A stretch of 64,000 nucleotides of DNA from Thermoclostridium stercorarium subsp. stercorarium DSM 8532 (GTDB lineage: Bacteria; Bacillota; Clostridia; DSM-8532), in NCBI RefSeq assembly GCF_000331995.1, contig NC_020134.1, positions 682,001-746,000 of the forward strand. Reading direction: 5' to 3'. The first letter of the stretch is position 1, and every line of letters starts with the position of its first letter. The position numbers and the translations under genes were made by a program. Below are positions 1 to 64,000 of the stretch, one piece after another. The notes below the pieces were generated by a model, which saw only the letters and a list, made by a program, of their open reading frames with translations, had not been told where the DNA came from and did no database searches.

Positions 1-883
1 CGGAATAGATTTCAATCCCACGTTTTTTGCACATCCTCTCGCCGATTCAGGTTATACTCTTTCAAATCCCGATGAAAAAATACGTAAATTCTGGATAGAA
101 CATGCCAAACGTTCAAGAGAAATTGCCGCGGCAATAGGTAAGGCGTTAAATTCACCTTGCGTGAACAATATATGGATTCCTGACGGTTCAAAGGATTTGC
201 CTGCCGACAGGATAACAAAACGGCAAATATTGAAAGAAGCTCTTGATGAAATACTGGATAAGAAATACGACAGAAACTTTCTTGTCGATTCAGTGGAATC
301 AAAGCTTTTCGGCATCGGTTCCGAAAGCTATGTTGTAGGTTCCCACGAATTCTATATGGGATATGTGATGAGCCGTGACGATGTAATTCTTTGCCTTGAT
401 GCCGGACATTTCCATCCCACCGAAACAATAGCCGACAAAATTTCTTCAATTCTGGCCTTCAAGGATGAACTGCTGCTGCATGTGAGCCGCGGGGTACGCT
501 GGGACAGCGACCATGTGGTTATATTCAATGACGATACTTTGGCGATAGCGCAGGAGATTAAGAGATGCGACGCATACCGGAAGGTTCACATTGCCCTCGA
601 TTTCTTTGATGCGTCAATAAACAGAATCACCGCATGGGTAACCGGAACAAGGGCAACACTGAAAGCTATTATGTATTCATTGCTTGAGCCCACACACCTG
701 CTGGTTGAAGCGGAAAAAGACGGTAATCTCGGAAACAGGCTTGCGCTGATGGAAGAATTTAAGGCGCTGCCTTTTGGTGCGGTATGGAACAAATACTGTG
801 CTGAAAACAATGTACCTGTTGGATCGGCATGGCTGGAAGAAGTGAGGAAATACGAGGAAGAAGTGCTGTCCTTAAGAAAGTGA
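1..883 (+). CDS. rhaA: L-rhamnose isomerase, C-terminal 293 residues (5' end outside window)
   Basis: Isomerises L-rhamnose to L-rhamnulose, the first step of cytoplasmic rhamnose catabolism. The frame is open from base 2, so the gene starts upstream of the window; about 293 of the usual ~420 residues are present. Motifs that align directly with E. coli RhaA are seen in order: [50 protein letters not shown] and [14 protein letters not shown]. These carry the Glu, Asp and His metal and substrate ligands of the TIM-barrel active site. It lies 11 bp before a class II aldolase, which fits a rhamnose operon. Identity is near certain. Confidence 0.96.
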
Positions 884-894
884 GGATAATGTAA

Positions 895-1941
895 ATGTAT
901 AGCGAAGGGTTAAAAGACCTGGTGAGAATTTCACAGGCTGCAGGGAAGAGCCCCGATCTTGTGCAGGGCGGCGGCGGAAACACGTCGGTTAAACTTGATG
1001 ATGCGCTCATGGCGGTCAAGGCTTCGGGATACAAACTTAAGGAAATAACCACAACCGATGGTTTTGTTGTGGTAAATTATAAAAATATAAAGGAATATCA
1101 TGAAAATGTTGATTTATCGAAAAATACAGACTACGAAAAGGAAAGCGGAGAGTTTGTCCGGGCAAATGTGGTGCCGGTGGAGGGGTTAAAACCTCTGAGA
1201 CCCTCGGTTGAAGCTGGTTTTCATTCGGTTCTTTTAAAGTACGTTATTCATACCCATCCGGTGTATTCGAATATAATTTGCTGCTGCGAAAGCGGTCAGG
1301 AGCTTGCGGAAAAAATATTCGCGCACAGAAAGTACGGATTTGTCTGGATCCCATACATTAATCCCGGCTTTATGCTTACGCTTGCTATAATGAAAGAGGT
1401 TAAAAAGCATATATCAGATAAAGGATTTTTCCCGCAGGTTATTTTTATGGAAAACCACGGTCTGGTTGTGACCGCCGACACCGCTGATGAGTGCATCGGG
1501 TTGCATGAAGACGTGCTTGACACCATACGGGATTACTTCAATATTACCGAACCTTTTCCGGAAGTAGCGATAGAACCCCTTCCTGACGGAACTTTCAGAA
1601 GCAGGACCGGATACCTGCAGGAATATTTTAAGGGAAGAAACGTAAGCGCATCGTTCTTTGACGAAACCATACTTTATCCCGATCAGATGGTTTACCTTGG
1701 AGGGAATATTTCGGTTAACGGTACCGAAAATAAAATGAATATTAACACCGAAACCGGCGAAATCATATACAGAACCGGCGAAAAAGAAGCGCTTACAATG
1801 GAAGAAACCCTTATGGGTTTCATATACGTTGTCGAGAACATACGCAAAAACAATCTTAAAATTAAAACAATGGGGGAAAGGGAAGCCGATTTTATCAGGA
1901 ACTGGGAAAGCGAAAAATACAGAAAAAGTCTTCTGAAATAG
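895..1941 (+). CDS. Class II aldolase/adducin-family protein, probable rhamnulose-1-phosphate aldolase
   Basis: A 348-residue class II (zinc) aldolase. The family signature is visible: the phosphate-binding stretch GGGGNTSVK near residue 26, the zinc-binding HTHP near residue 120, and the NHGLVV segment near residue 190. It is longer than E. coli RhaD (~275 residues) and looks like the aldolase half of the RhaE/YuxG aldolase-dehydrogenase fusions without the dehydrogenase. Position directly after rhaA, 11 bp apart, suggests cleavage of L-rhamnulose-1-phosphate to dihydroxyacetone phosphate and lactaldehyde. The substrate is inferred from context only, so no symbol is given. A strong terminator follows. 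Confidence 0.8.
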   Translation: MYSEGLKDLVRISQAAGKSPDLVQGGGGNTSVKLDDALMAVKASGYKLKEITTTDGFVVVNYKNIKEYHENVDLSKNTDYEKESGEFVRANVVPVEGLKPLRPSVEAGFHSVLLKYVIHTHPVYSNIICCCESGQELAEKIFAHRKYGFVWIPYINPGFMLTLAIMKEVKKHISDKGFFPQVIFMENHGLVVTADTADECIGLHEDVLDTIRDYFNITEPFPEVAIEPLPDGTFRSRTGYLQEYFKGRNVSASFFDETILYPDQMVYLGGNISVNGTENKMNINTETGEIIYRTGEKEALTMEETLMGFIYVVENIRKNNLKIKTMGEREADFIRNWESEKYRKSLLK

Positions 1942-1950
1942 TTTTTTTGC

Positions 1951-1982
1951 AAGCGGGGCGAAAACCCCGCTTTTGTTTTTTC
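1951..1982 (+). terminator. Rho-independent terminator of the rhamnose genes
   Basis: Perfect 8-bp stem AAGCGGGG/CCCCGCTT with a 6-nt loop followed by TTGTTTTTT, 9 bp after the aldolase stop codon. Confidence 0.9.
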
Positions 1983-2021
1983 ATGAAAAAATTATTAGTA
2001 AGATATCAAATTATGCATGAC

Positions 2022-2050
2022 TTGACATGAAATATACAGAGGATTAAATT
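2022..2050 (+). promoter_or_regulatory. Possible sigma-A promoter for the isochorismatase-family gene
   Basis: A consensus TTGACA at 2022-2027 is followed 16-17 bp later by TTAAAT/TAAATT, about 70 bp upstream of the start at 2119. The -10 element is only fair. Confidence 0.45.
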
Positions 2051-2118
2051 TATTATGTGAGGGTAAATAAAGGAAGTAGGTTATCTGTTTCGGATTTGAG
2101 GAAAAGAGGTGTAACAGA

Positions 2119-2790
2119 ATGAAAATATTAAACAGAGAGGATTTTATAAGAAAAAGCACGGATGTTCTTGAAAAAATAGTTGACATGCTGGAAAAGCTTC
2201 CGTCGGTTAAGTTTTCCGACTTGAACGCCGAACAGACCGCTTTAGTGATTGTTGACATGATAAACGGCTTTGTAAGGGAAGGCGCGCTTAAAAGCCCGAG
2301 AGCAGAAGCTCTGATTCCCGAAATTTCCCGACTGTCAAAAGCCTGCGATGAGCTTAAAATCACAAAGCTCGCTTTTGCCGACAGCCATACCGGAGAATCT
2401 CCGGAATTTGACTCCTATCCCGAGCACTGCATCCGCGGTACGTCAGAAAGCGAGGTTGTGGATGAGCTGAAGGAAGTAGGCGGGTATATATTGATTCCGA
2501 AGAACTCAACGAACGGATTTCATGAAGAGGAATTTCAGAAATGGCTTAAAAGGAATGAAAAAATTAATACATTCATAGTAACCGGTGTTTGCACCGATAT
2601 CTGCGTTCAGCAATTCGCAATAACTTTAAAAACATGGTTCAATATGATGAACAAAAAATCAAGGATAATAGTTCCGATCAATACCGTCGATACCTATGAT
2701 TTGGGTGTGCACAATGCTGAACTGACACACGTTATGGCGTTATACAACATGAGCACTAACGGGATTGAGCTGGTTTCCGAAATAAAATAA
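2119..2790 (+). CDS. Isochorismatase-family cysteine hydrolase, nicotinamidase-like
   Basis: A 223-residue cysteine hydrolase. The family triad is visible: Asp in ALVIVDMINGF (about residue 53), Lys in LIPKNSTNGF (about residue 132), and nucleophile Cys in VTGVCTDICVQQFA (about residue 160). An N-terminal extension of about 45 residues precedes the core domain. The GVCTD-C-V pattern and the SYPEHC region resemble clostridial nicotinamidase-like proteins, which would convert nicotinamide to nicotinate for NAD salvage. Other isochorismatase-fold hydrolases cannot be excluded. The start follows an AGAGGTG ribosome site. It has its own probable promoter and no clear functional link to neighbours. 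Confidence 0.75.
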   Translation: MKILNREDFIRKSTDVLEKIVDMLEKLPSVKFSDLNAEQTALVIVDMINGFVREGALKSPRAEALIPEISRLSKACDELKITKLAFADSHTGESPEFDSYPEHCIRGTSESEVVDELKEVGGYILIPKNSTNGFHEEEFQKWLKRNEKINTFIVTGVCTDICVQQFAITLKTWFNMMNKKSRIIVPINTVDTYDLGVHNAELTHVMALYNMSTNGIELVSEIK

Positions 2791-2835
2791 CACGAGGGTG
2801 AGGCTGTTTTCGGCCTTCAGGCGGGGTGCTTTTCA

Positions 2836-3978
2836 ATGTATAAAGCATTGATTGTCGATGATGAGCCGTCGGTTATTGAAGGGTTAAGGATAATGATACC
2901 CTGGGAAACCGTGGGTTTTGAAATATGCGCTGATGCCCGGAATGCTCAGGATGCTCTGTTAAAAGCCGAGGAATACCGGCCGCATTTGGTTATAACCGAT
3001 ATCCGAATGCCGTTTAAAAGCGGGCTGGAACTAATCAGTGAAATAAAAAAAATGGATTTGGCTGATGAGTTTGTAATTTTAAGCGGTTATTCCGAGTTTG
3101 CCTACGCCCAGGAGGCCATGCGCCAGGGTGTAAGCCATTACCTTTTGAAACCTCTTGACCGGGATGAGGTGGTTGCTGTTCTGCAGGAGATAAAAGGCAA
3201 ACTTGATGCGGTGTTTCTGGCTGAATACGGGTTTGCCCAGGAAGAAATTGAAAATTTCAGAAAGAGCCGGATTCTTTACAAGGAAAACGGAGATAATTCC
3301 AGCGGCGGACAAAAAGGCACATGGAAATTCACATGGGAAGGTTTTGACGAAGAACTGACCAGTGCGCTTCAGCTTATGAATTATCAGAGCGCAAGAAAAG
3401 TGGTAGACAAGCTTTTCAATTATATAAAATCGAGGGATATAAGCCTGCCTGAAGCAAGGGTTATTGTAAGCAGCTGTATTTATCACATACTGCGCATGGC
3501 TTATGAGAAAAACATAAAAATAGATTTTGTATTGCCTGAAGAAATCAACGGGGAATTAAGCCTTTCAGAACTGAAAAATTTGATACTCGGGCTGATTTCG
3601 GAAACAATAAACCTAATGCTTGAAAACAGAAAAACAAATTCAAAAAGTTATCTCTACAGGGTGAAAGCGTACATAGATCAAAATTACAGCCAGGATTTGA
3701 AGGTCTCGTCCCTTGCAAAAATGGAGTTCATAGAGGCAGGTTATCTGGGGGAAACCTTTGCCAAACAGTTTGGATGCAGCATAAATGAATACATAAACAA
3801 GGTCAGGATTAACAAGGCAATGGAGCTTATCCGTACCACAGATATGAAGTTGAATGATATTGCCTATGCCGTGGGGTATAAAAGTTATAATAATTTTTTC
3901 TCCAATTTCAAAAAAATCGCCAATATAAAACCCACTCAGTTTTACGAAAGGTATTCGCATAGCCTGAAAAAGGAATAA
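2836..3978 (+). CDS. AraC-type response regulator (YesN-like)
   Basis: 380 residues: an N-terminal receiver domain (residues 1-120; acidic pocket in VDDEPS, phospho-acceptor Asp in VITDIRMP, conserved Lys in YLLKPLD) and a C-terminal AraC double helix-turn-helix (about 275-375, ending with IAYAVGYKSYNNFFSNFKK). The middle ~150 residues form a poorly conserved linker. Family members are phosphorylated by YesM-like kinases and activate carbohydrate uptake and degradation genes. It runs convergently into a YesM-like kinase gene, ending only 5 bp from it, although that kinase already has its own regulator upstream. The regulator here may therefore share that kinase or answer another. Confidence 0.9.
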   Translation: MYKALIVDDEPSVIEGLRIMIPWETVGFEICADARNAQDALLKAEEYRPHLVITDIRMPFKSGLELISEIKKMDLADEFVILSGYSEFAYAQEAMRQGVSHYLLKPLDRDEVVAVLQEIKGKLDAVFLAEYGFAQEEIENFRKSRILYKENGDNSSGGQKGTWKFTWEGFDEELTSALQLMNYQSARKVVDKLFNYIKSRDISLPEARVIVSSCIYHILRMAYEKNIKIDFVLPEEINGELSLSELKNLILGLISETINLMLENRKTNSKSYLYRVKAYIDQNYSQDLKVSSLAKMEFIEAGYLGETFAKQFGCSINEYINKVRINKAMELIRTTDMKLNDIAYAVGYKSYNNFFSNFKKIANIKPTQFYERYSHSLKKE

Positions 3979-3983
3979 TTTCG

Positions 3984-5768
3984 TCATTCACCTTCAATAC
4001 GCATGATAATTTCAGTCCCATGACCAGGTGAACTGTTAATTGAGAAATGGAACCTTTTGTCATAACTCATCAGCATACGCCTGTATACATTCTGAATGCC
4101 CACCCCGCTTCCGGTCTCGCTGTCAGATCCGATTTCAGAATTGGGGTTCTTAAGTTTTTCAAGAATTTCCTCCACCTGTTTTTTATCCATTCCGGCCCCG
4201 TTGTCCTTTACCGATATCACAAGGGCGCCTGAGTCAATTTTCGCGGTAAGAACGAGTTTGCGCCTTTCGTCTATGGATGCCTGAAGACCGTGCTTGCACG
4301 CGTTTTCAACAATGGGCTGGATGCTCATTTTAGGGATCAGAAAACCCGAGTTAATCACTTCAGGGCTTATATTTATTTCATATTCAAATTTTCCGCCGAA
4401 TCTGAATTTTTCAATAGCCAGATACTTTTCTATGAAATCAAATTCCTCTGAAACAGTGATAAAGTCGTTTCCGGGCGTAAGAAGCCTTTTTAGCAGCTTG
4501 GACAGACTGGATATGACACTGGACAGCTCGGTGTAGTTGTTTTTAACGCAGAATACCAGTATGGCGTTAAGCGTATTGAAAAGGAAATGCGGGTCAACCT
4601 GTGCCTGAAGATATTTGTATTTGGCCCTTATATTTTCAATCTCCATGCTTTTTTTCTGCATTTCCAGCTTGTAGACAACGTTTATCAGTTCGTTTATGTT
4701 GGTAATCATTTTGTTGAAAGCTATTATAAGCCATCCTATTTCATCCTTTCCCGGGTTTTTCAGTTCAAGCGGCTCGAAATAGTTTTCGCCGACTTTTTTT
4801 ATATGGCTTGACAGTGCGAGAAGCCTGTAACGCATTGAATTTAATACAGACCAGATTATAAATACCGACAGGCCGGCCATTGAAAGAGTTATCAGTAATA
4901 TGTATACAAGAACCACCAGTTGCCTTCTGTTTATCTGATTTCTGTCAAAAATGCCATATATCTTCCAGTCGCTGAAATACGGAGAGGTACCTATGGACTT
5001 ATAAAGTATGAAATATTTGTCATCGGAAGGAGTGTGCAGAAACTGGGGATCGGTGCTTGTATTGGTGAGCTGTGTGCCCCAGAAAATCCTGTTGTCGCCG
5101 TATGTCAGATATGTGTCAATACTTTCGCCTTCAGAATTCAGTTCGGATATTATACGATCCAGTTTTAGTTCAATAAGAAGATAATTTACGGCGTTGTTCA
5201 GAAAGTCCGGAGATCTGACTTTTCGTATTATTGTTATTCTGTTTTGCGGAGGGGTAACCGATATGGCGGTGGAGTGAGGGTAAATGGTAAAATCCGAGGT
5301 ATCGGAAGAAGCCAAAATATACCATTCTTTCTGCTTTGTTAAATCATCCAGAACACGAAAATGATCGACATTGATAAAATTCGTATCATCAATATACAGT
5401 GTTATCGATGCGATGTCAGGGTTGCTTACCAGGTACATGTTGAACCGGTTTCTGAGAAAGAACCAGTAAATTTCGTAATGCTCCACCGGAGTTGAAAATT
5501 CTCTGGAAAGGTCCTGACGAAGAGTTACATCTGCATTAATCTGGTTTGCCACGTTTATTGCGGTTTGGGTTAAGAGGTTGAAATTACCAGCAGTTTTTTC
5601 AAAGGACTGGTCAAGATAATGAACGGTATTTTGCCTTATCTCTCTGGATGTAAACGATATCCACACTACCGCACCGATTACGATGGGAACAAGAATACCG
5701 ATTGTGTAGACCATTATAAATTTACGCCTGATACTGACATTGTCAAGTAAACGCAGTAACATGCTCAT
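3984..5768 (-). CDS. Sensor histidine kinase, YesM-like
   Basis: 594-residue membrane kinase. Visible: first membrane helix at about 18-38, an extracellular sensing domain of about 240 residues, a second helix at about 285-308, a HAMP linker, then a His_kinase domain with phospho-acceptor His in QVDPHFLFNTLNAI (about residue 395), and an ATPase domain with PIVENACKHG (N box) and DNGAGM (G1). This is the typical architecture of kinases sensing extracellular oligosaccharides. It is the second gene of a two-gene unit, 18 bp after the regulator at 5787-7367, and is divergent from the binding protein and permease genes it probably controls. Confidence 0.92.
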   Translation of the reverse strand: MSMLLRLLDNVSIRRKFIMVYTIGILVPIVIGAVVWISFTSREIRQNTVHYLDQSFEKTAGNFNLLTQTAINVANQINADVTLRQDLSREFSTPVEHYEIYWFFLRNRFNMYLVSNPDIASITLYIDDTNFINVDHFRVLDDLTKQKEWYILASSDTSDFTIYPHSTAISVTPPQNRITIIRKVRSPDFLNNAVNYLLIELKLDRIISELNSEGESIDTYLTYGDNRIFWGTQLTNTSTDPQFLHTPSDDKYFILYKSIGTSPYFSDWKIYGIFDRNQINRRQLVVLVYILLITLSMAGLSVFIIWSVLNSMRYRLLALSSHIKKVGENYFEPLELKNPGKDEIGWLIIAFNKMITNINELINVVYKLEMQKKSMEIENIRAKYKYLQAQVDPHFLFNTLNAILVFCVKNNYTELSSVISSLSKLLKRLLTPGNDFITVSEEFDFIEKYLAIEKFRFGGKFEYEINISPEVINSGFLIPKMSIQPIVENACKHGLQASIDERRKLVLTAKIDSGALVISVKDNGAGMDKKQVEEILEKLKNPNSEIGSDSETGSGVGIQNVYRRMLMSYDKRFHFSINSSPGHGTEIIMRIEGE

Positions 5769-5786
5769 TTACAACTCCTTCTTGCT

Positions 5787-7367
5787 TTATGAATATTTCT
5801 TTTTATAATCCGACGGAAGAACGCCGGTCAGTTCCTTGAATTTTCTTATAAAATATCCGTAATCCGAATAGCCCACTTCTTCGCAGACTGCTGTTATTTT
5901 CATGTCAGTGCCTGCAAAAAGCGTCTTGGCGTGCTCTATACGCAGAAAATTTATGTAATCATTAAACTTACGCCCTGTTTTCTTTTTTATAATTCTGCTC
6001 ACAATCATCGGTGAAATCGAAAATTTTTCCGATATGCTCTGTATGCTGATATTTTTCGTGCAACAGTTAGCCTTAATGAAGTCAATTATCTCGTTTTCCA
6101 ACAATACAAGGGATTTGCCGGCGTTGCGGTTTATCTGTTCGAAAACGTAAGTGCAAAGGGATAAGGCCAGTTCCTTACACTTACCGTTCCCGTTTCCGAT
6201 AGCATCTATGAAATCCAGAAGGATGCTGCCTGCTTCAACGCCACATGCAGACGCCGTTTTCCCTATCATACCCGCAAGCCGGTACAGGCATATCGTATTG
6301 CTCAGTGTTGAATCGGCATTTTTGCCCAGTTCATCGAAAAAATTTTCAACTGCGCCAACTACTTGTTGATAGTCGTTCCCTTTTACCGCGTTTATAACTT
6401 TATCGAAAAGCCGTTCCGGAATTACCGACTCCATTTTCGCTATTCGTTCGCTGAAAACCGGCTTTTTGTGAAGTTCCTCATAACACAGCACGTTGTTTTC
6501 TGGTTGGAGAAGATAATAGGTATAAAGTTGTTCAATCTGCCTGCTGCATATGTCGATACTTTCAGGCATTTCATCGTAAGATACACCGCTTATCAGCGCG
6601 CTGAAGCTGTGGAGTCCGAAAACCCACGGATTTGGATGACTGAAAATTTCCTTAATCCTGCCTGCCAGTTCGGTATAATCGGGGAAGAAGTCCATGCCGT
6701 CATGCATTACAAGAATGTAATTTCCGTTACCGTTATAGAAAATACAGTTCTCATTTTTCACGCCTGCAATATTAAGAAAAAAATCATAAATTTTGCTGTC
6801 TGGAGCAGGATGTATGTTCGGTATGGTTATAAAACGTATCATTCGTACTTTTGCGCGCTGTGGAATATCAAATATAAAATGGGCTTTTCGTTTCAGTTTT
6901 TCGCCGCGCTTCCCGCTTGTGATCTCATTGTAAAGCTGGTTGGCGGTATACCGGATGAATTCAAGGTTTTCCTCGTTAATTCTTCTTTCGTTTTCGATAA
7001 TTTCGGCCACTCTGGAGAGCTCAGATGACAATTCTTCGGAATCCAAAGGTTTGGTCAGGTAACCGACAGCGCCAAGCTGCATGGCTTTTCTGGCATAGGA
7101 AAATTCGCTGTAACCGCTCAGCATTAGAAATTTCGGAACGGGTGACACAGTTTTGCGTATTTTCTCCAGCAGTTCCAGACCGTTTAAACCCGGCATGCGT
7201 ATATCGCATATTACGAGGTCGGGATGTTTTTCACAGATGATCGGAAAAGCGGACAAACCATCCGACGCTTCCCCTACTATTTCATAGCCTTCTTTTTGCC
7301 AGTCGACGAAAATCTTCAGTCCTTCAAGCACGGATGGTTCATCGTCCACAATGACTGCTTTGAGCAT
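5787..7367 (-). CDS. AraC-type response regulator (YesN-like), partner of the adjacent kinase
   Basis: 526 residues: receiver domain at the N terminus (VDDEPSVLEG; phospho-acceptor in VICDIRMPG; Lys in YLTKPLD), a long central region of about 280 residues and an AraC-type DNA-binding domain (about 425-525, with ISEKFSISPMIVSRIIKK and VCEEVGYSDYGYFIRKFKE). Its gene sits 18 bp upstream of the YesM-like kinase and is transcribed away from the binding protein gene at 7554, the usual layout of a two-component system driving an oligosaccharide importer. Likely target: the divergent SBP-permease-xylanase cluster (inference). Confidence 0.92.
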   Translation of the reverse strand: MLKAVIVDDEPSVLEGLKIFVDWQKEGYEIVGEASDGLSAFPIICEKHPDLVICDIRMPGLNGLELLEKIRKTVSPVPKFLMLSGYSEFSYARKAMQLGAVGYLTKPLDSEELSSELSRVAEIIENERRINEENLEFIRYTANQLYNEITSGKRGEKLKRKAHFIFDIPQRAKVRMIRFITIPNIHPAPDSKIYDFFLNIAGVKNENCIFYNGNGNYILVMHDGMDFFPDYTELAGRIKEIFSHPNPWVFGLHSFSALISGVSYDEMPESIDICSRQIEQLYTYYLLQPENNVLCYEELHKKPVFSERIAKMESVIPERLFDKVINAVKGNDYQQVVGAVENFFDELGKNADSTLSNTICLYRLAGMIGKTASACGVEAGSILLDFIDAIGNGNGKCKELALSLCTYVFEQINRNAGKSLVLLENEIIDFIKANCCTKNISIQSISEKFSISPMIVSRIIKKKTGRKFNDYINFLRIEHAKTLFAGTDMKITAVCEEVGYSDYGYFIRKFKELTGVLPSDYKKKYS

Positions 7368-7553
7368 TCAGCTCAGCCCCTTGAAAAAATGTCTTATAAT
7401 GATCCCGAATTTAATAATTTACATTACCCCGGAAAGTAAAATATATTAAATATGCAATTGTGATTATACACCAAATGCCAATGCCGCGTCAATTTTGGCT
7501 ATTATTGTTACCCAAAGGGTTAATCAAAATATAATTAAAAGGGGAGGTTACTT
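7368..7553. promoter_or_regulatory. Divergent regulatory region between regulator/kinase and importer genes
   Basis: A 186-bp AT-rich gap serving genes on both sides. On the + strand TATAAT occurs at about 7532-7537, just before the GGGGAGG ribosome site of the binding protein; a TTGTTA lies 19 bp before it. Candidate activator sites cannot be resolved by eye. Confidence 0.5.
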
Positions 7554-9281
7554 ATGAAAAGGTTTGTTTCACTGCTTTTGGTGACACTGCTTGTGTTAAG
7601 TCTTACGGCATGTAATACAGCCTCAAAACAGGACACGGCTGCCACAACTCCAAATAATCAGACTGCAACGGAAAATGGGGGAACAGAACAGAAAAGCGGT
7701 TTACCGGTACTTTCGCCCGACAATCCTGTAACAATCAGTGTGTGGACAATGACAAACTACTCAGCTCCTTCTGCCGACAACAAATTGTCTAAGCTGCTGA
7801 AAGAGCGCCTTGGCGTTACAATCAACTATGAAATTATTCCCCCGGAAAATGCCGATCAGAAAATAGGCGTACTGCTTGCAGGTGGCGAATATGCCGACCT
7901 GATGGGTACTACCGACCTGAATATCCGTTTAATCAAAGGAGGAGCGCTTATTCCTCTTGACGACTATCTGACGGAGGACAAGGCAAACCTTCTTTATGAA
8001 CATGTTAAGCCGTATTGGAACAGGCTTGCCACAGACGCCGGCGACGGAGAAAGGCATATTTATGTTTTGCCGAACTACAACCGTTACTATGGCGAAATTG
8101 TCGGAGGTACACATTACGGTGCTTCAGGATTCTGGATTCAGAAACATGTGCTTGAGGAACTGGGATATCCAAGTCTTGAAAATATGACGCTTGAAAGATA
8201 TTTCCAGATGATTGAGGAATATATGAAGAAATATCCGACAATTGACGGAATGCCAACGATTGGTTTTGAGTTGCTATGCGCACCCGGAAGAGAATGGGTT
8301 CTTACCAATCCGCCTCAGTATCTTGCAGGGCATCCTAACAACGGTGGCGTTGTAGTGGACGAGAATAACGTTGCTACAATATTTGCCGACAAGGAAATAG
8401 CGAAGAGATATTATAAATTCCTGAACCAGATGAATGCCAAAGGGCTTATAGACAAAGAATCCTTCACCCAGACAAATGACCAGTACCTTGCGAAACTTGC
8501 TACAGGCCGTGTACTCGGTATGTATGACCAGCGCTGGGCTTTCGGTCAGGCTTATGATTCCCTTGTTGCGGAAGGTAAATATGAACGCACATGGGTACCT
8601 ACAATGCCGGTTTATGAAGGTTGTACGCCTTATTACGCGGACAGAGAGGTCATGAATATTAACCAGGGATATGGCATTTCGGTTTCCTGCAAAAATCCCG
8701 ACATTGTAGTTTCATTCCTTAATACAATGATGAGCGAAGAATGGCAGAAGCTATTTAACTGGGGAATTGAAGGCGAAGATTACTATGTGGATGAAAACGG
8801 AAGGTTCTACAGAACTCCCGAACAGAGAGAACAGCAGAATGATCTTGTATGGAGAAACAAGAACAAACTGGAAGCTCTGTATGATAATATGCCGAAGATT
8901 CAGGGAACATATTCCGACGGCAATGCCGACAGCCCGGGGAACCAGCCTGAAGAATTCTTTGATTCATTAAGTGATTATGATAAGAACTTCCTGACTTCAT
9001 ACGGCAAAAAGACATGGAGGGAATTCCTTAACCAGCCTCCGGAAAACCCTATATATTATCCCTGCTGGAATATTACTCTGCCGGAAGATGCTCAGGTTGT
9101 GAGCCAGCAACTGACCGACTTGGCTTTACAGTATCTGCCGAAAATTATTATGGCCGATCCGAGCGAATTTGAAACCCTTTGGGCGCAGTATGTATCCGAG
9201 ATTAATAAAGTGGACGTAAAAGTATACGAGGATGCCATTAATGCCGGAATTCAGGAAAGAATAAAGAACTGGGGCAACTGA
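7554..9281 (+). CDS. Extracellular solute-binding lipoprotein of an LplA type oligosaccharide ABC importer
   Basis: 575-residue lipoprotein: a Lys-Arg start, hydrophobic helix and lipobox LTAC with the lipidated Cys at residue 20, then a Thr/Gln/Asn-rich linker and a family 1 extracellular binding fold (PVTISVWTMTNYS at about residue 60). The size and the neighbouring LplB- and YtcP-like permeases place it in the large-SBP CUT1 group, which has no ATPase gene in the operon and normally borrows an MsmK-like ATPase. Because a xylanase gene lies downstream, xylo-oligosaccharides are the most likely ligand (inference). Strong ribosome site GGGGAGG. Confidence 0.92.
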   Translation: MKRFVSLLLVTLLVLSLTACNTASKQDTAATTPNNQTATENGGTEQKSGLPVLSPDNPVTISVWTMTNYSAPSADNKLSKLLKERLGVTINYEIIPPENADQKIGVLLAGGEYADLMGTTDLNIRLIKGGALIPLDDYLTEDKANLLYEHVKPYWNRLATDAGDGERHIYVLPNYNRYYGEIVGGTHYGASGFWIQKHVLEELGYPSLENMTLERYFQMIEEYMKKYPTIDGMPTIGFELLCAPGREWVLTNPPQYLAGHPNNGGVVVDENNVATIFADKEIAKRYYKFLNQMNAKGLIDKESFTQTNDQYLAKLATGRVLGMYDQRWAFGQAYDSLVAEGKYERTWVPTMPVYEGCTPYYADREVMNINQGYGISVSCKNPDIVVSFLNTMMSEEWQKLFNWGIEGEDYYVDENGRFYRTPEQREQQNDLVWRNKNKLEALYDNMPKIQGTYSDGNADSPGNQPEEFFDSLSDYDKNFLTSYGKKTWREFLNQPPENPIYYPCWNITLPEDAQVVSQQLTDLALQYLPKIIMADPSEFETLWAQYVSEINKVDVKVYEDAINAGIQERIKNWGN

Positions 9282-9302
9282 TAGCCGGTAGTTTCAATAA
9301 AT

Positions 9303-9331
9303 AAAGGGGATGTTTTTCCATCCCCTTTTTT
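9303..9331 (+). terminator. Intercistronic terminator-like hairpin after the binding protein gene
   Basis: Perfect 10-bp stem AAAGGGGATG/CATCCCCTTT with a 6-nt loop and a run of T. It lies between the binding protein and the first permease, so it probably limits read-through and keeps binding protein in excess over permease. Confidence 0.88.
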
Positions 9332-9351
9332 AAAAGTAACGGAGGTATATT

Positions 9352-10305
9352 ATGGAAGCAAACTCTGCTAAGAAGCGTAAAAGCGTGTGGAATACCATAG
9401 TTGCGCAGCATGAGCTTATAATTATGAGCGTTCCGTTGCTGCTGTATAAAATTTTATTTTCTTATGTGCCGATCGCAGGCTGGGCAATGGCTTTCCAGGA
9501 TTATAAACCTTCAATAAGAAGTTTCTGGAAGCAGAAATGGGTTGGCTTTGATAACTTTGTAAATCTATTTACGGGATTAAACGGAGAACGCTTTTTAAGG
9601 GATCTGAAAAACACTCTGGGGCAGAGTTTCCTGACCCTATTGCTTGGCTATATCGGTGCAATAAGCCTGGCATTATTGTTAAATGAAGTTAAAAATACAA
9701 CGTTTAAAAAAATTGTTCAAAACATTACATACATGCCTCACTTTTTGTCGTGGGTCATAGTTACCGGACTGGTTTCAACAATGCTTGCCATTCCTACAAG
9801 CGGCGGTATAATAAACGACGTACTGATAAGACTGGGTTTAATAGACGAGCCAATTATGTTTTTATCGGAACCCAAATATTTTTGGTGGATTGTAGCCTTT
9901 TCAAATTTATGGAAGGAAATGGGCTGGAATACTATCATATATCTCGCGGCAATGACGTCTATCGATCCAACACTGTATGAAGCCGCAGTTATAGACGGTG
10001 CGAACAGGTATCAAAAGATGTGGCATATCACACTGCCGGGGATTAAATCGACAATTGTTGTTCTGCTTATTATGAATATCGGCCATTTGCTGGAGGCGGG
10101 ATTTGAAATTCAGTATTTCCTTGGGAACGGCCTTGTTGTTGAAAAAGCCGAGATTATCGATATTTTTGTTCTGAAATACGGAATTCAGATGGGGAATTAT
10201 TCCCTCGCAACTGCCGCAGGCATTTTCAAAACATTTGTGAGTATAATTCTTATTTCCATAGCTAACTTCATAGCCGATCGCCTTGGCGAAGAGAAACTGA
10301 TATAG
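9352..10305 (+). CDS. ABC permease, LplB-like (first transmembrane subunit)
   Basis: 317-residue inner-membrane subunit of the binding-protein-dependent importer. It shows about six hydrophobic segments and the cytoplasmic EAA loop (YEAAVIDGANRYQKMWHITLPG, about residues 205-226; conserved core EAA-x3-G) that contacts the ATPase. N-terminal segment LLLYKILFSYVPIAGW is typical of the LplB family. Preceded by GGAGG and the hairpin at 9303, and followed 11 bp later by the second permease. Confidence 0.93.
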   Translation: MEANSAKKRKSVWNTIVAQHELIIMSVPLLLYKILFSYVPIAGWAMAFQDYKPSIRSFWKQKWVGFDNFVNLFTGLNGERFLRDLKNTLGQSFLTLLLGYIGAISLALLLNEVKNTTFKKIVQNITYMPHFLSWVIVTGLVSTMLAIPTSGGIINDVLIRLGLIDEPIMFLSEPKYFWWIVAFSNLWKEMGWNTIIYLAAMTSIDPTLYEAAVIDGANRYQKMWHITLPGIKSTIVVLLIMNIGHLLEAGFEIQYFLGNGLVVEKAEIIDIFVLKYGIQMGNYSLATAAGIFKTFVSIILISIANFIADRLGEEKLI

Positions 10306-10316
10306 GAGCGGGTAAC

Positions 10317-11249
10317 ATGGGTGTGAAAAAAAGGAAAAAAGTTGATATAGAGAATATTATCTTTACAACGTTAAATACTACCTATTTAATTTTTCTTTGT
10401 GTCGTAATGATATATCCTATGTTGAATACCCTGGCGGTATCCTTCAACGAGCCGCTTGATACCGTCCGCGGGGGTATTTACATATGGCCGAGAAAATTCA
10501 CATTATACAATTATTATGTGGTATTTAACATGGATACCATTTACAATGCCTTTTATATAAGCGTTACAAAAACAATAGTCATAGTGGTTACGAATTTGTT
10601 TTTCACTTCCATGCTGGCGTATACGATAAGCAGGAAGGAGTATATTTTCAGAAAATTTATAACAACTGTTTTTGTATTAACGATGTATTTTAATGCAGGG
10701 CTCATACCGAATTATTTGCTTATTAAAAAGCTGGGGCTGCTCAATACCTTCAGTGTGTATTGGATTCCCAACATTGTCAGTGCTTTTAATCTGATAGTCA
10801 TGCGTACATACATAAAGACCATACCCGAGAGCTTAATTGAATCAGCCAAAATTGACGGAGCAAGAGAATTTCATATATACTGGCGGATTGTCCTTCCGTT
10901 GATTACACCATGCCTCGCGACAATAGCGCTGTTTGTTGCGGTTGGTTCATGGAACTCGTGGTTTGATACATTTCTGTATAATTCAGCAAGGCAGGATTTA
11001 TCAACTTTGCAGTATGAGCTGCAGAAGCTGCTGTCCAGCACAATGACCGCCGGTACGCGCGGAGCCCCGGCAGGTATAAACGAAGCAGGAAGGGCGGGAA
11101 CTTCGGGAACTGGCTCGGGAAATGTTACCACCCCTCAGTCCATCCGCGCCGCAATCACAATTTTCACATCAGTGCCGATACTGTTGGTTTATCCGTTCCT
11201 CCAAAGATACTTTATACACGGCCTTGCCATAGGAAGCGTAAAAGAATGA
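10317..11249 (+). CDS. ABC permease, YtcP/AraQ-like (second transmembrane subunit)
   Basis: 310-residue partner permease. Six membrane segments are predicted, and the EAA loop is seen as LIESAKIDGAREFHIYWRI (about 170-190). Odd feature: between the fifth and sixth membrane segments (about residues 242-275) there is a Gly/Ala/Ser/Thr-rich stretch (GTRGAPAGINEAGRAGTSGT and following), more extended than usual for this loop. Cotranscribed with the upstream permease. Confidence 0.92.
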   Translation: MGVKKRKKVDIENIIFTTLNTTYLIFLCVVMIYPMLNTLAVSFNEPLDTVRGGIYIWPRKFTLYNYYVVFNMDTIYNAFYISVTKTIVIVVTNLFFTSMLAYTISRKEYIFRKFITTVFVLTMYFNAGLIPNYLLIKKLGLLNTFSVYWIPNIVSAFNLIVMRTYIKTIPESLIESAKIDGAREFHIYWRIVLPLITPCLATIALFVAVGSWNSWFDTFLYNSARQDLSTLQYELQKLLSSTMTAGTRGAPAGINEAGRAGTSGTGSGNVTTPQSIRAAITIFTSVPILLVYPFLQRYFIHGLAIGSVKE

Positions 11250-11304
11250 TGCTTTATATAAATTAGCATTTTACATCATATGTTTGGGAACAGGTACAAT
11301 ATAA

Positions 11305-11337
11305 CCGGTGTATGGTCCGGCTTACCATAAACACCGG
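11305..11337 (+). other. Long inverted repeat in the xylanase 5' region
   Basis: CCGGTGTATGGT at 11305-11316 can pair with ACCAT-AA-ACACCGG at 11324-11337 (12 bp with a 2-nt bulge, 7-nt loop). No T-run follows, so it is not a simple terminator. A weak TTTACA (11270) and TACAAT (11295) pair lies just upstream, which would put the hairpin at the 5' end of a xylanase transcript. It may be an operator or a 5' stabilising structure. Confidence 0.6.
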
Positions 11338-11365
11338 AAAACTATAAAAACGGAGGTGAGTTTGC

Positions 11366-14300
11366 ATGAATGGCCGTAATGGGGGTAAAAGACCTATAGC
11401 GAGCCTGCTTGTGCTCACACTTGCATTTTTATTCATTCCGGTAACGAAGGCAGAAACAACGGTTTATCATGAGACTTTTGCCGAAGGAAAGGGAGCGGCG
11501 GTACAGTCAGGCGGGGCGACCATTACGCACGTTACCGGAAAATTTTTTGACGGCAACGGGGACGGAGCGGCACTGTACATATCCAACAGAGTGAACAACT
11601 GGGACGCTGCAGATTTCAGATTCAGCGACATAGGTCTTCAGGACGGAAGAATTTATAAAATAACGGTAAAGGGATATGTGGATCCCGATGTTCATGTACC
11701 GGAGGGTTCCCAGATATGGCTTCAGACCGTTAACAGCTATGGGTGGTGGGGCAGTACCGACATAAAGGCCGGTGAAGCCTTTACTCTGACGGGCGTATAT
11801 AAGGTGGATACAACCAATGATTATGCTCTGAGGATTCAGTCCAATGACACCGGAGCATTTGTTCCGTTTTATATCGGTGAAATATTGATCACCGAAGAAA
11901 CGGTTCCTCAGGATGACAGCCGAAATGGGAATAAAACTCATGCTGAGAAGTTCACACCCATAACCTTTGAGGACCAAACCACAGGCGGATTTACAGGCAG
12001 GGCAGGAACCGAAATTCTTACGGTAACCGATGAGGCAAACCATACCGATGGCGGAAGATATTCGCTTAAAGTCGGGGGAAGGAACGACACATGGCATGGC
12101 CCGGCGTTGGGTGTGGAAAAATACGTGGATCAGGGTTACGAATATAAAGTGGCGGTTTATGTCAGGCTGATTTCACCTGAAAGTGCACAACTGCAACTGT
12201 CAACGCAAATTGGTGAAGGCACATCGGCAAGTTACGTAAACCTTGCGAAAAAGAATGTTGCAATCAGTGACGGCTGGGTTCTGCTGGAAGGTACATACCG
12301 CTACGACAATCTTGGCGGAGGGTACCTGACAATATATGTGGAGAGCCCTGACAGCCCTGAGGCATCATTTTATATTGACGACATCAACTTTGAACCCACG
12401 GGCATGAAATCTGAAGAGATTGAAAAAGGTTTAAAATCCTTGAAGGATGTGTATAAGGATAATTTTCTCACCGGCACGGCGATATCATTGCGTGACCTGG
12501 AAGGTGTAAGGTTTGAGCTTCTGAAAAAACATTTCAATGCGGTAACTGCGGAAAATGCAATGAAGCCTTCCGAATTGCAGCGTGAGAAGGGAAATTTTAC
12601 CTTTGACGGGGCAGACAGGCTTGTAAACGCCGCAATAAGTGCAGGAATGAAAGTACACGGGCATACGCTGGTATGGCACCAGCAGACCCCCGCGTGGATG
12701 AATATTAAGTTGGATAGCGGAGGAAATATTGTATACCTCAGCAGGGAAGAAGCGCTTGAAAATATGAGAAATCATATAAGAACCGTTATTGAGCATTTTG
12801 GCGACAAGGTTATATCGTGGGATGTTGTAAACGAAGCAATGAGCGACAATCCTTCCAATCCTTCCGACTGGAGAGGATCACTGCGTAAATCGCCTTGGTA
12901 TTATGCCATTGGCGAAGACTACGTGGAACAGGCTTTCCTTGCCGCGAGAGAGGTGCTGGATGAACACCCCGAATGGGATATTAAGCTTTACTACAACGAT
13001 TACAACCTTGATAACCAGAACAAAGCTTTGGCTGTTTACAACATGGTAAGAGAACTTAACGAAAAATACCAGAAAACTCATCCGGGAAAACTCCTTATCG
13101 ACGGTATAGGCATGCAGGGACATTATTCTGTAAATACAAATCCGAAGAATGTTGAACTGTCACTGAAGCGGTTTACCGAACTGGGTGTGGAGGTCAGCAT
13201 AAGCGAACTGGATATCCGTGCGGGCAGCAATTATCAGCTCACCGAGAAAGAGGCGAATGCCCAGGCCTACCTTTACGCTCAGTTGTTCAAAATTTTCCGT
13301 GAATATTCCGACAGTATTGCACGGGTTACGTTCTGGGGAATGGATGACGGTACAAGCTGGAGGGCGGAAGAAAGCCCGCTGCTGTTTGACAGGACCCTAA
13401 AAGCCAAACCTGCGTATTACGCTGTTGCAGATCCGGACGAATTCATTGAGAAATATAAGCCTGAAACAATAGAAGCCAACCGGGCATATGCGGTTTACGG
13501 CACACCTGAAATTGACGGAAAAACCGATGAAGTTTGGAACAAGGCACCTGAGCTGAAAATTAACAGGTACCAGACCGCTTGGCATGGCGCCGACGGCACC
13601 GCAAGGGTTCTTTACGACGAAAACAACCTGTACGTTCTGATCAAGGTTAATGACACACAGCTTGATAAAGGAAGCCCAAATCCATGGGAGCAGGATTCGG
13701 TTGAAATATTTATAGACGAAAATAATGCAAAAACATCATTTTATGAGGAAGACGACGGCCAGTACAGGGTTAACTTTGAAAACGAGACATCCTTTAATCC
13801 GGAAAGTATAGCCGGCGGTTTTGAATCGGCCGCGGAAGTTTCGGGAACAAACTATACCTTGGAAGTGAAAATACCGTTCAGGACCGTGAAACCCGTCAGC
13901 AATATGCAAATCGGATTTGACGTGCAGATTAACGACGGAAAAAACGGAGTGCGGCAGAGCATTGCAACATGGAATGACCCGACTGGAAATGCATGGCAGG
14001 ATACTTCGGTTTTCGGTATTCTTACTTTGAAATCAAAAAATCCGGTTACCCGCGGTGAAGCCATTGTAAAAATTATGAAGGCTTATGATATGGAACCACT
14101 GGAAAACTGGAACGACAATTTCTCCGATGCTTCGGGAAGCTACGCGGGATATTACGCGAGAGCAAAGGAAACGGGTTTTGTCAGCGGTATCGGGGACAAT
14201 AAGATAGGTGCTGAAATTCCGCTTACCCGGGAAATGTTTTTTACAATGATTTATAATATCGAACGAATAACAGGGAAAATGCAGGGGATAGATATTTCAG

Positions 14301-14464
14301 ACGCGGAACTTACACTTTTCAGCGATTATAACGACTTGTCGGAGTGGGCCGAAGAGGCAGTTAAGGCATTGGTTAAATCAGGCAGGATCAAAATTAACGG
14401 CGATTTATTGCCGAAGGCGCTTATGGACGCTGAAGAAGTGGAGGCATTTTTAAGATTAAGATAA
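11366..14464 (+). CDS. Secreted, surface-anchored endo-1,4-beta-xylanase (CBM22-CBM22-GH10-CBM9-SLH)
   Basis: 1032 residues cleaving internal beta-1,4 bonds of xylan outside the cell. Order: signal peptide (1-29, cleavage near TKAE), CBM22-type module (about 32-178), second CBM22 (about 195-344), GH10 catalytic barrel (about 355-697), CBM9 (about 708-897), and a C-terminal region with SLH-like repeats (about 898-1032; NPVTRGEAI and IPLTREMFF signatures). GH10 acid/base Glu490 is in SWDVVNEAM and nucleophile Glu614 in ISELDIR; the [12 protein letters not shown] motif is intact. SLH repeats would tether it to secondary wall polymers. The layout matches clostridial Xyn10B-type xylanases. Preceded by the importer genes, so uptake and hydrolysis are probably coupled. 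Confidence 0.96.
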
Positions 14465-14488
14465 TTTATATACAAGCGTAGTAAAAAT

Positions 14489-14550
14489 ACACCCGGACGG
14501 GCTGCTTTTACAGAAGTGATGACAGGACCTGTCCGGGTGTTTTATCTTTT
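14489..14550 (+). terminator. Terminator after the xylanase gene
   Basis: 10-bp perfect stem ACACCCGGAC/GTCCGGGTGT enclosing a 32-nt loop, followed by TTTATCTTTT. Confidence 0.8.
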
Positions 14551-14624
14551 ATATTTACAAAACTAATCTTTCCTTCAGACAGCGGGCGCGCCTTGTGTCG
14601 CAGTGTGTACAGCCTAAATCCCGG

Positions 14625-14654
14625 TTGACAATTGATTACAAATTAATTTATAAT
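14625..14654 (+). promoter_or_regulatory. Consensus sigma-A promoter of the hisS operon
   Basis: TTGACA (14625-14630), 18-bp spacer, TATAAT (14649-14654). Transcription would begin near 14661, at the 5' end of the T-box leader. Confidence 0.88.
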
Positions 14655-14660
14655 CAATAT

Positions 14661-14912
14661 CAATACAATAAAGGCGATGAAAGGGAGTAGTTACCGTTCT
14701 GTCCACGAAGGAACAGTGCCGCGACGGAGAGCGTTTTTGGGGCAAACAGTACGGTTAAAAAACACCCGGGAGCCTGTCGGGTGAAAGGTATTATTTCCCG
14801 TAGTCCGGCACGAGTTGTATGCGATAAGGACATAAACGGAGCTGAAACTTCTCATAAGATGGAACCACGGGAATGCCTCTCGTCCCTTCTTTGGTGGACA
14901 GAGGTTTTTTTG
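14661..14912 (+). ncRNA. T-box riboswitch controlling hisS-aspS-lepB
   Basis: A leader that reads uncharged tRNA and decides between termination and read-through. The conserved T-box (AAGATGGAACCACGG, 14856-14870) is followed by a terminator with stem CCTCT-GTCC/GGAC-AGAGG (14876-14905) and T7. Upstream lies a Stem I with GGGAGTAG (AGTA S-turn) and a GGAGAGCG segment, with helix ACCGT/ACGGT above the specifier loop. The specifier on the 3' side is probably CAC (His, 14763-14765) in a run of A; AAC at 14761-14763 is an alternative reading. CAC is favoured because hisS is the first gene. Confidence 0.92.
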
Positions 14913-14957
14913 TTCCGAAAACAGGCAGGATTTTTATTATTAATGGGAGTGATGCGA

Positions 14958-16235
14958 ATGTTGACAAGTGCGCCCAAGGGGACAAAGGATATACTGCCGG
15001 ACGAGATATATAAATGGTATTATGTTGAGGAGAAATTCAGAGAAATGGCCGAAAGGTTTGGCTTCAGAGAGATCCGCATTCCTGTGTTTGAACATACCGA
15101 ACTGTTTCAGCGGGGTGTTGGGGATACAACCGACATCGTTCAGAAAGAAATGTATACTTTTAATGACAAGGCGGGAAGGAGTCTGACGTTAAGACCTGAG
15201 GGAACAGCAGGTGTTGTTAGAAGTTATATCCAGAACGGTATGTCATCATGGCCGCAACCTGTAAAGCTGTTTTATAATATTACTGCGTATAGGTATGAGA
15301 ATGTTCAGAAAGGAAGGTACCGTGAGTTCCATCAGTTTGGTGCGGAACTGTTCGGAGCTGCCGATCCCGGCGCCGATGCCGAGATTATATCCTTTTTACA
15401 TCTGTATTTCATGGAACTGGGCATTAAAAATCTTAAATTGAACATTAACAGTATTGGATGTCCGGCCTGCCGTGAAAAATACAATAGAATACTAAAAGAT
15501 TTTCTAAGAACAAAGCTTGACAGGCTTTGCGAAACATGCCGTGATCGGTTCAACAGAAATCCCATGAGAATTCTGGACTGCAAGGTTGAAACGTGCCAGA
15601 ACGAACTTACCGATGTCCCTGCACTGCTGGATTATATATGTGATGACTGCAGAGAACACTTTGAGAAGCTCAAGGAAAAACTCGCCATTATGGAAATACC
15701 TTATTCAGTAGACAAAAGGATTGTCCGCGGGCTTGATTATTACACCCGTACGGTATTTGAATTTGTATCCGAAAATATTGGCTCGCAGGGAACGGTTTGC
15801 GGCGGCGGCAGGTATGACGGGCTTGTTGAAGCCTGCGGAGGGAATCCCACTCCGGGTATCGGATTTGCGCTTGGCGTTGAAAGGCTTTTGCTCGAAATGG
15901 AAAGCCAGAATATTGAAATACCAAAGCCCGAAGGCCCGGATATTTTCATAGGTTATATCGGCGAAAAAGCGCAAAGGCTTGCAGAAATCATTACGCTGAA
16001 GCTTCGTGCCGCAGGCATACGATGTGAAAAGGATATTATGGGCAGAAGCGTAAAAGCCCAGATGAAATATGCAAACAAAATTAACGCCCGTTTTGTTGTC
16101 ATTCTTGGTGACGACGAGGTTGAAAGCGGAAAAGCGGAGTTAAAGAACATGGCGACCGGTGAGACAAAAGATGTTCATATAGATACAATAGTCGACAGAC
16201 TGTTAAAATATAAACAGGGCAATAAAAATGAATAA
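14958..16235 (+). CDS. hisS: Histidyl-tRNA synthetase
   Basis: 425-residue class II aminoacyl-tRNA synthetase charging tRNA-His. Motif 1 begins after APKGTKDILPDE; motif 2 is seen in LRPEGTAGVVRSYI and YRYENVQKGRYREFHQFG; the HisRS signatures VRGLDYYTRTVFE and GGGRYDGL are intact, and motif 3 is GIGFALGVERL. The C-terminal anticodon-binding domain is at about 325-415. The reading frame stays open upstream through the T-box, but ATG at 14958 is chosen: it follows GGGAG by 8 bp and matches the family N terminus. First gene of hisS-aspS-lepB. Confidence 0.97.
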   Translation: MLTSAPKGTKDILPDEIYKWYYVEEKFREMAERFGFREIRIPVFEHTELFQRGVGDTTDIVQKEMYTFNDKAGRSLTLRPEGTAGVVRSYIQNGMSSWPQPVKLFYNITAYRYENVQKGRYREFHQFGAELFGAADPGADAEIISFLHLYFMELGIKNLKLNINSIGCPACREKYNRILKDFLRTKLDRLCETCRDRFNRNPMRILDCKVETCQNELTDVPALLDYICDDCREHFEKLKEKLAIMEIPYSVDKRIVRGLDYYTRTVFEFVSENIGSQGTVCGGGRYDGLVEACGGNPTPGIGFALGVERLLLEMESQNIEIPKPEGPDIFIGYIGEKAQRLAEIITLKLRAAGIRCEKDIMGRSVKAQMKYANKINARFVVILGDDEVESGKAELKNMATGETKDVHIDTIVDRLLKYKQGNKNE

Positions 16236-16267
16236 ATTAATACCTATGACTTAAAGGAGATGAAGTT

Positions 16268-18058
16268 ATGGCGGAAAAGCTGACCGGTTTGAAACGGACT
16301 CATATGTGCGGTGAAGTCAGCGACCTGGATGTCGGTCATGAAATTGTGGTTATGGGCTGGGTTCAGAGAAGAAGGGAACTTGGCAAGCTGATATTTGTCG
16401 ATCTCCGTGACAGGACAGGAATATTGCAGATTGTATTCAAAAGCGAACTGGACAGTGAGCTCCACAGCAAGGCTTTGCAGCTCCGCAATGAATATGTTAT
16501 CGCTGTAAGGGGAGTTTTGCAAATACGTGAAGATATAAATCCCAATCTTAAAACCGGGAAATGGGAAGTGGTGGCCAAGGAACTCAGGATATTAAGCAAG
16601 GCTGACACGCCACCCATCCATATTGAAGACGTGGTGGACACAAGCGAGGCTACCAGACTGAAATACAGGTACCTGGATCTGAGAAGGCCCGTTATGCAGA
16701 AAAATCTCATGTTGCGGCACAGGGTGGCCAAGGTGGCCAGGGATTATTTCGATGAAAAGGGATTTATTGAAATAGAAACTCCTGTTCTGATAAAGAGTAC
16801 TCCGGAAGGTGCGAGGGATTATCTCGTTCCAAGCCGCGTATTTCCGGGAAAATTTTTCGCACTTCCCCAGTCTCCGCAGCTGTTCAAGCAGATTTTGATG
16901 GTTTCCGGATTCGACAGATATTTTCAGATAGCGAAATGTTTCAGAGACGAGGATTTGCGTGCCGACAGACAGCCGGAATTTACACAGATAGACCTTGAGA
17001 TGTCTTTTGTTGACATTCCGGATGTATTGGAAGTATGTGAAGGTTTTTTAAAGCGTGTATATGGTGAGGTACTTGGAATAGACATTGATATTCCGTTCCC
17101 GAGGATGACCTATGCAGAGGCAATGGAACGGTTTGGTTCCGATAAGCCCGATACCCGTTTCGGAATGGAATTGGTAAATGTAAGCGATATAGTTAAAAAT
17201 TCGGCTTTCAAGGTTTTTTCCGGAGCCATTGAAAACGGCGGAAGCGTAAGAGCTATAAATGCAAAGGGGTGCGGCAGCAAATTCTCAAGGAAGGAAATCG
17301 ACGCGCTGACCGATGTGGTCAAGACCTACGGCGCAAAAGGAATGGCCTGGATTGCCGTTGAAGACGGGAATTTAAGGTCTTCATTTACAAAATTCCTTAC
17401 CGATGAGGAAATTCACGGAATACTCAAAAGAGTTCAGGCAGAACCGGGAGATCTTATCTGTTTTGTGGCGGATTCTGACAGCATTGTATTTGACGCTCTT
17501 GGCCATTTGCGCCTGGAAATTGCGAAAAAACTCAACCTTCTGGACGAAAACAAAAACAATTTCCTTTGGGTAACCGAGTTCCCGCTGCTTGAATATGACG
17601 ACGAGGAGAAACGCTGGGTGGCGAAACACCATCCGTTTACATCACCGATGGATGAGGACATCCCGTTGCTTGATACCGATCCCGGTAAAGTGCGGGCAAA
17701 GGCTTACGATATTGTACTTAACGGCATAGAACTGGGCGGAGGAAGTATCCGTATCCATGATCAGGAACTCCAGAAAAAAATATTTAACGTTATTGGAATC
17801 TCTGATGAAGAAGCCCAGCGGAGATTCGGCTTCCTGCTTGAGGCTTTCAGGTATGGAACACCGCCTCATGGTGGCCTTGCTTTCGGCCTGGACAGAATGG
17901 TTATGCTCATGGCAAAGTGCGATTCGATACGTGACGTTATAGCATTCCCGAAAGTACAGAATTCTTCGTGCCTGATGACAGGCGCTCCTGATTTTGTTGA
18001 TGAGAAACAGCTCGAAGAATTGCATATTAGAACGGTGATACCCGAAGATGAAAAATGA
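16268..18058 (+). CDS. aspS: Aspartyl-tRNA synthetase
   Basis: 596-residue bacterial-type AspRS: N-terminal OB-fold anticodon-binding domain (GWVQRRRELGKLIFVDLRDR), class II catalytic core (RYLDLRRP; FRDEDLRADRQPEFTQIDLEMSF = motif 2 region, key residues FRDEDLRADRQPEFTQ), a GAD insertion domain in the middle and motif 3 in GLAFGLDRMVMLM near the C terminus. Length matches the bacterial family (~590). Strong AAAGGAG ribosome site; 32 bp after hisS and under the same T-box. Its end overlaps lepB by 11 bp. Whether it is Asp-specific or also Asn-charging (non-discriminating) cannot be decided here. Confidence 0.97.
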   Translation: MAEKLTGLKRTHMCGEVSDLDVGHEIVVMGWVQRRRELGKLIFVDLRDRTGILQIVFKSELDSELHSKALQLRNEYVIAVRGVLQIREDINPNLKTGKWEVVAKELRILSKADTPPIHIEDVVDTSEATRLKYRYLDLRRPVMQKNLMLRHRVAKVARDYFDEKGFIEIETPVLIKSTPEGARDYLVPSRVFPGKFFALPQSPQLFKQILMVSGFDRYFQIAKCFRDEDLRADRQPEFTQIDLEMSFVDIPDVLEVCEGFLKRVYGEVLGIDIDIPFPRMTYAEAMERFGSDKPDTRFGMELVNVSDIVKNSAFKVFSGAIENGGSVRAINAKGCGSKFSRKEIDALTDVVKTYGAKGMAWIAVEDGNLRSSFTKFLTDEEIHGILKRVQAEPGDLICFVADSDSIVFDALGHLRLEIAKKLNLLDENKNNFLWVTEFPLLEYDDEEKRWVAKHHPFTSPMDEDIPLLDTDPGKVRAKAYDIVLNGIELGGGSIRIHDQELQKKIFNVIGISDEEAQRRFGFLLEAFRYGTPPHGGLAFGLDRMVMLMAKCDSIRDVIAFPKVQNSSCLMTGAPDFVDEKQLEELHIRTVIPEDEK

Positions 18059-18593
18059 GGCTTTGAAGAAGGAAATAATAGAGTGGCTGGTGCATATTGC
18101 ACTGGCCATTATTGTAACTTTGGCAGCTGTGAATTACATATGCCAGTTTACGATAGTCAAGGGAAATTCCATGCTGCCCACGTTACAGGACAATAATATT
18201 CTGGTAATAGAAAAGCTTTCACTGCATTTTGGCGGTATTAAACCGGGAGATATTGTGGTACTCAGAATACCCGATTTACTCGGAAAGGGCAAGGTATATG
18301 CCGTGAAAAGGGTAATTGCAACCGAAGGCCAGAAGGTTGAAATAAAGGACGGAAAAGTATTTGTAGACGGGGAAGAGCTTCAGGAAACCTATACCACCGG
18401 CAGTGACACCTTTGCAACGGGGGAATTCAGTAACATTGTGGTTCCTGAAAACTGCATCTATGTACTTGGCGACAACCGCCTCCCCGGAGCAAGCAAAGAC
18501 AGCCGTACCTTTGGTCCGTTAAGCGAGGGGACAATAATCGGCAAAGTGGTTTTCAGGCTTTACCCATTCAGCGAAATAGGTCCGGTAGAATAG
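18048..18593 (+). CDS. lepB: Type I signal peptidase
   Basis: 181-residue membrane serine protease removing signal peptides from exported proteins. One N-terminal membrane helix (about 14-32), nucleophile Ser41 in VKGNSMLPTL, general base Lys87 in YAVKRVIA, and the GDNR...SKDSR box near residues 142-153: the Gram-positive SipS-type layout. The start overlaps the aspS 3' end by 11 bp, so translation is probably coupled; its presence in a T-box-controlled tRNA-synthetase operon links it to histidine availability. Terminator downstream. Confidence 0.95.
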   Translation: MKNEALKKEIIEWLVHIALAIIVTLAAVNYICQFTIVKGNSMLPTLQDNNILVIEKLSLHFGGIKPGDIVVLRIPDLLGKGKVYAVKRVIATEGQKVEIKDGKVFVDGEELQETYTTGSDTFATGEFSNIVVPENCIYVLGDNRLPGASKDSRTFGPLSEGTIIGKVVFRLYPFSEIGPVE

Positions 18594-18666
18594 CCGGAAA
18601 AAAATTCATATTATTTATGACCATGTATAACGTTAAGTCAATAGAGAAAGGCGGATTTAATACAAT

Positions 18667-18707
18667 GGCTGATGCGCAATGGAAGTGTATCAGCCAATTT
18701 TTTTTAT
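18667..18707 (+). terminator. Terminator of the hisS-aspS-lepB operon
   Basis: Stem GGCTGAT/ATCAGCC (7 bp, 15-nt loop) followed by AATTTTTTTTATT. Confidence 0.82.
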
Positions 18708-18775
18708 TCCGACGTGGAGTATGAGTTTTTTATTCCGTCCGGAAAACGTTTTTGCGCAGGATTAAATTTTTCGTG

Positions 18776-18803
18776 TTTACATTTTTTTATTTTCAGGCTC
18801 TTT
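18776..18803 (+). promoter_or_regulatory. TcdR/UviA-type promoter of the 18858 gene
   Basis: TTTACA (18776-18781), 16-bp spacer, CTCTTT (18798-18803). Over 38 positions the flanking sequence is strikingly like that before the gene at 45418, with no gaps. TTTACA is the hallmark -35 of the TcdR/BotR/UviA sigma group, and a member of that group is encoded at 44410-44952. Confidence 0.7.
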
Positions 18804-18811
18804 TATAGGTG

Positions 18812-18825
18812 GTTAAGCGCTTAAC
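18812..18825. repeat. Perfect 14-bp palindrome at the predicted transcript start
   Basis: GTTAAGCGCTTAAC, beginning about 8 bp after the -10 element. It could be a repressor operator (central CG as in LacI-family sites) or a 5'-terminal mRNA hairpin. The equivalent promoter at 45326 also has a palindrome here but of different sequence, favouring an RNA role. Confidence 0.7.
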
Positions 18826-18857
18826 AATAAAAAAATTAATGAAGGGAGATGATATTT

Positions 18858-19451
18858 ATGGCAACGCCATTAACGGCCGATCAGATTGAGCAGGTAATTG
18901 CTGCTGGATATCCGAGAAGTAAAAAGAGTAATATTGACAACGTGTGGCAGGCGTTTAACGACGAGTATAATTATTGGATTGTAAATTTTGAAAATTTTCT
19001 CTATTTCATTAAGACATTTAAAACAATAAGCGAGCCAAGTGAGTGTCCGTCAAAGGCAAGTGCTTATGCACATGCTGTGTATTTTGAAGTATCTGATACG
19101 AAGCAAAGGCCGTTGAATTGCGATGCAATATTTGACTGTATGTATAATAGAAAAGTCGGATGGAATATCAGCTGGGATGAAGCATTTTCTTCTCTGGATG
19201 GTCTTAATGAGAAAAAAGGGGCCCCTTATTATTGGCATAATATAATGAAAGATCCGTTTTCTGACTGCTCATGGAGTTTGAATGCATGTCAAGCACTTGT
19301 ACGGGCGTATAATAACTGTCTGCGTGTACAGGATAATTCATATAAAAGGCTGACGAGTTTAGGAAGCAATTACTATTTCTTTAGCGGAAATAAAACCAGT
19401 AAACCCGGCGAGATTCAATTAGGCGATTTCTACTTTAGACCTGAATTTTAA
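18858..19451 (+). CDS. Leaderless protein of unknown function, possibly SleB/CwlJ-like cell-wall hydrolase
   Basis: 197 residues, rich in Cys, Tyr and Trp, with no signal peptide or membrane helix. Not firmly recognised. The segment ASAYAHAVYFEV...AIFDCMYNRK (about 66-98) and the later NYYFFSGNK resemble the SleB/CwlJ-type Hydrolase_2 pattern (catalytic Glu in a YxE context, then an NR motif, then a late YF), so a peptidoglycan-cleaving role is possible. ATG at 18858 is chosen over the in-frame ATG at 18849 because GGGAG ends at 18848, too close to the latter. The same start layout (ATGATnTTTATGGC) and the same promoter type occur at 45418, suggesting joint control by the sigma factor at 44410. 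Confidence 0.6.
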   Translation: MATPLTADQIEQVIAAGYPRSKKSNIDNVWQAFNDEYNYWIVNFENFLYFIKTFKTISEPSECPSKASAYAHAVYFEVSDTKQRPLNCDAIFDCMYNRKVGWNISWDEAFSSLDGLNEKKGAPYYWHNIMKDPFSDCSWSLNACQALVRAYNNCLRVQDNSYKRLTSLGSNYYFFSGNKTSKPGEIQLGDFYFRPEF

Positions 19452-19473
19452 GAATATTTGTTTACAGTTGATA

Positions 19474-19504
19474 AGAAAAGGCAGAGGCGGAATGCTTCTG
19501 CCTT
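19474..19504 (-). terminator. Shared terminator between convergent genes
   Basis: 8-bp stem AAGGCAGA/TCTGCCTT with an 11-nt loop. On the minus strand it is followed by TTCTT, so it serves best the WG-repeat gene, and weakly the + strand gene. Confidence 0.6.
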
Positions 19505-19543
19505 ACCAATACATCCGTTATTATCTTATACTGATTTATGCAT

Positions 19544-20560
19544 TTACTTAAAGTTTTTATTAAATATTACAACAGTTTTTCCTGTTGATTTGCTAACCCC
19601 TTTTATTACCTTACCTTTTTCATAGGTTAAGCCGGTTATGTCGGGATCAGGCTTAAACAGTGTTTCGCCGTTTTCGTTGACAAGCAAATAAGTGCCTTTT
19701 TTTTCATCGAAATGTATATAGACATCCATATAACTTTCTGTTGCCAACTGATGTTCATATTTGTTCGCATACTGATACTGACAATCGTAAATGAAATCCT
19801 TCTGGCTTTCCAGTAACTCTTCATAACTGTTATATTCCGCAACGGTTTTATTTTCTTTTATGTCATATATGTAATATTTATTATTCTTTTTGTATATGAA
19901 TTTCTTGTCGTCTCCGAAGATTGTATACTGTCTTGTATGGGCTGAGTTCTCGTCTGATTCATAGTAAACTTCCAATCCTTCAAGAAAAATATTAAGGTTT
20001 TTATCCAGCAAATAATAGTCTGTGTGGGAATGGTCGGTATCGAAAGTATCCCTGCAAATGAAAATGCCCGGTTCAGGGTAGTATGTTTCAACATAGGACT
20101 GGCGATCTCTGACAATGTTTCCGGATTTGTCGATTATGACATATTTCTGGAGGGTGTTATCGTATACGGAGGCATATCCCGAGCTGCTGAACGGGCTAAT
20201 TTGTCCCCATTCCTTCTTCATTACCACATTACCCTGCAGGTCCATGAAGCCATAATAAACGGTGCCGTCTTCGCCGGGAACGGTGGAGAAAGTCGCGATA
20301 CCGTTGGAATATTTGATACTGTCTAAATCAATAAATCCGCTCAATTCCTTATCCAATGTAAAAGGTTCCAAATCTCCTGTGTCTCCGTTTAAATAAATAA
20401 ATCCGTAAAGATCGCCTTTCTTATAGAAACCTATGTCCCCTGCATCCTTGAAATAATCGAAATCCGTAATCACGACGAAACTGTTGTTCTGTTTTTTGCA
20501 ACTGCACAGAATTAAAAGGCATGCCACGAGAATTAAAACTTTTGATATCCGCCTAATCAT
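19544..20560 (-). CDS. WG-repeat lipoprotein
   Basis: 338-residue exported lipoprotein: Arg-Arg start, hydrophobic helix, lipobox ILCSC with Cys at about residue 21. The mature part carries WG/KWG-type repeats (GFIYLNGDTGD, YGFMDLQGNVVM, YVIIDKSGNIV, YLLVNENGETLF), which fold as beta-propeller-like repeats; molecular role unknown in general. A broken relative lies at about 42925-43742. Ribosome site AGGAGG at the start. Promoter not evident. Confidence 0.8.
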   Translation of the reverse strand: MIRRISKVLILVACLLILCSCKKQNNSFVVITDFDYFKDAGDIGFYKKGDLYGFIYLNGDTGDLEPFTLDKELSGFIDLDSIKYSNGIATFSTVPGEDGTVYYGFMDLQGNVVMKKEWGQISPFSSSGYASVYDNTLQKYVIIDKSGNIVRDRQSYVETYYPEPGIFICRDTFDTDHSHTDYYLLDKNLNIFLEGLEVYYESDENSAHTRQYTIFGDDKKFIYKKNNKYYIYDIKENKTVAEYNSYEELLESQKDFIYDCQYQYANKYEHQLATESYMDVYIHFDEKKGTYLLVNENGETLFKPDPDITGLTYEKGKVIKGVSKSTGKTVVIFNKNFK

Positions 20561-20857
20561 AGTTTAAAACATCCTCCTGTCATCAAATTATTTTTTATTA
20601 TTACATTAATATTTGTCGTAAAATATGGATATTAGTTCCATATTATAAAAAGAAATACGGGCGTTATTAAAATTGATAACTCAAAAACCTAAACAAAATA
20701 CTTGCCGATATTCCAGATATAGTGGCAGGTTGTTTTTTCCTATGAATACAAAAGCATAAAAAGCCTGGAGTTAACCCCCGGCCGGTTTGTATTAACAATG
20801 TGTATATGTTAAAATAAATAACGGTTACCTGAAAAACTTTCTTACGAGGGATACAAC
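20561..20857. other. Intergenic region with two hairpins upstream of polC
   Basis: Contains an inverted repeat AATATGGA/TCCATATT (20622-20644) and a terminator-like hairpin CTTGCC/GGCAGG (20701-20729, extra ATAT/ATAT pairing inside) followed by TTGTTTTTTCC on the + strand, although no + strand gene precedes it. A possible polC promoter is TTGTAT (about 20787) with TTAAAAT. No gene is seen. Confidence 0.5.
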
Positions 20858-23800
20858 ATGGGATATGCGCTGGAAAAACCGCAAAAATTCTGTGATATGT
20901 TTGATGAAGTTCCATTGGATGAAAATCTGAGTGAAAATTTCAGAAACGCTTTGGTTTCAAGGCTTTTATATATAAAATCCAGCGGGCAGGTGCAGATATG
21001 CCTTGAACTGCCGTGCTATGTAAAAATGGAGGATATCTGTTCACTGGAGAAAAAACTGACTCGTTTTTTTAATACTCCGGTTGCCGTAATACCGTGTTTT
21101 AATTTTGAAAACAACGGTTCTGATTTTATTGAATGCTGCAGGGATTTCATTTTACATGCCATTACAGCCAAATCGAAACACTATGGGGTATTGATGACGG
21201 ATGCCGAACTGGAATTGGACGGCAGCAGGCTTAAAATTTATCTTAAAACTCCTTCAGCAGCCATTCTGAAGTCTGGCAAATGCGACAGATATCTTGAGAA
21301 CTATATCAAGACATGCTTTAACAGAAATTTTGTCGTAGAATTCGTAGATCCGCCGGTAGATGAAAACTTCAACGAACAGATATTAAAAAGGCAGGCGGAA
21401 TTGGAGAAGGAAACCATTCGAAAAATTATGTCAATGGCTCCTGAAGCCCGAGGAGGAGAAAATAAGGAAGCCGATACCGGAAAGCAGAAGAATTCCGACC
21501 TGGTTTTCGGCAAGAATTTTGATACCGCGGATATAGTGAAGATGAGTGATATTACCATTGATTCGGGCAGAATCACCGTAAGGGGAAAAGTTATACGGGT
21601 TGAGACCCGTCAGCTTAACAGCGGAAAAAAGCTGTTCTGTTTTGATATAACCGATTTAACCAATTCGATTACGGTTAAATGCTTTGCAGACGATAAACAA
21701 TTGTCTGCCCTTGAGGAGAATGTTAAAACAGGGGAATGGTTTTATGTCCATGGCGATATTCAGTATGATACGTTCAGCAGAGAGATGACAATGATGACCC
21801 GTGGCATATTAAAAACCGTCGTTCGTGAGAGAACGGACAATGCCACTGAAAAGCGCGTGGAACTTCATGCGCATACTCAGATGAGCCAGATGGATGCAGT
21901 AACGCCTGTGAAGGATTTAATCGAAAGAGCCGCCAAATGGGGACACAGTGCCATTGCGATAACAGATCACGGCGTCGTTCAGGCATACCCTGATGCATAT
22001 GAGGCAGCAAAGAAAACAGGAATCAAAGTGATTTACGGAGTGGAAATTTATCTTTTGGGTGAGGATAAAACGGACCCCGACGGAAATATAGATTATAAAA
22101 ACGTTGAAACCTACCATGCGATTTTATTGGTTAAAAATCAGAAAGGCCTGAAAAATCTGTATAAACTGATTTCAGAAAGCCACCTGAATTATTTTTACAA
22201 ACGACCAAGGGTCCCCAAATCAGTGCTGGAAAAATACAGGGAAGGCCTTATTCTGGGCAGCGCCTGTGAAGCAGGCGAAATATACCGTGCAATATTAAGC
22301 AAGAAGGATGAAGAGGAACTTTTGAAAATCGCTTCTTATTATGACTACCTCGAAATACAGCCGCTGGGTAACAACCGTTTCCTGATAGACTCCGGACATG
22401 TATCGGGTTATGACGAACTTAAAGAAATAAACATGAAAATAGTTGAACTGGCGCACAGGCTTAACAAACCGGTAGTAGCCACATGTGACGTGCATTTTCT
22501 GGACAAGGAGGATGAAGTATTCAGGCGTATTCTGCAGGCAGGGCAAGGGTACAGTGATGCTGAGCGGCAGGCCCCCTTGTTTCTCCGCACAACCGAGGAA
22601 ATGCTCGAGGAATTTGCATACCTTGGAGAAGAGACGGCTTATGAGGTTGTTGTGAAGAATACAAGGCTGGTATCCGAATGGGTTGAAACCGTTCAGCCCA
22701 TTCCCGACGGAACATACCCGCCCTATATAGAAGGCGCCGAAGAAGACATTAAAAGAATGTCCATTGAGAAGGCGGTATCCCTGTATGGCTCGCCTCTGCC
22801 GGAGATTGTTCAGAAAAGAATGGACAAGGAGCTTAATTCCATAATCAAAAACGGTTTTTCGGTTATGTACATTATAGCTCAGAAGCTCGTGTCAAAGTCG
22901 CTATCCGACGGCTATCTTGTAGGTTCGAGGGGTTCGGTGGGATCTTCCTTTGTTGCATACCTGATAGGAATTACCGAAGTAAATTCGCTGCCTGCCCATT
23001 ACAGGTGCGGAAACTGCCTTTACTCCGAGTTTCATGACCAGGATAAAAGCGTGGGATGTGGTTTTGACCTCCCGGACAAAAACTGTCCGAGATGCGGAAA
23101 GCCGCTGATTAAGGATGGTTACGACATACCCTTTGAAACCTTCCTGGGCTTCGACGGCGACAAGGAACCCGATATTGACCTGAATTTCTCAGGCGAATAC
23201 CAGCCTGTCGCCCACAAATATACAGAAGAACTTTTCGGAGTGGGGCATGTTTTCAGGGCGGGAACAATTGCAACCGTTGCCGAGAAGACAGCTTACGGGT
23301 TTGTCAAGGGATATCTTAATGAAAGGGGAAAAGCGGTTACAAATGCAGAGCTGAACCGCCTTGTGGCGGGCTGTACCGGAATTAAACGAACTACAGGTCA
23401 GCATCCCGGCGGAGTAATGATAGTACCACATGACAAAGAGATTTATGATTTTACTCCGGTACAGCGCCCTGCCGACGACCCGGAGGCCGACGTTATAACC
23501 ACACATTTTGATTACCATTCCATCAGCGGAAGAATTTTGAAGTTGGATATTCTGGGCCATGATGATCCTACCGTTATTCGTATGCTGCAGGACCTCACGG
23601 GAATAAATCCTAAAGAGATACCGATAGGCGAAAGAAGAACCATGGAGCTTTTCAGAAGCACCGAACCTTTGGGGGTTTCTCCTGAGGAAATAGGCAGTCC
23701 GGTTGGCACTTTCGGCATTCCGGAGTTCGGAACCAGGTTTGTCCGCCAGATGCTGGTGGAAACCAAACCTAAGACTTTTGCCGAACTGATAAGAATATCC

Positions 23801-24589
23801 GGACTTTCGCACGGTACCGATGTTTGGGCAAATAATGCGCAGGATCTTATCAGAAACGGTATTGCCACATTGGCCGATGTTGTGGCAACCCGTGACGACA
23901 TTATGCTTTACCTTATTAAAAAAGGCCTTGAGCCTTTGACCGCGTTCAAAATAATGGAGGACGTAAGAAAAGGAAAAGGATTGAAGCCCGAATACGAGGA
24001 ACAGATGAAAAAACATGGCGTACCCGACTGGTATATAGAATCATGCAAAAAGATTAAATATATGTTCCCGAAAGCCCATGCTGCGGCGTATGTGATGATG
24101 GCCTTCAGAATAGCCTGGTTTAAGGTCTATTATCCTGAAGCGTTTTATGTTACTTATTTCACGGTCAGGGCTGACGAGTTTGATGCGGACATAATCTCAC
24201 GGGGACAGGACAGGGTACGGTACGAAATTGAGGAACTGGAGAAAAAAGGGAACGCGATGACGCAGAAGGAAAAGAACCTGTTGACAATCCTTGAGGTTGC
24301 GAACGAGATGTATGCCAGGGGAATCAAGTGCCTTCCGGTGGATTTGTACGAATCCGATGCGACGAAGTTCAAAATTACGGAAAAGGGAATACTTCCATCC
24401 CTGAATGCGCTGCAGGGGCTCGGTACCGCTGCCGCCGCAAGTATCGTGGAGGCAAGGAAGCAGGGAAAATTCCTGTCAATAGACGATCTTAAAATCCGGA
24501 CAGGAGTCAGCAAATCGGTTATTGAAATACTGGAAAGGCACGGATGCCTGAACGGTATGGAACAAAGCAATCAGGTATGTTTCCTGTAG
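20858..24589 (+). CDS. polC: DNA polymerase III alpha subunit, PolC type, lacking the exonuclease domain
   Basis: Replicative DNA polymerase, 1243 residues. Order: N-terminal domain (about 1-200), OB-fold (about 232-320), PHP domain starting ELHAHTQMSQMDAV (336 on) and continuing TDHGVVQAYPDA, polymerase core with GSRGSVGSSF, a Cys4 zinc element (CGNC...CPRC, about 712-745), catalytic Asp pair in EPDIDLNF, then RTTGQHPGGVMIVP and the C-terminal helix-hairpin-helix region. In ordinary PolC (~1430 residues) a ~180-residue DnaQ exonuclease (FDVETTG motif) interrupts the PHP domain after YGVE. Here YGVEIYLLGEDKTDP (393-407) runs straight into TYHAILLVKNQKGLKNLYKL (418-437) and no exonuclease motif is present. 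Confidence 0.94.
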   Translation: MGYALEKPQKFCDMFDEVPLDENLSENFRNALVSRLLYIKSSGQVQICLELPCYVKMEDICSLEKKLTRFFNTPVAVIPCFNFENNGSDFIECCRDFILHAITAKSKHYGVLMTDAELELDGSRLKIYLKTPSAAILKSGKCDRYLENYIKTCFNRNFVVEFVDPPVDENFNEQILKRQAELEKETIRKIMSMAPEARGGENKEADTGKQKNSDLVFGKNFDTADIVKMSDITIDSGRITVRGKVIRVETRQLNSGKKLFCFDITDLTNSITVKCFADDKQLSALEENVKTGEWFYVHGDIQYDTFSREMTMMTRGILKTVVRERTDNATEKRVELHAHTQMSQMDAVTPVKDLIERAAKWGHSAIAITDHGVVQAYPDAYEAAKKTGIKVIYGVEIYLLGEDKTDPDGNIDYKNVETYHAILLVKNQKGLKNLYKLISESHLNYFYKRPRVPKSVLEKYREGLILGSACEAGEIYRAILSKKDEEELLKIASYYDYLEIQPLGNNRFLIDSGHVSGYDELKEINMKIVELAHRLNKPVVATCDVHFLDKEDEVFRRILQAGQGYSDAERQAPLFLRTTEEMLEEFAYLGEETAYEVVVKNTRLVSEWVETVQPIPDGTYPPYIEGAEEDIKRMSIEKAVSLYGSPLPEIVQKRMDKELNSIIKNGFSVMYIIAQKLVSKSLSDGYLVGSRGSVGSSFVAYLIGITEVNSLPAHYRCGNCLYSEFHDQDKSVGCGFDLPDKNCPRCGKPLIKDGYDIPFETFLGFDGDKEPDIDLNFSGEYQPVAHKYTEELFGVGHVFRAGTIATVAEKTAYGFVKGYLNERGKAVTNAELNRLVAGCTGIKRTTGQHPGGVMIVPHDKEIYDFTPVQRPADDPEADVITTHFDYHSISGRILKLDILGHDDPTVIRMLQDLTGINPKEIPIGERRTMELFRSTEPLGVSPEEIGSPVGTFGIPEFGTRFVRQMLVETKPKTFAELIRISGLSHGTDVWANNAQDLIRNGIATLADVVATRDDIMLYLIKKGLEPLTAFKIMEDVRKGKGLKPEYEEQMKKHGVPDWYIESCKKIKYMFPKAHAAAYVMMAFRIAWFKVYYPEAFYVTYFTVRADEFDADIISRGQDRVRYEIEELEKKGNAMTQKEKNLLTILEVANEMYARGIKCLPVDLYESDATKFKITEKGILPSLNALQGLGTAAAASIVEARKQGKFLSIDDLKIRTGVSKSVIEILERHGCLNGMEQSNQVCFL

Positions 24590-24742
24590 CTTGGTTTAAA
24601 CATTGGATGTATTAATATTGTTTGACTTGAATTTACTAATTAGATAAAATATTATCAATATAAGGGAATTTTAATGATTAATAGCGCGGCCCTGTTGAAA
24701 TGTTTTGTCTTAAATTTTTGTGTTTCCGATGGAGTGATTTTT

Positions 24743-25054
24743 TTGAACAGTAAATTGCGAAGTGAACTTGTTGACAAGCTATTTGAGGCAATACTGCTGC
24801 TCAGGAACAAGGAAGAGTGCTACAGTTTTTTTGAGGATATAGGAACGGTGTCCGAAATCAAGGCCTTTGCTCAGCGGCTTGAGGTGGCAAAAATGCTGGA
24901 CGCCGGGAAAACATACAGGGAAATACATGAAAAAACAGGAGCGAGTGAAGCAACGATCAGCAGGGTAAGCCGTGCTTTAAATTATGGGGCGGACGGATAC
25001 CGCCTTATACTGGAACGCCTTAAGGAAATTGAAAGGAGCGGCAAAAAGGATTGA
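24743..25054 (+). CDS. YerC/YecD-family TrpR-like regulator
   Basis: 103 residues of the TrpR-like YerC/YecD family (family length ~100). Helical, with a C-terminal helix-turn-helix: [20 protein letters not shown] followed by [17 protein letters not shown] at 24743 is chosen as start: it follows GGAG by 8 bp and gives the family N terminus [12 protein letters not shown]; the frame is open further upstream to 24674 but that part is unlike the family. Its TGA overlaps the TTG start of secA by 3-4 bases, so the two are translationally coupled. Regulatory target unknown. Confidence 0.85.
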
Positions 25055-27783
25055 AATTACTGGAAAAAATATTCGGAACATACAGTGAAAGGGAAATACG
25101 GAAAATCGAACCGATTATTGACAGAATAGAGGCACTGGAAAGTGAGATGCAAAAACTGTCCGATGCAGAGCTTAGAGCAAAAACTCCTTACTTCAAAAAA
25201 AGGCTTCAGGATGGTGAAACGCTTGATGATATCCTTCCGGAAGCCTTTGCTGTTGTTCGGGAAGCATCAAAGCGGGTGCTCGGGCTCAGGCATTACCGTG
25301 TTCAGCTTATAGGCGGTGTGGTACTTCATCAGGGACGCATTGCCGAAATGAAAACAGGCGAAGGAAAAACTCTGGTGGCTACATTGCCGGTATACCTTAA
25401 TGCACTGGAAGGAAAAGGAGTCCACGTCGTTACAGTGAATGACTACCTTGCGAAGCGTGATGCCGAGTGGATGGGTAAAGTATACCAGTTCCTTGGCATG
25501 AGCGTCGGTGTAATAGTTCACGGACTGGACAGCAACGAAAGAAGAAAAGCCTATGCCTGTGACATAACCTACGGAACCAATAACGAATTCGGGTTTGACT
25601 ACCTGAGGGATAACATGGTGGTATACCTGGAAGACATGGTTCAGAGGGGGCATAATTTCGCGATTGTTGACGAGGTGGATTCAATACTGATAGATGAGGC
25701 CCGTACTCCTCTTATAATATCAGGTATTGGTGACAAATCCACCGATTTGTACTATAAAGCCGATACTTTTGTCAGAAGGCTTAAGAAAAAGGTCTTCACC
25801 GAAACCGACGACAAAACGCTGGATGATGATATCGACGCCGACTATATTGTTGACGAAAAGGCTCATACCGCCACACTCACAGCCAGAGGAGTGGCGAAGG
25901 CCGAGGAATTTTTCCATATAGATAATCTTTCCGATATAGAAAATATGGCTATCTCCCACCATATCAATCAGGCTCTGAAGGCCCACGGGTTAATGAAACG
26001 GGATGTGGACTATGTAGTCAAGGACGGCGAAGTTATAATAGTTGATGAGTTTACGGGAAGATTAATGTACGGCCGCAGGTACAGTGACGGCCTGCATCAG
26101 GCTATTGAGGCAAAAGAAGGGGTAACTGTTGAAAAGGAAAGCAAAACCCTGGCGACAATAACGTTCCAGAATTACTTTAGGCTTTACAAAAAACTTTCGG
26201 GAATGACGGGCACGGCGCTGACCGAAGAACAGGAATTCAGAGACATATACAATCTTGATGTTGTGGCGATTCCTACAAATCTTCCAGTAATAAGAATTGA
26301 TCATCCCGATGTGGTATATAAAACCAAAGAGGCAAAATTTAGGGCTGTAATCAGAGATATTGAAGAGAGCCACAAAAAGGGTCAGCCTGTGCTGGTGGGC
26401 ACAATTTCAATAGAAACTTCTGAATATCTCAGCCAGCTTTTAAAGAGACGCGGGATACCCCATAATGTGCTGAATGCAAAATACCATGAAAAAGAAGCTG
26501 AAATCATAGCTCAGGCCGGAAAGCTCGGGGCGGTTACAATAGCTACGAATATGGCCGGCCGCGGTACCGACATCATGCTTGGGGGTAATCCTGAATTCCT
26601 TGCGAAGCAGGAAATGCGTAAAATGGGTTTTGATGAGCATTTGATCAATATGGCCACCAGTTTCAATGATACCGACGATGAGCAAATCCTGAAAGCCAGA
26701 GAGGTCTTTAAGGAACTTTATGGCAAATTCAAGAAGCAAACCGATGAGGAAAAGGAAAAAGTGATAGCCGCAGGCGGGCTTAAAATTATAGGAACCGAAA
26801 GGCATGAGTCAAGGCGTATCGACAACCAGCTCCGTGGCCGTGCGGGCCGTCAGGGAGATCCGGGCGAGTCCCGTTTTTATATTTCCCTCGAAGATGATCT
26901 GATGAGGCTTTTCGGCTCGGACCGGATCACCGGAATGGTGGAAATGCTGGGGCTTGAGGATGATCAGCCGATAGAACACAAAATGCTTTCCAATGCAATT
27001 GAAAATGCCCAGAAAAAAATTGAGGGCATCAACTTCAACCGCAGAAAAAACGTATTGCAGTATGATGACGTTTTAAATCAGCAGCGCGAGGTAATATACA
27101 GGGAACGCTTAAGAGTGCTTCAGGGAGAAAACCTGAAAGAAAACTTCCTTAAGATGATAGAAGGAATTATAGATCGATGTGTTAATCTTTACTGCAGCGA
27201 AAATCCGTATCCTGAAAACTGGGACTGGAACGGAATTAAAGCTTATGTCGAAGACATACTGCTTCCTAAGGGCTCATTTGATCAGAAGGAATTTGATCCT
27301 GAGAGCCTGACGGTGGAAAAGTTCAGAAACATTCTGTATGAGAAGGCCGTTCAAAGATATAACGAGCAGGAAGAGGCTTTTGGCAGTGAAATAATGAGAC
27401 TGCTTGAAAGAAGAATACTTCTTAAAAATGTCGATGAAAAGTGGATGGACCATATAGATGCAATGGAGCAGCTGAAATACGGTATCGGGTTAAGGGCTTA
27501 CGGACAGAAGGATCCGATTGTCGAATACAGAATGGAAGGCTCGGAGATGTTTGAGGAAATGATCCGGAGTATTCAGGAAGATTCCATTAAGGAGTTAATG
27601 CATATTAAAAAGGAAAACATAGTGGTGCAAAGAACCCAGGTGGCACAGCCGATTGAAGCCAGACATGGTGAAGAACCGGTCAAAACACCGAAAAAGAGAG
27701 CAGCGGATAAGGTGGGCAGAAATGATCCTTGCCCGTGCGGAAGCGGTAAGAAATACAAAAAGTGCTGCGGCGCTAATTCATAA
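25051..27783 (+). CDS. secA: Preprotein translocase ATPase SecA
   Basis: 910-residue motor that drives unfolded preproteins through SecYEG. Walker A in [14 protein letters not shown] (about 102-115), Walker B region [18 protein letters not shown], motif NMAGRGTDI and [15 protein letters not shown] of the second ATPase lobe, the preprotein cross-linking and scaffold domains, and a C-terminal zinc-binding tail ([17 protein letters not shown]). Full family length. It starts with TTG at 25051, overlapping the stop codon of the YerC-like gene, with GGAG about 12 bp upstream. Confidence 0.97.
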
Positions 27784-27830
27784 ATATAAAATTTATAAAA
27801 CTGGTGGTGTCAAATAATAGAAAGGGCGTT

Positions 27831-29120
27831 ATGAATTACGAAAATGCAATCGAATATATAGAAAGCCTTGAGGGGCTTGGAAGCAGGTCCGGTCTTAAAA
27901 GAATTAAAGCTCTTACAGAAAGGCTGGGCAATCCGCAGGAGCATCTTAAATTCATACACGTTGCAGGTACAAACGGAAAAGGCTCTACTTCTGCCTTTAT
28001 ATCCTCTATTCTTTCATGTGCGGGATACTCAACAGGTTTATATATCTCTCCGCATCTTCAGCGGTATAATGAGAGAATCAGTATTAACGGGCAGGAAATA
28101 AGCGACGAAGAGTTATTTAAATATACCTGGAGAATTAAAAACGTAATCGATGAAATGGTTAAGGAAGGGCTTGAGCATCCAACCGTTTTTGAAGTGATTA
28201 CGGCAATGGCTTTTCTTTACTTTTATGAAAAAGGATGCGATGCCGTAGTTCTTGAGGTTGGATTAGGAGGGCGGCTGGATGCTACGAATGTCATTTCCGA
28301 TTCGCTGGTATCGGTTATAACCAAAATTTCCCTTGACCATACCGAAATTCTGGGAAACACCGTCGCTGAAATTGCTTATGAAAAAGCAGGCATTATAAAA
28401 CAGAACGGAAGAGTGGTAACATATCCGCAGGAAAAGGCGGCTTTGGACGTTATTGAGTCTGTATGCAGGCAGAGAAATGCAGAGTTATATTGTGCGGACC
28501 CCGGAGAGTTTGAAAAAGCCGAATTAAGCCCCGGTTTACTGCATTTAGTACACCCGCGCTACGGAAATATAGAAACATCAATTGTCGGAGTACACCAGGT
28601 TTACAATGCCTCTGTCGCTTTAAAAACGGTTGAAGTTCTGAGACAGGCGGGATTTAAGATAGAAGACGGTGATGTTGTGAAAGGCTTTAAAACTGCGTCA
28701 TGGCCGGGAAGGTTTGAACTTTTGGCAAGAAATCCCGATTTCTATATAGACGGAGGTCATAACCCCGACGGTGTCCGTTCCTTTGTTGAAACGTACAAAA
28801 AGATTTATCCTGACAGAAAAGCCACGATAATTTTCGGTGTCATGAAGGATAAGGATTATGACGCGATGCTTAGAGAGCTTTCAGCGATATCGAAGCGCTT
28901 TATTGCTGTAACTCCTGACTCTCCAAGGGCGCTTGATGCAGGAAGTCTTGTAAAAGTAATGTCAAAGTATTGTAAAAATGTAGAATTTAGTGATACAATA
29001 GAGGCAGCAGTGGAAAAAGCGCTTTCGGACGCTACCGGGGAAGATGTTATAGCAGCACTGGGGTCGCTGTATTATATAGGCCAGGTACGTGGCAAATTTC
29101 AAATTTCTGCGCAAAAATGA
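27831..29120 (+). CDS. folC: Folylpolyglutamate synthase / dihydrofolate synthase
   Basis: 429-residue Mur-ligase-like ATP-dependent enzyme adding glutamate to folates (and possibly to dihydropteroate). P-loop HVAGTNGKGSTSAF (about 44-57), LYISPHLQRYNERI, the EVGLGGRLDATNV segment and SLDHTEILG for Mg and ATP binding, and IDGGHNPDG in the C-terminal domain are all present. ATG at 27831 matches the family N terminus (MNYENAIEYI); an in-frame GTG at 27804 would add nine residues. Between secA and a TPR membrane protein. Confidence 0.94.
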   Translation: MNYENAIEYIESLEGLGSRSGLKRIKALTERLGNPQEHLKFIHVAGTNGKGSTSAFISSILSCAGYSTGLYISPHLQRYNERISINGQEISDEELFKYTWRIKNVIDEMVKEGLEHPTVFEVITAMAFLYFYEKGCDAVVLEVGLGGRLDATNVISDSLVSVITKISLDHTEILGNTVAEIAYEKAGIIKQNGRVVTYPQEKAALDVIESVCRQRNAELYCADPGEFEKAELSPGLLHLVHPRYGNIETSIVGVHQVYNASVALKTVEVLRQAGFKIEDGDVVKGFKTASWPGRFELLARNPDFYIDGGHNPDGVRSFVETYKKIYPDRKATIIFGVMKDKDYDAMLRELSAISKRFIAVTPDSPRALDAGSLVKVMSKYCKNVEFSDTIEAAVEKALSDATGEDVIAALGSLYYIGQVRGKFQISAQK

Positions 29121-29167
29121 CCTTTACAATGAATTCATTTACGGGTCGGATGGCAGGGGGGAAATGA

Positions 29168-30319
29168 ATGCTGGATGTTAAAGCTGCGCTGGACGATTTT
29201 AAACCGATTGATATAGAAGCTGTTGAGCAGAAATCAGGAAAACTGCCGGAGAATATAGCCGAAGCGATAAAACTATACAACAGGGCACTGGAAGATGTGC
29301 GGTTAAAGAGCGAAGACATTGCTATTATCGCCCTCAAAAAGGCAATATCTCTCCATCCGGTTTTTTACGAAGCAATGAATCTTTTGGGATTGTGTTATGT
29401 CCTGGCAGGGAAGGATGAGGAAGCAAAGTCCGTTTTTAGAAAGGTTATGGAGGCCGACGACAGCAGTATAAAAGCCATGGAATATCTGAAAAAACTGCAG
29501 TCCCCGAACGAAGAAGACAAGCCCGATTTAAGCCCGGCCAGAAAGAGGAAAAAGGCGGGAATGAACGGCGTGGCGTTAGCTTTGTCAAAGGGACTAGGAC
29601 ATGAAGAAGGCAGGTTTTATTATATAAAATACGTTGCAGGTTTTGTTGCCGGAGTGCTTATTACATTGTTGATATGGTCCATGGTGCCGACAAATAAGTC
29701 CTTGTTTACGGTAAATAAAGTGGAAAACATTATAAAGGATCCTGAACTGGTGGAAGAAATTTCTCAGCTTAATAAAAGAATTGAAAAGCTTGAAGGGGAT
29801 TTAAAAGATTTAAACGAAGAAAACCTGAGGTTAAGGGATGATTTTCAGACATACAAAGAATGGGCAAAACGTTTGAACGAAGCCGGCACGGAGTACTTGA
29901 ACGGAGATTTCGTGAAAAGTGCTGAGTTACTGTTTGATACTGACGGAACCGCTGTTCCCGAAGATTTGTACGATTACTATAAAAGCTTATGGGACAGTGT
30001 GAGGTTAAAAGCTGCCGAGACACTTTACAATGAAGGTAATAAAATTTACAACGGGAACAAAAACAAAGATCCTGAAATCTACAAGCAGTCGCTTGAAAAA
30101 TACGAAACCAGCATTGCCTATATCGGGAGTGACAAGGTTTCATATCGTGCCAATTTGTTTTACCAGGCAGGAAAAGCTGCTGCCCGCTGTAATGAAAAGG
30201 AAAAAGCGATGAAACTATTCCAAACCATTATAGATGAATATCCGAATACTTCGATGAGTTCATATGCCACTGCGCGGTTAAACGAGCTTAAGGCGGATAA
30301 AAATATTGGCGGAAATTAG
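29168..30319 (+). CDS. TPR-repeat membrane protein with extracellular coiled coil
   Basis: 383 residues. A cytoplasmic N-terminal TPR-like part (about 30-115: AIIALKKAISLHPVFYEAMNLLGLCYVLAGK), a basic stretch (RKRKKAG), one membrane helix (about 153-173, YVAGFVAGVLITLLIWSM), a coiled coil (about 190-235: LNKRIEKLEGDLKDLNEENL) and a C-terminal TPR region (about 235-375, ending ETIIDEYPNTS-like FQTIIDEYPNTS). Likely a membrane scaffold; exact job unknown. Ends before a clear terminator. Confidence 0.75.
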   Translation: MLDVKAALDDFKPIDIEAVEQKSGKLPENIAEAIKLYNRALEDVRLKSEDIAIIALKKAISLHPVFYEAMNLLGLCYVLAGKDEEAKSVFRKVMEADDSSIKAMEYLKKLQSPNEEDKPDLSPARKRKKAGMNGVALALSKGLGHEEGRFYYIKYVAGFVAGVLITLLIWSMVPTNKSLFTVNKVENIIKDPELVEEISQLNKRIEKLEGDLKDLNEENLRLRDDFQTYKEWAKRLNEAGTEYLNGDFVKSAELLFDTDGTAVPEDLYDYYKSLWDSVRLKAAETLYNEGNKIYNGNKNKDPEIYKQSLEKYETSIAYIGSDKVSYRANLFYQAGKAAARCNEKEKAMKLFQTIIDEYPNTSMSSYATARLNELKADKNIGGN

Positions 30320-30350
30320 CACTTTGTGGAATTTATATCAAAGCAAAATT

Positions 30351-30382
30351 AAAGGGTTATGGATAACCATAACCCTTTTTCC
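30351..30382 (+). terminator. Terminator after the TPR gene, possibly shared with the convergent PFK gene
   Basis: Perfect 12-bp stem AAAGGGTTATGG/CCATAACCCTTT, loop ATAA, then TTCC and T-rich sequence on the + strand; A-rich on the other side, so weakly bidirectional. Confidence 0.88.
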
Positions 30383-30403
30383 TTTCGAATAACTATTATT
30401 TTC

Positions 30404-31654
30404 TTATTTTTTTACAGGTACTTTCTTTAACCTCGCAAAACGAGGCAGTCCGTCTTCCATTGGAGGCGCAGATTCACCTTGGATTAACGGTAGTGCGTAA
30501 TCAATAAATTCCTGTTTCAGGCCTGTCCCGTCTTCGGTTATCCACTCTCTGGGTACTTTTTTCTCGGCATTCGCAACTTTCGACAGTTCCACCAGTTTAA
30601 ATTTGCACCTGTACTCTTTACCGGGCTCACGCTCATATGCCACCATATAGTCGGAGTAACCGTCGACAGCATATCTTACGGCCATCTGTCCTGCCATGAA
30701 GCTTTCCTCTACGTCGGTTTTTGAAGCACAGTGAGCCGCACAACGCTGCAGCAAGCTGAATTCTATCGCGCGGGTTTTGCATTTTAATTCTTTCTTAAGT
30801 ACACTGGCAAGAACCTGTGCTGCGCCGCCTAACTGGCTGTGACCAAAAGCATCCTTTTCCTTTGCAAGGTCGGAGCCGTATTCGGAAATATATCTGCCGT
30901 TCTTGTCCTTTATACCTTCAGATACGGCAACAATTACCTTCCCGCCGTTTTTATCATATACTTCTTTTACGTCTCTTACAAATTTATCCATATCAAAAGT
31001 AATTTCGGGAAGATAAATTAAATCCGGCCCGGCTCCCTTGTACGACGCAAGCGCCGTTGCTGCGGTAAGCCATCCCGCATTCCTTCCCATCACTTCAAGA
31101 ACGCAGACCATTGGCGTGTCATAAACACGGGCATCCAAATAGACTTCCATTGTGGATATTGCCACATAGCGTGCGGCGCTTCCATATCCCGGACAATGAT
31201 CGGTTTCTGCCAAGTCGTTGTCGATTGTTTTGGGAACTCCAATTACGCGGCATTCATACCCGGCTTTCTGCAGGTATTTGCTTACTTTGTTGCAGGTATC
31301 CATCGAGTCGTTGCCGCCGTTGTAGAAGAAGTACCGGATGTCATATTTTTTGAAAACTTCAAGCAATCGTTTGTAATCGGTGTCATCAACATCAGGATCA
31401 GCCAGCTTATATCGAACAGAACCCAAAGCGGAAGAAGGGGTTGTTTTTAAAAGTTCCAGCTCTTTCGGGTCTTCCATTCCCATGTCGTAAAATTTTTCTT
31501 CAAGTATTCCTTTGATACCATGGGCGGCACCGTATACATTTTTAATACAATCCTGTTTCAAAGCTTCGGTAATAACTCCCGCTGCACTTGCGTTGATAAC
31601 CGATGTCGGACCGCCTGACTGACCAAATATCGCATTACCTACCAATTTTGCCAT
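30404..31654 (-). CDS. Pyrophosphate-dependent 6-phosphofructokinase
   Basis: 416 residues; phosphorylates fructose-6-phosphate with pyrophosphate in glycolysis, reversible. GQSGGPTSVINAS at the N terminus; GGNDSMDT (113-120) has Asp at the position where ATP enzymes have Gly (GGDGS), and PKTIDNDL (141-148) carries the Lys typical of PPi enzymes. MGRNAGWL and the AIEFSLLQRCAAHCAS region are also typical. This matches the clostridial PPi-PFK used by cellulolytic clostridia to save ATP. Monocistronic, convergent with the TPR gene. Confidence 0.93.
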   Translation of the reverse strand: MAKLVGNAIFGQSGGPTSVINASAAGVITEALKQDCIKNVYGAAHGIKGILEEKFYDMGMEDPKELELLKTTPSSALGSVRYKLADPDVDDTDYKRLLEVFKKYDIRYFFYNGGNDSMDTCNKVSKYLQKAGYECRVIGVPKTIDNDLAETDHCPGYGSAARYVAISTMEVYLDARVYDTPMVCVLEVMGRNAGWLTAATALASYKGAGPDLIYLPEITFDMDKFVRDVKEVYDKNGGKVIVAVSEGIKDKNGRYISEYGSDLAKEKDAFGHSQLGGAAQVLASVLKKELKCKTRAIEFSLLQRCAAHCASKTDVEESFMAGQMAVRYAVDGYSDYMVAYEREPGKEYRCKFKLVELSKVANAEKKVPREWITEDGTGLKQEFIDYALPLIQGESAPPMEDGLPRFARLKKVPVKK

Positions 31655-31864
31655 TTGTTTCGCCTCCTCTACGCATTCTGCTCAGTTTTTCCTTCATTAA
31701 ACAATATCAGGAAATAATATACCATAAAGGACAGATGAAAGCAACGGGAAATGGAATATACCCGGTTTTCGGCAAAATTAGGCTATGTCTGGAGGTTAAA
31801 ACAGTCTCTGGAATTATCCGATATTTAATATATAAAGAAAATAATGTAAAAGCGAGTGGTTAAA

Positions 31865-32764
31865 ATGGCCGGTAAGGTTTTGATTACTGTCGGTGATATG
31901 TTCATAAAAAGTGTTATTCTTAAATATTTGCACGAAAAAGGTTTTGAAATATTGGAAGCGGCGGAGGAAATCGATTTGTTCCTGAAGCTGGACATATTCA
32001 AGGAATCGATACTTTATTACATCATTCAGATTAATCAGGATACTTTCAGAAAACAATATGACATGATAAAAAAGATCAGGCAGAAAGAGTATTTTGAAAA
32101 TATGCCGGTTATGGCTATTATTCCTGAGATATCAAAGGAATATATAGAAGGTGCAAAAGAAGCCGAAGTAAATGATGTTGTTCCGGTTCCGGCAAAAAGA
32201 GAGCTTCTTAGAAATTACCTGCCCGAACGGATTTCAGCATTCACAACGAAAATTCCGGTGACTGGTGATGAATGCCTGGAGAAAATAAGGGAAAATATCT
32301 TGTCTGATTTGAGCACGAACAGCGATATGGAAAATGAAATAAAAAGGGCGTCAAGGGGCAATTACCCTGTTTCTTTTGTCATGGGCAGGGTTTCAGGAAT
32401 ACATATCGGGCTTGTGCAGGAGTTTTATGACAATCTTTTGCTTCAGATGCGGGAAACGGACAGGATAGTCAATTACGACTACAGAGTGTTTATTATCGTA
32501 TGTCCGTTTACTATGAAAAAACATGTTACAGAAATAGAAAAAAAGGCGCGTATAACTTTTGAAAAAATGTTTAAAGGTATTGGAAAATTATATATTTACA
32601 GCGCCACTTATCCGGATTACGGCGAAAGGCTTGAAAAGCTCGTGGAAATTATGGAAAAGGGCGTTCATGACAGCATAGTTATTTCAGGGATGCGGCAGCC
32701 ACTGAATACACTGAGCAAAGATAAGCTTGAAGAATTCAAAAACATGCTGAAATTATACAAATGA
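31865..32764 (+). CDS. Degenerate receiver plus degenerate GGDEF-like protein
   Basis: 299 residues. The N-terminal ~120 resemble a receiver domain in spacing (KVLITVGDMFIKSVILKYLHEKGFEIL ... PVMAIIPE ... VVPVPAKRELL) but the acidic pocket and phospho-acceptor Asp are not evident. The C-terminal half (about 165-290) follows the diguanylate cyclase fold: DRIVNYDYRVFIIVCP stands where D-V-x-R-Y-G-G-D-E-F is expected, so the catalytic GGDEF is lost. It would be a non-enzymatic signalling or binding protein (inference). ATG at 31865 is preferred; GTG at 31856 is an alternative. Divergent from the PFK gene. Confidence 0.6.
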   Translation: MAGKVLITVGDMFIKSVILKYLHEKGFEILEAAEEIDLFLKLDIFKESILYYIIQINQDTFRKQYDMIKKIRQKEYFENMPVMAIIPEISKEYIEGAKEAEVNDVVPVPAKRELLRNYLPERISAFTTKIPVTGDECLEKIRENILSDLSTNSDMENEIKRASRGNYPVSFVMGRVSGIHIGLVQEFYDNLLLQMRETDRIVNYDYRVFIIVCPFTMKKHVTEIEKKARITFEKMFKGIGKLYIYSATYPDYGERLEKLVEIMEKGVHDSIVISGMRQPLNTLSKDKLEEFKNMLKLYK

Positions 32765-32767
32765 CGG

Positions 32768-33721
32768 TTATTTGGCACTCAGTTTACTTTTCTTTCCTGA
32801 AAAGATGTAACCAGTCAGAACAATCAGCCACACAAGGGCTGCTGCATACTTATATGCGGGTTCTACCGGCAGCGGCGTGATATATCCCTCGGTGAGCCCT
32901 GCAAGTATAAAAATGGGAATGGTCCCAAGAAACATCATAAGGGATTTTTTTCCGCCTGCTGAAAATGATTTTCTGCGGGAATGAAGCCCGGGGAAAATCA
33001 TATGCTTTGCTGTGGTAAGACCCGCGGCACCGCAAACGAAAATACAGAACAGCTCAGGTATGCCGTGGGGAAGGATCAGCGACCAGAACACAAAACCTGT
33101 TCCCGCTTTTGCGGAAACGGCAGCCATAGCGCCGAGAATCATTCCGTTTTTGGCAAGGACGTAAACAGTTCCGACTCCAAAGGTAATGCCCAATGCAAAG
33201 GCGATAATTCCAACTCTTATGTTATTGGTGAAAATGGCCACAGAAGCGACTGCAAAGTTGAAATTACCGGTGTTACCTGAAAGATTCCTGACCGCAGTTA
33301 CGTATTCGGCAGGAATGAATGACAGAGCATAGTCTTCCCAATACAGCACGGTCAGAAAACTAAAAAGAAAACCGAATACAAATACACCTGCCGACAGCAG
33401 GAACGCCCGGTACTCTCTTTTTATTAGCGCCGGAAATCCTTTTGCAAGAAAATGTGCAACCGACTGCAAACTCCCCAGCCTGGAGGTATAAACGGCCTGA
33501 TGAGCCCTTGACACAAGGTTATTCAAATAGTCCACCGTACCGGTATTGCCATATCGGGTACGTGCAATGGAAAGATGTCCGCAGACTGTCTGATAAAGGT
33601 GAAAGAGGCGATGCAACGTATCACCGTCGGTTTTTTTATTTCCCGAATTGTATTCCTTCAGTATATTTTCAAGCTCCTGCCATGTTTTTTGATGATTTAT
33701 GATAAAAAGTGATTCTTTCAT
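32768..33721 (-). CDS. SpoIIM-family (stage II sporulation protein M-like) membrane protein
   Basis: 317 residues. A soluble N-terminal ~95 residues (helical, TWQELENILKEYNSG) then about six membrane segments: FLLSAGVFVFGFLFSFLTVL, VASVAIFTNNIRVGIIAFAL, GITFGVGTVYVLAKNGMILG, FVFWSLILPHGIPELFCIFV. The NNIRVGI, GxxxGxGT and LPHGIPEL patterns are the SpoIIM/DUF95 signature. This is the longer type usually found beside RDD proteins, and an RDD gene is indeed divergent 156 bp away. It need not be the sporulation protein itself, which is shorter (~210 residues). Confidence 0.85.
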   Translation of the reverse strand: MKESLFIINHQKTWQELENILKEYNSGNKKTDGDTLHRLFHLYQTVCGHLSIARTRYGNTGTVDYLNNLVSRAHQAVYTSRLGSLQSVAHFLAKGFPALIKREYRAFLLSAGVFVFGFLFSFLTVLYWEDYALSFIPAEYVTAVRNLSGNTGNFNFAVASVAIFTNNIRVGIIAFALGITFGVGTVYVLAKNGMILGAMAAVSAKAGTGFVFWSLILPHGIPELFCIFVCGAAGLTTAKHMIFPGLHSRRKSFSAGGKKSLMMFLGTIPIFILAGLTEGYITPLPVEPAYKYAAALVWLIVLTGYIFSGKKSKLSAK

Positions 33722-33877
33722 GTAAAAACACCTGAATGAATTTTATTATTTTATGCTATTAGGTTAATTTTATTAAAAATTGGTAATCTTCTATCGAAAC
33801 TATTTTACCAAATTCTATTTTCTGTTACAATAATGAGTGAAAATCCATTACCTGTATCATGTTAGGAGTAAGAAAAG

Positions 33878-34630
33878 ATGAGAAATGTATATCACGTTAA
33901 AACGCCGGAAAACGTAACTCTTGAGTATGAACTTGCAGGTATAGGATCCCGTGGTGTGGCCGTTATTATAGACACCTTAATTCAGAATTTTTTGCTTCTG
34001 ATGATTGCATTGATGATATTACCTGCATTGGACAACGGGAGTTTTTTCCTGATACGTTCAGGAGAAAACACTTTGTATGTTGTAATCGCCATACTGTTAA
34101 TGTTCATTGTTCAGTTCGGATATTTTCTGCTGTTTGAATTTTTCATGAAAGGCGCAACTCCCGGAAAAAGAATAGTGGGGCTTAAAGTGATAATGGCAAA
34201 CGGCGAACCTGTTACTTTTACAGCCGTTGTTATAAGGAATCTGCTGAGAATCGGGGACATGCTGCCGGGAATTTATGGAGTAGGGATTCTTTCAGTATTC
34301 CTGAACAAAAGGTATATGAGAGTCGGCGATTTGGCGGCGAATACCGTTGTTATCAAAGAAAATAAAAGAAATATCGGTTTTTTAAGTATCAGAAGGAATG
34401 AACCCGGACAGTCGAGCGTTTCAATAAGCCACCGGGAAGAGGCTTTGCTGATGGAATATGCCGAGCGTATAAGGGATATGAAAAACCCTCTTGATTCGGC
34501 AATACTTGAGTACCGGTTATATCGGCATTTTTACGGCAAATTGGGGGTTTTGCCGAATCTGCCCGAAAAATACAATGCGAAAATTTATCTCAGATATCTT
34601 CTTGACTTAATCGGCATTCCTCAGACATAA
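33878..34630 (+). CDS. RDD-family membrane protein
   Basis: 250 residues. The RDD domain (about 10-165) has the naming Arg in IGSRGVAVIIDT and Asp in the same stretch, and three to four membrane segments (LLLMIALMILPAL, VIAILLMFIVQFGYFLLFEF, and one near 120-140), with FMKGATPGKRIVGLKVI between. A soluble C-terminal tail of about 85 residues follows. RDD plus SpoIIM pairs recur in many genomes with MoxR/DUF58 genes; role in transport or envelope is unproven. AGGAG lies 11 bp before the ATG. Confidence 0.85.
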   Translation: MRNVYHVKTPENVTLEYELAGIGSRGVAVIIDTLIQNFLLLMIALMILPALDNGSFFLIRSGENTLYVVIAILLMFIVQFGYFLLFEFFMKGATPGKRIVGLKVIMANGEPVTFTAVVIRNLLRIGDMLPGIYGVGILSVFLNKRYMRVGDLAANTVVIKENKRNIGFLSIRRNEPGQSSVSISHREEALLMEYAERIRDMKNPLDSAILEYRLYRHFYGKLGVLPNLPEKYNAKIYLRYLLDLIGIPQT

Positions 34631-38379
<3,749 letters not shown>

Positions 38380-38429
38380 TTGCGAAAACCCCTGACACGA
38401 ATGCGCATGGGTCTTTTCTGAAAACTAAG

Positions 38430-38480
38430 GTATTGGCTGGAACCAAGTTTCTGTTTCAGCCAATACTTTACTTTGTTTAT
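38430..38480 (+). terminator. Terminator after the PFOR gene
   Basis: Perfect 10-bp stem GTATTGGCTG/CAGCCAATAC with 17-nt loop, followed by TTTACTTTGTTTATTTT. Confidence 0.78.
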
Positions 38481-38580
38481 TTTATCTGGTATTATAATTG
38501 CATAAAAATCTGACGGCAGGAGCAACATTTTTATTTGGAGAAGTATGTATTAATAACGGAAAGGAACGGGTTCTGGTATC

Positions 38581-38901
38581 ATGAAAGTAGGAAAAGGCAA
38601 ATCAGGTAATACGGTTGATGTTATCATAATACTGGCTATAGTAATTGTTGTTGGAATATGTGTAATAGCATTGATAAGGAATTTCACAGGCTCGGCCTAC
38701 CCTGCTCCTGTATTGGAGGAAGGAAAGGATTACGACATACAGTATTCAGGAGACAATAGATACACGATAGTGGATGAAAACGGAAACACAATTGAACTGG
38801 AAAGAGTTACCGCTGAAGTGTTTAAGGCACGGAACGGAAAACTTTACAAGTTTGTATCCGGTTCGCCTTATAAATATGTGGGCGAGTATAACGAAAAATG
38901 A
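38581..38901 (+). CDS. Small single-pass membrane protein of unknown function
   Basis: 106 residues: a short basic N terminus, one membrane helix (about 13-33, VDVIIILAIVIVVGICVIALI) and an extracellular or luminal acidic tail with an internal beta-like repeat (YDIQYSGDNRYTIVDENGNT; LYKFVSGSPYKYVGEYNEK). No family recognised. It stands alone between terminators, preceded by AAAGGAA; the following terminator overlaps its stop codon. Function unknown. Confidence 0.6.
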   Translation: MKVGKGKSGNTVDVIIILAIVIVVGICVIALIRNFTGSAYPAPVLEEGKDYDIQYSGDNRYTIVDENGNTIELERVTAEVFKARNGKLYKFVSGSPYKYVGEYNEK

Positions 38902-38925
38902 AGGGTAGGCTGCTACCCTTTTATA
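38901..38925 (+). terminator. Terminator of the small membrane protein gene
   Basis: 8-bp stem AAGGGTAG/CTACCCTT, loop GCTG, then TTATATTAT; begins in the stop codon. Confidence 0.8.
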
Positions 38926-39309
38926 TTATATATAAAGAAATTGATTAATTAACAGGAATGATTTGATTTAAATAAATAACAGGTATTTACGGCAAAAAAG
39001 CGGAAACAATATTTTTCGCATATCCCATTCTTTAGATTGCGTTTGTTATATATCTGTGCCATAATGTTTTTCCACAAATGTCATACAGGCTTTTGTTTTG
39101 CAGACGTATTTTTTCATTGCCGAACTGAAAAATCTTTGAACCGGGCGGGTTTCACCTGCCCGGTTATTGATATTTTTTATGCGGTATGGTATCAATGTAA
39201 TAAAAGATAACAGAGTGTCAGCGATATATCGGATGAGGTCGGGAATTGGGACAAGCTTTAGGATACAGGCGGCACGGGATGGTTAATTTATCGCAACGGG
39301 GGTAATGGA
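38926..39309 (+). other. Long intergenic region with an orphan terminator-like hairpin
   Basis: About 380 bp without a recognisable gene. Hairpin ACCGGGCGGG/CCTGCCCGGT (39140-39164, one G-U, loop TTTCA) followed by TATTGATATTTTTT looks like an intrinsic terminator, although the previous gene already has one at 38901. A small RNA ending near 39178 is possible; TTGTTA/CATAAT near 39043-39064 could be its promoter. Not matched to any known RNA family by eye. Confidence 0.45.
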
Positions 39310-40065
39310 ATGAAACTTGTATCATGGAACGTCAACGGAATAAGAGCCTGCCTTGCTAAAGGTTTTATGGATTTCTTCAACAGTGTGAGTGCAGATATAT
39401 TCTGTATTCAGGAAACCAAAGTACAGCAGGGGCAGGTACAGCTTGATCTTGAAGGTTACTATCAGTACTGGAATTACGCGATAAGGAAAGGGTATTCAGG
39501 AACTGCGCTTTTCACGCGGGAAAAGCCTTTGTCGGTTGTTGACGGCATTGGCATGAATGAACATGATAACGAAGGCAGGGTTTTGACTGCCGAATATGAT
39601 AAATTCTATCTTGTAACGGTATATACCCCAAATTCCCAGCGCGGTCTGACAAGACTGGATTACAGGATGAAATGGGAGGATGATTTCAGGGAATACCTTA
39701 AAAGGCTTGATACCACAAAGCCGGTAATTATATGCGGGGATTTAAATGTAGCCCATAGGGAAATTGATATAAAGAATCCCGAAGCCAACAGAAGGAATGC
39801 AGGATTTACCGATGAAGAGCGCGAAAAAATGACAATGCTTATTCAAAGCGGATTTACCGACAGTTTCAGATATCTGTATCCCGACAAAACCGATGCATAT
39901 ACATGGTGGTCGTATATGTTCAATGCGCGTGAAAAGAATATCGGCTGGCGTATAGATTATTTCCTTGTGTCCGACAGAATAAGGGATAAAATTCGTGACG
40001 CAGGCATGTATTCCGAGATATACGGTTCCGATCACTGCCCGGTGTTTCTTGAAATTGACATTTGA
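39310..40065 (+). CDS. exoA: Exodeoxyribonuclease III / AP endonuclease
   Basis: 251-residue base-excision-repair nuclease of the ExoIII/ExoA family, cutting 5' to abasic sites and trimming 3' ends. Intact motifs: LVSWNVNGIRA (N terminus), CIQETKVQ (metal Glu), VTVYTPNSQRGL, ICGDLNVAHREID (Asp/Asn pair), TWWSYMFNAR, GWRIDYFLVS and the C-terminal GSDHCPV with catalytic Asp-His. Length is normal. Monocistronic. Confidence 0.96.
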   Translation: MKLVSWNVNGIRACLAKGFMDFFNSVSADIFCIQETKVQQGQVQLDLEGYYQYWNYAIRKGYSGTALFTREKPLSVVDGIGMNEHDNEGRVLTAEYDKFYLVTVYTPNSQRGLTRLDYRMKWEDDFREYLKRLDTTKPVIICGDLNVAHREIDIKNPEANRRNAGFTDEEREKMTMLIQSGFTDSFRYLYPDKTDAYTWWSYMFNAREKNIGWRIDYFLVSDRIRDKIRDAGMYSEIYGSDHCPVFLEIDI

Positions 40066-40110
40066 TTTGTTTGTTCAAATTCGGATGAAAATAAAAAATT
40101 TCGTAATTCC

Positions 40111-40139
40111 AAAGGCCTATCAGATTACAGGCCTTTTTT
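40111..40139 (+). terminator. Terminator of exoA
   Basis: 8-bp stem AAAGGCCT/AGGCCTTT with a 10-nt loop, followed by TTTA. Confidence 0.85.
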
Positions 40140-40238
40140 ATTTCTCAAACAAAATTGAATATGCTTGTACTAATAAAGAAAAGTCCCGCATAGAATTATT
40201 TAGACCAAACTTAAAAAAATACAGCGGGAGGCATTGAT

Positions 40239-42920
40239 ATGCAGGCCATAAGGCTTTTGCCAAACAATGTTGAAAAAAAGAAAAAAGACCAGGGTTTATC
40301 TTCGGCTGAAGCCAGAAGAAGAATGGAAGTATACGGGAAAAACAAACTTGCAACCAAAAAGAAAAAATCCTGGTTACTGTTATTTATATCCCAGTTTACC
40401 GATTTTATGGTTCTGGTTCTGCTTGCCGCCACTGCCATTTCAATGATCATAGGTGATATTACCGAAGCAATTACCATTCTTGCCATAGTGTTTATAAACG
40501 CTCTTCTCGGGTTTTATCAGGAAATGCATACCGAAAAGATAATGGAAGCCATTGAAAAACTTGCTGCGCCAAAGGCAAAGGTTATAAGGGATAATGAAAT
40601 GAGGGAAATACCTGCCGAAGAAGTTGTACCGGGCGATTTGACAGTCATTGAAGCCGGCGACAGGATACCTGCGGACGGTGTACTGATTATGGCCAATGAA
40701 CTTCAGGTGGATGAATCCATGCTCACCGGAGAATCAATGCCTGTAAGAAAACAGGTGATTCATAACGAAACCGACACTGATGCCACTTTCCCGAAGAATC
40801 ATGTATATATGGGATGCCTGGTTACCGCAGGCACAGGGCGTGCAGTGGTCACAAAAACCGGCATGGAGACCGAAATGGGCAAAATAGCCCATATGATACA
40901 GGAAGCTGAACAGCAGGATACCCCGCTTCAGAAAAGACTTGAGACGTTGGGAACCTATATTGTGATAGCCTGCCTTGTCATTTGTGCGATTGTATCATTA
41001 ACGGGAATTATAAGGGGTGAAAATGTATTTTCAATGCTTCTGGCGGGGATAAGCCTTGCGGTGGCTGCGGTACCTGAAGGACTTCCCGCCGTGGTGACCA
41101 TTGCGTTGGCTCTCGGAGTTCAGCGGATGGCAAAAAGAAACGCTTTGGTCAGAAAGCTTCCCGCAGTTGAGACCCTTGGCTGTGCAACAGTTATTTGCTC
41201 GGATAAGACCGGCACTCTTACGGAAAACAAAATGCGCGTGGTTTCAATATATTGCGGAAGAACCAGGTATCAGGTAACAAGGGATGACAATGAAGAAAAT
41301 AAAAACAGAATACTTTTTCAGGGCAAACCGGTTGATCCGGTAAAAATGCCTGCTTTGAATCTGATGGCTCTGACGGGGATCTTATGCGGCAATGTGAATA
41401 TACGAAAAGTTGAAGATGAGGAAAAAATCTCGGAAGAATATGTGTTCCTTGGGGATCCCACGGAGGTCGCGCTTGTCCGGATGGCGGTTGAGGCGGGATA
41501 CGATCCGGAAAAAATTGCTGAAGAATATAAAAGGCTCAGGGAAATACCGTTTGATTCCGAAAGGAAAATGATGTCAGTTATGTGTTCCACGCCTTCCGGT
41601 GACAGAATTATCTTTGCAAAAGGAGCTCCTGAGGTGATACTTCAAAGATGCACTTCCATAATGGTGGCGAACAATGAACGTAAAATTTTGGATTATGATA
41701 TTAAAAGGATTGAACAGGAAAACACTTATATGGCTCAGAATGCCCTTAGAGTAATTGCTATGGCGTACAGAATAATAGAAAAAGGCAAAAGCCTGCCTTC
41801 GGATTTCGAACAGCAGCTTACATTTCTTGGGCTTGCGGGTATGATGGATCCGCCGAGAAAAGAGGTTTACGATGCCGTTGAAAAATGTAAGATTGCCGGA
41901 ATTAAACCCGTGATGATAACAGGAGACCATAAAGAAACTGCAAAAGCGGTCGCAAAAGAACTGAAAATCATTGACGGGAACGAGAATGTTCTGACGGGCA
42001 ATGAGATTGAAAGTTTAAGCGATAGGGAACTTAAGGAAAGGCTGAAGGATACGGCGGTTTTTGCCCGTGTTCTGCCAAAGCATAAGCTCAGACTGGTTAA
42101 GGCATATAAGGAAGAAGGATACATTGTTGCAATGACAGGGGATGGCGTAAACGATGCGCCGGCGGTAAAGGAAGCCGATATTGGTGTGGCAATGGGGCTG
42201 ACGGGTACCGATGTTACCCGGCAGGCGGCTTCAATGATACTTATGGATGATAATTTTTCAACAATTGTTGCTGCAGTGGAAGAAGGACGCAATATTTACA
42301 ACAATATACGCAAATTTATCAGGTATTTATTATCATGCAATATCGGAGAAGTATTGACGATGTTTCTCGGAATGCTTATGGGATTGCCTGTGCCGTTGCT
42401 TCCCGCCCAGATACTGTTGGTGAATCTTGTGACTGACGGTTTGCCCGCCATAGCGCTGAGTATGGAAACAGGTGATCCTGATATTATGAAACAAAAGCCA
42501 AGGGATCCGAACGAGCATATATTCTCAGGCGGATTATGGCAGCTGATAATTACAAGGGGAATATTCATCGGAGTTGTCACACTGCTGTCATTCATTCTTG
42601 TGTTCAGACAGTCGCTCAGCCTTGAAGCCGCAAGAACGGCAGCCTTGGTGACACTTGTGCTGAGCCAGCTTATTCACGTTTTTGAATGCAAATCTGAAAA
42701 AAAGAATATTTTTGAAATAAACCTTCTGAGTAATTTGTGGCTTGTAGGGGCTGTATTTACGTCACTGAGCGTATTGGCATGTGTTGTTTATGTTCCCGCA
42801 TTGCAGAACGTTTTCAAAACGGTTCCGCTGCTTCCCGAATATTGGCTTTATGTTGCAGGGTTATGCCTTTTGCCGCCGGTTATAAGCTCGTTTTTCAGAA
42901 GCAAAAAAGATGAAGCGTAG
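40239..42920 (+). CDS. P-type cation-transporting ATPase, PMCA/SERCA-like (probable Ca2+ pump)
   Basis: 893-residue membrane pump. N-terminal cation ATPase domain (LSSAEARRRMEVYGKNKLA), TGES in the actuator domain (LTGESMPV), membrane ion-site motif VPEGLPAVV, phosphorylated Asp322 in CSDKTGTLTENKM, nucleotide-binding KGAPE, and the hinge TGDGVNDAPAVKEADIGVAMG. The VPEGLP motif and overall layout fit type IIA/IIB Ca2+ ATPases; Mg2+ or Mn2+ transport cannot be excluded. About ten membrane segments. Start follows GGGAGG. Immediately after it lies the broken WG-repeat gene. Confidence 0.93.
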   Translation: MQAIRLLPNNVEKKKKDQGLSSAEARRRMEVYGKNKLATKKKKSWLLLFISQFTDFMVLVLLAATAISMIIGDITEAITILAIVFINALLGFYQEMHTEKIMEAIEKLAAPKAKVIRDNEMREIPAEEVVPGDLTVIEAGDRIPADGVLIMANELQVDESMLTGESMPVRKQVIHNETDTDATFPKNHVYMGCLVTAGTGRAVVTKTGMETEMGKIAHMIQEAEQQDTPLQKRLETLGTYIVIACLVICAIVSLTGIIRGENVFSMLLAGISLAVAAVPEGLPAVVTIALALGVQRMAKRNALVRKLPAVETLGCATVICSDKTGTLTENKMRVVSIYCGRTRYQVTRDDNEENKNRILFQGKPVDPVKMPALNLMALTGILCGNVNIRKVEDEEKISEEYVFLGDPTEVALVRMAVEAGYDPEKIAEEYKRLREIPFDSERKMMSVMCSTPSGDRIIFAKGAPEVILQRCTSIMVANNERKILDYDIKRIEQENTYMAQNALRVIAMAYRIIEKGKSLPSDFEQQLTFLGLAGMMDPPRKEVYDAVEKCKIAGIKPVMITGDHKETAKAVAKELKIIDGNENVLTGNEIESLSDRELKERLKDTAVFARVLPKHKLRLVKAYKEEGYIVAMTGDGVNDAPAVKEADIGVAMGLTGTDVTRQAASMILMDDNFSTIVAAVEEGRNIYNNIRKFIRYLLSCNIGEVLTMFLGMLMGLPVPLLPAQILLVNLVTDGLPAIALSMETGDPDIMKQKPRDPNEHIFSGGLWQLIITRGIFIGVVTLLSFILVFRQSLSLEAARTAALVTLVLSQLIHVFECKSEKKNIFEINLLSNLWLVGAVFTSLSVLACVVYVPALQNVFKTVPLLPEYWLYVAGLCLLPPVISSFFRSKKDEA

Positions 42921-42924
42921 CGGG

Positions 42925-43742
42925 CCTTTATAATACAATAAATAACGGTGCCGATGTTCAGCCTTTTCTTTATCCGATGTCGGCGAAACAGGAAAACGGC
43001 GCATATCTGTGGGGATATGTGGACAACAAGGGAAATTTTGTAATTGGACCGAAATACGCATATGCAAGTGAATGGAACGGCAATTACGGGATTGTTTCAA
43101 AGCCCGAGGATCCGCTTTCATATTTTGTGATAAACCGTGAAGAAGAGCATGTTGCAAAAAATAACGACTATTACCGGGGTTTTTTTATGGATATGGGGGA
43201 CACATACTATATTTTGCAGGCAACCTGTTATGCTTCAGGGACAGCTGGCTCAGCCTGCCTGACGGGGAAATATTTGCAATGCTGAAGTTTTATATATATC
43301 ACATGTCGGATGGACTTATAGGAATACGCGACGGTTATGATCACCTTTCGGGATACTGCGACAGAAACGGCAGGATAGTGATCCCGTATTTATACAGATA
43401 TTTCCAGTTGAGTACATGGACATTCGTCTAACCGATTTCAAGCAGATACTTGCAAGAAAGGATGAAAACAGTCCTTACCGGTTATTCGGCGAAAACGGCA
43501 AACTGCTTTATGAATTTCCGCCGTATTTTGACGGTAAAATTATAGATGACGGTATCGGTCATTATGTATTTAAGTCCGATAAGAATACGCTTTCAGTGAT
43601 TGCAACCGACGGGCAAATAAAGGCACAAATACCGATTGAAAGGTATGCAGGATTTGATTTTGTCAGTGGACTGGTGCAGGTCAAATATATCAGCGGCGCA
43701 TGCAGGTATTATGTTGTTAACGGCAATATTGTGATTGAGTGA
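42925..43742 (+). pseudogene. WG-repeat protein gene, truncated and frameshifted
   Basis: WG-type repeats run across three reading frames: LWGYVDNKGNFVIGPKYAY (from about 43007, frame 2), then LIGIRDGYDHLSGYCDRNGR and IVIPYLYRYF (from about 43312, frame 1), then PYRLFGENGKLLYEFPPYFD (from about 43475, frame 3). At least two frameshifts (near 43215 and near 43405) separate them, and no start or signal peptide is seen: the frame merges into the 3' end of the ATPase gene, so the 5' end is lost. It is related to the intact WG lipoprotein at 19544-20560. Confidence 0.8.
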
Positions 43743-43910
43743 AGCGGAATAATCTGATATTCCTTACACGTACGTATTTTGGCAGGTTTGCCGTTATCGG
43801 CAACAGCAGTATCATCATATTGCTTGCCTATGTAAAGAGAGTTGCAATATAATTTTTATGCTGTATTTTACCAGGCCAACAAAAAATGAAGGTACGGAAG
43901 TTAAAGTAAA

Positions 43911-43937
43911 GAAAAGAGCAGCCGAAAACCGGCTGCT
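43911..43937 (-). terminator. Terminator of the sigma-holin operon
   Basis: 8-bp stem AGCAGCCG/CGGCTGCT with a 5-nt loop; on the minus strand followed by CTTTTCTTT, 40 bp after the holin stop. On the + strand it is followed by TGTTTGTTTC and may also end the WG pseudogene transcript. Confidence 0.8.
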
Positions 43938-43978
43938 TGTTTGTTTCTTACGTAGAGTTTGAGGATGCGGAAGCCGGT

Positions 43979-44395
43979 TTATATTTTTGGATTGTCAGAA
44001 GGGTTATTATGCAATTTTAATAACGATTCTTTCAGTATTTTGGGGATTGGAAGTCCCATCCTTCCTGCGTTTTCCATAATACTGATACCCTCATTGGATA
44101 AATAGAATGCGATTATCATGGTTCTAAGTGAGTGGCCTGTGCCTATTAAATATTTGTCGATTACATTTCCCACGGCGACCAAAATAAATATCGTAATTTT
44201 TTTGCAAATACCCCTGAAGCCTATTTCGCTTGATACTTTCTTATTGCGAACGGCGAGCAGGACCCCGGTGACATAGTCCAATACAACCAGGGCAATTAAA
44301 GAATATATAAGTGAGTCAGGCTCTCCCATGAGCCACCCTAAAACGCAACCCAAAAGTGCGAAAAGTACTTTTGACTTTTCTAATACCGAACCCAT
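43979..44395 (-). CDS. Holin of the TcdE / phage holin 4 family
   Basis: 138-residue small membrane protein with about three to four hydrophobic segments (VLFALLGCVLGWLM, SLIYSLIALVVLDYVTGVLLAV, ITIFILVAVGNVIDKYL, and MIIAFYLSNEGISI). Family signatures: DYVTGVLLA, IGFRGICKK, FYLSNEGISIMENAGRMGLPIPK. Relatives form membrane pores for phage lysis or, as TcdE, for release of proteins lacking signal peptides. It lies 14 bp after the sigma factor gene with an AGGAGG site, so the two form an operon. No phage structural genes are nearby, so a secretion role is more likely than lysis of a prophage. Confidence 0.9.
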   Translation of the reverse strand: MGSVLEKSKVLFALLGCVLGWLMGEPDSLIYSLIALVVLDYVTGVLLAVRNKKVSSEIGFRGICKKITIFILVAVGNVIDKYLIGTGHSLRTMIIAFYLSNEGISIMENAGRMGLPIPKILKESLLKLHNNPSDNPKI

Positions 44396-44409
44396 ATATT
44401 ATCATCCTC

Positions 44410-44952
44410 CTAAAGCTTGTCCAAATAAGCTTTGCGCAATTTTTTAAGGACTCTGTTTTTCATCTGGTTGACTGCCTGTCTTGAAACGTTCTGGGATTTT
44501 GCTATTTCGGTTACGGTATAGCCTAAGAAATAGATCATGTAAATTATTTTAAATTCCTGCTTTGTTAGGATTTTCTTGATGTAATGCAGCTCACAGTCGG
44601 AATAAACGTCGGTGGTGGATGGAAGAGATTCGATGTAATACCGCTCTTTGTCATTCAGCTGTGAATATAATGAGATGTTACGCAGCCGCTTGATTTGTAT
44701 TAGTCTTTTGACGTAAAAACTGTGAATTGAAGTCCGGATGTAAGAAACTATGCTTTCTTCCCGCTGATTTTTAATGTTGCTGATTTGAAGGTTATTAAGT
44801 AACGAAATTAAATCTGCAAGGAGATCATTATATGCGTCTTCATAATTTAGCTTATACGCATATTTTTTCAGCAATGGATTGAATTTGTTGATAAGCACAA
44901 TAGCAGCGTTACCATTTCCATTTTGCAATTTTGCAATAATGTCAATGGTCAT
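44410..44952 (-). CDS. TcdR/UviA/BotR-like alternative sigma factor
   Basis: 180 residues. The N-terminal half resembles sigma region 2 of the toxin-gene sigma group (FNPLLKKYAYKLNYEDAYND against TcdR FKPLVKKLSRVLHYEEGETD, recalled from the family), and the C terminus is region 4 (IYFLGYTVTEIAKSQNVSRQ followed by AVNQMKNRVLKKLRKAY), very close to TcdR. Such factors direct RNA polymerase to toxin or bacteriocin promoters with -35 TTTACA. ATG at 44952 is chosen (AAAGGTGG upstream); an in-frame GTG at 44964 is an alternative. It is cotranscribed with a holin, as UviA/UviB and TcdR/TcdE are linked. Confidence 0.9.
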   Translation of the reverse strand: MTIDIIAKLQNGNGNAAIVLINKFNPLLKKYAYKLNYEDAYNDLLADLISLLNNLQISNIKNQREESIVSYIRTSIHSFYVKRLIQIKRLRNISLYSQLNDKERYYIESLPSTTDVYSDCELHYIKKILTKQEFKIIYMIYFLGYTVTEIAKSQNVSRQAVNQMKNRVLKKLRKAYLDKL

Positions 44953-44954
44953 AA

Positions 44955-44992
44955 TCCATCCCACCTTTCAAATGGTAAAGAGATGGGATGGA
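44955..44992. repeat. Inverted repeat over the sigma gene -10 and ribosome site
   Basis: TCCATCCCA (44955-44963) and TGGGATGGA (44984-44992), perfect 9-bp arms 20 nt apart. The arms lie in the promoter spacer and just upstream of the ATG, so it could act as an operator or, in DNA or RNA, mask the start region. Confidence 0.65.
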
Positions 44993-45004
44993 AGTATTTG
45001 TAAA
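44977..45004 (-). promoter_or_regulatory. Self-type promoter of the sigma factor gene
   Basis: On the minus strand TTTACA (45004-44999), 16-bp spacer, CTCTTT (44982-44977). Same elements and same spacing as at 18776, which suggests that the sigma factor drives its own gene, as TcdR does. Confidence 0.65.
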
Positions 45005-45325
45005 CATTGTGAAAAAAGAAAATTATTTTTTCTTTATTTGCTTACGCACCCTTATAAGAAATGGATGATAACATAAACCAACCCCTGCCTGTTTCAGATT
45101 CTTCAAAGTGACATAAAATTTATAGTTTCATATACAAAAACAAGGAAAATTTATTTAGATAACATGTTTGGAAGTAATTATTTGAATTTATGAAAAAGCT
45201 ATATCTTAAGGAGAATAAGATTTTTATTTTGGGAAATACTTTTTTGTTCTGATTTTTTATATGGCGTTTAAAGCTTATTCTTGATTTTCTTACTGCTTAC
45301 CCCGTTGCATTTAATCGATACTATG
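45005..45325. other. Divergent intergenic region between sigma and glycosidase genes
   Basis: AT-rich, about 320 bp, between the two divergent TTTACA promoters. No gene, RNA or repeat recognised. Confidence 0.5.
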
Positions 45326-45353
45326 TTTACATTTATTTCCTTTTAGTTTCCTT
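45326..45353 (+). promoter_or_regulatory. TcdR/UviA-type promoter of the phosphodiester glycosidase gene
   Basis: TTTACA (45326-45331), 16-bp spacer, TTCCTT (45348-45353), then TATAAGTG. The first 11 positions (TGTTTACATTT) and the end (TTTATA-GTG) are identical to the promoter at 18776, with unbroken alignment. Confidence 0.7.
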
Positions 45354-45363
45354 TATAAGTGAA

Positions 45364-45383
45364 AATAAATCCCGGGATTTATT
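45364..45383. repeat. Perfect 20-bp palindrome at the predicted transcript start
   Basis: AATAAATCCCGGGATTTATT, about 10 bp after the -10 element, the same relative place as the 14-bp palindrome at 18812 but with different sequence. Confidence 0.8.
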
Positions 45384-45417
45384 CAAAACTAATCAAGGTT
45401 TCAGGAGGATGATTTTT

Positions 45418-46212
45418 ATGGCAGCCACTTTTGGCTCTGAATTGTACACCGTGAATGGCAAAAAGGTCAGGTTAATGTGGTTGGAAGCGGGGATAGACGA
45501 ACTCACTATACGAAATATTGGCGAGAATAGTTTACGTACGGCTAAAGATGAAAAAGGAAATCAGCTATATGGTGTTAACGGAGTGTTCTTTCAAATGGTA
45601 GAGCCAGACAAAGGTAATTTGTATGGTTATGCAATAAATAACGGTGCTCCCATAGGTCCAAATGAGCGAGGCTCATGGAACAGCGGCGGTAATGGGTTTA
45701 TGGTGTATTTGAAGAAAGAGTTGCCTGATAAAACTTTCCTATTTGTATCAAATAATGCTATGCAGACTGATGACAATAAAAACCAATTCCCTGTTACGCA
45801 CAAAGGTTATACAGTGCAAATGAGCGATGTCAAATGGGCAGTAGGAGGAATTAGTCTGCATTTAAGCGAAAATTTCTCAAAAGCGGCTGATTATTACTCA
45901 AGATTATCAAATGATAAAGAGTGGGATGTTGATAACAAAGCGGATCGTCCAAGAACGGCAATAGGATACAAAGGCGGTAAGAAAATCATCTTGTGTACAA
46001 TATTTGACGGGGATGATATAACGAAGGACGGAGCAGGATACGGATGTAATTTATGGGATGTAAGAACCATTATGAAAGACAAATTCGGCTGTACTATGGG
46101 TTTGAACCTGGACGGCGGCGGTTCAACTCAAATATCCTATAAAGAAAACGGGAAAGATTGTTATCAGGGATTCGGCAGGGCAAGCTACTGTATGCTGTGT
46201 GTTCCGATGTAA
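45418..46212 (+). CDS. Leaderless phosphodiester glycosidase (NAGPA-family) protein
   Basis: 264 residues of the phosphodiester glycosidase (NAGPA/DUF2233) family. Core signatures: VNGVFFQM, a mid-protein GGISLHL, RPRTAIGYKGGKKIILCTIF with the following DG, and the C-terminal GLNLDGGGSTQISY. Relatives hydrolyse GlcNAc-1-phosphodiester bonds and are usually exported or lysosomal and act on wall-type glycopolymers, but no signal peptide is present here: the protein begins AATFGSELYTVNGKKV. ATG at 45418 (GGAGG 9-13 bp upstream) is preferred to 45409. With the divergent holin operon, export through the holin is a reasonable hypothesis. Confidence 0.85.
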   Translation: MAATFGSELYTVNGKKVRLMWLEAGIDELTIRNIGENSLRTAKDEKGNQLYGVNGVFFQMVEPDKGNLYGYAINNGAPIGPNERGSWNSGGNGFMVYLKKELPDKTFLFVSNNAMQTDDNKNQFPVTHKGYTVQMSDVKWAVGGISLHLSENFSKAADYYSRLSNDKEWDVDNKADRPRTAIGYKGGKKIILCTIFDGDDITKDGAGYGCNLWDVRTIMKDKFGCTMGLNLDGGGSTQISYKENGKDCYQGFGRASYCMLCVPM

Positions 46213-46246
46213 TCTCTTACATACGTCGGGTATCGCTTCAATAATT

Positions 46247-46284
46247 AAATTGGGATATCGCAAATACGATATCCCAATTTTTTG
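46247..46284 (+). terminator. Terminator of the phosphodiester glycosidase gene
   Basis: Perfect 14-bp stem AAATTGGGATATCG/CGATATCCCAATTT, loop CAAATA, then TTTG. Confidence 0.9.
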
Positions 46285-46362
46285 CGTATGCATTGCCGGA
46301 AAGGTGAGTTCAGCCGGGAATATTGTTGACGCCTGCTGCCCGAGTACTTTTTTGCTGAAACT

Positions 46363-47805
46363 TTATTTCAAAATTAAAGCGTCGAGATGCCCGTCGTTCC
46401 TTGAAATGTAAATCTCGTTACCAGAAACGTAAATAACGCTTGGTGAGTGGTCAACAACCGGGATATCAAGTATGGGATATACCGGCAAATTATAATCGTC
46501 TACCTGGTACAGATATTCACCCGAATCCGGGTTAAATACGTGAATTTTATCATTGCTGACAATTACCAGCCGGTTTTGAATAATAAGCGGGCTGTAGGCT
46601 TCCGGCGGGTCAAAGGAATAGCCGCATTCCCAGAGCAAATCCGACGTATCCAGTGAAATACATTTAATTTTCTCAGGGGTTGTGTAAATAAGTTTATTCT
46701 GATAAACCACCGCCCCCAGTAACGTATCGTTTTTTGAAAACAATTCATTTTTCTGTGAATTTGAATATAACGAAAAGGATTTTGTGAATAAATTGCCGTT
46801 GTCTTCTTTTTCATATGATTTAACAATTGAAAATTCGCCGTCCAGAAGGTACAACAGATTAATTCCCCCCGTAGGAATCGAATCCAACACCTCGCCGGTA
46901 TTGAAATCTATTTTCCTGAAGCAATCTTCGAAGGTTATCCATTGTGTGTTAGTATTTTTCGATAAAATCTGGTACTGCTTTGATTCAATCACGTCAGGCA
47001 GCATTATCATGGGATGGGGACTTTCCGGGAAAAGGTTGCCTTCCACTTTCCATTTCATTTGTCCGGAGCTTGGTTCATATGCAGCCAGACCGTCTTTTTG
47101 GCTTACAATGATGTTATTCATTTGCCTCTGTAATGATATAAGCACTTCATTCTGTTCCAGTTCTTTTTCCCAAAGTACTTCACCGTTGGTGACATCCAGC
47201 ACCATAATTGTATTCAGGTTGTATGGCTGAACGGCAACTGTTTTGTCTGTAATTGCAAGCCGTCTGATTTCAAATGAAAAAATTTTTTCCCAAAGTAATT
47301 TACCGGTGGTTATCTCAATGCATTGTAGCCTTGTATCGTCATCTACGGATGGTTTGGTACCAATGAGTATTGTATTTTCAGGCTCGTTAATACAGTAGTG
47401 AATGGGATAATAGCCACCGTATACCGACCATATTTTTTCGCCCGTATCCTTGTTTAAACCATATAAATACGTGTCTGAATGATAGCCGCTGATTTGATTG
47501 TCATTACCGTAGGCGATCAATACCTGACCGGTGTCATCAATGGGGTAGTTGTTGTCCAGATCACCACAAAAGGTCCATTTGCTTTGGTACATGTCTTTCC
47601 ATGATCTGATTGAGGACTTTGTCTCTTCATTATTATTTTCTTTATTATTGTCAGCATTGTCTTTATAGTTTTCGTCATCTTCAGCGGCATTATGTATATT
47701 TTCCTCAGTTACCGGTTCGTGAGTGTCATGGGACAAATTACTGCAGCCCGACAATGCTGCAAGCATTATGAATGCTATGATGATAAAAACGCTGGATAAT
47801 CTCAT
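46363..47805 (-). CDS. PQQ-like beta-propeller lipoprotein
   Basis: 480 residues: N-terminal hydrophobic helix with lipobox LSGC (Cys at about residue 21), an Asn/Glu/Asp-rich spacer of about 45 residues, then a beta-propeller of PQQ-type repeats (LNKDTGEKIWSVYGG, IEITTGKLLWEKIF, LDVTNGEVLWEKELE, YEPSSGQMKWKVEG, FNPDSGEYLYQVDD). Probably a surface binding or assembly protein; specific role unknown. ATG at 47805 is preferred (GAGGTG 9 bp upstream) over an in-frame ATG at 47829. Its promoter is at 47857-47885. Confidence 0.85.
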   Translation of the reverse strand: MRLSSVFIIIAFIMLAALSGCSNLSHDTHEPVTEENIHNAAEDDENYKDNADNNKENNNEETKSSIRSWKDMYQSKWTFCGDLDNNYPIDDTGQVLIAYGNDNQISGYHSDTYLYGLNKDTGEKIWSVYGGYYPIHYCINEPENTILIGTKPSVDDDTRLQCIEITTGKLLWEKIFSFEIRRLAITDKTVAVQPYNLNTIMVLDVTNGEVLWEKELEQNEVLISLQRQMNNIIVSQKDGLAAYEPSSGQMKWKVEGNLFPESPHPMIMLPDVIESKQYQILSKNTNTQWITFEDCFRKIDFNTGEVLDSIPTGGINLLYLLDGEFSIVKSYEKEDNGNLFTKSFSLYSNSQKNELFSKNDTLLGAVVYQNKLIYTTPEKIKCISLDTSDLLWECGYSFDPPEAYSPLIIQNRLVIVSNDKIHVFNPDSGEYLYQVDDYNLPVYPILDIPVVDHSPSVIYVSGNEIYISRNDGHLDALILK

Positions 47806-47856
47806 ATAATACAACACCTCATTTTCCAATAATTAGTATATTAATCACATATAATA

Positions 47857-47885
47857 CTTATAAAGCTAAAAATTGTAAATGTCAA
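47857..47885 (-). promoter_or_regulatory. Sigma-A promoter of the PQQ-like lipoprotein gene
   Basis: On the minus strand TTGACA (47885-47880), 17-bp spacer, TATAAG (47862-47857). Confidence 0.7.
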
Positions 47886-48027
47886 TACAATATTTGGATT
47901 TTGCCTGTCTGCGTTCCTGTTCCGAATTTTGATAAAACTATTGCCAAAACAACGCAAAACCTGTATAATATCCTATGTCATCAGTGATTAGGCAGGCAGT
48001 GCTGACAGCGTATAATATAATATTTGT

Positions 48028-48102
48028 GGGGATGTAACTCAGCGGGAGAGTGCCACAATGGCATTGTGGAAGTCGAGGGTTCAAATCCCTTCATCTCCAC
48101 CA
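48028..48102 (+). tRNA. tRNA-Ala (anticodon GGC), CCA encoded
   Basis: Complete cloverleaf: acceptor GGGGATG/CATCTCC with the alanine identity pair G3-U70, D stem ACTC/GAGT, anticodon stem CCACA/TGTGG around ATGGCAT (anticodon GGC, reads GCC/GCU), T arm GAGGG-TTCAAAT-CCCTT, discriminator A and encoded CCA (48100-48102). Confidence 0.93.
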
Positions 48103-48113
48103 TCAAAATCCAC

Positions 48114-48157
48114 AATCGTGCCGGTGACTGGTTTGTCGCCGGCACGATTATTTTTTG
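48114..48157 (+). terminator. Terminator after tRNA-Ala
   Basis: 11-bp stem AATCGTGCCGG/CCGGCACGATT, 14-nt loop, then ATTTTTT. Confidence 0.9.
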
Positions 48158-48322
48158 GCAGTCTTCTTTTTTTGTATTAAGCATTATCGCTTACTTGGCG
48201 CGTTTTTTATGTTGTCTTAGTAAGTTACAGTTTCGAAATCGTCAGATATCGACATTATTCTGTATAAAGTATTATTTTTATGATATAATTTCTCCTTGTT
48301 GATCAGAAATATGAAAGGATGT

Positions 48323-49600
48323 GTGGATTTGATTTTAGCACTTGTATTGTTCCTTATTACATATGTTCTGTTGCTGGTGTTGCCCAATTACAGAGCATAT
48401 ATCGCACTGACTTCAGCCGCGCTTTTTGTTATTCTGGGTATCATTCCGCTGAACAAGGTTTTCTTCTCAGTGGACTGGAACGTTATTATGATGATTGCCG
48501 GTACAATGGGAATAGTTTCACTGTTTATTGAATCAAAAATGCCTTCACTTCTCGCCGATATGATTATAACGAGAATGCCGAATGTCAAATGGGCGATCAT
48601 TTCTCTGTCCCTTTTTGCGGGGATTATTTCGGCCTTTATTGACAATGTGGCAACGGTTCTTATGGTGGCGCCTGTTGCGCTGACTATATCCAAAAAATTA
48701 AAAATATCGCCCGTCCCCGGCATTATTGCAATATCAGTATCATCCAATCTCCAGGGCGCGGCAACCCTGGTGGGCGATACCACTTCCATTCTGCTCGGCG
48801 GACATGCCAATATGGATTTTCTGGATTTCTTTTTCTACAGGGGAAAGCTGGGCCTGTTTTGGATTGTGCAGATTGGGGCGCTTATGTCAATATTAGTTCT
48901 TCTGTGGGTGTTCCGTAAGGAAAATCAGAAGGTTGAAGTTAAAGAAAGAACAGTCGTGGAAGATTATTTTCCAACCATACTTCTTGTTGGTACCATAGTA
49001 CTCCTGATTCTTGCTTCTTTCATTCCGGAGGAAAAGAAGCCTTCGATTACCAACGGCCTTATCTGTGTCGGGCTGATGGTTGTAGGGCTGGTTCGCGAGA
49101 CCGCTCGTTCCCGCGGTTTTGAGACGGTAAAGAAAACCTTCAAGGAAATAGATTATTTTACACTGCTTTTACTCGGCGGCCTTTTTATTGTGATCAGCGG
49201 TATTACCGAAGCCGGTGTTGTGGATGCGATAAGTGAGCTTTTTGTTAAGGTAAGCGGAGATAATGTATTTTTAATGTACACTCTGCTTGTCTGGGCGTCG
49301 GTGTTTTTCTCGGCGTTTATAGACAATATTCCGTATGTGGCTACGATGTTGCCTGTTACGGGTGGAATTGCGAACCTTATGGGAACAGATCCAACGGTTC
49401 TGTATTTCGGCCTTCTTGCAGGGGCGACGCTTGGCGGAAATCTTACACCTATCGGAGCCTCTGCCAATATTACCGGTCTTGGCATTCTAAAAAAGGAAGG
49501 ATACAATGTCAGCGCGAAGGATTTTATGAAAATCAGCGTGCCTTTTACACTGGCAGCCGTTACAAGCGGGTATGTACTGATTTGGCTGATTTGGAGATAA
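48323..49600 (+). CDS. ArsB/NhaD/SLC13-superfamily anion transporter-like permease
   Basis: 425 residues with about eleven membrane segments arranged as two homologous halves. The ion transporter superfamily signatures are visible twice: FIDNVATVLMVAP in the first half and FIDNIPYVATMLP in the second, each followed by SSNLQGAATLVGDTTS or GGNLTPIGASANI. This places it in the ArsB/citrate/NhaD-type group (SLC13-like); substrate unknown. Start uncertain: GTG at 48323 or TTG at 48329 (AAAGGA at 48314-48319), with an open frame back to 48296. Monocistronic; terminator follows. Confidence 0.85.
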   Translation: MDLILALVLFLITYVLLLVLPNYRAYIALTSAALFVILGIIPLNKVFFSVDWNVIMMIAGTMGIVSLFIESKMPSLLADMIITRMPNVKWAIISLSLFAGIISAFIDNVATVLMVAPVALTISKKLKISPVPGIIAISVSSNLQGAATLVGDTTSILLGGHANMDFLDFFFYRGKLGLFWIVQIGALMSILVLLWVFRKENQKVEVKERTVVEDYFPTILLVGTIVLLILASFIPEEKKPSITNGLICVGLMVVGLVRETARSRGFETVKKTFKEIDYFTLLLLGGLFIVISGITEAGVVDAISELFVKVSGDNVFLMYTLLVWASVFFSAFIDNIPYVATMLPVTGGIANLMGTDPTVLYFGLLAGATLGGNLTPIGASANITGLGILKKEGYNVSAKDFMKISVPFTLAAVTSGYVLIWLIWR

Positions 49601-49643
49601 ATTTTCTGTTAACCGAAAAAGGAATTATATGTGAACTTGTATT

Positions 49644-49700
49644 TTACCCCGGTGTTTTTCGACCGTATACCAACCGCATACCGGGGTAATTTCATTTTTT
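49644..49700 (+). terminator. Terminator of the permease gene
   Basis: 10-bp stem TTACCCCGGT/ACCGGGGTAA with a 26-nt partly structured loop, followed by TTTCATTTTTT. Confidence 0.8.
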
Positions 49701-49797
49701 GCGCAATATGCCATGCTGTTTGATTTTATTCGCTTTTTCAATTAAAGTTTTGTATATAGGATTTGTCTTTTCAGAATACTGCGAGAGGAGAAACAAG

Positions 49798-50703
49798 GTG
49801 GGAACTGTAAATGTTAAACCTTTTGTAAAATGGGCAGGAGGTAAAAGACAGCTATTGGGTATTTTCAGGCAATATTATCCGACGCAGCTTACCGAGGGCA
49901 AAATAAAGCGCTATATAGAGCCTTTTGCAGGCGGCGGTGCGGTTTTGTTTGATATCTTGCAGACATATGACATTGAAGAGGCTTTTATATTTGACATAAA
50001 TGAGGATTTAATAAACACGTATCTTGCGATTAAAAATGAAATCAGGGCCCTTGTGGAATATCTTGCCGATTTGGAATGCAGGTACTTAAACCTGAACGAG
50101 AAATTCAGAAGGGAAATGTATTATGAGATTAGATACTTATATAATTCACGCGCTTTAAACTATTTGCCCGATATTGAAAGCGCCGCTCAGTTTATTTTTC
50201 TTAACCGTACATGCTTTAACGGCCTATACCGCGTTAATCGCTCAGGACGGTTCAATGTGCCCCACGGCGAGCATAAGAATCCGACTATCTGTGATGTGCA
50301 AAATTTATATGCGGCAAGTTCGCTGCTCCAGAAGGTGCATATATTTGCAGGCGATTACAGGGAAAGCGCCAAACATATTGACAAATGCAGTTTTGTTTAT
50401 TTTGACCCGCCATACAGGCCGCTTAATATAACATCCAGCTTCACGTCTTACAGTAAATTTGATTTTACCGATGACGACCAGGTCCGGCTTGCGCAGTTTT
50501 TTGCAGAAATGAGCAATACAGGAGCTTTTCTTATGCTGAGCAATTCAGATCCTAAGAATGTGAATCCTGATGACAATTTTTTTGACGAACTTTATAAAGA
50601 CTTCTATATTCACCGGATTAAAGCAAAGCGTGCGATCAATTCCAACGGAAAACGAAGAGGTTTTATCAGTGAAATCCTTGTAACGAACTATAAAGTGTAT
50701 TAA
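49798..50703 (+). CDS. Dam-type DNA adenine methyltransferase (solitary)
   Basis: 301-residue D12-class N6-adenine methyltransferase. SAM-binding motif at the N terminus (FVKWAGGKRQLL, EPFAGGGAVLFD), catalytic YFDPPYRPL (about residue 200), and the FLNRTCFNGLYRVN and GRFNVPHG segments typical of Dam/DpnM enzymes, which modify GATC. GTG at 49798 is chosen: AGGAG stands 7 bp upstream; the longer open frame (to 49699) has no match to the family. No restriction endonuclease gene lies nearby, so it is either a solitary epigenetic or phage-type methylase. GATC specificity is inferred from family only. Confidence 0.88.
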   Translation: MGTVNVKPFVKWAGGKRQLLGIFRQYYPTQLTEGKIKRYIEPFAGGGAVLFDILQTYDIEEAFIFDINEDLINTYLAIKNEIRALVEYLADLECRYLNLNEKFRREMYYEIRYLYNSRALNYLPDIESAAQFIFLNRTCFNGLYRVNRSGRFNVPHGEHKNPTICDVQNLYAASSLLQKVHIFAGDYRESAKHIDKCSFVYFDPPYRPLNITSSFTSYSKFDFTDDDQVRLAQFFAEMSNTGAFLMLSNSDPKNVNPDDNFFDELYKDFYIHRIKAKRAINSNGKRRGFISEILVTNYKVY

Positions 50704-50835
50704 ACCACGAATTTGTCCTCCGGTTTGGAATATCAAATCAAAAACACTTGCTAAATAAAATATATGAGGATTTCATTAATGGCCTGCAAAACAGAAGTAG
50801 CAGGATATTGCATAAAGTTCTGAAAAAAATCTACA

Positions 50836-50864
50836 TTTACAATTTTTTACATATATGATAAAAT
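50836..50864 (+). promoter_or_regulatory. Extended -10 sigma-A promoter
   Basis: TTTACA (50836-50841), 17-bp spacer, TGATAAAAT (extended -10; TAAAAT 50859-50864), 38 bp before the membrane protein at 50902. Confidence 0.7.
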
Positions 50865-50901
50865 CAATAATTAAAAGCCGATAATGAAATGAGGTCAAGG
50901 C

Positions 50902-51387
50902 ATGAAGGACAAAATACTCAGTCCCTTAAGCATGTTCGTGGCAGGCCTTTTATTGGGTGTTGTGTCAAGATTGCTCGATATTTACACTCAGAGCCTTGGA
51001 GATATGTTTTCACAATTGTCGGTTTGGATACTGATAGGAACTGTAATATCCATTTACAGCAAGACTGAGAAAAAAGCCATGGTAAATGTATTTCTGCTAA
51101 GTATCGGAATGCTTATTACGTATTATACCGTTGTTTATCTGACCCATGGGTGGTATGACAGATGGGGTATTATCGGCTGGACTGTTTTTGCCTGCCTAAC
51201 GCCTTTTATGGCTTTTTTCGCATGGATGGCAAAAGAAGAAGGTATTTTCCCGAAAATTATAAGCATTGGGATCGTTATTTGTTCGGTTTTGTCAAGTATA
51301 CTTTTGTTTGACGGCCCAAGGTTGTATGATTTTGTAATAAATGCGTTGTTGGTTTATTTCCTTTTTTTCAGCAAGGTTGACCGCTGA
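50902..51387 (+). CDS. Polytopic membrane protein of unknown function
   Basis: 161 residues with about five membrane segments (MFVAGLLLGVVSRLLDIY, SVWILIGTVISIY, VFLLSIGMLITYYTVVYL, WTVFACLTPFMAFFAWM, IISIGIVICSVLSSILLF). No enzymatic motif. The family was not recognised; the N-terminal GLLLGVVSRLLD pattern is common in small clostridial membrane proteins. Alone between promoter and the alcohol dehydrogenase leader. Confidence 0.65.
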   Translation: MKDKILSPLSMFVAGLLLGVVSRLLDIYTQSLGDMFSQLSVWILIGTVISIYSKTEKKAMVNVFLLSIGMLITYYTVVYLTHGWYDRWGIIGWTVFACLTPFMAFFAWMAKEEGIFPKIISIGIVICSVLSSILLFDGPRLYDFVINALLVYFLFFSKVDR

Positions 51388-51598
51388 TTTTGTGCTTGCC
51401 GGTGAATTTTTCCGTGTGGAGCTAAAAACGACAAAATGGAGATGTACAGATTAATTTATACGGGAAATACGTTATTGTGTTTACGGAGAATAAATAAGGA
51501 TAATAAATAACCGGGATCCGTTTAAAATACGGTGAGATTTTGCTCCGGTGAAGATTAAAAGTTTTAATTAAAAAGTTACAGGAAGGAGAGAAAATAAG
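51388..51598 (+). promoter_or_regulatory. Upstream region of the alcohol dehydrogenase gene
   Basis: About 210 bp. Weak promoter-like elements (TTGTGTTTACGG about 51475 with GATAATAAAT downstream) and an untranslated leader with the strong ribosome site GGAAGGAGAG. No Rex-type palindrome or terminator hairpin was found. Confidence 0.4.
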
Positions 51599-52765
51599 AT
51601 GTTAGGAAACTTTGTTTATTATAATCCTACAAAACTGTATTTCGGTCAAGATTCCCTCAAGTATCTGAACGATGAACTGAAAAATTACGGCAAAAAAGTG
51701 ATGCTTGTATACGGCAAAGGCTCCATTAAAAAAATCGGGCTTTATGATGAAGTTGTAAAAATTTTAAAGGACAACGGAAAGGAAATTTTCGAAGATCCGG
51801 GGGTTATGCCCAATCCAACACTGGAAAAGGTGTATGATGGCTGCAGAATAGCCAGAGAGAACAACGTGGATTTGATTTTGGCTGTTGGCGGAGGCTCGGT
51901 GTGTGACTATTCAAAGGCCGTGTCGGTTTCGGCATACTGTGAAGAAGATCCGTGGGAAAAATATTATATACGTATGGAAGAAGTGAATAACAAAATTATT
52001 CCGATAGGCTGTATTCTGACAATGACAGGCACCGGCTCGGAAATGAATGGCGGTTCGGTTATAACAAATACCGAAACGAAACAGAAAATAGGCCGCGTGT
52101 TTGGTCCGGAAGTTTTCCCGAAATTTTCAATATTAAATCCGTTATACACATATTCGGTACCGAAATATCAGATGGTGGCGGGTATCTTTGATATAATGTC
52201 CCATCTTCTTGAACAGTACTTTTCCGGAGAAGACGACAATACCACCGACTATATCATAGAAGGCCTTCTTAGGTCGCTGATTCACAGTTCAAAAGTTGCA
52301 GTCAAAAATCCCGAGGATTACGAAGCGAGAAGCAATATTATGTGGACCGCTACATGGGCGCTTAACACCCTTGTTGCAAAAGGCAAGACTGAAGACTGGA
52401 TGGTCCATATGATAGGGCATGCAATAAGCGCTTACACTGATGCAACTCATGGTATGACTCTGGCTGCCGTTTCAATTCCGTACTACCGTTACATTATGCC
52501 CTATGGCCTTAAGAAATTTAAACGCTATGCAATCAATGTATGGAATGTAAACCCTGAAGGTAAAACAGATGAGGAAATTGCAAAAGAAGGCCTTGACAGA
52601 ATGGAAGAATATATGAGGGAAATCGGCCTTGTGATGAACATCAGGGATTTGGGTGTGACTGAAGATATGTTTGAAGGCATTGCGAAAAGCACGTTTATTT
52701 TGGACGGAGGGTATAAAGTCCTTTCCCGCGAGGAGATTATTAAAATCCTTAAGGATTGCATGTAA
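51599..52765 (+). CDS. Iron-containing alcohol dehydrogenase (BdhA/YqhD-like)
   Basis: 388-residue group III Fe-ADH, NAD(P)H-dependent reduction of aldehydes to alcohols in fermentation. Nucleotide-binding GGGSVCDYSKA (about 99-109), TMTGTGSEMNGGSVI, and iron ligands in GIFDIMSHLLEQYF (Asp, His) and HMIGHAISAYTDATHGMTLA (two His). Closest by pattern to clostridial butanol dehydrogenase BdhA and YqhD/YugJ. Physiological substrate (ethanol or butanol route) not decidable. Position fits the fermentative neighbours (hydrogenase maturation downstream). Confidence 0.93.
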   Translation: MLGNFVYYNPTKLYFGQDSLKYLNDELKNYGKKVMLVYGKGSIKKIGLYDEVVKILKDNGKEIFEDPGVMPNPTLEKVYDGCRIARENNVDLILAVGGGSVCDYSKAVSVSAYCEEDPWEKYYIRMEEVNNKIIPIGCILTMTGTGSEMNGGSVITNTETKQKIGRVFGPEVFPKFSILNPLYTYSVPKYQMVAGIFDIMSHLLEQYFSGEDDNTTDYIIEGLLRSLIHSSKVAVKNPEDYEARSNIMWTATWALNTLVAKGKTEDWMVHMIGHAISAYTDATHGMTLAAVSIPYYRYIMPYGLKKFKRYAINVWNVNPEGKTDEEIAKEGLDRMEEYMREIGLVMNIRDLGVTEDMFEGIAKSTFILDGGYKVLSREEIIKILKDCM

Positions 52766-52770
52766 TAATT

Positions 52771-52808
52771 GACAGATGAGTGTTTCGCCTGTCTTTGATC
52801 TTTTTTTG
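52771..52808 (+). terminator. Weak terminator after the alcohol dehydrogenase gene
   Basis: Short stem GACAG/CTGTC (13-nt loop) followed by TTTGATCTTTTTTT. The stem is only 5 bp. Confidence 0.4.
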
Positions 52809-52828
52809 ACAAACATTCGCAAAAATAT

Positions 52829-52985
52829 TAAAATAAAATTGCTGAGTCAAAAGAGAAATCTGATGACGAGGCGGAAAATGGAAATTTACTGACGCCGAAT
52901 ACGTTGGTATCAGGCGGAAGGCAAGGGAACAGGGGATATATAAATAAAGAAGAGGAATTCCTGCGCCTTTCGGGGCGCATTTTTA
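52829..52985 (+). ncRNA. Putative regulatory leader with terminator before the hydrogenase-maturation operon
   Basis: A structured 5' region ending in an intrinsic terminator: stem TGCGCC/GGCGCA (52962-52979, loop TTTCGG) followed by TTTTTATTT, only 20 bp before the first gene. Upstream are a direct repeat AGGCGGAA (52869, 52912) and a GGCG...CGCC pairing. A terminator so placed implies attenuation control. The ligand or family was not recognised. Confidence 0.5.
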
Positions 52986-53004
52986 TTTGAAGGTGAGTTT
53001 GAAA

Positions 53005-53292
53005 ATGGAAACAAGGGTGGCTATTATAGGTATTATTGTTGAAGACAGTGGCTCGGTTGAAAAACTTAACAGCATCTTGCACGACTATGCAGAGTATATT
53101 ATCGGCAGGATGGGGTTGCCGTATCGCCAAAAGGGAATTAACATAATAAGCATTGCCATTGATGCGCCTCAGGATATTATCAGTGCCCTGTCGGGCAAAC
53201 TGGGGAAATTGCCCGGTGTGAGCACAAAAGTACTGTATTCAAAAGTAACTGGGAAAGCAAAGAAAGAGGTGGCTGATGAAGCAACTCGTTGA
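53005..53292 (+). CDS. TM1266-type putative iron-only hydrogenase system regulator
   Basis: 95-residue ACT-like protein: METRVAIIGIIVEDSGSVEKLN at the start, YIIGRMGLPYRQKGINIISIAID in the middle and LPGVSTKVLYSK at the end fit the TM1266 family associated with [FeFe]-hydrogenase maturation genes (inferred regulator; function unproven). ATG at 53005 preferred to the in-frame TTG at 52987. Overlaps hydE by 17 bp, so translation is coupled. Confidence 0.88.
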   Translation: METRVAIIGIIVEDSGSVEKLNSILHDYAEYIIGRMGLPYRQKGINIISIAIDAPQDIISALSGKLGKLPGVSTKVLYSKVTGKAKKEVADEATR

Positions 53293-54322
53293 TAAACTTT
53301 ACGAAACAGGTAATCTTTCGCCCGAAGAATATAAAGAACTTATTGACAACCGCAATCCTGAAATTGCGGAATACCTTTTTGAAAAGGCGAGGAATGTCCG
53401 GATTGAGAACTACGGATACGACGTATACATACGCGGGCTTATAGAATTCACAAATTACTGCAGGAATGACTGCTTTTACTGCGGCATAAGAAAAAGCAAC
53501 ATAAAAGCCGAGCGGTATCGTCTGACGAAGGAGCAGATTTTGGAATGCTGTGACACAGGGTATGAGCTTGGGTTTCGCACATTTGTGCTGCAGGGAGGAG
53601 AGGATGAGTATTTTACCGACGATAAAATAGTGGATATTATCCGTTCAATAAAAGTGCGGTATCCGGACTGCGCCGTCACACTTTCGATTGGCGAAAGAAG
53701 TTATGAAAGTTACAAAGCGTTTTTTGATGCCGGCGCCGATCGCTATCTATTAAGGCATGAAACCGCCGATTACGGACATTACAGAAAGCTGCATCCCAGA
53801 TCCCTTTCGTTTGAAAACAGGATGCAGTGCCTGTTCAACCTGAAAGAAATAGGTTATCAGGTGGGCTGCGGGTTTATGGTAGGTTCTCCGTTTCAAACCA
53901 CTGACTGCCTGGTTGAGGATTTGTTGTTTATTAAAAAACTTAATCCTCATATGGTCGGCATAGGCCCGTTTATACCGCATCATGCGACGCCGTTTGCGGA
54001 TAAACAGGCGGGAACGCTTGAGCTCACGCTCTTTTTGCTCGGGATAATCCGGCTTATGCTTCCCGATGTACTGCTTCCCGCCACCACGGCACTTGGAACG
54101 ATACATCCGAAAGGCAGAGAAATGGGCATACTTGCCGGCGCGAATGTGGTTATGCCCAATCTGTCGCCTAAGAGCGTGAGGAAGAAATACATGTTATATG
54201 ACAATAAGATCTGTACGGGGGATGAAGCCGCGGAATGCATAAGCTGCATGCGGCGGAGAATGGAAAGCATAGGTTACAGAATAACCGTCTCCCGTGGGGA
54301 TCATAAATCAATTCAACAATAA
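53276..54322 (+). CDS. hydE: [FeFe]-hydrogenase H-cluster radical SAM maturase HydE
   Basis: 348-residue radical SAM enzyme taking part in synthesis of the azadithiolate bridge of the H-cluster. The CxxxCxxC cluster ligands are Cys62, Cys66, Cys69 in FTNYCRNDCFYCGIR, followed by LQGGEDEYFTDDKI and the substrate barrel. HPRSLSFENRMQCLFNLKE and GCGFMVGSPFQT are typical of HydE. Starts inside the TM1266-type gene and precedes hydG by 58 bp; order TM1266-hydE-hydG-hydF is a known clostridial arrangement. Confidence 0.95.
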   Translation: MKQLVDKLYETGNLSPEEYKELIDNRNPEIAEYLFEKARNVRIENYGYDVYIRGLIEFTNYCRNDCFYCGIRKSNIKAERYRLTKEQILECCDTGYELGFRTFVLQGGEDEYFTDDKIVDIIRSIKVRYPDCAVTLSIGERSYESYKAFFDAGADRYLLRHETADYGHYRKLHPRSLSFENRMQCLFNLKEIGYQVGCGFMVGSPFQTTDCLVEDLLFIKKLNPHMVGIGPFIPHHATPFADKQAGTLELTLFLLGIIRLMLPDVLLPATTALGTIHPKGREMGILAGANVVMPNLSPKSVRKKYMLYDNKICTGDEAAECISCMRRRMESIGYRITVSRGDHKSIQQ

Positions 54323-54380
54323 AAATCTGTTGCTGACGGGGAAGAGTTCTCTGACCCGATTAAGAAAGGAGTAATTATTT

Positions 54381-55799
54381 ATGTATGATCCAAAATCACC
54401 AAAAGCCGAAGAATTCATTTCTCATGAAGAGGTTCTTGCAACTCTTGAGTATGCCGATAAGAACAAAAACAATACCGGACTTATCGATGAAATCATCGCA
54501 AAGGCGAAACTACGAAAAGGTCTTTCCCACAGGGAAGCTTCGGTTCTGCTTGCCTGTGAGATACCCGAAAAAAATGAGGAAATTTTTGAACTGGCAAGGC
54601 AAATCAAGGATGATTTTTACGGCAATCGTGTAGTGCTGTTTGCGCCTTTGTATCTGTCCAACTATTGTGTAAACGGATGTGTTTATTGTCCGTACCATAA
54701 GAAAAACAGGCATATCCCGAGAAAGAAAATGACCCAGGAGGAGATAAGACGTGAAGTTATCGCGCTTCAGGACATGGGTCACAAGCGTATTGCGATAGAA
54801 TCAGGAGAAGATCCCGTAAACAACCCTATTGAGTATATACTTGAGAGTATTGACACAATTTACAGCACGAAACACAAAAACGGCTCAATCCGCCGTGTTA
54901 ATGTAAACATTGCCGCAACGACGGTTGAAAATTACAAAAAGCTCAAAGAGGCAGGGATAGGTACATATGTACTTTTCCAGGAAACTTATAACAAGGAAAG
55001 CTATGAAAGGTTGCATCCGACAGGTCCGAAACATGATTACGCCTACCACACCGAAGCAATGGACAGAGCAATGCAGGGCGGCATAGACGACGTAGGTCTC
55101 GGAGTGCTGTTCGGGCTGGAAAACTATCGCTATGAATTTGCTGCATTGCTGATGCATGCCGAGCACCTCGAAGCGGTATTCGGAGTGGGGCCGCATACCA
55201 TCAGCGTACCGAGAGTACGTCCTGCCGATGACATTGATCCGTCGGCATTCGGGAATGCGGTAAGCGATGATATATTTGCCAAAATAGTGGCCTGCATACG
55301 CGTATCCGTACCTTATACCGGAATAATCGTGTCAACGCGGGAAAACAAGGAAACAAGGGAACGCCTACTGGGCTTGGGCGTTTCACAGATTAGCGGCGGT
55401 TCAAAAACAAGTGTCGGAGGTTATTATAACCCTGAACCAGAAGATGAAGATTCAGCGCAGTTCGAGGTAAATGACAGAAGAACCCTTGATGAAGTAGTCA
55501 AATGGCTGATGGAACTCGGGTATGTTCCAAGTTTCTGCACCGCATGCTACAGGGCGGGCAGAACGGGTGACCGCTTCATGAGCCTTTGCAAGAACATGCA
55601 GATTCATAATTTCTGCCATCCCAATGCCCTTATGACACTGAAAGAATACCTGGAAGATTATGCAAAGCCTGAAACGAAAGCCGTGGGCGAGGCTCTCATT
55701 CAGAAAGAATTGTCAAGAATTCCGAGCGACAGGATAAGAAAGTTCACCGAGGAAAACCTCGTGAAGATTGGCAACGGGCTTCGTGATTTCAGGTTCTAA
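54381..55799 (+). CDS. hydG: [FeFe]-hydrogenase H-cluster radical SAM maturase HydG
   Basis: 472-residue tyrosine lyase making CO and cyanide ligands for the H-cluster. N-terminal CxxxCxxC: Cys96, Cys100, Cys103 in SNYCVNGCVYCPYHKKNR. The C-terminal second cluster set CTACYRAGRTGDRFM...FCHPNALMTLKEYLEDYA (about 387-425) is the feature distinguishing HydG from ThiH. RISGGSKTSVGGYY before it is typical. Ribosome site AAAGGAG. Followed 12 bp later by hydF. Confidence 0.96.
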   Translation: MYDPKSPKAEEFISHEEVLATLEYADKNKNNTGLIDEIIAKAKLRKGLSHREASVLLACEIPEKNEEIFELARQIKDDFYGNRVVLFAPLYLSNYCVNGCVYCPYHKKNRHIPRKKMTQEEIRREVIALQDMGHKRIAIESGEDPVNNPIEYILESIDTIYSTKHKNGSIRRVNVNIAATTVENYKKLKEAGIGTYVLFQETYNKESYERLHPTGPKHDYAYHTEAMDRAMQGGIDDVGLGVLFGLENYRYEFAALLMHAEHLEAVFGVGPHTISVPRVRPADDIDPSAFGNAVSDDIFAKIVACIRVSVPYTGIIVSTRENKETRERLLGLGVSQISGGSKTSVGGYYNPEPEDEDSAQFEVNDRRTLDEVVKWLMELGYVPSFCTACYRAGRTGDRFMSLCKNMQIHNFCHPNALMTLKEYLEDYAKPETKAVGEALIQKELSRIPSDRIRKFTEENLVKIGNGLRDFRF

Positions 55800-55811
55800 G
55801 GAGGAAAGTTC

Positions 55812-57017
55812 ATGGGATTGAATGATACACCGTCTGCAAACCGCGTCCATATAGGCTTTTTCGGGAAGAGAAACTCAGGTAAGTCCAGTCTTGTTAATGC
55901 AGTTACCGGTCAGGAGATTGCCGTTGTTTCCGAGGTAAAGGGCACGACAACCGACCCGGTGTATAAGGCGATGGAACTACTTCCCGTCGGGCCGGTTATG
56001 ATCATAGATACGCCGGGTATTGATGATGAAGGTACACTGGGAGAGCTTCGCGTGAAGAAAACCCGGCAGGTGCTGAACAAAACGGACGTCGCCGTTCTGG
56101 TAATAGATTCGGTCAGCGGAAAATCGCCGGAGGATGAAGAACTGATTAAGCTTTTTGATGAGAAAAACATCAAATATATTATCGCATACAATAAGGCCGA
56201 TTTGCTGGAAAAAATACCGGATGAAACCGACGATGCGATTCATGTCAGTGCAAAAACGGGATATAATGTTTACAGACTGAAGGAGAAAATAGCCGCTTTG
56301 GCCGCGCCGGACGGGCCCGAAAAAAGAATAGTCGGCGATCTTATTGAACCGTCGGATTTTGTTGTGCTGGTTGTGCCGATTGACAAGGCAGCGCCGAAGG
56401 GACGGCTGATACTTCCGCAGCAGCAGACCATCCGCGATATTCTGGATTCGGGAGCCACTGCTGTTGTGGCGAAGGAAACCGAGTTTCGCTATACCCTTAA
56501 GAACCTTGGCAAAAAGCCGAAGCTTGTCATTACCGACAGTCAGGCGTTTAAGAAAGTGGCGGCTGAGACACCGGAGGATATCTTTCTTACTTCGTTCTCC
56601 ATCCTTTTTGCCAGGTACAAAGGCTATCTCGATACTGCGGTAAAGGCTGTGAAGGCATTGGATACCCTACAGGACGGCGATACTGTTCTTATTTCCGAAG
56701 GCTGCACCCACCACAGGCAGTGTGATGATATAGGAACCGTCAAACTGCCGCGATGGATTAGGGAATATACCAAGAAGGATATAAATTTTGAATTTACGTC
56801 GGGTACCGGATTTCCTGACGATCTGTCAAGGTATAAGCTGGTTGTCCACTGTGGCGGCTGCATGCTTAACGAAAGAGAAATACAATTCCGACGGAAGCGT
56901 GCCGTGGAACAAAATGTTCCGATAACCAATTACGGTATCCTTATATCATATGTGCATGGGATTCTGCAAAGAAGCATTGCCATTTTCCCTCATCTGTTGG
57001 CTGAAATTAAAAGATAA
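55812..57017 (+). CDS. hydF: [FeFe]-hydrogenase H-cluster maturation GTPase HydF
   Basis: 401-residue scaffold GTPase that assembles and delivers the di-iron subcluster. P-loop GKRNSGKSSLVN (about 18-29), DTPGID, NKAD (about 127) and a C-terminal Fe-S cluster with ligands Cys298-x-His300 (EGCTHHRQC) and His346-Cys347-x2-Cys350 (VHCGGCML), the usual C-x-H ... HC-x2-C pattern. The Cys cluster, dimerisation and GTPase parts are all present. Last gene of the maturation operon; no hydrogenase structural gene is inside the window. Confidence 0.95.
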   Translation: MGLNDTPSANRVHIGFFGKRNSGKSSLVNAVTGQEIAVVSEVKGTTTDPVYKAMELLPVGPVMIIDTPGIDDEGTLGELRVKKTRQVLNKTDVAVLVIDSVSGKSPEDEELIKLFDEKNIKYIIAYNKADLLEKIPDETDDAIHVSAKTGYNVYRLKEKIAALAAPDGPEKRIVGDLIEPSDFVVLVVPIDKAAPKGRLILPQQQTIRDILDSGATAVVAKETEFRYTLKNLGKKPKLVITDSQAFKKVAAETPEDIFLTSFSILFARYKGYLDTAVKAVKALDTLQDGDTVLISEGCTHHRQCDDIGTVKLPRWIREYTKKDINFEFTSGTGFPDDLSRYKLVVHCGGCMLNEREIQFRRKRAVEQNVPITNYGILISYVHGILQRSIAIFPHLLAEIKR

Positions 57018-57042
57018 CCCGCGTTTCAGCACAGGAATAAAA

Positions 57043-57077
57043 ATAGCCGGTTGCATAATAAGCCGGCTGTTTTTATT
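57043..57077 (+). terminator. Terminator of the hydrogenase-maturation operon
   Basis: Stem AGCCGG/CCGGCT (plus a T-G and A-T pair), 12-nt loop, followed by GTTTTTATTTTAT. Confidence 0.85.
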
Positions 57078-57184
57078 TTATAATCGAATGTGTATATAAT
57101 TGTTCCATAACGAAGTAAAAAAATACATACATAGAGTTAATTAATCTTAAACCGGTCGAATAAAAATGTTAGATGCGCTACTTC

Positions 57185-57214
57185 TTTACACTGGCAGAGA
57201 CTTTAAATTATAAT
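57185..57214 (+). promoter_or_regulatory. Sigma-A promoter for the AraC remnant
   Basis: TTTACA (57185-57190), 18-bp spacer, TATAAT (57209-57214). The spacing and TATAAT show it is a housekeeping, not TcdR-type, promoter. About 50 bp later the AraC-type coding similarity begins with no start codon. Confidence 0.7.
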
Positions 57215-57259
57215 TTTTAAAGAATAACTAATATTTGTCGTTAAACCCTGACTTTTCCT

Positions 57260-57560
57260 GTATACTATATCTCGCTTCACGACGCGGCTTCGCTGGTTCA
57301 CTTGAACGACTATTACTTTGCGCATTTTTTCAAAAAACATACCGGTTTGTCATTTGGCAAATATTTAGCAAAAATACGCCTTGAAAAAGCAAAAAGGATG
57401 ATATTAACAACGAACAAACCGCTGACGGAGATTGCCATAGATTGCGGATTCTGCAACGTTAAAATGCTGTACAGGGTGTTCAAAAATGCCGAAGGGTGTT
57501 CTCCCCTCTGAATACAGACAAAGCAAAATGAGGGAACAAAAAAGCAATTTAAGCAACGAA
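57260..57560 (+). pseudogene. AraC-family regulator, C-terminal remnant
   Basis: Only the AraC DNA-binding domain survives: SLHDAASLVHLNDYYFAHFF, KKHTGLSFGKYLAKIRLEKA, then ILTTNKPLTEIAIDCGFCNV. The N-terminal part and start codon are missing, and near 57505 the frame must shift by one base for GCSPLEYR-type homology to continue (EYRQSKMRE is in the next frame). So it is truncated and frameshifted. Its place upstream of a binding protein and permeases suggests it once regulated this importer. Confidence 0.8.
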
Positions 57561-58878
57561 AAGCTGAACGTAAAATCATATAATAACAACAGAAGGGAAA
57601 TACAATATACACAGTATATAGCTGCAATAGACGACAGGGCGGTACTGAATGAGCCGTATAATGGTTCTCTGTACGGCAGTGGAATTAAAGATATTAATGT
57701 CACCGAAAACATCGGACAGTCTGTAAAAGTTTCATTCAATTCAGATAAGCATGGAAAGCCATTCGTACATTACTGGAAAAAGTTAATCTGTGCACCGTCA
57801 AATATGCTGTTGCCGGCAACCCTTGCAGGTCATGGGCCTGACGTGGCAATGCAGGTAAGTGAGGACATTCCCGTTAATTACGGTATGAGAAAAGCGGTAA
57901 TGGATTTATCGCAATTTGAGGATTTTGAAGAAGTAGCCGCCCGATTTCATGAAAGTGCACTGCTGCCTTACAGGTATGAAGGGGGGGGTATATGGTCTGC
58001 CCGAGCAGCAGATCTTTCCGGTATTGTTTTACAGAAAGGATATTCTGGATGAACTCAGGCTTGAACCTCCCAAAACATGGGATGACGTTTATTACATAAT
58101 TGCCGTGCTGAAAAAGAAAAATCTGGATTTTTATCTGCCTGTGTCTTCCAATAACGTAATCGATATATCTGCCTATGCCATGCTGTTGTATCAGAATAAC
58201 GGCGAATTTTATACAGACGGCGGAAAGAGGAGTGCCTTTGATTCCGAAATTGCCATTGATGTATTCAGACGATGGACCCAGTTTTATACAAACTATAAGT
58301 TACCGTTGCAGGCTGACTTTATCAACCGGTTCAGAACGGGTGAAATTCCAGTAGGAATAGCACCGTACACTACATACAATACGTTGGTGGTATCCGCGCC
58401 GGAAATTAAAGGACTGTGGGATTTCACAGTCGTTCCGGGAACAATACAGAATGACGGAACCCTAAGACACGATGTAGCCAGTACCACGACTGCCGTAATA
58501 ATATTGAAAAATGCAAAGGACAAAGAAGCGGCATGGAAATTTATAAAGTGGTGGACTGATAAGGAAACGCAGGTCCGTTTCGGCAGGGAGATGGAGGCTT
58601 TGATGGGTGAAGCGGCACGTTATCCTACGGCGAATATTGAGGCGCTGGAGGAACTGCCGTGGCCTTTAAATGATTACCGGAATCTGGCGGAACAGTGGAA
58701 ATGGGTAAGAGGCTATCCCCAGGTTCCCGGCGGTTATTTCACCGGAAGGCATCTTGAAAATGCTTTCAGAAAGGTGGTAAACAATGGTGAAAATTACAGG
58801 GAAGCCCTTCTTGACCATGTCATTTATATTAATGATGAAATCAGGGTTAAACGGCAGGAATTTAATTTACCCTATTAA
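57560..58878 (+). pseudogene. Solute-binding protein of an oligosaccharide importer, 5'-deleted and frameshifted
   Basis: Family 1 binding-protein similarity: MLLPATLAGHGPDVAMQV and NYGMRKAVMDLSQFEDFEEV in one frame, then YRKDILDELRLEPPKTWDDV, the RFRTGEIPVGIAPYTTYN segment and WKFIKWWTDKETQVRFGREM in another. The frames join at a run of eight G (57982-57989); with seven G the protein would read YEGGVYGLPEQ as expected. No signal peptide is present: the N-terminal part of the gene has been deleted and the rest joined to the AraC remnant. Probably non-functional. Confidence 0.85.
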
Positions 58879-58896
58879 AAGAAAGGAGTGAGAGAT

Positions 58897-59853
58897 TTGC
58901 AGAAAAGAATCGACAGAACGCGGACTTATCTCCCCCAAAAAGTTAAAAAATACTTTCAGTGGCCGGATGTAAAGAAAGAAATATACAAAAACAGGTATTA
59001 TTATGTATTGATGGCTCCGTATATGATTATCTTTTTCACATTTGTTGTGCTGCCCGTAATAGCTTCGATAGGGATTAGCTTCACTTACTTCAACATGCTG
59101 GAGCTTCCCCGTTTTATCGGATGGCAGAATTATTCCCGTTTGTTCCTGAACGATGATATTTTTCTGATAGCACTGAGGAATACTTTTTATTTTGCTATTA
59201 TTACAGGACCTGTGAGTTATTTTGCATGTTTCATATTTGCATGGATAATTAATGAGCTGCCTCCGAAACTCCGCGCGTTTATGACCCTTGTATTTTATGC
59301 CCCTTCTATATCGGGTAATGTGTACTACATATGGCAGATTATATTTTCAGGGGACAGGTATGGTTTTATAAACGGCTTGCTGATCAGGTTGGGTATAATT
59401 CTTGAACCTGTACAGTGGCTCAAAGACGAAAGATATATTATGACAGTGCTGATTGTCGTTCAGCTTTGGATGAGCCTCGGAACCAGTTTCCTCGCCTTTA
59501 TAGCCGGTTTGCAGTCGCTTGACAGATCATTGATTGAAGCCGGAGCGGTGGACGGCATAAAAAACAGATTGCAGGAACTGTGGTATATTGTATTGCCGTC
59601 AATGAGACCGCAGCTTTTGTTCGGTGCCGTAATGCAAATCACCAATTCCCTGGCTGTTGCAGATATTTCGGTGGCATTGGCGGGATTTCCGAGTGTTAAT
59701 TACGCCGGTCATACTGTTGTAACACACCTTATGGACTATGGAACAATAAGGTTCGAAATGGGATATGCATCAGCTATAGCAACTGTTTTGTTTGTTATTA
59801 TGCTCGGCACCAATCTTTTAACACAAAAAATGATTAGAAAGATAGGTGGATGA
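58897..59853 (+). CDS. ABC permease, LplB/UgpA-like
   Basis: 318-residue transmembrane subunit of an oligosaccharide importer: about six membrane segments (MAPYMIIFFTFVVLPVIASI first) and EAA loop LIEAGAVDGIKNRLQELWYI (about 205-225). TTG at 58897 is preferred (GGAG 8 bp upstream) to GTG at 58888, which would be too close to the ribosome site. This is the only component of this importer that appears intact, with a broken binding protein before it and a truncated partner permease after it. Confidence 0.88.
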   Translation: MQKRIDRTRTYLPQKVKKYFQWPDVKKEIYKNRYYYVLMAPYMIIFFTFVVLPVIASIGISFTYFNMLELPRFIGWQNYSRLFLNDDIFLIALRNTFYFAIITGPVSYFACFIFAWIINELPPKLRAFMTLVFYAPSISGNVYYIWQIIFSGDRYGFINGLLIRLGIILEPVQWLKDERYIMTVLIVVQLWMSLGTSFLAFIAGLQSLDRSLIEAGAVDGIKNRLQELWYIVLPSMRPQLLFGAVMQITNSLAVADISVALAGFPSVNYAGHTVVTHLMDYGTIRFEMGYASAIATVLFVIMLGTNLLTQKMIRKIGG

Positions 59854-59856
59854 ATA

Positions 59857-60024
59857 ATGTCCAGAAGGAGAATATCTGGGTTTTACCGTCAAAAAAAGCT
59901 GAACCGTTCATTTGCCGCAACGCTTGTGCTGTTTTTACTGCTCTCCCTGTTTGGCGCATTTATGGCCTTACCGCTTGTATATACAATAAACAATGCTTTT
60001 AAGCCTTTGCTATATAGGAGCTAA
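59857..60024 (+). pseudogene. AraQ-like ABC permease, truncated to 55 residues by deletion
   Basis: A 55-codon open frame starting 3 bp after the previous gene. It has the N terminus of an AraQ/CUT1 second permease: basic start, one membrane helix (ATLVLFLLLSLFGAFMALPL) and VYTINNAFKP, the standard sequence before the periplasmic loop. After NAFKPL the similarity stops abruptly, and the next sequence belongs to the TPR/YIP1 gene in another frame. Some 220 residues are missing. Confidence 0.8.
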
Positions 60025-61477
60025 CAGAGTAAAGGTTAATCCCATTGAATATCTGTGGAAAATTTTGTCCACAAAGGAACAGCGGAGCCGGATGGTTCAG
60101 TTTGTTCCGACCGAATTTACAAACATGGACATTGATGAGGATGGTTTTATATATGCAGTGAGTGCAGACAACAACAATGAAGATGTAAAAAGACTTAACG
60201 CCCAGGGAATAGATATTTTGCGAAGAGACGGGTATGTACCTCCTGGAGGTGATTTCCGTTATACTTCGGAAGCTGGGCCGCCCAGGCTAACTGATATTGA
60301 TGTTACAGACTGCGAAATTTATTCGGTACTGGATGCAAAAAGAGGGCGTATATTTACGTACAATGGCGATGGCTACCTGCTCTACGTATTCGGCGGTCTC
60401 GGAAACAGGGTTGGGGAATTTGACACTCCAGTGGCGATAGAGCGAATAAATGATAATTTTTTGATACTGGATAAAGTACTGGGTGAAATAACGGTATTTG
60501 AGCCTACTGAATACGGAAGGGTTGTCAATGAGGCTATAAGGAGCTATTATCACGGGAATGAGGAAAAGGCAGCTGAAATGTTTACAAGGGCGGTTCATCT
60601 GAACGCCAACTTTGAGTATGCCTACGGCGGGATTGGCAAGGCATTTCTGAGAAAAGGAGATTATACATCGGCGGTTGAGCATTTTAAAGAAAGCATGGAC
60701 AGGAGAAATTACTCAAAAGCCTATGTCCTTTATCGCCGTGAGGAATTAAGGGAATACTTCCCATTATTGATGACATTGTTATGTATTTTGGTATTGTGTA
60801 CCCCTTTTATAAAAAAATTTATATGGCCTAAAATCAGGAGATCACCTTTGTTTGCGAGGGAGGAACTCAGGTACCCCTTACGGTTAATGGTTCACCCGTA
60901 TGACGGATACTGGGAACTGAAATACGGAAGGAATAAGAGGGTAAATCTCATTATATCCTTTGTAATCCTGGCATTGCTGTGCATCACAAAAATCCTGCAG
61001 ACACAGTATAACGGTTTTCTTGTAAATTACAACAACCCAAGGGAGTTTAACAGCGTTTTGGAGATTGTATATGTGGTGCTGCCGGTATTATTCTGGTGCA
61101 TAGCTAACTGGTCATTGACAACATTGATGGACGGTGAGGGTAAGTTTTCGGAAATATTCATGTCTACCTGTTTTGCATTGCTCCCGCTTATTTTAATTGG
61201 TATACCCTGGATTATACTTAGCAATTACATATCGGCTGAAGAAGCCACTTTTTACTACTTCTCCCGGAGTGTTGCAGCGTTGTGGTGTTTATACCTGCTG
61301 TTTGTTGGCAATATGACGATACATCAGTTCACACCGTCCAAAACTGTGGGGACTATGATCGTTACAGTGGGAACGATAGGCTTTCTGGCATTTCTGTGCC
61401 TGTTGTTCTTTAATCTGATACAACAGCTTTTATCGTTTGCAGTCACAATAATCAAAGAGATTCTGCTCCGCTTCTGA
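59993..61477 (+). pseudogene. NHL/TPR-YIP1 membrane protein of the importer locus, N-terminally deleted
   Basis: An open frame of 494 codons. From about residue 8 (IGANRVKVNPIEYLWKILST) it looks like the middle and C-terminal part of NHL-propeller/TPR/YIP1 proteins that accompany large binding proteins and LplB-type permeases: an NHL-like segment (FGGLGNRVGEFDTPVAIERI), a TPR segment (MFTRAVHLNANFEYAYGGIG), then a C-terminal YIP1-like membrane domain with six hydrophobic segments. The signal peptide and first propeller blades are absent because its 5' end is joined to the truncated permease near 60010. An ATG at 59993 lets it be read, but export seems impossible. Confidence 0.75.
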
Positions 61478-61487
61478 AGGAGGGATA

Positions 61488-64000
61488 ATGATGAGGATAT
61501 CAAAACGGTTGTTGCTTTGCATGCTGTGTTTTCTGATTATTGTTACAGGTTGTTCCGCTGCTGCAACGGAGACTGAAATCATCCAGGATATACAACTTGA
61601 CGGAGAAACGTTCACAGCTGTCTTTACGAATCCTCTCCTTCAAGACATGAAAGGAATAGCGGAGAGTGACTATCTGCAGTTGTATGTAAATGATCAAACC
61701 GCAGAGGTTGCTGTGCTTGATAAAAGAAACGGATACATCTGGCGCAGCAACCCGGCAGGCAGGGATACAGATCCTGTAGCCGGAGGGGAAAAAAGGGACC
61801 TGTTGTCGGCGCAGGTGAATTTGGAATTCAGCAATGAATTCGGACAGTTCAGTTACGCTAATTCATACACAGACAGCGTAGCGTACGGGCAGTCGGCCTA
61901 TACACTTATACCAGGCGGAGTTAAGGTAACTTATAAATTCGGCACGGCTGAAAAGACTATAGAGGATTTGCCCAAAATGATAAGCAAGGCAAGGTTTGAA
62001 GAAAAGATTCTGGGTAAAATTGATGACAACACTTTGCGCCGGGCATTGAGAGTTGCATATATAGAAGACAGGGAAAACGGTGTGTATGTGAGAAACGACG
62101 GCCTGGCGGGCCTGCAGCTTAAACGTACACTCGAGGCCTTTGAAAAAGCAGGCTATACTGAAGAGGACCTGGCCTATGATCTGGCGGAACATGATTTGGC
62201 TCAGGCTAAGCCAGCCCCCCGGTTGTTTTATGTTTCTCTGGAATACAGACTGGAAGAAGACAGCCTTGTTGTCAGGGTTCCGGTGGATGAAATCAGGTAT
62301 CTCAGGGAATATCCCGTTCATGAAATAAGCGTTCTGAATTTCTTCGGGGCGGGTGACCGGATGAGGAAGGTGCGCTTTTTGTGCCGGACGGCTCAGGGGC
62401 CTTGATATATTTTAACAACGGAAAATCAAATTATCCTCCTTATAGGCAGGAGATTTACGGTACGGATCTGGCGGTGGAACATACGGATGTTTTGGCATGG
62501 TCTGAAAAAGCGAGGATGCCGGTTTTTGGAATAATAAAGAAAAACGGCGCAGTGCTTGGAATCATTGAGAAAGGTGCTGCGGTTGCCATAGTCAATGCCG
62601 ATGTGAGTGGAAGGGAAAACAGTTACAATTATGTTTATCCGAGCTTTTATGTAATACACAAAGACGATGTTGTGCTGCAGGGCGAGGGACAAAAACGTTC
62701 ATTTCCCCGTTATCAGGAAAGCCCAGTGAAGACTGACTTTGTTGTGAGGTATGTGTTTTTAAGCGGCGATGATGCGACATATGACGGAATGGCAGGATAT
62801 TACAGGCAATACCTTATGGAGAATGACATGCTGAGAAAGAACATAACAGAAAAACCGGATGATAACATTCCTTTTTATCTTCAGCTTGTTGGAAGCATAC
62901 CTACCCGCAAACATTTTGCGGGAGTGCCTTACAAGGCGCTGGAACCCTTAACCGCTTTTGAACAGACGGAAATAATTTTATCCGAGCTGGAAGAAGCGGG
63001 TGTGAGCAACATAAAGTTAAAATACAGCGGCTGGTTTAACGGAGGCGAACACCATAAGGTCCCCAAGTCGGTATCGGTGGATCGGGTCATAGGCGGAAAA
63101 AAAGGACTGACAGATTTCCTGAATTATATAAAAGGGAAAGATATTTCATTGTATCCGGATGTTGCTTTGTTGAGAGTTTATAATACGTCGAATTTCAATG
63201 AAACAAGAGAAGCCGCAAGAAGGCTGACGGCGCTGCCCGCAGCTGTTTACCCGGTTGATTTGGCGTTAAACCGCCATGACAGGAACCGGGATCCTTCATA
63301 TGTATTGTCTCCCCGTTATGTTAATGATTATGTCGAAAAGATGTTATCCGGTATGGAAAAGCTGGGCTTTGACGGTATATCCTTACGGGACCTTGCTGAT
63401 GAGCTGAACAGCGATTTCCGCAGGAATAATCAGATTGACAGGACGGTATCGGAGAGAATTTCCGTTCAGGCTTTGGATGAAATTTACCGGAACGGCTATA
63501 ACATTATGGCCAGAGGAGGCAATGCATATGCCTGGCGCTACGTTACCGACATTACTGATTTAGCTTTGGGAAACAGCAGGTATAAGATAGAAGATGAGGC
63601 AATTCCCTTTTATCAGATGGTTATCCGCGGGTTTATTGAATACACAGGGACGCCTTATAATTTATCAACTTACACGAATTACCGGCATTATGTGCTGAAG
63701 TGCCTTGAATACGGTTCAAATGTGTATTTTGTATGGAGTTATGAGCCAAGCAATAAAGTTAAAGATACCGATTTTGATTACCTTTATTCCGTTTATTACA
63801 AAGAGTGGCTGGACTTGGCCAAACAGGTTTATCAGCAGGTAAATGCGGTACTGAAACCGGTTAAAGGCCGGAAGATAATATCCCACCGGAAATTGATGGA
63901 CGGTGTTTTTGAAACGGTATACGAAAACGGCGTGCATGTGATAGTCAATTACAATCGTGAGGCAGTGGTCGTTGACGGTGTATTGATTGAAGCGGAGGAC
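61488..64000 (+). pseudogene. DUF5696-like lipoprotein (importer-associated glycoside-binding/hydrolase-like), frameshifted, runs off window end
   Basis: Lipoprotein start (basic residues, hydrophobic helix, lipobox VTGC, Cys at about 22) and GGAGGG ribosome site. The first frame ends at a TGA at 62405, but homology continues in the -1 frame: VPDGSGALIYFNNGKSNYPP from about 62381, then YPSFYVIHKDD, KLKYSGWFNGGEH and MLSGMEKLGFDGISLRDLAD, open to the window end. A one-base loss (or two-base gain) near 62355-62365 explains it. Such proteins sit beside the YIP1/large-SBP importers; molecular function is unknown, with an alpha-glycosidase-like barrel suggested by the late motifs (inference). Confidence 0.8.

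What the first reader, a model, noticed from the sequence alone, without database searches (positions are those of the whole stretch)
44977..45353. Three promoters with TTTACA-N16-(C/T)TC(C/T)TT define a sigma regulon including the sigma gene itself
Seen: sigma gene (minus strand) TTTACA-N16-CTCTTT, glycosidase gene TTTACA-N16-TTCCTT and the distant 18858 gene TTTACA-N16-CTCTTT. Spacing is identical in all three. The two target promoters are alike over 38 bp without gaps. TTTACA is the established -35 of TcdR/BotR/UviA promoters. By eye no other TTTACA in the window has a -10 at this spacing (those at 50836 and 57185 have TAAAAT/TATAAT instead).
Basis: seen in the sequence. Interest (0 to 1): 0.82.

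Follow-up and report, generated by a model that had tools for sequence, protein, structure and literature searches.

The report
Toxin-type sigma switch for wall enzymes
A small protein related to the switches that turn on clostridial toxins appears, here and in related bacteria, to turn on itself, a membrane-pore protein and signal-less proteins, many of them cell-wall-cutting enzymes, most of them encoded beside a surface protein that may protect the producer.

Summary
The three promoters are real. TTTACA-N16-YTCYTT occurs exactly three times in the window (0.09 expected). Genome-wide the bare pattern is at chance (9 hits, 7 for the reversed control), but a matrix from 25 sites of other genomes ranks these three first in the window and above the six other genome hits. 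The same kind of element precedes the sigma gene in 12 of 12 related loci and 11 further genes there; profile scans added new targets, and five related genomes without the sigma gave no significant site. The sigma is TcdR/UviA-like and is followed by a TcdE-type holin. Of 16 cargo genes, 15 show no signal peptide, 9 carry a recognised wall-lytic domain, and 12 meet a lipoprotein gene tail-to-tail, both window targets included. A covarying hairpin around the sigma promoter would hide the ribosome-binding site only on transcripts from further upstream. Best reading: a self-activating toxin-type sigma switching on holin export of envelope enzymes, probably with protective lipoproteins. Binding, export and immunity are inferred. 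It is a new variant of a known kind.

The parts
44977..45004 (-). Promoter of the sigma gene, TTTACA-N16-CTCTTT
   Evidence: rank 1 of the genome, 29.3 bits, E 2.1e-6, profile trained without the window; 33.5 bits
44955..44992 (-). Inverted repeat: left arm 44984-44992 between -35 and -10, right arm 44955-44963 over the ribosome-binding site
44410..44952 (-). TcdR/UviA-like sigma factor (ATG start at 44952; the longest frame starts with GTG at 44964)
43979..44395 (-). TcdE-type holin (Phage_holin_4_1, TIGR01593)
45326..45353 (+). Promoter of the glycosidase gene, TTTACA-N16-TTCCTT
   Evidence: rank 4, E 1.4; rank 6, E 3.0; 17.4 bits
45364..45383 (+). 20-bp perfect palindrome behind the -10
45418..46212 (+). 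Leaderless phosphodiester glycosidase-like protein (NAGPA)
46363..47829 (-). Lipoprotein with PQQ-type propeller repeats, tail-to-tail with the glycosidase gene; candidate partner
18776..18803 (+). Promoter of the 18858 gene, TTTACA-N16-CTCTTT
   Evidence: rank 2, 17.2 bits, E 0.016; rank 5, E 2.5; 23.2 bits
18812..18825 (+). 14-bp perfect palindrome behind the -10
18858..19451 (+). Leaderless protein of no known family (P0004)
19544..20560 (-). Lipoprotein with a WG-like repeat, tail-to-tail with the 18858 gene; candidate partner

Best explanation
The three promoters are used by the sigma factor encoded at 44410-44952, a relative of TcdR/BotR/UviA. It activates its own gene, with the TcdE-type holin gene behind it, and two leaderless proteins: the divergent glycosidase and the distant 18858 protein. 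Shown at sequence level: the element with its fixed spacing, its conservation with the sigma gene, the holin, the lack of signal peptides, the tail-to-tail lipoproteins. Inferred: the sigma uses these promoters; the holin lets the folded leaderless proteins out; they act on cell envelopes; the lipoproteins protect the producer. A further inferred step: transcripts entering the sigma gene from upstream fold its ribosome-binding site into a hairpin and are silent, whereas transcripts from the sigma's own promoter start inside the hairpin and lack its left arm, so that the sigma is made mainly once its own loop has fired.
For: Three exact sites, 0.09 expected, ranking 1-3 in the window by a matrix from other genomes. 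TTTACA-N16-[CTA]TC[TC][TC]T at the sigma gene of 12 of 12 loci L014-L025 (9 by the strict pattern; L014, L021 and L023 with CTCTCT, found by looking at the same place), and TTTAC[ATG] with the same spacing before 11 other genes in ten of these loci. Six genomes scanned: 17 sites below E 0.01, all at sigma or cargo genes, among them new leaderless targets in Caproicibacter and in two R. cellobioparum genomes. Five sigma-less relatives: best E 0.156; sigma-bearing G027: 5e-4. SRQ motif in the window's sigma, proposed as marker of the TcdR group (PMC4031146, passages). Holin behind the sigma gene in the window and in 8 of 12 loci. A recognised wall-lytic domain in 9 of 16 cargo, phi29 gp13-type lysozyme among them. 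Lipoprotein gene tail-to-tail with 12 of 16 cargo genes. No sigma-70-like promoter between the two divergent window genes. Hairpin covariation: 8 double-changed cells against 2.5 in shuffles, 0 of 500.
Against: No transcript, binding or secretion data. The bare pattern is at chance genome-wide. The glycosidase promoter alone is weak (E 1.4 and 3.0) and the 18858 promoter falls to rank 5 (E 2.5) with a profile of target promoters only. Four of the 11 target sites were found by reading with the motif in mind. The 18858 homologue in G027 has a signal peptide and its site, although in the training set, did not reach E 1. The SRQ serine is threonine in 5 of 12 aligned sigmas. Neither window target is a recognisable peptidoglycan hydrolase; 7 of 16 cargo lack a recognised wall-lytic domain. 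Two lipoproteins (L014, L117) fail the lipobox rule and were accepted by eye; two cargo have other membrane-type partners and two have none close by. The measure 'further pair types' of the hairpin is not above shuffles (123 of 500). More distant UviA/BhlA-type loci lack this -10.
Confidence: 0.72

Rival explanations
1. The sigma regulon is real, but the holin and hydrolases serve programmed lysis of the producer, as in a domesticated phage lysis cassette, and the lipoproteins only delay it.
For: Several cargo are lysin-type enzymes, one kind of phi29 gp13 type; the holin is of the phage-lysis/toxin-secretion family.
Against: Several cargo enzymes per genome in some carriers, with dissimilar lipoproteins and exchanged N-terminal parts on a shared C-terminal domain, fit outward-acting effectors better than one lysis gene. 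The two window cargo are not evident lysins.
Confidence: 0.3
2. The sigma controls export of ordinary envelope-remodelling or scavenging enzymes; the neighbouring lipoproteins are unrelated to immunity.
For: The window's partners are propeller/WG-repeat lipoproteins and its cargo a glycosidase and an unknown protein. Lipobox-type ORFs are not rare: the rule flags 19 of 172 ORFs of the 13 sources, partners included.
Against: Tail-to-tail lipoproteins at 12 of 16 cargo genes, different ones for different cargo.
Confidence: 0.2
3. The three sites are chance or low-complexity matches, unrelated to the sigma.
For: The bare pattern is at chance in the genome; the glycosidase site alone is matched by 3 random positions per genome equivalent.
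Against: Conservation in 12 of 12 loci at fixed spacing, top three ranks in the window with other genomes' sites, no significant site in five sigma-less relatives.
Confidence: 0.04
4. The inverted repeat at the sigma gene is a DNA operator for a repressor, not an RNA gate.
For: It overlaps the spacer and the leader; covariation would also follow from a changing operator.
Against: G-U pairs occur in it in two sequences; the right arm covers the ribosome-binding site; predicted RNA folds of four leaders have z -2.3 to -4.2; T4 gene e uses the same geometry (PMC3014915, passages).
Confidence: 0.3

Closest known systems
TcdR/BotR/UviA (group 5) sigma factors
   Same: -35 TTTACA, SRQ motif in region 4.2, self-type promoter at the sigma gene, leaderless cargo, holin nearby (PMC4031146, PMC4885068, PMC10467148: passages).
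   Different: -10 mostly CTC[TC]TT at exactly N16, not BotR's GTTATA/GTTAAT; targets are envelope-type enzymes, not host-directed toxins; BotR model TIGR03209 36.5 bits, cut-off 138.35.
UviA-UviB-Bcn5 bacteriocin loci of C. perfringens and C. algidicarnis
   Same: Sigma, holin, endolysin and a leaderless bacteriocin with a predicted wall-lytic domain (PMC9527704, section 6).
   Different: Holin of the BhlA family instead of Phage_holin_4_1; other cargo; the section read mentions no lipoprotein partner.
PaLoc-type toxin secretion (TcdR, TcdE, TcdL) and type 10 secretion
   Same: TcdE-type holin beside a group 5 sigma; TcdE can move unrelated endolysins (PMC6200909, passages).
   Different: Cargo are themselves wall enzymes in many relatives, not large toxins with an endolysin remnant.
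Phage T4 lysozyme gene e leader hairpin
   Same: Hairpin hides the start region on long transcripts; late promoters lie in its 5' strand (PMC3014915, passages).
   Different: There it gates the lysozyme, here the sigma gene; here only predicted.

Membership tests
TcdR-related group 5 sigma factors | -35 element TTTACA at target promoters | tested here: met
TcdR-related group 5 sigma factors | SRQ motif in region 4.2 (marker proposed in PMC4031146) | tested here: met
   SRQ in the window's sigma and 7 of 12 aligned members in all, TRQ in 5
TcdR-related group 5 sigma factors | own-type promoter at the sigma gene (autoregulation) | tested here: met
   sequence level only: window and 12 of 12 loci
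TcdR-related group 5 sigma factors | -10 element like that of BotR (GTTATA/GTTAAT) | tested here: not met
   CTC[TC]TT mostly; the -10 is said to vary in the group (PMC4885068 legend), so not decisive
BotR equivalog (TIGR03209) | score above curated cut-off | tested here: not met
   36.5 against 138.35 bits: not a BotR
TcdR-related group 5 sigma factors | directs core RNA polymerase; interchangeable with other members | not testable with these tools
   needs in vitro transcription
TcdE-type toxin-secretion/phage-lysis holin (TIGR01593) | score above curated cut-off | tested here: met
   96.7 bits against 40.2
Type 10 secretion system | holin encoded with a peptidoglycan hydrolase | tested here: inconclusive
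   met in relatives; in the window neither cargo is an identified peptidoglycan hydrolase
Type 10 secretion system | holin-dependent secretion | not testable with these tools
   needs a holin deletion and a secretome
Effector-immunity (bacteriocin-like) pairs | each effector gene has its own co-located partner | tested here: inconclusive
   12 of 16 with a tail-to-tail lipoprotein gene (10 by rule, 2 by eye), 2 with other membrane-type proteins, 2 with none close by; dissimilar partners for cargo sharing a C-terminal domain
Effector-immunity (bacteriocin-like) pairs | killing, and protection by the partner | not testable with these tools
   needs activity and competition assays

The most novel reading that the evidence does not exclude
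A clostridial system of exchangeable, holin-exported wall-cutting effectors with cognate lipoprotein immunity, run by TcdR-type sigma factors whose own gene is gated by a hairpin that only its own promoter escapes. The toxin loci of pathogenic clostridia would be one specialised offshoot of such cell-envelope weapon modules.
Probability: 0.4. Interest if true: 0.85.

Novelty: new variant of a known kind. Interest (0 to 1): 0.68.

Why it matters
In the papers seen, toxin-type sigma factors are described for toxins and Bcn5-type bacteriocins. A related switch with its own promoters, a TcdE-type holin and leaderless, often muralytic cargo in clostridia outside those loci gives a safer setting for two open questions: how TcdE-type holins pass folded leaderless proteins, and where the sigma-holin-cargo layout of the toxin loci came from. 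The lipoprotein pairing suggests an unrecognised route of antagonism among Gram-positive bacteria. The hairpin gives a concrete, testable model of an all-or-none switch.

Tried and rejected
Bare-pattern genome scan as proof: rejected, 9 hits against 7 control hits.

Profile from target promoters only (R2, 15 sites): too weak alone; sigma site rank 1 (E 0.007), 18858 site rank 5 (E 2.5), glycosidase site rank 6 (E 3.0). The three sites ranked between them are gapped or partial matches with no leaderless gene seen behind them.

Structure of P0004 without an alignment: pLDDT 36, no fold search made. A SleB-like reading of P0004 by eye found no support in Pfam (up to E 10) or among PDB sequences. 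Only one homologue, in G027, turned up in 391 genomes.

Palindromes behind the -10 as 5' RNA hairpins: the two of the window do not fold better than shuffles (z 0.05 and -0.45), nor does one of L022 (z -0.07); one of L124 does (z -2.8). Left unexplained.

Phage or plasmid origin of the sigma: relatives of 37% identity or less in 3 phage-collection records, 2 plasmids, 2 viral contigs (up to 40%). A synteny test with a downstream gene failed: it is absent from the three other genomes of the genus.

Lipoprotein family A5 against PDB sequences: only chance-level matches (best E 0.35).

Literature: searches (listings) showed no paper describing TcdR-type sigma control of hydrolases with lipoprotein partners. 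The library is open-licence PMC only, so this is not proof of absence.

Full report
The observation. The two target promoters match at 28 of 38 positions from TTTACA, the best of 3003 pairs of TTTACA-anchored stretches in the window. In the whole 2.97 Mb genome the bare pattern gives 9 hits and its reversed control 7, so the pattern itself proves nothing. An ungapped matrix made from 25 sites of other genomes (near-duplicates L016, L020, L023 and L101 left out) scores the three window sites 33.5, 23.2 and 17.4 bits. The next window position has 9.7 (it overlaps the 18776 site), the one after 8.4; the other six genome hits score 9.7 to -5.7. A gapped profile trained on 21 non-window sites (R1) ranks the sigma promoter first (E 2.1e-6), the 18858 promoter second (E 0.016) and the glycosidase promoter fourth (E 1.4) in the whole genome. 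A profile from 15 target-type promoters only (R2) is weaker: ranks 1, 5 and 6.

The genes. The minus-strand gene is a small sigma-70 protein (region 4 hits; TIGR02937 at its cut-off; BotR model second but far below its cut-off). It has the SRQ motif that PMC4031146 proposes as marker of the TcdR group (passages); over the 12 aligned sigmas 7 have SRQ and 5 TRQ. Behind it lies a holin of the toxin-secretion/phage-lysis family (TIGR01593, 96.7 bits, cut-off 40.2); a model from nine aligned sequences shows four long helices and a short one (pLDDT 71.5). The divergent gene encodes a phosphodiester glycosidase-like protein, the distant one a protein of no known family. Neither has an in-frame start that could add a signal peptide. 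No sigma-70-like promoter was found between the two divergent genes (shuffles mean 3.0, sd 1.9).

Relatives. A sigma relative was found in 2 of 61 related genomes at E 1e-8 (own and G027), in 11 loci of a species-level collection, and with a profile in 35 of 391 genomes of the class, most of them low-scoring. In all 12 loci L014-L025 a TTTACA-N16-[CTA]TC[TC][TC]T element precedes the sigma gene: 9 fit the strict pattern, three (L014, L021, L023, with CTCTCT) were found by looking at the same place. Eleven other genes in ten of these loci have TTTAC[ATG]-N16 and a like -10 (L015 and L016 are near-identical). Four of these (L015, L016, L019, the second of L022) were found by reading intergenic DNA with the motif in mind.

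Scan of six of these genomes with R1: 17 sites below E 0.01, all at sigma or cargo genes. Thirteen are the places above; four are new to the profile: a second, cut sigma copy and a leaderless C39-like protein in Caproicibacter, and a leaderless NlpC-like protein in two Ruminiclostridium cellobioparum genomes (both enzyme names are read by eye, Pfam gave none). Of the weaker hits I looked at three and saw nothing alike. In a fecal record of the phage collection (L124) two cargo genes, a holin gene and the sigma gene have the element, and the sigma gene in another record (L125). Five related genomes without the sigma gave no significant site (best E 0.156); G027, which has it, gave 5e-4 at the sigma gene, but its 18858-homologue site did not reach E 1. 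Sixteen regions holding more distant sigma genes (L063-L078) lack this element at the sigma gene; several show TTTACA with another -10 by eye, and one was checked to have a BhlA holin and an amidase (L065).

What is controlled. I count 16 cargo genes: two in the window; one each in L014, L015, L017, L018, L019, L020, L021, L025, L117, L118; two in L022; two in L124 (L016 and L101/L119 left out as near-duplicates). Nine have a recognised wall-lytic domain: peptidoglycan-binding repeats with a phage tail lysozyme domain in four, DUF1906 glycoside hydrolase-like in two, CHAP, DPBB and amidase in one each. The lysozyme of L017 is 60-64% identical to phi29-type gp13 in the 15 records listed of 960, and hits 3csr with E 3.6e-58. 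Fifteen show no signal peptide; the G027 homologue of the 18858 protein does. In Caproicibacter three cargo proteins share a C-terminal domain of about 82 residues at 79-84% identity but have unrelated N-terminal parts.

Partners. Twelve of the 16 cargo genes are met tail-to-tail by a lipoprotein gene; ten of these pass the lipobox rule and two (L014, L117) were accepted by eye. One partner (L118) and one (L019) are other proteins with a strongly hydrophobic stretch. Two cargo genes (L025, the L124 amidase) have none close by. My automatic pass chose a spurious ORF beside the glycosidase gene and cut neighbours in L095 and L097; replace these rows. The rule flags 19 of 172 ORFs in the 13 sources, partners included, and one false hit is the holin.

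Mechanism. The most likely reading is an autoregulated sigma that turns on a holin and leaderless envelope enzymes; the holin releases them, and the lipoproteins guard the producer. The element, its conservation, the holin family and the gene order are shown; contacts, export and protection are inferred. An added layer: the sigma leader holds an inverted repeat whose left arm sits between -35 and -10 and whose right arm covers the ribosome-binding site. Over 10 leaders (L016, L024, L025 and the phage-collection records not included; L024 and L025 show other repeats) 84.4% of cells pair, with 8 double changes against 2.5 in shuffles (0 of 500) and at most 51.5% pairing when slid; the count of further pair types is not above shuffles (123 of 500), and the structure was drawn from the window's own sequence. 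Four leaders folded as transcripts from upstream have z -2.3 to -4.2; the window's short transcript has -0.3. T4 lysozyme gene e is controlled with this geometry (PMC3014915, passages).

Unexplained. Cargo promoters tend to carry a perfect palindrome just behind the -10: 7 of 15 have loopless arms of 5 or more bases, against 264 of 9814 background windows; over 14 sites the summed arms are 72 against 53.4 (sd 3.6) in shuffles. The two of the window differ from each other, which argues against one shared operator, and as RNA they fold no better than shuffles.

Known or new. Sigma, holin and leaderless cargo are known together from large clostridial toxin loci and from Bcn5 bacteriocins (PMC9527704, section 6 and passages). 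New here are the non-toxin, multi-cargo regulon with its own -10, the lipoprotein pairing and the leader hairpin; none of these showed in the listings of searches. I therefore call it a new variant of a known kind.

Noticed in passing
window 18812-18825 and 45364-45383; also L124 behind 7457(-) and 6379(-), L022 behind 1702 and 3740, L025 behind 11780(-): Perfect palindromes of 10-26 bp closely downstream of the -10 in 7 of 15 cargo promoters, with different sequences even in one genome.
   Followed up: partly
L015 near 6040-6085, L017 near 2420-2465, L018 near 2808-2850, L020 near 2645-2690, L014 just behind 4258(-): A conserved leader segment (gaag..cttc followed by cggcgcgcgacattt or a related variant) behind the promoters of the lysozyme-type and the DPBB cargo genes.
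   Followed up: no
L022 1775-2698, L022 3855-4520, L117 3861-4550: Three Caproicibacter cargo proteins with unrelated N-terminal parts share a near-identical C-terminal domain of about 82 residues.
   Followed up: partly
L019 8639-9963 and L074 4199-5298: Homologous large DUF1906 cargo under different sigma groups are both followed by two convergent small genes whose first product has a strongly hydrophobic stretch.
   Followed up: no
window 48028-48102: A lone tRNA-Ala (GGC) gene lies about 3 kb from the sigma gene; a gene just behind it is absent from the three other genomes of the genus, so the region may be variable.
   Followed up: partly
own genome C1 near 1360427 and 961281 (L128, L130): Two R2 profile hits contain similar GTTTAC...GTTGAAAC stretches that look like CRISPR-type repeats by eye.
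   Followed up: no
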